Below are positions 1 to 27,650 of a stretch of DNA of 27,650 nucleotides, piece by piece. The notes beneath the pieces were generated by a model. The model did no database searches and had not been told where the DNA came from. It saw only the letters and a list, made by a program, of their open reading frames with translations. The stretch comes from a virus: the IMG/VR virus record IMGVR_UViG_3300001450_000204, positions 1-27,650 of that record. One strand, written 5' to 3'. Position 1 is the stretch's first letter. The number at the start of each line of letters is the position of its first letter. Made by a program: the position numbers and the translations under genes.

Positions 1-2
1 CC

Positions 3-230
3 CCACCAGTATTAACAGAAGAAGAAAAAATAGCAAAGCACTATGAATCTATGGGTCATTCAGTAGAATTAATTAATAATTTTAGAGCTGGAAACCATCC
101 AAATGACATGGAAGCAGAACAAGTAAACCATGTGATACATCAAAATGTAAGACATCTTGAAATTATGGTTGCTAAAGACTATTGGACAGATGAAGACATG
201 ACGGAAGTAAACGCAGCCATACAAGGATAA
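3..230 (+). CDS. Conserved phage hypothetical protein, 3' part only
   Basis: An open frame enters from the left edge and stops at TAA 228-230, giving 75 residues without a start. The product is acidic and helical, with a His-rich middle (VNHVIHQNVRHLE) and a C-terminal part reading MVAKDYWTDEDMTEVNAAI. It is followed two bases later by the next ATG, so it belongs to the same operon. I recognise the style from marine podoviruses but no function. The true start and length are outside the window. Confidence 0.75.
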   Translation, partial: PPVLTEEEKIAKHYESMGHSVELINNFRAGNHPNDMEAEQVNHVIHQNVRHLEIMVAKDYWTDEDMTEVNAAIQG

Positions 231-232
231 AT

Positions 233-403
233 ATGAAAAGAGCAGATAGAACAAGATTAGCAGATAGACAATTAGTAAAAGAAGCCTTACAAGATTGGCT
301 TGATACTAAGTGGGTAGAAGTAGGTAAATGGTCTGTTAGAGGAATGTTTGCTCTTGCTTTTGTAGTAGCTGTTTATACTATGACAGGATTTAAATTACCT
401 TGA
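233..403 (+). CDS. Small single-pass membrane protein
   Basis: 56 aa, ATG at 233, TGA at 401-403. A charged amphipathic N-terminal half (MKRADRTRLADRQLVKEALQ) is followed by a membrane segment at about residues 37-50 (RGMFALAFVVAVYTM) and a very short tail. It resembles the small one-TM proteins found just before holin-like genes in marine phages, possibly the DUF6127 type (weak resemblance, from memory). Its stop overlaps the TTG start of the next gene, implying coupled translation. A role in lysis or membrane association is inference from position. Confidence 0.7.
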   Translation: MKRADRTRLADRQLVKEALQDWLDTKWVEVGKWSVRGMFALAFVVAVYTMTGFKLP

Positions 404-825
404 TAAATTTATTAACTCATTTAATACCTATATCTCTTGGCTTTTTTGCTAAGTTATCTGCTATTAAATCTAAGCAGTCGCATGATGAACAGAAGATACT
501 TCTTAATGCGTTTGTTGCTAAGTCTAAATCTATAAGTAGTGCAAGAGAGTTTGCTAGTAAAGAGAATAGAGGAGCTCAATGGAATAGAAGATTTCTTATA
601 GTAGTTATTCTTTCTTTAGTAGCTATATATCCATTAGCAGGATTATTAGGAATAGAAACAGTTATACCAGTTGAGTATCAAGGATTTAGTTTACTAGGGT
701 TAATAGAATTTGGTGGAGGAACTAGATTCCAAGAAGTAGTAGGATTATATAAGTTTGATGAAATATTTCAATGGGCTACTATCATAATAGAATTTTATTT
801 TGGTGGTCAGTTAGCTAAATCATGA
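400..825 (+). CDS. Holin-like membrane protein
   Basis: 141 aa, starting with TTG at 400 in a TTGA overlap with the previous stop. Hydrophobic segments lie at about residues 3-20 (LLTHLIPISLGFFAKL), 66-84 (FLIVVILSLVAIYPLAGLL) and 122-137 (EIFQWATIIIEFYFGG), separated by a charged stretch (KSKQSHDEQK). Three membrane segments with charged linkers fit three-TM phage or gene-transfer-agent holins. In this role it would open the inner membrane for lysis. The assignment rests on topology and small-gene context, not on a diagnostic motif; no endolysin is visible nearby. Confidence 0.5.
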   Translation: MINLLTHLIPISLGFFAKLSAIKSKQSHDEQKILLNAFVAKSKSISSAREFASKENRGAQWNRRFLIVVILSLVAIYPLAGLLGIETVIPVEYQGFSLLGLIEFGGGTRFQEVVGLYKFDEIFQWATIIIEFYFGGQLAKS

Positions 826-923
826 AAACAAAAATAATAGGTGCTTTAGTATTTATAACAATAATGCCAGTAACACCTTTTGTATTATTATTAGCATCTG
901 TTTTTGTAGGGAGTAATATATAA
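822..923 (+). CDS. Tiny membrane peptide
   Basis: 33 aa from ATG 822 (ATGA overlap with the holin-like gene) to TAA 921-923, which itself overlaps the next ATG (TAATG). After MKTK the sequence is almost wholly hydrophobic (about residues 5-30), so it is a single membrane helix or a signal-like peptide. Tight overlap on both sides supports it as a real gene. It could assist the holin-like protein; that is inference. Confidence 0.55.
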   Translation: MKTKIIGALVFITIMPVTPFVLLLASVFVGSNI

Positions 924-1189
924 TGCCTTTTATGACAAATGGAAAAAGAGATTATAAAAAAGAACTTGAGTGGGAAAAGAAAAAGAAAAAGAAAAGAGTT
1001 AAACAACGGGCTTCTCGTAATGCTGCACGAACTAAGCTTAAACTTAAAAAAGGTGATAAACGCCACGCAGCACACAAGAATGATAATGCAATGGATAATA
1101 GAAAAAGTAACTTAAAGATAGCGTCAGCTAAAGCTAATTTAAAAAAAGAAGCTAATAAGAAAAAAAATAAAAAAAGGAGAACTACATGA
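923..1189 (+). CDS. Lysine-rich protein with degenerate HNH-like segment
   Basis: 88 aa, highly basic, with a run of six lysines near residue 22. The segment HAAHKNDNAMDNRKSNLKI (about residues 48-66) follows the pattern of phage HNH proteins, where a usual form is DHKNGNxxDNRxxNL. The Asp before the second His is replaced by Ala, and no flanking Cys pairs are present. So it may be an HNH-derived DNA-binding protein that has lost or changed catalysis. Start overlaps the previous stop (TAATG); its TGA overlaps the next ATG. Alternative: a basic virion or DNA-condensing protein. Confidence 0.65.
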   Translation: MPFMTNGKRDYKKELEWEKKKKKKRVKQRASRNAARTKLKLKKGDKRHAAHKNDNAMDNRKSNLKIASAKANLKKEANKKKNKKRRTT

Positions 1190-1350
1190 AATTACCACAT
1201 ATGATGTATAGTAAAGCAGGTAAAGGAGTAAATGTAACTACTATGAAAAAACATCGTGAGTTAAAAGAAAGAGGGTACAGTCATACTAAACCTAAAAGTA
1301 AATCTAAAGTTAAAAAAGTAGCTAAAAAAAGTATGAGCATGGGCTATTAG
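1186..1350 (+). CDS. Small basic protein
   Basis: 54 aa, ATG 1186 in an ATGA overlap, TAG 1348-1350. It begins MKLPHMMYSKAGKGVNVTT and ends in a lysine-rich tail with KSMSMGY. No domain recognised. It belongs to a run of five very basic small proteins. The next gene's GTG start uses the last base of this stop codon (TAGTG). Confidence 0.6.
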   Translation: MKLPHMMYSKAGKGVNVTTMKKHRELKERGYSHTKPKSKSKVKKVAKKSMSMGY

Positions 1351-1520
1351 TGAGTACAGTAAATAAAGCAGGTAATTACACTAAGCCTACAATGCGTAAA
1401 AATCTTTTTAATAAGATTAAAGCTGGTGGTAAAGGAGGTAAACCTGGACAATGGTCAGCTCGTAAAGCTCAGATGTTAGCTAAGCAATATAAAGCAAAAG
1501 GTGGAGGCTATCGTGGCTAA
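1350..1520 (+). CDS. Small basic phage protein (GQWSARKAQ motif)
   Basis: 56 aa, GTG start at 1350 sharing a base with the preceding stop, TAA 1518-1520. The C-terminal half has PGQWSARKAQMLAKQYKAKG, a sequence style I recognise from many phage small proteins that also end in KGGGY. Function is unknown; the charge suggests nucleic acid or virion association. The GGAGG at 1503-1507 inside its 3' end serves as ribosome binding site for the next gene. Confidence 0.65.
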   Translation: MSTVNKAGNYTKPTMRKNLFNKIKAGGKGGKPGQWSARKAQMLAKQYKAKGGGYRG

Positions 1521-1749
1521 AGCTAAATCACAAAAGAGTTTGTCTAAATGGACAAAACAAAAGTGGAGAACTTCTGATGGTAAAAAGAGTAAAGGTAAAA
1601 AAAGATATCTTCCTGATGCAGCTTGGAATGCTTTAACTGAGAAAGAAAAAAAAGCTACTAATGCAGCAAAACGAAAAGGAAATAAAAAAGGTAAGCAACA
1701 CGTAAAACAACCAAAGAAGATAGCTAAAAAAACTAGGAGTTATAGATGA
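1513..1749 (+). CDS. DUF5872-like basic protein
   Basis: 78 aa when started at GTG 1513 (MAKAKSQKSL...). An upstream in-frame GTG at 1501 exists, but GGAGG at 1503-1507 sits five bases before 1513, which favours the shorter form. Motifs SLSKWTKQKWRTSDGKKS, RYLPDAAWNALT and GKQHVKQPKKIAKKTR match my memory of the DUF5872 family of small phage and viral proteins of unknown function. Very Lys-rich. It overlaps the previous gene by 8 bases and the next by 4 (ATGA). Confidence 0.7.
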   Translation: MAKAKSQKSLSKWTKQKWRTSDGKKSKGKKRYLPDAAWNALTEKEKKATNAAKRKGNKKGKQHVKQPKKIAKKTRSYR

Positions 1750-2021
1750 GTGTAGAATATAGAGGTGAAACATTTGCAGGATATAATAAACCTAAAAGGT
1801 CTTCTAAAGGTAAGAAGTCTCATGTAGTTCTTATTAAAGATAATGGTAGAGATAGAATGATTAGGTTTGGTGAAAAGGGAGCTTCTACTGCAGGTAAACC
1901 TAAAGCAGGTGAGTCAGCTAGAATGAAAGCTAAACGAAAATCATTTAAAGCAAGACATGGAAAAAATATAGCTAAAGGAAAGACCAGTGCAGCATACTGG
2001 GCTAATAAAGTAAAATGGTAG
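1746..2021 (+). CDS. DUF6321-like basic protein
   Basis: 91 aa, ATG 1746 overlapping the previous stop. Motifs AGYNKPKRSSKGKKSHVVLI, MIRFGEKGASTAG and FKARHGKNIAKGKTSAAYW match a conserved small phage protein family that I recall as DUF6321. Function unknown. The repeated small aromatic/glycine and basic pattern fits a structural or DNA-associated protein. Placed just before the tail genes and after four similar basic proteins. Confidence 0.7.
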   Translation: MSVEYRGETFAGYNKPKRSSKGKKSHVVLIKDNGRDRMIRFGEKGASTAGKPKAGESARMKAKRKSFKARHGKNIAKGKTSAAYWANKVKW

Positions 2022-2167
2022 ATACAACTAAAGCAATATGCAATGTATGTAAAAAAGATGCTTTCTTTAATAGTTTAGGTAAGTGGTGGTGTGGTGCTTT
2101 AGCAAATGAAGGACAATATAATTTAAAAGGGGTTTGTAGAAATGACTTATCTAGAAATAGTAAATAA
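2015..2167 (+). CDS. Small Cys-containing (zinc-ribbon-like) protein
   Basis: 50 aa, ATG 2015 to TAA 2165-2167, reading through the start region of the following connector gene (26-base overlap). Four cysteines: ICNVC near the N terminus, then WWCG and GVCRND, a spacing compatible with a zinc-binding knuckle. The overlap with both neighbours and the conserved-looking Cys/Trp pattern favour a real gene, but there is no strong ribosome binding site. Function not recognised. Confidence 0.5.
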   Translation: MVDTTKAICNVCKKDAFFNSLGKWWCGALANEGQYNLKGVCRNDLSRNSK

Positions 2168-2786
2168 AGTATTAGTTAGATTAAGAGAAGAAGAAGTCAC
2201 GACTCTTGATGAAAACGACTATTCTAAATTAATTGCAAATCTAGTTAATGTAACTAAACAAGAAGTAGAAAACTCTTGGAATTGGTCTGCATTAAGAAAC
2301 ACTGTTACTGTTAGTGCAGTAGAAGGATTGTTTAACTGGGTATTAGTAGGTTGTGGTACTAGGTTCAGAGTATTAGATGTATACAATGCTACACAGAAAG
2401 GATGGATGTATTCCAGACCTACAGAATGGATGGATAAAAACTTTGCCTTTGTAGATGAAACTGCTACAGGAGCACCAGCATACTATGCTTTTAATGGAGT
2501 AGATTCTAATGGAGATGCTCAAGTAGATGTATATCCAATACCAGATAAAGATTATACATTAAGATTTAATATAGTACAACCACAAGTAGATTTAGTACTT
2601 GCTGCTGATGTTATAACAATACCTCATGAGCCTGTTATAGAAGGTACAATAGCAAGAGCTATTAGTGAGAGAGGGGAAGATGGAGGCATGCAGGACCAAG
2701 AGTTTAGATATAAATCAATGCTGTCAGATTTTATAGCAATAGAAGCTGGTAGACGACCTTTAGAAACTGTTTGGAGTGCTGTATAA
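2142..2786 (+). CDS. Connector / tail tubular protein A-like
   Basis: 214 aa, ATG 2142 with AGGGG upstream at about 2129-2133. The N terminus (TYLEIVNKVLVRLREEEV), the central NSWNWSALRNTVT, and the C-terminal AIEGTI-like region ending IARAISERGEDGG resemble the head-tail connector or tail tubular A proteins of T7-like marine podoviruses (T7 gp11 role). Family members form a ring below the portal in the virion. Followed by another tail gene in a TAATG overlap. The role is by resemblance and position, moderately sure. Confidence 0.65.
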   Translation: MTYLEIVNKVLVRLREEEVTTLDENDYSKLIANLVNVTKQEVENSWNWSALRNTVTVSAVEGLFNWVLVGCGTRFRVLDVYNATQKGWMYSRPTEWMDKNFAFVDETATGAPAYYAFNGVDSNGDAQVDVYPIPDKDYTLRFNIVQPQVDLVLAADVITIPHEPVIEGTIARAISERGEDGGMQDQEFRYKSMLSDFIAIEAGRRPLETVWSAV

Positions 2787-4411
2787 TGGCAGGACCTTTA
2801 GCATCAGTTAGCTTATTAGCTCCTGGATTTTTAGGTTTAAATACTCAAGATGCTAGAGTTGGCATTGACCAAGGTTATGCTAGTAAAGCAAATAATTGTG
2901 TTATAGATAAAGGAGGTAGACTTGCTAGTAGAAAAGGATATGATATGCTTACTACTAACCAAGGTACTTTATCTTCAACTAAATATATAGAAGCTCTATG
3001 GGAACACATAGACCCTGACACAACTAAGTATATACTTTCTGCAGGAGATGGAAAGTTATTTACAGGCACATCAACATTAGTACCACATACAATAAAAGCT
3101 GCAGACCAAACATCAGCAGTTAGTAGAACTTTTACAGGAAATAGATGGCAGTTTCAATCTTTAGCTAAAGGTTCTGGCATAACAGCATTAAATTATGGTA
3201 TAGCTACACAAAGAGGTAATATAGCTTTAGTATGGAGACGTACAAGTGATAGTGCTAGTGGTACTTATATATGGCAAGAGATAGGAACATATGGAACTAA
3301 ACCAAGTGGTGTTACAACCTTTGACCCAGACTGTTGTTTAGCTGCTTATGGTAGAGTATGGACAGCAGGTATTACTGCTAATAAACATACTATATTTTAT
3401 AGTGATTTACTTGACCCTACTGATTTTACTGCAGGTTCTTCAGGTGTATTAGATATAAGTTCAGTAGTAGGTAACAATGATGAGATAGTAGGATTATCTG
3501 CACACAATGGTTTTTTAATTATATTTTGTAAAGATAATATTATAGTTTATCAGAATCCTCAAAATCCAGCTACTATGTCTTTATCAGATGTAGTAAACGG
3601 AGTAGGATGTGTATCTAGAGACTCTATAGCGTCCACTGGTCAAGATTTAATCTTCTTATCGAAGTCAGGTATCAGAAGTTTAATGAGAACAATACAAGAG
3701 AAGTCTATGCCAATGAGAGAATTGTCTTTAAATATTAGAGATGATATAACAGCTTATACAGCAACAGAACCAGAACCTAATGTAATAAAAGCTGGGTATT
3801 CAGAATCAAATGCTTTTTATATAATAATATTTCCAGCTAATAATATTATGGTTATCTTTGATTTAAGGTCTGCTTTAGAAAATGGAGCAGCTAGAACTAC
3901 TACATGGTCTACTACTGATGGTACTGTATATAAAGCATTTTTAGAGACAGCTAGTAGAGATTTTTATTTTGGAATACCTAATGGTATAGGTAATTATACA
4001 GGATACTTAGATAATACAAGTACATATGATATTACTTATAAGTCTACATATTCTGATATAGGCTCTCAAGGTAGTATAGTTAAAAAGTTTTTAAAGAGAG
4101 CAACTTTAATAGTAGATGGAGCAGGAGAACAGGACTTTGTATTTAAGTATGGATATGATTATACATTAAATCCTAGAACTGTTACAATCTCAAGAGACTT
4201 AGGTACAGGTGTATATGCAAAGTATAATACAACAGGTTCATTATATGCTGTAAGTGAGTTTTCTTCTCCAGGAATAGGAATACATAATATTAAAATACCA
4301 CTAGGTGGGCAAGGAGAAACATTTGCTTTTGGTCTAGATGCAACAATAGATGATGAAGCATTAAGTATTCAGAAAATAGATTTATTTTTAAAAACAGGGA
4401 AAACTTCATAA
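2786..4411 (+). CDS. Large tail structural protein (nozzle/stabilisation-like)
   Basis: 541 aa. An in-frame TTG at 2771 would add five residues, but ATG 2786 directly follows the previous stop (TAATG), so I start there. The N-terminal segment APGFLGLNTQDARVG, then NNCVIDKGGRLASRKGYD, is typical of a conserved podovirus tail protein that binds the tail ring. The rest is beta-rich with many Gly, Thr and Ser. It occupies the place of T7 gp12 (tail nozzle); a P22 gp10-like stabilisation protein is an alternative. TAATG overlap with the tail-fibre-like gene. Confidence 0.6.
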   Translation: MAGPLASVSLLAPGFLGLNTQDARVGIDQGYASKANNCVIDKGGRLASRKGYDMLTTNQGTLSSTKYIEALWEHIDPDTTKYILSAGDGKLFTGTSTLVPHTIKAADQTSAVSRTFTGNRWQFQSLAKGSGITALNYGIATQRGNIALVWRRTSDSASGTYIWQEIGTYGTKPSGVTTFDPDCCLAAYGRVWTAGITANKHTIFYSDLLDPTDFTAGSSGVLDISSVVGNNDEIVGLSAHNGFLIIFCKDNIIVYQNPQNPATMSLSDVVNGVGCVSRDSIASTGQDLIFLSKSGIRSLMRTIQEKSMPMRELSLNIRDDITAYTATEPEPNVIKAGYSESNAFYIIIFPANNIMVIFDLRSALENGAARTTTWSTTDGTVYKAFLETASRDFYFGIPNGIGNYTGYLDNTSTYDITYKSTYSDIGSQGSIVKKFLKRATLIVDGAGEQDFVFKYGYDYTLNPRTVTISRDLGTGVYAKYNTTGSLYAVSEFSSPGIGIHNIKIPLGGQGETFAFGLDATIDDEALSIQKIDLFLKTGKTS

Positions 4412-5226
4412 TGAGTAACTATACAAAGACAACGAACTTTTTAGCAAAGGATTCTTTACCTTCTTCAGATACAGCGAAGATTATAAGAGGCTCTGAATTT
4501 GATACTGAGTTTAATAACTTAGTTACTGCTATTGCTTCAAAAGCTAATAAATTAAATGCAGCTCTTACAGGAACGCCTACAGCACCTACAGCAACAGCAG
4601 GAACAAATACTACACAAGTAGCAACTACAGCTTTTGTAAATACTAAGGTAGGTACTTTAGGTACAATGGCAACACAGAATTCTAATGCTGTTAGTATATC
4701 AGGAGGAGCTGTTGTAGGGATTACAGATTTATTACCAGCAGATGGTGGTACTGGTGTTAGTACACTACCTTCTAAGAATGTTCTTATAGGTGAGGGTACT
4801 TCAGCAGTAACAGGAGTTGCTCCAGGAACATCAGGTAATGTATTACAATCAAATGGAAGTGCTTGGACATCTGCAGCAAGTGCTACAGGAATTACAACTA
4901 CAACAGGTTCACTACCTTACTATGGAGCTAGAGGCTTTGGTTGGTTTAATGCTTCTAGTCTTTCAGTAGGTACAGGAAGTAAGAACTTTGGTAGTGTAGC
5001 TAAAATAGCTGCAGGTATATTTAGAGTAACTTTAAGTACTGCAATGCCAGATACTAATTATGTAGTAGTAGCTATGGGAGATGATACAACTAATGCTGCT
5101 TCTAGAGGTAATATGATTACTTCTGTAGGTGCTCAAGCTACAGGTACATTTGATATACATTTAGAAGAAAGACTAGGAGCTTTATCTACAGATGATGTTA
5201 GAGTAAATTGGATTATTTATCAATAG
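4411..5226 (+). CDS. Tail-fibre-like protein
   Basis: 271 aa. The N-terminal part (YTKTTNFLAKDSLPSSDTAK, then GSEFDTEFNNLVTAIASKAN) is the usual virion-attachment segment of marine podovirus tail fibres. Residues about 48-75 carry the Ala/Thr/Pro-rich collagen-like pattern GTPTAPTATAGTNTTQVATTAFV common in phage fibres. The C-terminal half is beta-rich and ends VNWIIYQ, as in receptor-binding knobs. It is short for a fibre, so other adhesin genes may lie elsewhere. Confidence 0.75.
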   Translation: MSNYTKTTNFLAKDSLPSSDTAKIIRGSEFDTEFNNLVTAIASKANKLNAALTGTPTAPTATAGTNTTQVATTAFVNTKVGTLGTMATQNSNAVSISGGAVVGITDLLPADGGTGVSTLPSKNVLIGEGTSAVTGVAPGTSGNVLQSNGSAWTSAASATGITTTTGSLPYYGARGFGWFNASSLSVGTGSKNFGSVAKIAAGIFRVTLSTAMPDTNYVVVAMGDDTTNAASRGNMITSVGAQATGTFDIHLEERLGALSTDDVRVNWIIYQ

Positions 5227-5308
5227 TAAAGATAGACAGAGATTTCTTGAAAAGTCTCGAAGTGATTATATTATTGAGGATAATCTAATAGAAAATGAAC
5301 ATGGGTTC

Positions 5309-5515
5309 ATGAGTTGGAAGATAGAAGGTGATAAATTTGTATGTATTAATGTTTACGGAGATGGTAAATATTGGGATGAGTATATGAATGAATTAGCAAA
5401 ACAATTAGATTGTAAAACAATATTAGGTGCAACAACAAGAAAAAGTTGTAAAGCATTTCTGAAGAAGTATAATTATAAATTTGTAGGATATATTTTTGAA
5501 AAAGGAGTAATATAA
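5309..5515 (+). CDS. Small conserved-looking protein, start uncertain
   Basis: 68 aa from ATG 5309 to TAA 5513-5515 (TAATG overlap with the next gene). Sequence has FVCINVYGDGKYWDEYMNEL and KAFLKKYNYKFVGYIFEK, reminiscent of small GNAT-like phage proteins beside tail genes, but far too short for a full acetyltransferase. The frame stays open upstream to 5207 and reads naturally (KDRQRFLEKSRSDYIIEDN), yet contains no ATG, GTG or TTG. Either it uses a rare start such as ATT 5207 or that stretch is a fossil of a longer gene. The 82 bases before 5309 hold nothing else that I can see. Confidence 0.6.
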   Translation: MSWKIEGDKFVCINVYGDGKYWDEYMNELAKQLDCKTILGATTRKSCKAFLKKYNYKFVGYIFEKGVI

Positions 5516-6507
5516 TGGGTACAGTAGCAGCTCAGATTGGTGGAGCAGTAGCATCTAAAGTAATTTCTGATAAAATAGGAGGAGATTCCAAGTCTTCTGG
5601 AGCTGACTATGCCGCTTCTAGGGCAGCATCAGAGTACTCTCCTTGGGAAGTTTCAGGTAATTACTTTGGTACTGCTAACTTTGATAAAGAAAATAAGACA
5701 GCAAGTTATGAACTTTCTCCTGAATTGCAACAGATTAGGGATATGTATTTTGGAAAGGCTTTACAAGGAATAGATGAACAAGATTTAACAGATGCTCAAA
5801 GTATACAAGATTATGGTATGGGTAGATTTACTGAGGCATCTCAAAGAGATATTATGCCAGAGGCTAATAAATATTATGCTGATATGCAAAGTATTATGGC
5901 TCCAAATAGAGCTACTCAACAACAACAATTAGCACAGAATTTATTTGCTAGTGGTCGTATGGGTCAAGCAACAGCAGCATCAGAAGGTGGTGGTTATGTT
6001 AATCCAGAAAGGATGGAATATCTTACATCTATAAATAGACAGAATAGAGAACTAGCTATGGATTCTTATCAACAAGCTCAAGCAAGACGAGATAATGACT
6101 TGAAACAAGGATTAGCTTATCAAGGTCTAGGTATGAATATGGGCATGACTCCTTATTCAAATATTAATACATTATTTGGATATGGTACAGGTGTAGAACA
6201 AGTAGGTCAAGGAGCATTTAATCAAGGATTACAGATAGGTACTAATGCTGTTCCTGGACAAGGCTATGGTGCAGGCTTAGACAGATATGGTAATATGTAT
6301 CAAAATCAAGCTAGAGGTTCTCAAACAGGTATGTTTACTGATTTGCTTAATCAAGGAGTAAAGGGTATAGGTAGTATATTTAGTGGAGGAGGACGCACTC
6401 CTGGATATTCTGGAAACATTATAGGTGGAGGGTTTAGTCCTAGTGGAGGTCCTGCTAATTATTCTAGCTTTGCAAGTGCTCCTTATCCATCATCTTTAGG
6501 AGGTTAA
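5515..6507 (+). CDS. Internal virion protein-like (T7 gp14 position)
   Basis: 330 aa. Starts with a hydrophobic small-residue segment (VAAQIGGAVASKVIS, about 4-18). The middle is Gln- and Met-rich (NRATQQQQLAQNLFASGRMG, about 141-160) and helical, and the C-terminal 60 residues are Gly/Ser-rich and probably flexible. This composition is typical of podovirus internal core or ejection protein A. It is the first of three consecutive large genes in the order of T7 genes 14-15-16. Assignment is by composition and synteny. Confidence 0.6.
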   Translation: MGTVAAQIGGAVASKVISDKIGGDSKSSGADYAASRAASEYSPWEVSGNYFGTANFDKENKTASYELSPELQQIRDMYFGKALQGIDEQDLTDAQSIQDYGMGRFTEASQRDIMPEANKYYADMQSIMAPNRATQQQQLAQNLFASGRMGQATAASEGGGYVNPERMEYLTSINRQNRELAMDSYQQAQARRDNDLKQGLAYQGLGMNMGMTPYSNINTLFGYGTGVEQVGQGAFNQGLQIGTNAVPGQGYGAGLDRYGNMYQNQARGSQTGMFTDLLNQGVKGIGSIFSGGGRTPGYSGNIIGGGFSPSGGPANYSSFASAPYPSSLGG

Positions 6508-6511
6508 TAAA

Positions 6512-7495
6512 ATGGCATCAACAGTAGAAAGTATATTTGGAATTGATTCAGAAACACTTAAACTAAATAAAGAAAAAGCTTTAAGTGACGAGTCTTATAA
6601 ATTAGGAGTACTAAGTAGTGGAAGTAATCCTTGGGCAACTTCAGTAGCAGGACATCATACTTTATTAAGTAGTATAGATGATGCTAGTAAAAGTATTTTT
6701 GGTGGAGTAAATGACCCACAATTAACTAAAAGTAAGAGTATTGAAAGTATTTTTGCTAATGCTACAGGTAAAACTTTTTTAGAAAAAAAGGAATCTATTC
6801 TTGCAGGTATGAAAGAAAAAGGATTTATGAGAGAAGCTTATGCATTAGAAAAAGATATTGAGGCAGAAAAAGCAGTTTTAAATAAACTTCGTTTAGAAAG
6901 GCAAGATAAGTATTTTGACCAACAGAAATCAATACTTGAGCTAAAACAAAAAGATTATAAAGAAGCAAACTCAATGACAAAGAATTTAAAAAATGATTTT
7001 CAAAAAGATTTGGAAAATAATCCAGATATGTTTGTAAACATATTAGATAGTTTAGATAAGAATAATACTGGTGGAGAAAGTTTTTCAGGAAACCCTGGGT
7101 TAGCTCGTAAATTACAAACAGCTACTAAAAAATTAATTTCTGCTGTTGATAAAAATAACATGCCTTTATACAGAAATTATGAAGATGCCATTCGTGATGT
7201 TATTGAACAATTTAAATCTCCAGTTGTAGAAAAAGACGCAGGTACGATGTTTAATCCATTTGATGATGATAAATTTGTAGGAAAAGGTGAATCTAATTTT
7301 AATGATTTAATTCAGTTAGTAATAGCAAATAAAGAAAAAATAGCTAATCAAAATACAAGCTTTAGTCAAGGTATGAAAGAAATAGAGGCAACGGTTAATG
7401 CTTTAGAACCAGGTGAAAAAATGATTAAAGGACAAAAATGGAAACAAGTTAATATAGGTTCTAAAGAAGAAGCTGAATACGAGCTTGTAAAATAA
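6512..7495 (+). CDS. Internal virion protein-like (T7 gp15 position)
   Basis: 327 aa, ATG 6512 with AGGAGG at about 6497-6502. Mostly charged helices and coiled-coil-like stretches (for example EKDIEAEKAVLNKLRLERQD, about residues 113-132). No enzyme motif. T7 gp15 is more than twice as long, so this may be a reduced equivalent or an unrelated core protein. The stop overlaps the next ATG (TAATG). Role in the ejection apparatus is inferred from its place between the 330-aa and 1390-aa genes. Confidence 0.55.
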   Translation: MASTVESIFGIDSETLKLNKEKALSDESYKLGVLSSGSNPWATSVAGHHTLLSSIDDASKSIFGGVNDPQLTKSKSIESIFANATGKTFLEKKESILAGMKEKGFMREAYALEKDIEAEKAVLNKLRLERQDKYFDQQKSILELKQKDYKEANSMTKNLKNDFQKDLENNPDMFVNILDSLDKNNTGGESFSGNPGLARKLQTATKKLISAVDKNNMPLYRNYEDAIRDVIEQFKSPVVEKDAGTMFNPFDDDKFVGKGESNFNDLIQLVIANKEKIANQNTSFSQGMKEIEATVNALEPGEKMIKGQKWKQVNIGSKEEAEYELVK

Positions 7496-10400
7496 TGGCT
7501 TTAACAGAAGCACAAATATTAGCTGAACCTATGCTAAAAGGTCTAACTGAAGCTGAAATTATAGCATCTTCTAAAGATGATATGACTAGAGTAGATGGTA
7601 CTTCTAAATCAGATACAGGTAAAGGTTTAACTGAAGCAGAAATACTAGAAATGGATTCTCCTGATTCTACTATAGCATCTGATGTAGGTAGAGTAATTGC
7701 ACAACCAGTATTAGAAGCAGGAGCTCTTGCTAGTATGGTAATTGGTTTACCTGAGTTTATTTTAAAGCCTTCTTTTCAATTAGGAGGTACAGCAGGAATA
7801 TATCAAAGAGGTCAGTCTGACCAATTCAAAGCTTTAGCTCAAGATAGATATACAAAACAAACACAAATAATAGAAGATAGACAAAGCCAAGGTAAAGGTA
7901 TTACTGAAGCTATGATAAATAATCAAGCTTTTTATAAAAGCCAATTAGATGGTATGACTCTTAAAGAAGCCTCTAAAAGAGCTCTTACTGATGCTACTAC
8001 TGCAGCTAGTTATGCCCATCCTGATAAGTATATAGGAAAAGAAGTAGAACATTCTTGGTCAGAATTTAATAGATTAACAGGTAGTACATATTCTTTTGAT
8101 GATTTTAAAAAAGATATGAGTGAAGAGACTGCTGTAGGTATAACTATGGGAAAAATATCTGAAGGAATGGAAAGTCTTTCTAAATCTGCTGAAAAAGCAG
8201 GAGTACCTAAAGAAATTGCTATGAGTCTTTTAGAATTAGGAACACTATATGCTTTTCCTAAAGTTACTAGAGCTACTAAAGCTGTAGCTGACTATACAGG
8301 TAGTACAAGTATGATGAAGAGACTTACATTTTTATCAGACCAAAGACGAGATTTAAGAGATTTAGCAAAAGAAAAGAAAAAAGGAAATACTGTTTTAGCA
8401 GAAATGGTACAAAAGAATATAGATTTAAGTAACTACCACCCTATAACTAAATCTAATACTGGTAAAATGAATACTGATACAACAGTAGTTAATCAAACTG
8501 TTAAAGACACACAAATAAATTTAGAAAAATTACAAAAAGAATTAAAAGAAGTAAATAGTCAAGAATCTTTTGAATTAGCTATGCGACTTTTAGCTAAAGA
8601 TAATAAAGTTACTGATAATGTAGTAGCTATGCAAGCTGTTGAAGCAGCAGAAGCTATTATTATTGATAAAGCAAGTAAAGCTAAAGTACCAGAAGTACTT
8701 ATGGAACTTCAACAAAAACAATATAATCCTAAAAATGAATTAAAGAGTCCTGCAGCACAAGAAATTTGGACTAATATTCTTGAACCAATGATGGAATCTA
8801 ATAGAAAGTCTGCTTTAAGTAATGAACAATCAGGTAGACCTACTGCTGAAAAATCTATATTTGGAATATCATCTAAATTAGATGGTTATACATCTCGTAT
8901 GTCTGTATATAATCCTAAAACTTTAAAGGAAATTCTAAAAGAAAATGTTACAGGTTCTAGAGGAGCTAGAGATGCTATTTATGGTGCTGGAGGACCTAGA
9001 GAATTTGTAAGAGCAGCAGCTCAAGCACAAGTATATTTTGCTTTTGAAAAAACTATGTCTCCTATTATAAAAGAATTTGTTAATACTTTTAAGACCGAAA
9101 GAGGTAAACTTCTTAGAGATGCTAAAAATAGAAAAGAAGATGCTAAGATGTATTATAAAAAGCCTGCAGGTCCTTTTAATCCAGATGTTGTAATGCCTGA
9201 TGGAAGTGTAAAACCAGGAAGAAAATTAGATTTTAATCGTCCTATGAGAAATGCAGATGGTAGTATTAGAAGAAATCCAGACTTTCAAGTAGATAAGAAC
9301 TGGCATACTGAATTAACAAACCTTGTTAATGACCTTCAAATATTAGGTATATTTAAATATGGTGTTGGAACTAGAATAAATTTTCAGAAGTCTGCTAGAG
9401 CTCGTCATTATTTTCAAGATACTACTATAGATACAGCTATTGAAGGTTATAATAGACGATTAGTAAAGATAGCAGAAATTGAAAAAGAATGGAATACTAA
9501 TTATGCAGATGTTAATATAAATGCAATACCAAAAACAAAGATATCAGTGAAAGCTAAACGAGAATTAAAAGATATTATAGAAGAAAAAAACATTGCTAAA
9601 AATAGAATAGAACTTCTTGAATGGTATAAAACTCCAGTTCCTAAGAGTACAAAAACAAGAGCAGAAATTTTTGAAAAAACAATGTCAAGAGTTATAGATG
9701 TAGTAGATAGTAATGCAACAAGAGTTTTAGGTACTATTACTAAACAAGGAAGTAATAGTAATTTATTCCATGGACCTTCACGACTTCTTGTTACAGAATT
9801 TATAAAAAATAAAGATACTGGTAAATTAAATTCTTTAATAAATCCTGAACTAACTAAATTAATAAATTCACAAATAGGTAAAACGCCTTATGGGTCATTA
9901 CCAATACTTAAATCAATTGAAAAAAATTATAAAGGATACGAATCATTACAATCTCATGTAGAAGTAAAGTATCCTACAAGAGAAGAAGTAGCACAAGTAA
10001 GACCGGAAACAATTGTAGATAATCCTGTTCTTGTTGAAGCTTTAAAATGGGTTCAAAATAATCAAGTAATGAGAGATAATATAATAGCAGATTCTATGTT
10101 AGAGTCTCCTTATATGAAAAACAAAGCTAATAATTTAGGTAAAAGAACTAGTACTGAAGCTGAGATTAGAAAAAATCATTTAGACCAAATTGATAAAAAA
10201 GGTCCTAAAAATGAAAATGGTGAATATATTGAAGAGCTAGTTAATCATGAAAGACTTGAAGTAGATATGGAACTTGCAGGTTTTCCTGAGTTTGTTGATT
10301 TAAGAATGGCTGCTAGACCTAAAGAAATTCTTGAAGACTTATTTAAAAGAATTGAACCTAATCTTATAACAGATATATCTAATGCTATGGTAAGAAATAT

Positions 10401-11667
10401 GTTATTAAATCCTTTACCTCATATACATAATGAAGTAGTTCATTTATTTGGTACTTCTGGTATAAAAGCTTTTGGGCTTACAGGTGCTAAAGAACTACAA
10501 GGATTTATGAAAGAAGCAACTAATGATGTAATTACTAATTCTCCAGATTATATACAAGCTCGAAGAGAAGGTGGTTCTTTAATGTCTACTACAGTAGTTA
10601 CTGATAAATTTATGCAGAATCGTTTAGCAAATGCACAAGATGCTATGTTAGGAAAAGACTCTGTATTATTAAAACAAATAGCTAAGACTATAGGTTTAAA
10701 AACTACAGGTTTATATAATAGTGTAGCACAAAATGCTTCTAGAAAAGGTATGTGGATGACAAGAGATATTATGTTTTTGGCTTTAATTAAAATGAAAATG
10801 AAAAAACATAACATTTCTATGAAACAAGCTATAAGATTAGTAGAAGCACATATGCCTACTTATCGTATGCCTACTCGTGTAGGAGAAAAAGTACTTGGAG
10901 CTAAAGCTTCTAGATTTCTTTCTAGAAGAATACTACAAGACCCTAGGATAGCTATTTTTGCTAGATATAAACATGGTATGGTATCATCAGGATTAAATAC
11001 AATTAGAGATATGGCATCTATTTTAGATGCTCCTTTAAGAAATCATGGTGGCAAGGTAGGAGAATCTGTTGCAGATTTCTTTGATGCAGAAGGTGCTGCT
11101 TTTGGAAGAAGTACTAAAATGCAGTTTCAAGAAGGTGTAAGCTCTGCTCTAGCTCTTGGTGTAGCTATGACAACTATATATGCACTAATAGATGAGTTAA
11201 TGACAGAATCTCTTGGAGGTTCTTCAGAAGCTCATATTAGACGAGGTGGTATATTACATCTTATAGATACTATAAGAGGAGTAACTTCTGGTGAAAAAAA
11301 TAATTATGCTTTGTTTAGTAATCTTATGACTATTAATCCAACTGTAAATATGGCATTAGAACTTGCTTTAAATACTACATTCTATAATGGAAGAGCTATA
11401 TATGATACTTCTGACCCTATAGGGCAAATAGGTTCTGATATAACTTCCAAATTAGCTAGTGGAATACCTTTGTTTTCTCAAATTGCAAACGCTCAAGATG
11501 ACCAAGGTAATTTTGATATAGAGAAAATACTATATAGACAGTTTGATGTAAAAGTTAAATCACATAAACAAATAGTAAAACAAATAGAAAATTTAAGAAG
11601 AGAAAGAGTAACAAGAGAAAATAAAGAAAAAGCTAGGAAGTTAGATGCTTTGAATTCAGCTTTATAA
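7495..11667 (+). CDS. Giant internal virion / DNA ejection protein
   Basis: 1390 aa, the largest gene here, close in length to T7 gp16 (1318 aa). The N terminus repeats LTEAQIL, LTEAEII and LTEAEIL at about residues 3, 17 and 45. Hydrophobic stretches at about 88-105 (LEAGALASMVIGLPEFIL) and near 1220-1235 (ALALGVAMTTIYALI) could insert into the membrane during genome ejection; most of the rest is charged helix. I see no lysozyme or transglycosylase motif. Last gene of the plus-strand late module, followed by a hairpin. Composition (AT-rich, Lys/Asn-rich) matches neighbours. Confidence 0.7.
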   Translation: MALTEAQILAEPMLKGLTEAEIIASSKDDMTRVDGTSKSDTGKGLTEAEILEMDSPDSTIASDVGRVIAQPVLEAGALASMVIGLPEFILKPSFQLGGTAGIYQRGQSDQFKALAQDRYTKQTQIIEDRQSQGKGITEAMINNQAFYKSQLDGMTLKEASKRALTDATTAASYAHPDKYIGKEVEHSWSEFNRLTGSTYSFDDFKKDMSEETAVGITMGKISEGMESLSKSAEKAGVPKEIAMSLLELGTLYAFPKVTRATKAVADYTGSTSMMKRLTFLSDQRRDLRDLAKEKKKGNTVLAEMVQKNIDLSNYHPITKSNTGKMNTDTTVVNQTVKDTQINLEKLQKELKEVNSQESFELAMRLLAKDNKVTDNVVAMQAVEAAEAIIIDKASKAKVPEVLMELQQKQYNPKNELKSPAAQEIWTNILEPMMESNRKSALSNEQSGRPTAEKSIFGISSKLDGYTSRMSVYNPKTLKEILKENVTGSRGARDAIYGAGGPREFVRAAAQAQVYFAFEKTMSPIIKEFVNTFKTERGKLLRDAKNRKEDAKMYYKKPAGPFNPDVVMPDGSVKPGRKLDFNRPMRNADGSIRRNPDFQVDKNWHTELTNLVNDLQILGIFKYGVGTRINFQKSARARHYFQDTTIDTAIEGYNRRLVKIAEIEKEWNTNYADVNINAIPKTKISVKAKRELKDIIEEKNIAKNRIELLEWYKTPVPKSTKTRAEIFEKTMSRVIDVVDSNATRVLGTITKQGSNSNLFHGPSRLLVTEFIKNKDTGKLNSLINPELTKLINSQIGKTPYGSLPILKSIEKNYKGYESLQSHVEVKYPTREEVAQVRPETIVDNPVLVEALKWVQNNQVMRDNIIADSMLESPYMKNKANNLGKRTSTEAEIRKNHLDQIDKKGPKNENGEYIEELVNHERLEVDMELAGFPEFVDLRMAARPKEILEDLFKRIEPNLITDISNAMVRNMLLNPLPHIHNEVVHLFGTSGIKAFGLTGAKELQGFMKEATNDVITNSPDYIQARREGGSLMSTTVVTDKFMQNRLANAQDAMLGKDSVLLKQIAKTIGLKTTGLYNSVAQNASRKGMWMTRDIMFLALIKMKMKKHNISMKQAIRLVEAHMPTYRMPTRVGEKVLGAKASRFLSRRILQDPRIAIFARYKHGMVSSGLNTIRDMASILDAPLRNHGGKVGESVADFFDAEGAAFGRSTKMQFQEGVSSALALGVAMTTIYALIDELMTESLGGSSEAHIRRGGILHLIDTIRGVTSGEKNNYALFSNLMTINPTVNMALELALNTTFYNGRAIYDTSDPIGQIGSDITSKLASGIPLFSQIANAQDDQGNFDIEKILYRQFDVKVKSHKQIVKQIENLRRERVTRENKEKARKLDALNSAL

Positions 11668-11671
11668 ATAG

Positions 11672-11694
11672 GGTAGGGTAAGAGTACCCCTACC
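11672..11694. terminator. Hairpin between converging modules
   Basis: GGTAGGG (11672-11678) pairs with CCCTACC (11688-11694) around a nine-base loop, five bases after the end of the 1390-aa gene. On the plus side it is followed by TCATTTAAAG, a weak T-tract, so it is an imperfect intrinsic terminator. Its place between convergent plus and minus operons supports a transcription-stop role for the late operon. Confidence 0.55.
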
Positions 11695-11727
11695 TCATTT
11701 AAAGCTTACTACGAGCGTTTATGTAGC

Positions 11728-11787
11728 TTAATATTTAGGTTTTTTAGGTTTTTTTGATTCTTTATGACGTTTATCTTTATTAGCCAT
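11728..11787 (-). CDS. 19-residue basic micropeptide
   Basis: ATG 11787-11785 with a strong AAAGGAGAAT ribosome binding site, stop at 11728-11730. Product MANKDKRHKESKKPKKPKY. Lys/Pro-rich, no hydrophobic part. The start lies one base after the stop of the 49-aa gene, and the ribosome site is good, so translation is likely despite the size. Function unknown. Confidence 0.5.
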   Translation of the reverse strand: MANKDKRHKESKKPKKPKY

Positions 11788-11788
11788 T

Positions 11789-11938
11789 TTATTCTCCTTT
11801 ATTTATGTACCATGCAAATTGTATTCGTATGATTGCTAGGTCTATTAATAAATAACCTATGTGTTTATCATTTATAAAACCATCTGTAAACTCAAAACCT
11901 ACTTGAACTCCACAAATTGTTGTTACGCTACAGGTCAT
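11789..11938 (-). CDS. Small hypothetical protein
   Basis: 49 aa, ATG 11938-11936, preceded by ATAAGGAGTG. Product begins MTCSVTTICGVQVGFEFTDG and ends AWYINKGE, with a mildly hydrophobic middle (GYLLIDLAIIRIQFA) that could be a beta hairpin or short membrane segment. It is followed directly by the 19-aa gene and lies after the ribonucleotide reductase gene in the same operon. No family recognised. Confidence 0.5.
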   Translation of the reverse strand: MTCSVTTICGVQVGFEFTDGFINDKHIGYLLIDLAIIRIQFAWYINKGE

Positions 11939-11962
11939 AAAATACACTCCTTATAATTAATT

Positions 11963-13837
11963 TCATATCTCGCAACCTCCTGCTGTACATGCTAATGTTT
12001 GAGCACCTTCTGTATTATCTTCTTCTTCTACAAACTTACTCCAATCAATAGTACTAGGAGTTTTAGCTAATAACTCTTCATATTCTTCTTTAGTACAGTC
12101 CTGATAAGGAGCTTGTACATAAGTATGGTCTGTATGAGGTAAGTAAGATACACCAGATATCTCATCAAAATGTTTCCAAGTCCAAGCACCAACTTCTACC
12201 CATTCATTATCTTTAACAGATATAGTAACGGAAGGTTTATGCTCACACCAATGTCTTTGGTATATTAACCAAAGCTCTAGTTGTTCTAAAGCTGTTTTAT
12301 CATTTCGTAAGATTGCTCCTTTAGGAGCTTTCATAGGGAAACTAAATACAGCAGTAGAGTCAGGTCTAAATTGTTCATCTTCTACTTCTACACCTTGTTC
12401 TTTTAAGAATGTATATATAGGGTCTTTCTTATCCATACGGATAGTTCTTATGTAGTAGTCATTATGACGTGCATGAATACCACTAGCAGAATTGACCAAT
12501 TGAGACACAGTACCAGAAGGCTTAACACAAGTGATACTGGCTGAGGACTGTATTCCAAGTATTCTTGAATACTCCGTATTTGTTTTTCTTGCTTCATCTC
12601 TTAACCTCTCTAATAGTTTAGGGTCTGGATTAGATGTAACTTTACAATCCATAATACCTGTTAATGAAACACCAAGTAACCTTTCTTCTTCTGTATTATG
12701 TTCCCATTCAGAGGATAAGAATTTAAAGTTAGTTAATGTTGATTGAATTGTACCAAGTATTGTAGCGAGTCTGACTTTATTAAGGAGGGTAGCTTCGGTA
12801 TCTTTTTCTCTAACAACCACTTCCGTAAGATTACAGAATTGTTTATCACGGAGAATAATTTCTGAGCAGGGATTTGTCCCATAGCTAAGAGTTGGGTCTC
12901 GTCTTCCCCACTTGTTTGCTTGATTTTGAGCAGCAACACGATTAAATATTCCTCGTTCACCTGACTTGGATTTAACCAAAGATAGCCACTCTTCCATGAA
13001 AGTTTCACTATCGGGGTGCTCGGTGTAAGCAACGCTGTTGTTTGCAAGACCTCTATGTGGATTTTGGTCATACCATGCTCCTGTTTTAGCTTCTCTCATT
13101 CGTTTATCAGTTAAATTAGATAGTGATATTAACGCAGAACGTCTTACACCACCTACTACAACTATTTCTCCTACCATACACATAATATCATGTACTTCTA
13201 TAGAGTTTAATTTACGACCAGTAGCTTCTTTAAAGATAACTGTAGTAAAATCAAACAATCTTTTAAGAGGTTCTGGACCACTAGCACGACCTCCAAAGGT
13301 TTTAAGTCTAGCACCTGCTGGTCTAACTCTAGAGTAGTCAAATTGGGGTATATCACCTTCCCATAAACTAGACAATAGTTTCTTAAAGGCTTTAGCCCAT
13401 CCTAGTTTACTATCTTCTACTACAATAACATCGTCTACTTTATCTAGTGTATCAGGTATAGCTGGTAACTTAGCAATCTCTTGTCTTTCACATGAGAAAC
13501 CAACACCTGTACCATTCATAAGAATGTATAATGATTCCGAGAAAGCTCTTTTATTATTTATTGCTACATAGGCACAGTTAAATGCAGATATATTATCTCT
13601 CTCACAAGCTTCACCAGCAGACATTAAGAGTCTCATTGATGGCATTACTTCAAGATTAAGTATAGCTTTATGTATTTCTTTTAAGTCTATGTCTGGAGCT
13701 TTAGGAGTTATGTATTTTATAAGTCTATCTACTGTTTCATTCCATGTTTCTCGTCTATTTTCTTTAGGTAAGTGTCTTGCATATCGTGATAATCCTATCA
13801 CATCTTGGTATACCGTTGGTAAGCCTTCTTTACTCAT
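11963..13837 (-). CDS. nrdJ: Class II (B12-dependent) ribonucleotide reductase, monomeric
   Basis: 624 aa. Reduces ribonucleotides to deoxyribonucleotides with adenosylcobalamin, supplying dNTPs for phage replication. Active-site marks: FNCAYV (Cys88), NPCSEI (Cys324, Glu326), KQFCNL (Cys335), and a C-terminal redox pair CTAGGCE (Cys617, Cys622) that re-reduces the site. These match the Lactobacillus-type monomeric enzyme, usually about 740 aa, so this is a shorter phage version. No NrdA/NrdB or thioredoxin gene is nearby; B12 must come from the host. Start overlaps the preceding 60-aa gene by 8 bases. Confidence 0.93.
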   Translation of the reverse strand: MSKEGLPTVYQDVIGLSRYARHLPKENRRETWNETVDRLIKYITPKAPDIDLKEIHKAILNLEVMPSMRLLMSAGEACERDNISAFNCAYVAINNKRAFSESLYILMNGTGVGFSCERQEIAKLPAIPDTLDKVDDVIVVEDSKLGWAKAFKKLLSSLWEGDIPQFDYSRVRPAGARLKTFGGRASGPEPLKRLFDFTTVIFKEATGRKLNSIEVHDIMCMVGEIVVVGGVRRSALISLSNLTDKRMREAKTGAWYDQNPHRGLANNSVAYTEHPDSETFMEEWLSLVKSKSGERGIFNRVAAQNQANKWGRRDPTLSYGTNPCSEIILRDKQFCNLTEVVVREKDTEATLLNKVRLATILGTIQSTLTNFKFLSSEWEHNTEEERLLGVSLTGIMDCKVTSNPDPKLLERLRDEARKTNTEYSRILGIQSSASITCVKPSGTVSQLVNSASGIHARHNDYYIRTIRMDKKDPIYTFLKEQGVEVEDEQFRPDSTAVFSFPMKAPKGAILRNDKTALEQLELWLIYQRHWCEHKPSVTISVKDNEWVEVGAWTWKHFDEISGVSYLPHTDHTYVQAPYQDCTKEEYEELLAKTPSTIDWSKFVEEEDNTEGAQTLACTAGGCEI

Positions 13838-14012
13838 AATTATCTTGTTCCTCTAATGTTTCTTCTACATACAAATTAAATCTATAAATATCTTCTGCTA
13901 TTTTATCTTTAAACTTATCTAACAAGTCTTCTGATGTAACATCTAATAATTCTAGTAAGGTAATTTCATCTACCTGTTTAAGTGCTTCTAATAATTGTTC
14001 AAAATCTCGCAT
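13830..14012 (-). CDS. Small acidic helical protein
   Basis: 60 aa, ATG 14012-14010, AAGG upstream. Sequence is Leu- and Asp/Glu-rich (EALKQVDEITLLELLDVTSE), predicted all-helix. It overlaps the ribonucleotide reductase start by 8 bases, so the two are co-translated. Similar short proteins with a DEITLLELLD core occur in marine podoviruses; their function is unknown. A partner or regulatory role for the reductase is only suggested by the overlap. Confidence 0.65.
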   Translation of the reverse strand: MRDFEQLLEALKQVDEITLLELLDVTSEDLLDKFKDKIAEDIYRFNLYVEETLEEQDNYE

Positions 14013-14035
14013 TATGACCGACCTTTATAGTGGTA

Positions 14036-14296
14036 TTACTTGGTGAATTGTGTTGTATCGACTCCAACAAAGCCACAGCTTTGAGGAGCATTGATTTTAA
14101 AGTCAAATGGACTTAGTGATAAGTGATTGTCAGGTAACATCATATACTTTTCAAGTAGACATGCCATTGCTTTGTAGTCTACACAATTTAACTCATAGTA
14201 TTCTTGAGCTTCAATACAGTTAGCAAAGTTTCCAACATATTCATTGTCTGTATAGTCTCCTAAAAGACTAACTACTAATACAAATTCACCTATCAT
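14036..14296 (-). CDS. Hypothetical protein
   Basis: 86 aa when started at ATG 14296-14294, which overlaps the DUF3310 stop (ATGA); a longer frame back to 14341 is possible but less likely. The N terminus is hydrophobic (MIGEFVLVVSLLGD), followed by YVGNFANCIEAQEYYELN and a Cys-containing middle. This pattern recalls short marine phage proteins of unknown function. Could be a small exported or membrane-tethered protein. Confidence 0.6.
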   Translation of the reverse strand: MIGEFVLVVSLLGDYTDNEYVGNFANCIEAQEYYELNCVDYKAMACLLEKYMMLPDNHLSLSPFDFKINAPQSCGFVGVDTTQFTK

Positions 14297-14493
14297 TCTG
14301 CGTTTTTTAAATCCTTTAACATTTCTAAATAATGTATACACTTATCTATATCTTGTATACCACCTTTGTCTCTCCATCTTACAAGGTACTTAATAACATT
14401 ACCTTCAATAAAAGGAATATTATTTCTAGTTATAAACTCTATTGGTTCTATCTCATACTTTTGATAGTGGTTTCCACCTATCTGTTTACTCAT
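14293..14493 (-). CDS. DUF3310 protein
   Basis: 66 aa, ATG 14493-14491. The motifs QIGGNHYQKYEIEPIEFI and GNVIKYLVRWRDKGGIQD and the C-terminal KCIHYLEML match DUF3310 (Pfam PF11753), a small phage family found among nucleotide-metabolism genes and often annotated as a putative nucleotide kinase without proof. First gene after promoter 14541-14513, with GGAGAG at its ribosome site. It heads the transcription unit containing the ribonucleotide reductase. Confidence 0.9.
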   Translation of the reverse strand: MSKQIGGNHYQKYEIEPIEFITRNNIPFIEGNVIKYLVRWRDKGGIQDIDKCIHYLEMLKDLKNAE

Positions 14494-14512
14494 TTCTCTC
14501 TCCTATATTAAT

Positions 14513-14541
14513 AGTATAGCATATTTAAGACTAAAAGTCAA
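14513..14541 (-). promoter_or_regulatory. Sigma70-type promoter before DUF3310
   Basis: On the minus strand: TTGACT (14541-14536), 17-base spacer, TATACT (14518-14513), then ATTAATATAGG. One of four near-identical promoters in the window. Transcription would begin near 14506 and read DUF3310 and ribonucleotide reductase. Confidence 0.8.
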
Positions 14542-14544
14542 TAC

Positions 14545-15309
14545 CTAATTGTACTTTCTTTTAAGATAATGTAAGGGTATAGCACACTCATCGAATGAAC
14601 CATTGTCTACATTATGTAACATGTATAAACCTCTCCAATGTTGATTGGTTTGATGTGATAAGTAGTTCTCTTCATGTAAATAACAACTACCACTAATGAT
14701 AGCAGTCATCTGTTTACCTGTAGCATTTTGTCCATAAGCAATTGAATGTCCTTGCTGATGTCCTGCAACACAACTCATATGTTTCTTAGTTAGTAATGCT
14801 TGTGCTGATGTAACTGGTCTACCCATAACACCACTAGCAAAGTAATGACTGTAAGCAACACCATCTATCTCTTTAACCTCAAGGAATGGTATTACATCCC
14901 ATCCTGATTCTTTATATTGTAAGTCATCAAAAGATATAAGACCATCTAACTTTCTATCATACTCGATAGCTGTATTAATTCTTTCTTCATGGTTACCCAT
15001 AGTGAGTACCATCTTAGGTTTGTATTGTTTCTTTTTAGACTTTAATAACCTTTTGTTAAGAGCTTTCATTGGTGCTAGTAATGCATCCATACCTTTAAGT
15101 ACTGCTCGTATGTCTGCTTTATATGTTCTACCTTCAAATGATTTCTTACCTACATCATAACTAGATAGACTTGGCATGTCTGCAAAGTCTCCTATCATAA
15201 CTATAACTTCAGGTCTTTTATCTACTATGTATTTGCCTATCCAAGACAAATAAGCCAGACTAATGCCTGGCTTTACTTGTGTATCTCCAATTACTAAATG
15301 CTTCTTCAT
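14545..15309 (-). CDS. Calcineurin-like metallophosphoesterase
   Basis: 254 aa. Two-metal phosphoesterase motifs in order: GDTQ (Asp9), MIGDFAD (Asp41), MGNHEE (Asn106-His107), SHYF (His155), AGHQQGHS (His184, His188). Such enzymes in phages cleave phosphodiesters or phosphomonoesters, but the substrate is unknown here. Related enzymes occur beside exonuclease and endonuclease genes in marine podoviruses, suggesting a role in nucleic acid turnover or repair. Starts at ATG 15309-15307 in a TAATG overlap with the 62-aa gene. Confidence 0.88.
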   Translation of the reverse strand: MKKHLVIGDTQVKPGISLAYLSWIGKYIVDKRPEVIVMIGDFADMPSLSSYDVGKKSFEGRTYKADIRAVLKGMDALLAPMKALNKRLLKSKKKQYKPKMVLTMGNHEERINTAIEYDRKLDGLISFDDLQYKESGWDVIPFLEVKEIDGVAYSHYFASGVMGRPVTSAQALLTKKHMSCVAGHQQGHSIAYGQNATGKQMTAIISGSCYLHEENYLSHQTNQHWRGLYMLHNVDNGSFDECAIPLHYLKRKYN

Positions 15310-15497
15310 TAGTGTATCTCCTGAGAGATATCATCAATGCCTTCTAGATTCATTTCTTCATCAGAAGTTTTAATAATACCTTCTCTTATTAATTGTTTGA
15401 TAGCAAAGTTTAATAAGAATTCATTTTCATTCTTATCAACTTTAAAATCAAAGTCCATACTTCCATCTTCATGTTCTACTAAGTTTTTAATTTGCAT
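15309..15497 (-). CDS. Small acidic hypothetical protein
   Basis: 62 aa, ATG 15497-15495, with AAGGA six bases upstream. The pattern DGSMDFDFKVDKNENEFLLN, then AIKQLIREGII, resembles a short phage family that I recall as DUF6856-like (uncertain). Acidic, alpha/beta. It overlaps the endonuclease end by 19 bases and the phosphoesterase start by 1. Confidence 0.65.
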   Translation of the reverse strand: MQIKNLVEHEDGSMDFDFKVDKNENEFLLNFAIKQLIREGIIKTSDEEMNLEGIDDISQEIH

Positions 15498-15868
15498 CTC
15501 ATTTCCTTATAGTGTGTTATCCAATCCTTTCTAAAGTCTAACCAAAGAAAACCTTCTTTCTCTGCCCATACCCAGTAAGTAGTCTTACTTCTTTTTGTTA
15601 TCCTATTATCTGGATTCATAAAAAGAAATATGATTGTTACATTTGGATTACATTGTTTAAACCATACCATCTTTTGCCTAGTAGCTAAGTCTAACTTACC
15701 TTTAGCTTCGATGTATATATTTTTACCTACCTTGAAATCAGGATTGTATCTCCTAGATTTCTCAGGTTGTATATAATCTATAACATCAGGCTCATACTTA
15801 ACTGATGGAAAATTCTTCTTGAGTATCTTCCAAGCTTTCACTTCCAGCTTGCTTTTGAAGTTGTTCAA
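15479..15868 (-). CDS. T7 endonuclease I-like Holliday junction resolvase
   Basis: 129 aa if started at TTG 15868-15866, which has GGAGGG six bases upstream; an ATG at 15892 would add eight residues but lacks a ribosome site. Catalytic residues Glu9, Asp44 (NPDF), Glu54 and Lys56 (EAKG) have exactly the spacing of T7 endonuclease I (Glu20, Asp55, Glu65, Lys67). It would resolve branched replication DNA and may help degrade host DNA. Length is close to T7's 149 aa. It overlaps the exonuclease gene end by 71 bases in another frame. Confidence 0.88.
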   Translation of the reverse strand: MNNFKSKLEVKAWKILKKNFPSVKYEPDVIDYIQPEKSRRYNPDFKVGKNIYIEAKGKLDLATRQKMVWFKQCNPNVTIIFLFMNPDNRITKRSKTTYWVWAEKEGFLWLDFRKDWITHYKEMRCKLKT

Positions 15869-16544
15869 ATTTATCCCTCCAGTTGTCTTCAAGTGTTCTC
15901 TTCATGTGTAAGCATGTAGCGTTCTGAATAAACTTTTCATCATCAGCATATAAAGGTTGTACTATTTTGAACATTTCTAGTTCTGTTTGACAGTTAGCTA
16001 ACATTTGCTTAGCCTTCTTATCACCCAGTCCTTTAATACCTATGACATTATCAGCGTTATCACCTTTAATGCATTGTTCATAGAAGAGTCTTAACCCCTC
16101 TAACTCTGTTTGGAAAAAGAATTTGTCTGGTCTTTTCCATTTCTTACCTTTGATTTCCCATGAGAAGTGCTGACCTGCAACTTGCAATAAGTCTTTATCC
16201 AGAGTGACTATGATAGTCTCGTCTGTTTGGTGTATTGCAAGCTCATCATCAGCTTCCAACCCTTCTCTTGATATCTCTGCACCCATGTTCTCCACTGCAT
16301 ACTCTCTTAGTTTAGCCAAATGTTTTGGTTTAGGAGCAGTCCTGTTAGCTTTGTATGTAGGTAGGATATCTTTTCTAAAATTACTAGGATGAGATAAGAA
16401 GGCACGATATTCTGTAGCCTCTGTTTTCTCAATAAGATTGTCTAGTAAAGTATGGGCTCTATATATAGCTATAGATAGTTTATCATTCTCTGCACTAATC
16501 GCACTTCTGAATACAACTAAATCCATATCTATAAGAGCAATCAT
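15798..16544 (-). CDS. 5'-3' exonuclease (T7 gp6 / FEN family)
   Basis: 248 aa. Metal-binding acidic motifs: IDMD (Asp6, Asp8), LEADDE (97-101), LDKDL (115-119), and GDNADNV followed by GIKGLGDKKA (161-178), the helix-three-turn-helix of flap/5'-3' exonucleases. It removes RNA primers and makes recombination ends, working with SSB and polymerase encoded just upstream. Begins directly after the stop of the 87-aa membrane gene; its 3' end carries the start of endonuclease I. Confidence 0.88.
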   Translation of the reverse strand: MIALIDMDLVVFRSAISAENDKLSIAIYRAHTLLDNLIEKTEATEYRAFLSHPSNFRKDILPTYKANRTAPKPKHLAKLREYAVENMGAEISREGLEADDELAIHQTDETIIVTLDKDLLQVAGQHFSWEIKGKKWKRPDKFFFQTELEGLRLFYEQCIKGDNADNVIGIKGLGDKKAKQMLANCQTELEMFKIVQPLYADDEKFIQNATCLHMKRTLEDNWRDKFEQLQKQAGSESLEDTQEEFSIS

Positions 16545-16808
16545 TTAGTTTTCCAATGCTGGTAAGTGAATCACTGCTAAAGAAATTGTACCTGTTAGTT
16601 CTGGTAAAGCTTCTAGAGCTGGTAAGTAAGTTTCATTAGTTGGTTCAATGGTAGGTAAAGATATGTCTTCACTCCATTGCCAAGTAACAGGTTGGCTATT
16701 AATTACTTTGCCAATCTTAGCTTCATCTTTAGTCATAACACCTAGTAAACCTAGTACAAGGAACACTCCGAAGAGTGTTACCATTGTATCTTTTGATTTC
16801 TTTTTCAT
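16545..16808 (-). CDS. Single-pass membrane protein
   Basis: 87 aa, ATG 16808-16806 with GGAG upstream. KKKSKDT is followed by a membrane helix at about residues 10-25 (VTLFGVFLVLGLLGVM), then a Pro/Thr-rich tail (PTIEPTNETYLPALEALPEL). N-in, C-out topology is expected by the positive-inside rule. It sits between SSB and exonuclease without obvious link to replication. Might be a signal-anchored envelope or superinfection-type protein; this is inference. Confidence 0.6.
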   Translation of the reverse strand: MKKKSKDTMVTLFGVFLVLGLLGVMTKDEAKIGKVINSQPVTWQWSEDISLPTIEPTNETYLPALEALPELTGTISLAVIHLPALEN

Positions 16809-16817
16809 CTTTGTCTC

Positions 16818-17339
16818 CTAAATTAATACATCAGTTAGTTCATCTGTTACTTCAGCTTGATTAGTACCAAGTACATAACCTTCGTACATTTTAGCTAAAC
16901 TAATAACATCATTAGCAGTAACAGACTTACCATCAATAGCTAATGTATTAACTGCATTACCTAATGAAGATTGTTTAATTATATAAGCTTGAGTTTGAGC
17001 TCGTTCATCTACTGTAGGATAGTTACTTCCTCCACTAAATGATTTTCCTTTGCTTGCTACTGCAGTAGTCGTAGAAGCTGGTGCTTCTTCTCCTTCACCA
17101 AGAATCTTAGTCCATTGCCAGTAACCATTGTTATCTTTAACTGTTGCTATGTTTACTGCATCACCTTTAGTCCATCCTTGTGCTGTTTTAAACACAGCAG
17201 GTGCAGCGAATGACATTAGTTTCTTAGACTGTGTTTGTCCTTGGTCATTCTTGTATGTTATTTCTAAAGATTGATACTCTCTACCATTCTTTGCCGAGTG
17301 AGTATTAACACTCCCTACATCTATTACATTAATTTCCAT
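16818..17339 (-). CDS. Phage single-stranded DNA-binding protein (OB-fold type)
   Basis: 173 aa, ATG 17339-17337 with AAGGAG upstream. The first ~80 residues look like an OB-fold (EINVIDVGSVNTHSAKNG, KGDAVNIATVKDNNGYWQW). A Ser/Thr/Gly linker follows, then a conserved helix (YPTVDERAQTQAYIIKQSS) and an acidic C terminus (EVTDELTDVLI), a usual place for partner binding. It should coat single-stranded DNA and stimulate the polymerase and exonuclease. First gene after promoter 17421-17393. Confidence 0.75.
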   Translation of the reverse strand: MEINVIDVGSVNTHSAKNGREYQSLEITYKNDQGQTQSKKLMSFAAPAVFKTAQGWTKGDAVNIATVKDNNGYWQWTKILGEGEEAPASTTTAVASKGKSFSGGSNYPTVDERAQTQAYIIKQSSLGNAVNTLAIDGKSVTANDVISLAKMYEGYVLGTNQAEVTDELTDVLI

Positions 17340-17362
17340 GTACTTCTCCTTTTGTTGTTAAT

Positions 17363-17388
17363 ATATAGCTTTTTTTTAACAGCTATAT
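17363..17388 (-). other. Leader hairpin before SSB
   Basis: ATATAGCT and AGCTATAT (17363-17370, 17381-17388) form an 8-bp stem with a ten-base A-rich loop in the minus-strand transcript. It lies between the -10 box and the SSB ribosome site. Could set mRNA stability. Confidence 0.45.
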
Positions 17389-17392
17389 TATT

Positions 17393-17421
17393 AGTATAAC
17401 ATACATCTATATCAAAGTCAA
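17393..17421 (-). promoter_or_regulatory. Sigma70-type promoter before SSB
   Basis: Minus strand TTGACT (17421-17416), 17-base spacer, TATACT (17398-17393), then AATAATATAGC. Same design as those at 14541, 21771 and 27300. It lies in the 86-base gap between the polymerase palm gene and SSB. Confidence 0.8.
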
Positions 17422-17425
17422 GTCA

Positions 17426-18139
17426 TTATAGTTCCTCCTCTAAGTTACCCCATGTCTTACCTACTTGTATATCTACACGCATAGGTAGGTTGAATTCTTT
17501 ACCGAATAGTTTCTCAAAGTTCTTAGGAACATCTTCAAAGGCAGCTCTTACTATAGGTACTAGCTTCTCTTTGGATACAGTTGATTCATCATAATCTATC
17601 ATAATAGAATCATGTACTGTATTAATTAGTTTAAGACCTATAGTACCATTAAGTCTATTTCTTAGGCTAACCCTAGCAATAGCCATCAAGTCTGCACCTA
17701 ACCCTTGTACAGGGTAGTTAAGTATTCTTGTTCTAGGAAACTTAGGTTTACCATATGCACTTATCTCAGGTAAGAAGTTGTATTGTCTACCTGTTGGCAT
17801 AGTTAGTTGAGCGTTCATCTTAGCATCTTCAAAGATTTCTTCATGCCAATCACCTAGTCCTGTATATTTTTTATAGAATTGTTTGATAACATCATCCCAA
17901 AATCTTTCATCACCTATGTCCTTAAAGTTATGGTCTAATGCATAACTGTAAGCACTACCACCATAGATTAATCTGAAGACAAACGTCTTAGCGATTAACC
18001 TAGATGGTAATCCAAATCTTGTTTGGTTATCTGTATGTTGGTCTACTTGATTATGTATCTCATTCATAGCTACCTTATCTTGTGATAGGTATGCTGCACA
18101 CACCCATTCAAGAGCTTTAGCATCTGCATTTAATAACAT
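17426..18139 (-). CDS. DNA polymerase family A, C-terminal half (palm and fingers)
   Basis: 237 aa. Holds polymerase motif A in the form ADAKALEW (catalytic Asp6), motif B with Arg47, Lys51, Phe55 and Tyr59-Gly60 in the E. coli Arg754-Lys758-Phe762-Tyr766 spacing, and motif C NTVHDS (His176, Asp177). Ends VGKTWGNLEEEL. It lacks exonuclease and thumb parts, which are in the separate upstream gene. ATG 18139-18137 overlaps that gene's stop (TAATG) with GGAG just upstream, so it is a deliberate restart. It must associate with the 384-aa part to work. Confidence 0.88.
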   Translation of the reverse strand: MLLNADAKALEWVCAAYLSQDKVAMNEIHNQVDQHTDNQTRFGLPSRLIAKTFVFRLIYGGSAYSYALDHNFKDIGDERFWDDVIKQFYKKYTGLGDWHEEIFEDAKMNAQLTMPTGRQYNFLPEISAYGKPKFPRTRILNYPVQGLGADLMAIARVSLRNRLNGTIGLKLINTVHDSIMIDYDESTVSKEKLVPIVRAAFEDVPKNFEKLFGKEFNLPMRVDIQVGKTWGNLEEEL

Positions 18140-19293
18140 TACTGTTCTCCATATTGTGATACAAAGAGTGTCTTAATCTCTCCATCAAAGTTTTGTAGGT
18201 TAGGCTTACTACTACTTAGCCTGCCTGTTTTTGCTACACATTGATTGAGCTGTCCATGTATCTTACCTTTAGTCCAGTTCATCTTATCAATTAGTTTACA
18301 TAGTCCTATGTAATATGTTGAGGCTCGTTTCTCTAGTGTAGACCTAGTGAGTAAGATGTTTAACATAGCCATTGAGTCTTCACTGCCTGTTAAAGTTTTA
18401 AGAGTAAAGTCATTGGTACTATACATACCTAACTTCTTTATCTCACTACCTTCTAATGGTGTAAACATTCTAGGTAGTTCATGGGTCTTCTCTTCCCATT
18501 GCATTTTTACTTCTCCTTTTTTAAGTCCAGATTTATAGTGTCCAATAGGTACTTGTACCCTATATTTAATAAGCCCACCATAAAGAAGAGCATTAAGATG
18601 GTCGCCAGAATTGGGATTAAAATCATCATACTTATGATAGCCATGTAATCGTACATCGAGTTTTGATATTTGTTCATTCAGTTCATCTCCTAACACTAGT
18701 GATTTATTATAGTCAAAGTTAAGACCATTGTATTCCATCTCTTGTAGTACCATTAAGTCTTGATTATGTAAAGAGATAAGTCGTGCTATCTCTGGTCGCT
18801 TTGCTATTTCTTTTTGTTGTAGTAACATAACTTTTTCTGTTAAGTCTACATCTTGATTTAGATAATCAATTAATATATCTAATGGTATCTCATCAGTGTC
18901 TATACCATTCTTCCAGTAGTTTTCTTTAACTTCATCTAGCTTACTACCTAACTCGTAATACTCTGCTACACCATTGAGAGATGGATAAGGGTTAGCTTGA
19001 TTACGCAGTATAAATTCTACTAACTGACAATCCCAAATTCTTTTCTTACTAAAGTTTATACCATATCTTTTAAGCCAATGTAAATCAAACTTAATATTAA
19101 ACCCCACCAACACATCTGCATTATCCACGGCTATTTGGATTTCGTTCAGCAATTCTTGGTGAGGGTCTACGGAGTATTCTATATCATATGTCCTATGTCC
19201 ATCTAATCCTACAAGCATTAACTTGTTAGTCCTATCAAATGGATTGCCTGTGTTACTTGTATTTGTTTCAACATCTAATGTTAAATACTTCAT
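18139..19293 (-). CDS. DNA polymerase family A, N-terminal part (3'-5' exonuclease and thumb)
   Basis: 384 aa. Proofreading motifs: LDVET (Asp7, Glu9), GFNIKFD (Asn66, Asp70), and YLNQD (Tyr144, Asp148). The thumb region follows, ending with TGRLSSSKPNLQN (356-368), which normally lies just before motif A in one polypeptide. Then it stops at ...SQYGEQ, and the palm continues in the next gene. ATG 19293-19291 has GGAG upstream and an ATGA overlap with the helicase stop. Together the two halves sum to 621 aa, near a T7-like polymerase (704 aa). Confidence 0.88.
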   Translation of the reverse strand: MKYLTLDVETNTSNTGNPFDRTNKLMLVGLDGHRTYDIEYSVDPHQELLNEIQIAVDNADVLVGFNIKFDLHWLKRYGINFSKKRIWDCQLVEFILRNQANPYPSLNGVAEYYELGSKLDEVKENYWKNGIDTDEIPLDILIDYLNQDVDLTEKVMLLQQKEIAKRPEIARLISLHNQDLMVLQEMEYNGLNFDYNKSLVLGDELNEQISKLDVRLHGYHKYDDFNPNSGDHLNALLYGGLIKYRVQVPIGHYKSGLKKGEVKMQWEEKTHELPRMFTPLEGSEIKKLGMYSTNDFTLKTLTGSEDSMAMLNILLTRSTLEKRASTYYIGLCKLIDKMNWTKGKIHGQLNQCVAKTGRLSSSKPNLQNFDGEIKTLFVSQYGEQ

Positions 19294-20534
19294 TTAATCT
19301 CCTTATATCTTGCAATCTCTGGTTGTAGTAATACTCCTGTATTACCATGTCTTAGGTCAGGTAGAGAATCTTTATCTCCTAACAATTTATTCTTACTAAT
19401 GTTTAGGTATCTCATATTACTTGTGTTATCTGATTCTTTACCTATGCCTAGTATCCAGTCAGCTTCACCTTGCTTTGCAGTCTTGCTGCTGTCTACATCA
19501 TCCATTGTAAGCCATACCTTACCTTCTCCTGTACCTCCAGCTTGAGAGACAGCTATTACTGGTGCATATTGTTTAGCTAATTCTCTTGCCCATTGATACA
19601 AAGCTTTTAGTTGCAAGTCATGTCTGTCTGCTTTAAATCCTTTTACCTTATCTATCTGGTCAAAGATAATTAATGCTGGCTTAGTTTCTTTAAGTATCTC
19701 TTCTATTCTACCAGTACTTGATGAGTCTTCAAAGTCATATATTTTTATTCTATCTTGACATATTTCTTTATAACTTTTATGGTTGTCTTTTATGTTCTCG
19801 AATAGTTTCTTATTGTCAAGACCTAGCAATGCTTGGTAACATCTTACTGCTACTTTTTTGCCTTGTTCTTCATTGTTAAACCATATGATATCTCCATCAG
19901 TTTGACTTATCATGTGTGTTATCTCACTAGCAAGGAAGGTGGTCTTACCTGTCTCTGGTCTAGCAAAAATAAATCCAAAGTCTCCTTTTCGTAATGAGCC
20001 TAGTGATTGATTAAGCCAATTTAATCTCCATCTTAATCCTGCTTTGCCTACTTGTGATTGGTATAGGTCATCTAATGACATGTCTACAGAGTTAGCTTTC
20101 TCTACTGGTATATCATTCTGTTCAAACTCTTGGAACTTACCAATTAAATCTTTTACTTTGGCACTACCTTCTTCTACATCAAGTGCTACTTTAGCTATGT
20201 CTCCAGCTAAAGCTCTTCGTCTATGTTCTTCTAGTAGTTCAGCAAGAGCATCGACATTAGTTATTTCTTTAGCAAGAATTCTATCTATCAATTCTTCTAC
20301 TTGTTTTCTTTCACTATCTTCTAGGTAATAAGAACTATTATAATGTATTAATAAATTATCTTTACTAATACTATTACTATCTTTATACTTATTATAATAA
20401 CTATTAACTACTATAAATAACTTATATATATTACTATAGTTATTCTTTATATAACTTAGTCTAACATACTTATAGTATTTTGTCAAGTAGTTTTTATCAC
20501 TTATAAATAATTTAAGTATTAACTCTTCAACCAT
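19290..20534 (-). CDS. Replicative DNA helicase (DnaB / T7 gp4 helicase-type)
   Basis: 414 aa. RecA-like ATPase: Walker A ARPETGKTT (191-199, Lys197), Walker B ALIIFDQID (Asp292), and a sensor Gln in AVSQAG (Gln331). Residues about 75-150 are helical, as in the linker of hexameric helicases. The first ~70 residues are an unusual Tyr/Asn/Lys-rich stretch encoded by extremely AT-rich DNA (20340-20470). No primase domain is fused; the primase is the neighbouring gene overlapping by 16 bases. ATG 20534-20532 has AGGAGA upstream. Confidence 0.88.
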   Translation of the reverse strand: MVEELILKLFISDKNYLTKYYKYVRLSYIKNNYSNIYKLFIVVNSYYNKYKDSNSISKDNLLIHYNSSYYLEDSERKQVEELIDRILAKEITNVDALAELLEEHRRRALAGDIAKVALDVEEGSAKVKDLIGKFQEFEQNDIPVEKANSVDMSLDDLYQSQVGKAGLRWRLNWLNQSLGSLRKGDFGFIFARPETGKTTFLASEITHMISQTDGDIIWFNNEEQGKKVAVRCYQALLGLDNKKLFENIKDNHKSYKEICQDRIKIYDFEDSSSTGRIEEILKETKPALIIFDQIDKVKGFKADRHDLQLKALYQWARELAKQYAPVIAVSQAGGTGEGKVWLTMDDVDSSKTAKQGEADWILGIGKESDNTSNMRYLNISKNKLLGDKDSLPDLRHGNTGVLLQPEIARYKEIK

Positions 20535-21196
20535 TTGTTTATCTCCTGTTTGTTATACTCTTTAGGGTCTAGTTCTGTTACAATTACTTTACTAGTTATT
20601 CCTATCTCTCTTAGCCTATTGGTAATTCTTACTGCATTTTTAGCCTTGTCTCTATCTAACCATACATATACTGCTTTATATGTACTTAACTTATCTTCTA
20701 TTTCTTTTGAAAGACTACTACCTAGTAATGGTATACTAGAGTAGTCTTCTGTTCTTGCTATCTTAATAGATGATAGTACGTCTTCTACTAGTATAACAGT
20801 CTTACCTTTACCATACAAGAGGCATGGCTTGTTGCCATTACTCTTATACTTTTGATTACCAAAGCCAAAGTTTCTAGCTTGCCAATATGTTTTGGTCATG
20901 CATAGTACTAACATATCCATAGGACTCCAACGAATCTTATACTTTTCTACTTCTTTTGAAGTAATATTATATTTTAGTAGCCACTTCCAAGCCTGTGGTG
21001 GTATATCTTCTACTACATTTATAGGATAATGATTATTAACATTAGCTGTTTTATTTATACGAGAGCGTAATGATTTTAAATCATTCTTTTTAACATAGTG
21101 TTGGCAACCAAAACAAAATTGGTGGTCTGTATAATCTCCAAGATTATCTTTACTACCACATTTTGGGCATGACATGTGCCTTATAAACTTACTCAC
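20519..21196 (-). CDS. DNA primase (zinc finger plus TOPRIM)
   Basis: 225 aa. A zinc ribbon CPKC...CFGC (Cys10, 13, 28, 31), a linker, then a TOPRIM fold: ILVEDVLSSIK (Glu138) and VWLDRDKAKN (Asp181, Asp183). This is the N-terminal half of T7 gp4 as a free protein, making RNA primers for lagging-strand synthesis. It lacks the helicase half, which is encoded next. The start overlaps the preceding 50-aa zinc-knuckle gene by 8 bases. Confidence 0.88.
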   Translation of the reverse strand: MSKFIRHMSCPKCGSKDNLGDYTDHQFCFGCQHYVKKNDLKSLRSRINKTANVNNHYPINVVEDIPPQAWKWLLKYNITSKEVEKYKIRWSPMDMLVLCMTKTYWQARNFGFGNQKYKSNGNKPCLLYGKGKTVILVEDVLSSIKIARTEDYSSIPLLGSSLSKEIEDKLSTYKAVYVWLDRDKAKNAVRITNRLREIGITSKVIVTELDPKEYNKQEINKWLKS

Positions 21197-21341
21197 TATC
21201 TTTGTCTAGTTCTACTATAGTAAGTATCTCATTGACTGCTCCATTACATTCATTACACAAATCAACATACTCACCTGTAGTATCATTCTTTCTTGTTGAT
21301 TCTTGGTCTGATAAATTCTTATCACATGCTTGGCATTTCAT
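21189..21341 (-). CDS. Small double-CxxC protein
   Basis: 50 aa, ATG 21341-21339 with AAGGAG upstream, overlapping the primase start. Begins MKCQACDKNLSDQESTRKND, then VDLCNECNGAVNE: two CxxC pairs about 26 residues apart, likely one zinc site. Similar short proteins sit before primase or lysis genes in other marine phages. Function unknown; the overlap suggests co-expression with the primase. Confidence 0.7.
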   Translation of the reverse strand: MKCQACDKNLSDQESTRKNDTTGEYVDLCNECNGAVNEILTIVELDKDSE

Positions 21342-21353
21342 TATACTTTCTCC

Positions 21354-21500
21354 TTATGAACCACTAAACATATTACTATCTTTGTCTTCTACATTACCAT
21401 CTTCAGACTTACGTAAGTTTTCTTCTGCCCATTCTGCTTCAGTAGGATGACAGCAATCATCATCATCTTCTGGTTCGTAACAATTTGTACCTTTTTCCAT
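21354..21500 (-). CDS. Small acidic protein
   Basis: 48 aa, ATG 21500-21498, with AGGAGA eight bases upstream inside the end of the previous gene. Very acidic with a Cys-rich patch (NCYEPEDDDDCCHPTEAEWA), ending NMFSGS. No family recognised. The good ribosome site and tight packing support it as real. Confidence 0.6.
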   Translation of the reverse strand: MEKGTNCYEPEDDDDCCHPTEAEWAEENLRKSEDGNVEDKDSNMFSGS

Positions 21501-21503
21501 TAG

Positions 21504-21722
21504 TTATTCTCCTGATACTTCGATTAATCTATGATTGTATTCAGCTAAGAAAGCCATACGCAATTCTTGTTTAGCATCTTTAGACAGCATACTAATCATA
21601 GTGGTTGGTCCTTGTGATAACACAAGTTCGTTAAAGTCTGCTACTACTGCATTAATGTGAGACTCTTCTAGTAGTTCTTCGTACCTATCTTCTTTGTTTT
21701 TATCATTTTCTATATGACTCAT
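21504..21722 (-). CDS. Hypothetical protein
   Basis: 72 aa, ATG 21722-21720, preceded by AAGGAGAAC and promoter 21771-21743. Acidic N-terminal half (ENDKNKEDRYEELLEE), then a helical region with SQGPTTMISMLSKDAKQEL and FLAEYNHRLIEV. Predicted all-helix. First gene of the unit that continues into primase, helicase and polymerase, so it is likely expressed with replication functions. Role not recognised. Confidence 0.65.
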   Translation of the reverse strand: MSHIENDKNKEDRYEELLEESHINAVVADFNELVLSQGPTTMISMLSKDAKQELRMAFLAEYNHRLIEVSGE

Positions 21723-21742
21723 TATGTTCTCCTTATATATAT

Positions 21743-21771
21743 ATTATACCATACTATAGTAGTAAAGTCAA
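21743..21771 (-). promoter_or_regulatory. Sigma70-type promoter for the replication unit
   Basis: Minus strand TTGACT (21771-21766), 17-base spacer, TATAAT (21748-21743), then ATATATATAAG leading straight into the ribosome site of the 72-aa gene. It begins 11 bases after the amidotransferase stop and would drive primase, helicase and polymerase. Confidence 0.82.
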
Positions 21772-21781
21772 TCTCTCTTTG

Positions 21782-22648
21782 TTAGAAAGAGAAAGACTTG
21801 TTCCAACTATTTACATCGGCATCATCTGACAGTTCATCAATTGTCATAATATCTTCTGGGTTTATACCAGAGAATACTAAAGGATTTCTAATGTCTGAAC
21901 TGATGAGACTGCAGGTAGAGCCTTCGATTGAGGCTACCTCCAACCATTCTTTTTCTTTAATGATGTGAGTATTATCTCCTGTACCTATAGTTATATCTCG
22001 TTGTGTTTCTACCCACTCACCTACTGTAGGCATAGCTATACTAGTCGGCATAGGTTTTTGCCATTGCTTATAGTATCCGTTACCTCTCCAACCAGTGTTT
22101 ACTATTGGTTCAGGTTTCTTGTAGCTATTATTACTATACCATACTTTGTTATACCAATGACCTTTATCTTCATTCATGATATTAAACTCACCATGTCTGT
22201 CAAGAAAGACTAGCTTACTATATCCAATAACATTCTCAATAAGTTCTTGAGTAGGGTCATCAAACAATGCCATGTTACCATGTTTAGCTACTATCTTTTT
22301 AAGTATAGCGTCATTGAATTGTATAGTGTCTGATAGTTTATCATCACCATAACCTGATATGATACCATTGTGTATAAAACCAAGACCCTCATTAACTAAG
22401 AAAGGATGACAGTTTTCTTTGTCAGTCTTACCATGTGTCTTGATACGGAAATGAACCAATGCTTGTTTCATTTGATGTTGTTTATAATTATCATAAAATT
22501 CTTTGAATGTAAAGAAACCTTTATGAGTATGTAGCTTTTTGTTTTCTGCAAACATAAAGCCTGCACCATCTGGGTTAGCATTGAAACATCTTTCTAAACT
22601 TGCCTTACTAATTTTAATTCCTTGTGGTTTATATATTGCTATGCACAT
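21782..22648 (-). CDS. Class II glutamine amidotransferase
   Basis: 288 aa. Begins MCIAIY: Cys2 becomes the N-terminal nucleophile after Met removal. Other class II (Ntn) marks: NPDGAGFMF (25-33), HFRIKTHG (Arg68, His72), HPF (81-83), and HNGIISGYG (93-101). It would release ammonia from glutamine. The C-terminal third (about 200-250, VGEWVETQRDITIG) looks like a small beta-barrel and is not part of the GATase core. The gene start overlaps the amidoligase end by 10 bases, so the two likely act together, with ammonia or an amide product passing to the ligase. Confidence 0.85.
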   Translation of the reverse strand: MCIAIYKPQGIKISKASLERCFNANPDGAGFMFAENKKLHTHKGFFTFKEFYDNYKQHQMKQALVHFRIKTHGKTDKENCHPFLVNEGLGFIHNGIISGYGDDKLSDTIQFNDAILKKIVAKHGNMALFDDPTQELIENVIGYSKLVFLDRHGEFNIMNEDKGHWYNKVWYSNNSYKKPEPIVNTGWRGNGYYKQWQKPMPTSIAMPTVGEWVETQRDITIGTGDNTHIIKEKEWLEVASIEGSTCSLISSDIRNPLVFSGINPEDIMTIDELSDDADVNSWNKSFSF

Positions 22649-24276
22649 AATGAACTCTCCTTTATATGAGTATGTAATTCTTTAAACTCTTTCTTTCTTT
22701 TGTCTAGCCAAGACATGAAAGATTTATAGTGTGTTTGTTCTCTAATAGTACCAGAGAGAACTGCTGGTTGGCAATAACTTATCATTGCATTTACGAATTG
22801 CATTTTAATTCTAAACTCCTTAGTATTTTTAGGACTAGAAAATATTCTTAGTTCTATGGTTTCTTTGTTATTAAGATTAACAAAGTTATATCTGTTAGCA
22901 TATCCTCCTTTATCTACATTATGAGGTTTAGTAATGTTATAATGACTATCAGGTTTCTGATAATTAGTAGACCCTCGTCCTGCTACTAGTGTCATAAAGT
23001 TTTTATTGTCTTGTCGATTAATAAACTCTGTAAGTTTACCTGCTCCCATTGATGTAAAAGCTTTACGACTAATATGTACATGCATACCACAAGATTTATG
23101 TGGATGTATATAATCAGGTAAATCATCTAAGAATGATTCATAAACTTTCATATGTTGATGATACATAGCAGGTCTTGATACTATTTCAAAGCCATTGCTT
23201 ATAGAACCATCATCTTTCATAAGAGCATGACCTAACATTTTATTACCTACATAGAATCTACCTGCTTGTCTATTCTCTACTTGGTATTCTATTTCTATAC
23301 CAAGGTAAGGTATATTAGTTTCTAGTGCTGACTTATCTGCAAATCCTAGTTCATCTTCTACTTTAAATGAATAGTTTTGTATATCATAATCCATACCAGC
23401 ACAATTTACACATAAATCAAGGGCAGTTAAATGGTCTACAGGACATTCTCTACCACATTCAAGACAGAAGTCAAGCACTAGATTCTCTCTGTTGTAACAC
23501 TGACCATCAACTATAATTTCATTTTCTAGTATCCACATATTTACACTTGAGTTATAAGAATATCCTTTAGATGTTAAATATGCATCAGTACAAAAACGAC
23601 TAACTCTTCTGTTCAGACCAGATAAATTTATAAGTTTTGAAGCTATTTTTTGGACTAACTCTTGTGTTAAATGACATTTAATAATATAATCATTACCAAG
23701 TTGTTCATTAATAGTCTCAGCTATATTCATATTAGTATCAGTTATTAAAAATAAATCAGAAAATTTATATAATGCTTCTCTAGTTACATAACTGTTAGCA
23801 GCCCAACCTTTAAGTCTTTGACGAAGATGAGCTTTTAAACCACTTTTAGTACGCCCATCTTGGTAATAGTAATTAAAAGGATTAACTTTATAATAGATTG
23901 CATCTATCATATACATACCATTTTTTCTACTATACATTACTTGATTTTCTGCATGTAGTTCTTTAGCATATTGAAGACACTTTCTAATTCTATTACTACT
24001 ATGATTATATAAGCCATCTTTATCCCATACAACTAAAGCTTGTTCTGTACCAAGTTCTGTAGACATTAGCTTATAGGCAGGTTTGTACCAATAACTTTGT
24101 CTTGGTCCTATAAAATCCATTGGTACATGATGAGCACTATAGTTTATCATTTTATGACGAGATTGAATAACATATAATGTATCTGTTATCCATCTTTTAT
24201 ATCCTGGTATTATAAAAGCTTCCGTTGTTCCAATAGGATATTGTTTACAGAAAGCTTGCGTATTAATAACTTTCAT
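22639..24276 (-). CDS. Amidoligase (glutamine synthetase-like fold) with N-terminal extension
   Basis: 545 aa. The C-terminal ~220 residues carry the Amidoligase_2 pattern: GIEIEY (326-331), KDDGSI (354-359), FEIVSRP (363-369), CGMHVHI (396-402), and TIELRIF (473-479). These are Glu/Asp/His/Arg ligands expected for ATP-dependent COOH-NH2 ligases. A Cys cluster CLEC...CVNC (271-292) looks like a zinc ribbon. Residues 1-270 are not recognised. Probably forms amide or peptide bonds on a protein or small molecule; the substrate is unknown. Coupled with the amidotransferase downstream and a 54-aa gene upstream (ATGA). Confidence 0.82.
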   Translation of the reverse strand: MKVINTQAFCKQYPIGTTEAFIIPGYKRWITDTLYVIQSRHKMINYSAHHVPMDFIGPRQSYWYKPAYKLMSTELGTEQALVVWDKDGLYNHSSNRIRKCLQYAKELHAENQVMYSRKNGMYMIDAIYYKVNPFNYYYQDGRTKSGLKAHLRQRLKGWAANSYVTREALYKFSDLFLITDTNMNIAETINEQLGNDYIIKCHLTQELVQKIASKLINLSGLNRRVSRFCTDAYLTSKGYSYNSSVNMWILENEIIVDGQCYNRENLVLDFCLECGRECPVDHLTALDLCVNCAGMDYDIQNYSFKVEDELGFADKSALETNIPYLGIEIEYQVENRQAGRFYVGNKMLGHALMKDDGSISNGFEIVSRPAMYHQHMKVYESFLDDLPDYIHPHKSCGMHVHISRKAFTSMGAGKLTEFINRQDNKNFMTLVAGRGSTNYQKPDSHYNITKPHNVDKGGYANRYNFVNLNNKETIELRIFSSPKNTKEFRIKMQFVNAMISYCQPAVLSGTIREQTHYKSFMSWLDKRKKEFKELHTHIKESSLCA

Positions 24277-24437
24277 ATTAATTTCTCCTTAATATATTCT
24301 AAGACAACTCTGGGTGGTTTCTTATACGCTCGTACTATTCTAAAATCAATTTCATTTTTCTTAATACGAACACAATTCTCCCAACCATCTTTCCAAAATA
24401 CATCAAACAAATTATTAGTAATTTTCTTTACTAACAT
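24273..24437 (-). CDS. Small basic hypothetical protein
   Basis: 54 aa from ATG 24437-24435, which has TAGGAG seven to eight bases upstream; the longer frame from 24461 is less likely. The product has NNLFDVFWKDGWENCVRIK, a beta-like segment, and a basic C terminus. Its stop overlaps the amidoligase ATG, so it is part of the amidoligase-amidotransferase unit. Could be its substrate or partner; that is only inference from the overlap. Confidence 0.6.
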   Translation of the reverse strand: MLVKKITNNLFDVFWKDGWENCVRIKKNEIDFRIVRAYKKPPRVVLEYIKEKLI

Positions 24438-24478
24438 AGTTATTCTCCTACTTGTATACACTTTGAAATGGTAGTGTA

Positions 24479-24661
24479 TTAACCATATCTCCTAAGACTT
24501 TTTCTTAAATCTTTTTGTACAATAATAGTTTTTATTAACTCATCTCTAGTTAAATGTACATGGTTATTAGTTGGAAACTGTCCATATAATTTATAGAAAT
24601 CCCATGCAAATTCTTGATGTAGAGCTGGTATACCTAAAGCATTTAATGTTTCTTTACACAT
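24479..24661 (-). CDS. Small hypothetical protein
   Basis: 60 aa, ATG 24661-24659 with TTAGGAG upstream. Sequence NALGIPALHQEFAWDFYKLY is followed by a basic helix (KDLRKSLRRYG). Alpha-helical, no family recognised. It heads the unit containing the amidoligase. The long 5' region (24662-24961) carries hairpins that may control it. Confidence 0.6.
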   Translation of the reverse strand: MCKETLNALGIPALHQEFAWDFYKLYGQFPTNNHVHLTRDELIKTIIVQKDLRKSLRRYG

Positions 24662-24703
24662 GATTATACTCCTAAATAATTAAAAAATTACACTATGACG
24701 ACT

Positions 24704-24740
24704 CGTATGATGGTATGGTGTCTCAGGAATTACTCATACG
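24704..24740 (-). other. Inverted repeat in the leader of the 60-aa gene
   Basis: CGTATGA (24704-24710) and TCATACG (24734-24740) are perfectly complementary with 23 bases between, 43 bases upstream of ATG 24661. Possible operator or leader fold. The rest of 24662-24815 shows no gene. Confidence 0.35.
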
Positions 24741-24814
24741 CCTTTCTTTTATTTCTGTTATATAATTACATTTTACCACAGTCTGTTTCTTTTTAAGCAT
24801 TTAATCTTTTTATA

Positions 24815-24861
24815 TTTAATATTAATTCTTTAGAGGGTTATCCTAAAGATCTAATATTAAA
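24815..24861. other. Long AT-rich stem-loop
   Basis: Two 19-base arms (24815-24833 and 24843-24861) match at 17 positions around a nine-base loop. A GC-containing cap (CTTTAG/CTAAAG) closes the loop. It could be an RNase III-type processing site, a secondary terminator, or a DNA feature of an origin. No T-tract typical of an intrinsic terminator adjoins it. Confidence 0.6.
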
Positions 24862-24915
24862 TGCGTTTATAAAAAGCATATGATTCAAAGATCTTTGTTT
24901 TTTGCCATAAAAATA

Positions 24916-24941
24916 GGAACCACCGATTTCTCAGTGATTCC
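24916..24941 (-). terminator. Intrinsic terminator of the 225-aa gene
   Basis: On the minus strand GGAATCACTGA pairs with TCGGTGGTTCC over 11 pairs (including G-U pairs) around a GAAA loop, followed by TATTTTTAT. It lies about 20 bases after the stop of the 225-aa gene. A standard Rho-independent terminator by shape and position. Confidence 0.85.
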
Positions 24942-24961
24942 CAGTTTTAATAGCAACAGCT

Positions 24962-25639
24962 TTAAACTAACTTATTAAGCTCATTAGTTAGTTGGAAAGC
25001 TAGCTTAAAGTCATCAGCCTTAGTAGCTCTGCTGATTCTATCAGTCAAATCATTTTTAGTTATGACCGACTGAGAATTAACTAGTTCCTTGCCTAATGGT
25101 GTGTCTACCATAAATTTTGAATCATACTTGTTGATACTTGCAAGTAGCTCAGAATTTTCAGCAGTTATATCAGCCATCTTAGCACCATCTTTAGTAAAGC
25201 CAGATGACTTAGGAACATAGGCTACATATTCTATATCAAGTAGCTGTTTATAAACACGACAGAGAGCAGACTTCATTATCTCTCTAGCCTCTACACTATC
25301 CTCAACATTTTTTTGAATGTCGAGATAGACTTGTTTATAATCAGTAGGACCAGTAGAGGCAGGAGCCGATATCTGCTCTTTTAATTTGTCATTCAGAGAA
25401 CCTCTTAGGTAACTATTGGATTGCTTGATTGAATACTCAAGACCAGAAATCATACTAGTTAGTACAGAACCTAACGAAGTCAGACCCTCTTTATGATTAT
25501 CTATCTGCCAAGCTGAAGGCTCATGCGAGAAACTCGCTACAGCCTCAGAGACTTTTTGAACTATTAAAGCGTCTCTATTTTTAATTGAAACTTCTTGGTC
25601 TATAACGTCTTGCGATTTAACACAGTTTTTGTTACTCAT
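24962..25639 (-). CDS. Unrecognised 225-aa protein, self-contained cassette
   Basis: 225 aa, ATG 25639-25637, GGAG upstream. Mostly helical and polar: an N-terminal ENDED-type stretch (SQDVIDQEVSIKNRDALI), a central helix (GLEYSIKQSNSYLRGSLNDK), an Ala/Pro/Ser/Thr linker (SAPASTGPTDY), then VYLDIQKNVEDSVEAREIM and a C-terminal helix ending FQLTNELNKLV. One Cys near position 6 and one at about 128. No signal peptide or catalytic motif. The gene is visibly less AT-rich than its neighbours, lies behind a palindrome (25659-25682), and has its own terminator, which fits a recently gained moron-like gene. Function unknown. Confidence 0.75.
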   Translation of the reverse strand: MSNKNCVKSQDVIDQEVSIKNRDALIVQKVSEAVASFSHEPSAWQIDNHKEGLTSLGSVLTSMISGLEYSIKQSNSYLRGSLNDKLKEQISAPASTGPTDYKQVYLDIQKNVEDSVEAREIMKSALCRVYKQLLDIEYVAYVPKSSGFTKDGAKMADITAENSELLASINKYDSKFMVDTPLGKELVNSQSVITKNDLTDRISRATKADDFKLAFQLTNELNKLV

Positions 25640-25658
25640 AATTATAACTCCATAAAAT

Positions 25659-25682
25659 GTAAAGTGTTAAAGGACACTTTAC
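25659..25682 (-). promoter_or_regulatory. Perfect palindrome before the 225-aa gene
   Basis: GTAAAGTGT (25659-25667) and ACACTTTAC (25674-25682) are fully complementary around a six-base spacer, ending 20 bases before the start codon. It could be a repressor operator or an mRNA hairpin near the ribosome site. There is no T-tract on the minus side, so it is not a typical terminator for the small genes upstream. Confidence 0.6.
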
Positions 25683-25710
25683 TTAACCTTACTACATTCT
25701 AACACACTGC

Positions 25711-25842
25711 TTAGAATTCTAATAAACTTATTAATACTAAAGGTACAAAAGGTAGTATTATTGCGATTCCTATTAAAAGCCATGACCGTCTCTCCAGTCT
25801 ATCTATCATTTCATTATAGGTTTCTAATTTTCTTTTGCACAT
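25711..25842 (-). CDS. Tiny membrane protein
   Basis: 43 aa, ATG 25842-25840, with GGAGG upstream. A charged N-terminal half (MCKRKLETYNEMIDRLERRS) precedes a membrane helix at about residues 22-41 (LLIGIAIILPFVPLVLISLL). It overlaps the stop of the 48-aa gene (TAATG). The N-terminal amphipathic helix plus one TM is a common form for small early phage membrane proteins that modify the host envelope; the exact role is unknown. Confidence 0.6.
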   Translation of the reverse strand: MCKRKLETYNEMIDRLERRSWLLIGIAIILPFVPLVLISLLEF

Positions 25843-25988
25843 TATGCTACCTCCGATTTTTCTTTATTAATTAAATCTTGGAAACTATAATAAATATAGT
25901 CATCATGTGGGCTATCTAAGGGTAAATTTTTTATTCGCTCATCACACATTACATTTAAGCTATCTATTACATGTTGATTAAATAACAT
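25842..25988 (-). CDS. Small hypothetical protein
   Basis: 48 aa from ATG 25988-25986, preceded by AAAGGAGAAAG; a longer frame from 26030 has no ribosome site. The product starts MLFNQHVIDSLNVMCDERIK and ends with an acidic/basic tail. No family. It is between two other tiny genes with overlaps on both sides, so it is in an early minus-strand operon. Confidence 0.55.
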   Translation of the reverse strand: MLFNQHVIDSLNVMCDERIKNLPLDSPHDDYIYYSFQDLINKEKSEVA

Positions 25989-26154
25989 TATCTTTCTCCT
26001 TTTGACAAATTCTGCAATGACACCTTTCATCGATTAGTGTAAATGTTAAACAAGTCTCTCGGTAATAAATGAATATTTTTACGTGTTCGTCATGTTTCAT
26101 TAGTTGTAACATAATGTAATTCCTTTTTAAGTTTTTGAATTTGCCTTTAGCCAT
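25978..26154 (-). CDS. Small Cys-containing early protein, start uncertain
   Basis: 58 aa from ATG 26154-26152 (weak AAGAAG before it), or 44 aa from ATG 26112-26110, which has AAGGA upstream. Both share the frame. The N-terminal extension is basic (MAKGKFKNLKRNYI). The C-terminal part has ERCHCRICQKEK, a Cys/His cluster that could bind zinc. It overlaps the 48-aa gene by 11 bases. It is the most upstream minus-strand gene in this block, next to the noncoding hub. Confidence 0.5.
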   Translation of the reverse strand: MAKGKFKNLKRNYIMLQLMKHDEHVKIFIYYRETCLTFTLIDERCHCRICQKEKDNVI

Positions 26155-26203
26155 CTTCTTTTGTTATATGTATATAGAGATGATTTGGACAGAACAACTT
26201 ACC

Positions 26204-26356
26204 ACAGGGTTCTTTATTTTTGTCACTTACTTCATTACAATGACATAGCCTGAGGAAGGCAGTGGAGTTATGCCTTCAGCAGGCGTATCTAATCATTCGT
26301 TTTTAATGATTCGATGGAATTGTGATAAGCTAATTTACTACAATAAAGAACTCTGT
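26204..26356 (+). other. RNA domain closed by a 15-bp long-range stem
   Basis: 26204-26218 pairs with 26342-26356 at 15 of 15 positions if one G-U is allowed. It encloses hairpin 26249-26260/26272-26283 (10 of 12 pairs, tandem A-G/G-A mismatch) and hairpin 26291-26297/26305-26311 (AATCATT/AATGATT, seven pairs). This nesting is typical of a folded RNA domain rather than of protein-binding DNA. Confidence 0.55.
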
Positions 26357-26359
26357 TCT

Positions 26360-26415
26360 AGGTCAATGGTGCCTTTGCTTTTGATGACCGTCCTTGTCAT
26401 CTAACCATTGCACCT
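26360..26415 (+). other. Bulged two-step stem-loop
   Basis: AGGT-CAATGGT just after 26359 pairs with ACCATTG-C-ACCT ending near 26415, 11 pairs with one bulged base. It encloses an inner stem GATGAC/GTCATC with a seven-base loop. It follows the 153-nt domain directly. The whole unit looks superficially tRNA-like in size but has no T-arm or CCA-type acceptor. Confidence 0.5.
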
Positions 26416-26504
26416 AAATCCTCTGGTCCAAAGCGTGTCTATATATATATAACCTACCACTTAACGCCATGATTTAGAGGAGTCATGACTTGAGTTCTGT
26501 AGAG

Positions 26505-26537
26505 TAGCAGGTTCCCATAGCTTTTAATGGGAAGCTA
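26505..26537 (+). repeat. RNA hairpin repeat, copy 1 (TAGC-AGG-TTCC type)
   Basis: TAGC (26505-26508), bulge AGG, TTCCCAT (26512-26518), eight-base loop, ATGGGAA (26527-26533), GCTA (26534-26537). All 11 pairs are perfect. Copy 2 at 26633-26661 keeps the outer stem, the AGG bulge and the TTCC start but changes the upper stem with compensation. Confidence 0.65.
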
Positions 26538-26549
26538 CGACAACGAGAC

Positions 26550-26603
26550 AAGCTATGAAGGTTTCCTGACATGGGTTTAGACAGGGAACCGATTTAATAG
26601 CTT
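26550..26603 (+). other. Nested stem between the two hairpin repeats
   Basis: Outer AAGCTAT (26550-26556) pairs with ATAGCTT (26597-26603), inner GGTTTCCTG (26560-26568) pairs with CAGGGAACC (26582-26590) with one U-G. The outer stem uses the same AGCTA word as the flanking repeats, so alternative pairings among the three are possible. Confidence 0.6.
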
Positions 26604-26632
26604 GGTAACATTATGAAATGCATAGTTCCGAA

Positions 26633-26661
26633 TAGCAGGTTCCAAGCTTGCTTGGAAGCTA
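26633..26661 (+). repeat. RNA hairpin repeat, copy 2
   Basis: TAGC (26633-26636), bulge AGG (26637-26639), TTCCAAG (26640-26646), four-base loop CTTG, CTTGGAA (26651-26657), GCTA (26658-26661). The upper stem differs from copy 1 yet stays fully paired, which is the pattern of a conserved fold rather than a conserved sequence. Confidence 0.65.
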
Positions 26662-26802
26662 TGAGAGATTACTACATACTTAACATGGAGTGCTCGTGGA
26701 CAGAATCAGTTGTGATTAGCGTAGTCATTTCCGAAACTCGTAGCACATGGTCTATCGTGTGTAGGAGTTGTCGTGTAAATGATACAGCTTCCCTCTAAAC
26801 GT

Positions 26803-26844
26803 ATATGGAGTGTCTACCATGTGTTGTATTTGGTAGACCCATAT
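26803..26844 (+). other. 14-bp hairpin with three-base bulge
   Basis: ATATGG (26803-26808) pairs with CCATAT (26839-26844), then a bulge AGT (26809-26811), then GTCTACCA (26812-26819) pairs with TGGTAGAC (26831-26838), loop of 11. As in the TAGC-AGG repeats, the bulge is three bases on the 5' side. Confidence 0.6.
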
Positions 26845-27027
26845 TCACAGTGTATCTTCCACACCGTATGGTTGTAATCTAAGGGTGTGTCAGGTGTCCA
26901 CCCTAATGGACTTCTATCTTCGGCTGTAGCAATTGCACATGTTTCATCGTCAATTGTACAAAGCCTCATGTACTTGTTAGAATCTGTTAGGTAAGGACGA
27001 CATACGAATTAATCTTTCAGATTGTAG

Positions 27028-27049
27028 CCAAAAGGATGTACACTTTTGG
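27028..27049 (+). other. Hairpin at the 3' border of the structured region
   Basis: CCAAAAG (27028-27034) pairs with CTTTTGG (27043-27049), eight-base loop. Followed by TGCATTAATC, not a T-tract, so a weak case for a terminator. Sequence becomes AT-rich after it, marking the edge of the candidate RNA. Confidence 0.45.
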
Positions 27050-27199
27050 TGCATTAATCACAGCTAGAAATATAATTAGAACAAAGGTTTAGTTCTTTAA
27101 TGGTATAGGTAGTATACTCCATCTTTTGGGATATAATTAGTTACTAGTAGTACCACATCATAGTTTTTCTTTTAGCTATTTTAGCTCTAATATACTCTT

Positions 27200-27227
27200 A
27201 TAATAGTAAGGGGGGGTTGCTTTTGAA
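27200..27227 (-). promoter_or_regulatory. Possible minus-strand promoter in the hub
   Basis: TTCAAA (27227-27222), 16-base spacer holding a C7 run, TATTAT (27205-27200). It matches sigma70 boxes only partly. If used, it would transcribe the minus strand through the structured region towards the early genes at 26154. No better minus promoter was seen between 26155 and 27299. Confidence 0.3.
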
Positions 27228-27299
27228 CTTGTACTGTGTTATTAATAGATACTACATAATTATATTAGAGGGAAAATAGGGATTAGTACACAATATCAC

Positions 27300-27328
27300 T
27301 TGACTTTTACCAAAAAGTATGATATAAT
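27300..27328 (+). promoter_or_regulatory. Strong sigma70-type promoter for the plus-strand module
   Basis: TTGACT (27300-27305), 17-base spacer, TATAAT (27323-27328), then ATTAGTATAG. Optimal spacing and a perfect -10. Expected start near 27335, giving a leader of about 165 nt before ATG 27500. Same type as the three minus-strand promoters. Confidence 0.88.
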
Positions 27329-27351
27329 ATTAGTATAGATGTAGATAATAA

Positions 27352-27462
27352 GCTTTGAGTCTAGAATGATTCTACATAAAGTAGGTTCAAAGCGTGTGAA
27401 GTTACTTTCTCTAGGGTTCAAGTAACTTCCCTTAGTAATTAAGGTCTCCATAATGTGGAGAC
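27352..27462 (+). promoter_or_regulatory. Leader with three consecutive hairpins
   Basis: GCTTTGA/TCAAAGC (27352-27358 with 27387-27393), GAAGTTACTT/AAGTAACTTC (27398-27407 with 27420-27429, ten perfect pairs), and GTCTCCA/TGGAGAC (27444-27450 with 27456-27462). None is followed by a T-run, so they are not terminators. They begin about 17 bases after the expected transcript start. Possible roles: RNase processing, mRNA protection, or a put-type antitermination RNA as in phage HK022. Confidence 0.65.
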
Positions 27463-27499
27463 ATTAGTAAAGAATAAGAAATTCCTCTTTGGAGATAAA

Positions 27500-27650
27500 A
27501 TGGGTAGAAGAAGTATAGAAAAAACAAATGAAATAAGACAAGCTGCTGGATTACCTTTAAAAAAGAGGAAACTACCAAAACACTACAAGAAGAAAAGTGA
27601 TGCTATTCTACCAGTATCCAAAAAGAAAAGACATCAAGAAATATTAGCTG
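27500..27650 (+). CDS. Basic hypothetical protein, 5' part only
   Basis: ATG 27500 with TTGGAG at 27489-27494; 50 codons to the window edge without a stop. Begins MGRRSIEKTNEIRQAAGLPL and continues KKRKLPKHYKKKSD, very Lys/Arg-rich. First gene of the plus-strand module driven from 27300. The basic N terminus and position would suit a DNA-binding protein, but I do not recognise the family and the rest is missing. Confidence 0.75.
   Translation, partial: MGRRSIEKTNEIRQAAGLPLKKRKLPKHYKKKSDAILPVSKKKRHQEILA

Follow-up and report, generated by a model that had tools for sequence, protein, structure and literature searches.

Between the divergent early and late genes of a marine phage genome fragment we identified a gene-free, strongly folding region that probably encodes a stand-alone, structured non-coding RNA of about 900 nt, belonging to a new family and read from the + strand. 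The fragment (hereafter the window, meaning the whole stretch of DNA analysed) comprises 27,650 nt. Its DNA polymerase shares 65% identity with those of Methylophilales phages MEP401 and MEP402, and by sequence comparison the phage is a relative of these Methylophilales (OM43) phages, classed in Zobellviridae. Replication genes run leftward and structural genes rightward, with the structured region between them. Homologues of the first late protein of one related contig, L070, were found in L101, L075, L022, L104 and L049, and from its place the first late gene product is possibly the small terminase subunit. The candidate RNA would consist of a 5' three-way-junction domain built from stems P1, P2 and P3 (26163-26453), followed by a 3' domain in which the stems are local (26454-27066). 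We infer that it would be transcribed as a separate molecule, with a promoter close to where the first early gene starts, and that its function would be that of an RNA, not of a leader or DNA element. Coordinates are collected in Table 1.

Table 1. Features at the early/late junction of the window, including the predicted parts of the candidate RNA.
Feature	Position	Strand	Remarks
Source stretch, IMG/VR record IMGVR_UViG_3300001450_000204	1-27,650		
First early gene, 58 aa	25978-26154	-	P1 lies 8 nt from its start codon
P1, 5' arm; AT-rich outer stem that closes off the 5' domain	26163-26193	+	Pairs with 26426-26453
P2, long branched hairpin with clear homologues	26202-26358	+	Covariance model match
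P3, second hairpin of the three-way junction	26359-26416	+	MFE and centroid folds
P1, 3' arm	26421-26453	+	Inverted repeat; folds of relatives
3' domain, many stems	26454-27066	+	GC 0.42; z -4.7 on +, -6.3 on -
Hairpin with motif TAGCAGGTTCC...GGAAGCTA, copy 1	26504-26541	+	Repeats D7, D17, I10
Hairpin with motif TAGCAGGTTCC...GGAAGCTA, copy 2	26630-26665	+	Repeats D7, D17, I20
Separate conserved region upstream of the late operon, not structured RNA	27067-27299	+	75% identical to L022 across 221 nt
Late promoter, sigma-70 type with extended -10, TTGACT-17-TATAAT	27300-27328	+	11/12 matches
First late gene (fragment), MGRR protein	27500-27650	+	73% to L022

An earlier sequence-only reading had described 26155-27299 as a stretch between divergent early and late units with no credible ORF, raised GC and at least ten stems, and each of these observations was borne out. 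The flanking genes are divergent. The longest ORF is 61 aa, which is at chance length (mean longest ORF in dinucleotide shuffles, 62 aa; P = 0.48); no ORF of the region matched a PHROG, and the 61-aa ORF had no match among phage records. GC content is 0.40-0.42 at 26201-27000, compared with 0.28-0.37 nearby (about 0.33). More than ten stems were found, including a 28-nt arm pair (26163-26190/26426-26453, 86% complementary) and a 50-nt arm pair (26197-26246/26314-26363). The segment 26204-27060 folds at -269.9 kcal/mol on the + strand (z = -6.2 against shuffles) and at -240.7 kcal/mol on the - strand (z = -5.1). A 300-nt scan of the window placed the + strand fold excess at about 26100-27000, with z down to -6.4, whereas control segments elsewhere were weaker on this strand (lowest z, -4.1); one coding control reached z = -5.2 on the - strand. 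The excess stops at about 27060. The proposed extent therefore stands for about 26163-27066 and fails for the last ~230 nt (27067-27299), where z is 0.0/-0.8, that is, no fold excess.

This downstream stretch has a different character. Regions similar to it occur in L104, L049, L070, L101 and L075, and it contains a run of seven G at 27210-27216. A + strand run of six or seven G characterizes the window, L022, L104, L049, L070, L101 and L075, while a C-run/G-run hairpin followed by a conserved stretch is found in MEP401, L016, L010, L017, L062, L071 and L079. As read from the sequences, both downstream types occur in combination with different upstream elements, suggesting separate, recombining modules. 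The late promoter motif is also present at the junction of relatives, and its core, TTGACTTT-N10-TATGATATAATATTA (27300-27332 in the window), is nearly invariant. In MEP402 (L003), a stretch resembling this promoter lies directly before the scaffold and capsid genes (31051-31095).

The G-run raises an alternative in which a structured transcript and the run of seven G together form an R-loop primer at a junction origin, like RNA II of ColE1. In MEP401 and MEP402 the GC skew reaches its minimum at the junction, and the G-run is shared by the seven loci named above. However, skew tracks gene direction and thus offers no independent proof, the G-run is present without the RNA in L022 and L104, and a C5/G5 hairpin takes its place in other relatives. 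No DnaA-box-like motif was found on the + strand. We consider a replication RNA improbable.

To trace homologues, junctions of relatives were gathered through the amidoligase neighbour, the late promoter motif and the first late protein. At the same divergent junction, three IMG/VR contigs (L070, L101 and L010) contain elements of 536-538 nt that are homologous to one another and whose P2 aligns to 26202-26358 of the window. A covariance model of P2 (R1), built from L070 and L101 only, matched this segment of the window on the + strand only (55.8 bits, E = 9e-11) and also matched L010 (E = 1.7e-5); both E-values are rough owing to a short calibration. Folds of the four 5' domains have a common P1/P2/P3 three-way layout: the P1 stem is also present in the three contigs, and a hairpin occupies the P3 position in each of them at the same place but with a different sequence. 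The conserved 3' domain of the three contigs (~230 nt) has no similarity in the window, whose own ~600-nt 3' domain differs and showed no similarity among the related loci or elsewhere in the window. Folding energy is the one ground on which this domain would be assigned to the RNA, and its better z on the - strand counts against a + strand RNA. The domain includes two hairpins sharing the flanks TAGCAGGTTCC...GGAAGCTA, as direct and inverted repeats, and a search of IMG/VR with this pattern returned none.

Wider searches yielded little beyond these members. Compared with phage genomes by distant blastn, the region gave short matches, mostly at the promoter, and the 225-aa neighbour protein used as a probe gave none. 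The pattern ACTTAAAAAGGTAGATGC retrieved extra loci (L115-L120) with 18-25 nt in common, which we read as chance. A pattern from the 3' strand of P2 retrieved five extra loci in IMG/VR, none matching the R1 model, and a slightly stricter form of it retrieved none in GTDB genomes. Long stretches without genes also occur at the junctions of ICP2, Slicky01 and Alcaligenes phage QDWS535, but their + strand folding shows no comparable excess; single segments there reach z = -6.4 and -8.9 on the - strand. Among these distant phages, the gene-free junctions of Slicky01 (L181, 11305-12956) and ICP2 (L180, 26089-27841) measure 1.65-1.75 kb.

Base pairing in P2 has been maintained through sequence change. 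Across L070, L101 and the window, pairing holds in 93.8% of cells, and compensatory changes on both sides are seen at 9 of 48 pairs, a count that none of 500 shuffles reached (mean 3.0) and that slid structures did not approach (at most 2). This alignment was fitted to the structure of the model; a free MAFFT alignment gave 7 of 44. For the whole element in L070, L101 and L010, double changes affect 16 of 175 pairs (shuffle mean 5.3; 0 of 500), and 96.9% of cells are paired, a percentage biased towards the structure because the structure was derived from the same three sequences. With four P2 members, the covariation is strong per pair and comes from few lineages. Homologues at the same junction and covarying pairs, the checks that the sequence-only reading had proposed, were thus both found, and selection at the RNA level on the junction element is supported by these comparisons. 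The earlier proposal of a new large phage RNA holds in respect of homologues, compensatory changes, strand and the lack of an Rfam match, and does not extend to the last 230 nt.

The element also appears to move and to be dispensable. Its 3' domain is near-identical in L010 and L070, while their P2 domain and adjoining downstream element differ, suggesting exchange as a unit. Frequent loss of the region had been named in advance as evidence against an RNA; this is seen in part, as the element is missing from two close relatives, L022 and L104, which marks it as accessory, not essential. The presence/absence pattern, the apparent module exchange and the preservation of fold over sequence fit an accessory infection RNA whose folded body binds and occupies a host or phage factor, a role that we propose tentatively. 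Candidate partners would be an RNase, an RNA-sensing defence protein or, as in GOLLD and ROOL, another copy of the RNA.

We then considered which strand is the RNA. The lower + strand energies are partly due to a G+T excess, so the energy difference between single strands was dropped as proof of strand in favour of mismatch and substitution tests. Among 13 elements, the isolated mismatches that interrupt Watson-Crick-only helices comprise, in + strand letters, 25 G.T and 5 A.C; some of these elements are related and the + strand is modestly G+T rich, making the count evidence rather than proof. The window alone contributes 4 G.T and no A.C, and the + strand structure of L070, L101 and L010 has 33 G.U against 5 A.C cells. 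Given this excess and the match of the window to the model on the + strand, the RNA strand is most likely the + strand, the direction of the late genes. The same observations bear on a purely DNA-level element without RNA function, such as a cruciform or a packaging or recombination site. Long inverted repeats, good folding on both strands and the ending of some related contigs near the palindrome centre would suit such an element, but the bias of G.U over A.C, with wobble-permitting substitutions on one strand, and the + strand model match speak against it, leaving it very unlikely.

The relation of the transcript to its neighbours is less straightforward. No good + strand promoter was found upstream of 26163 in the window or most relatives, L101 being the exception, and no clear terminator follows 27066. 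A regulatory leader running into the late operon, or an antisense RNA acting in cis on the first early gene, either of which would help the early-to-late switch, is the alternative to be weighed here. The structured region points in the late-gene direction and stops 230 nt short of the late promoter, with no clear terminator between, and in six relatives (MEP401, L020, L049, L079, L008 and L009) one arm of a palindrome is antisense to the entire first early gene. However, a strong separate late promoter lies downstream, the palindrome of the window and of L070, L101 and L010 excludes the early gene, and L022 and L104 keep the late region without the element. A leader or antisense role thus seems rather unlikely, and a stand-alone RNA remains our preferred reading.

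In these six relatives the same site is occupied by an imperfect palindrome of 769-881 nt (in MEP401, L004 42000-42987 joined with 1-300). The first early gene lies in the left arm, and the right arm repeats it as an inverted, degenerate copy; the arms are about 70-76% identical and in some cases include the terminator of the gene. The nearest sequence to each copy is its own gene or the corresponding copy in a very close relative. L079 and L008 have insertions in the copy in common, indicating that the gene copy predates their split while the arms changed together, and 15 of 32 gene differences were followed in both copies. Gene conversion between the arms could be an alternative source of this joint change. 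In four of the six palindromes, two of which (MEP401 and L020) are near relatives, substitutions in the copy strongly favour + strand RNA pairing (30-34 against 3-6 in each), whereas the copies of L079 and L008 show no pairing-preserving bias. Regular mismatch spacing was sought in the giant palindromes and was not found. A gene copy was also sought in the window, and none was found; the window is not of the MEP401 type. This bears on the view that the region is a decayed gene or a chance structure: although one arm is a degenerate gene copy in the six relatives, no copy of any gene was found in the window, and the compensatory changes and conserved layout, with covariation already contradicting it for the 5' domain, make that view exceedingly improbable.

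Further structured elements lie at the junctions of L071, L075, L017, L016/MEP402 and L062. In MEP402, the annotated hypothetical gene gp01 (L003 1-216) falls in the counterpart of the structured L016 junction, and its annotation may be spurious. The junction of MEP401 (1,092 nt) is unannotated, and the words non-coding, promoter and intergenic are absent from the main text of the published description of the two phages (PMC10580990). The contigs of L009 and L019 end at or near the palindrome, which suggests that the palindrome breaks assemblies and that such elements are under-reported. It is conceivable, although we hold it doubtful, that the junction hosts fast-evolving giant RNAs that are born by inverted duplication of a neighbouring gene, drift into ornate RNAs and are kept for a long double-stranded body, perhaps occupying host RNases or RNA-sensing defence proteins. 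If true, the gene-copy palindromes would show a visible route for the birth of large structured RNAs.

Finally, we compared the region with known large RNAs. Searched against all 4227 families of Rfam 15, including GOLLD, ROOL, HEARO and IMES, the window gave no match, as did 12 related junction loci. The sequence-only reading had likened the region to GOLLD and ROOL; kinship with them found no backing, the window being unmatched by either covariance model at the gathering score and at E up to 5. GOLLD and ROOL often lie near tRNA genes and self-assemble into nanocages. Like ROOL, the candidate RNA is phage-borne, several hundred nt long, rich in stems and of unknown function; in addition to the lack of a model match, it differs in having no tRNAs nearby, none having been found in the window. 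With GOLLD it shares a phage genome, a length above 800 nt and two unequally conserved domains, but the window is linked to its relatives by a 5' hairpin, whereas the conserved part of GOLLD is the 3' part (PMC12286853).

In phage ICP1, whose genome has no tRNAs, the most abundant transcript is an RNA of ~800 nt that arises from a gap of 1 kb devoid of ORFs (PMC7567579). This large RNA, encoded between gp139 and gp140, resembles our candidate in its origin from such a gap (~1 kb) in a lytic phage with no tRNA island. It belongs to another phage, adjoins the lysis cluster and has shown expression; our candidate, known from sequence alone, is likened to it by description. The inter-inverted-repeat transcript of the PLE satellites of Vibrio is likewise non-coding and abundant; it contains inverted repeats and is similar in antisense to the leaders of genes (PMC7567579). 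It is a satellite RNA of other anatomy, and it resembles the window less than it does the gene-copy palindromes found in the relatives. The candidate RNA is best called a new family, similar in size and style to GOLLD, ROOL and the ICP1 RNA.

These results add a family with defined members and a conserved genome place. To our knowledge, large structured RNAs described from phages are very few, and for none of them has a function been proven. Because MEP401 and MEP402 are isolated phages of the same group with a cultured host, Methylophilales FZCC0133, expression, structure and deletion are testable, and the gene-copy palindromes of the relatives may offer a view of the origin of large structured RNAs.
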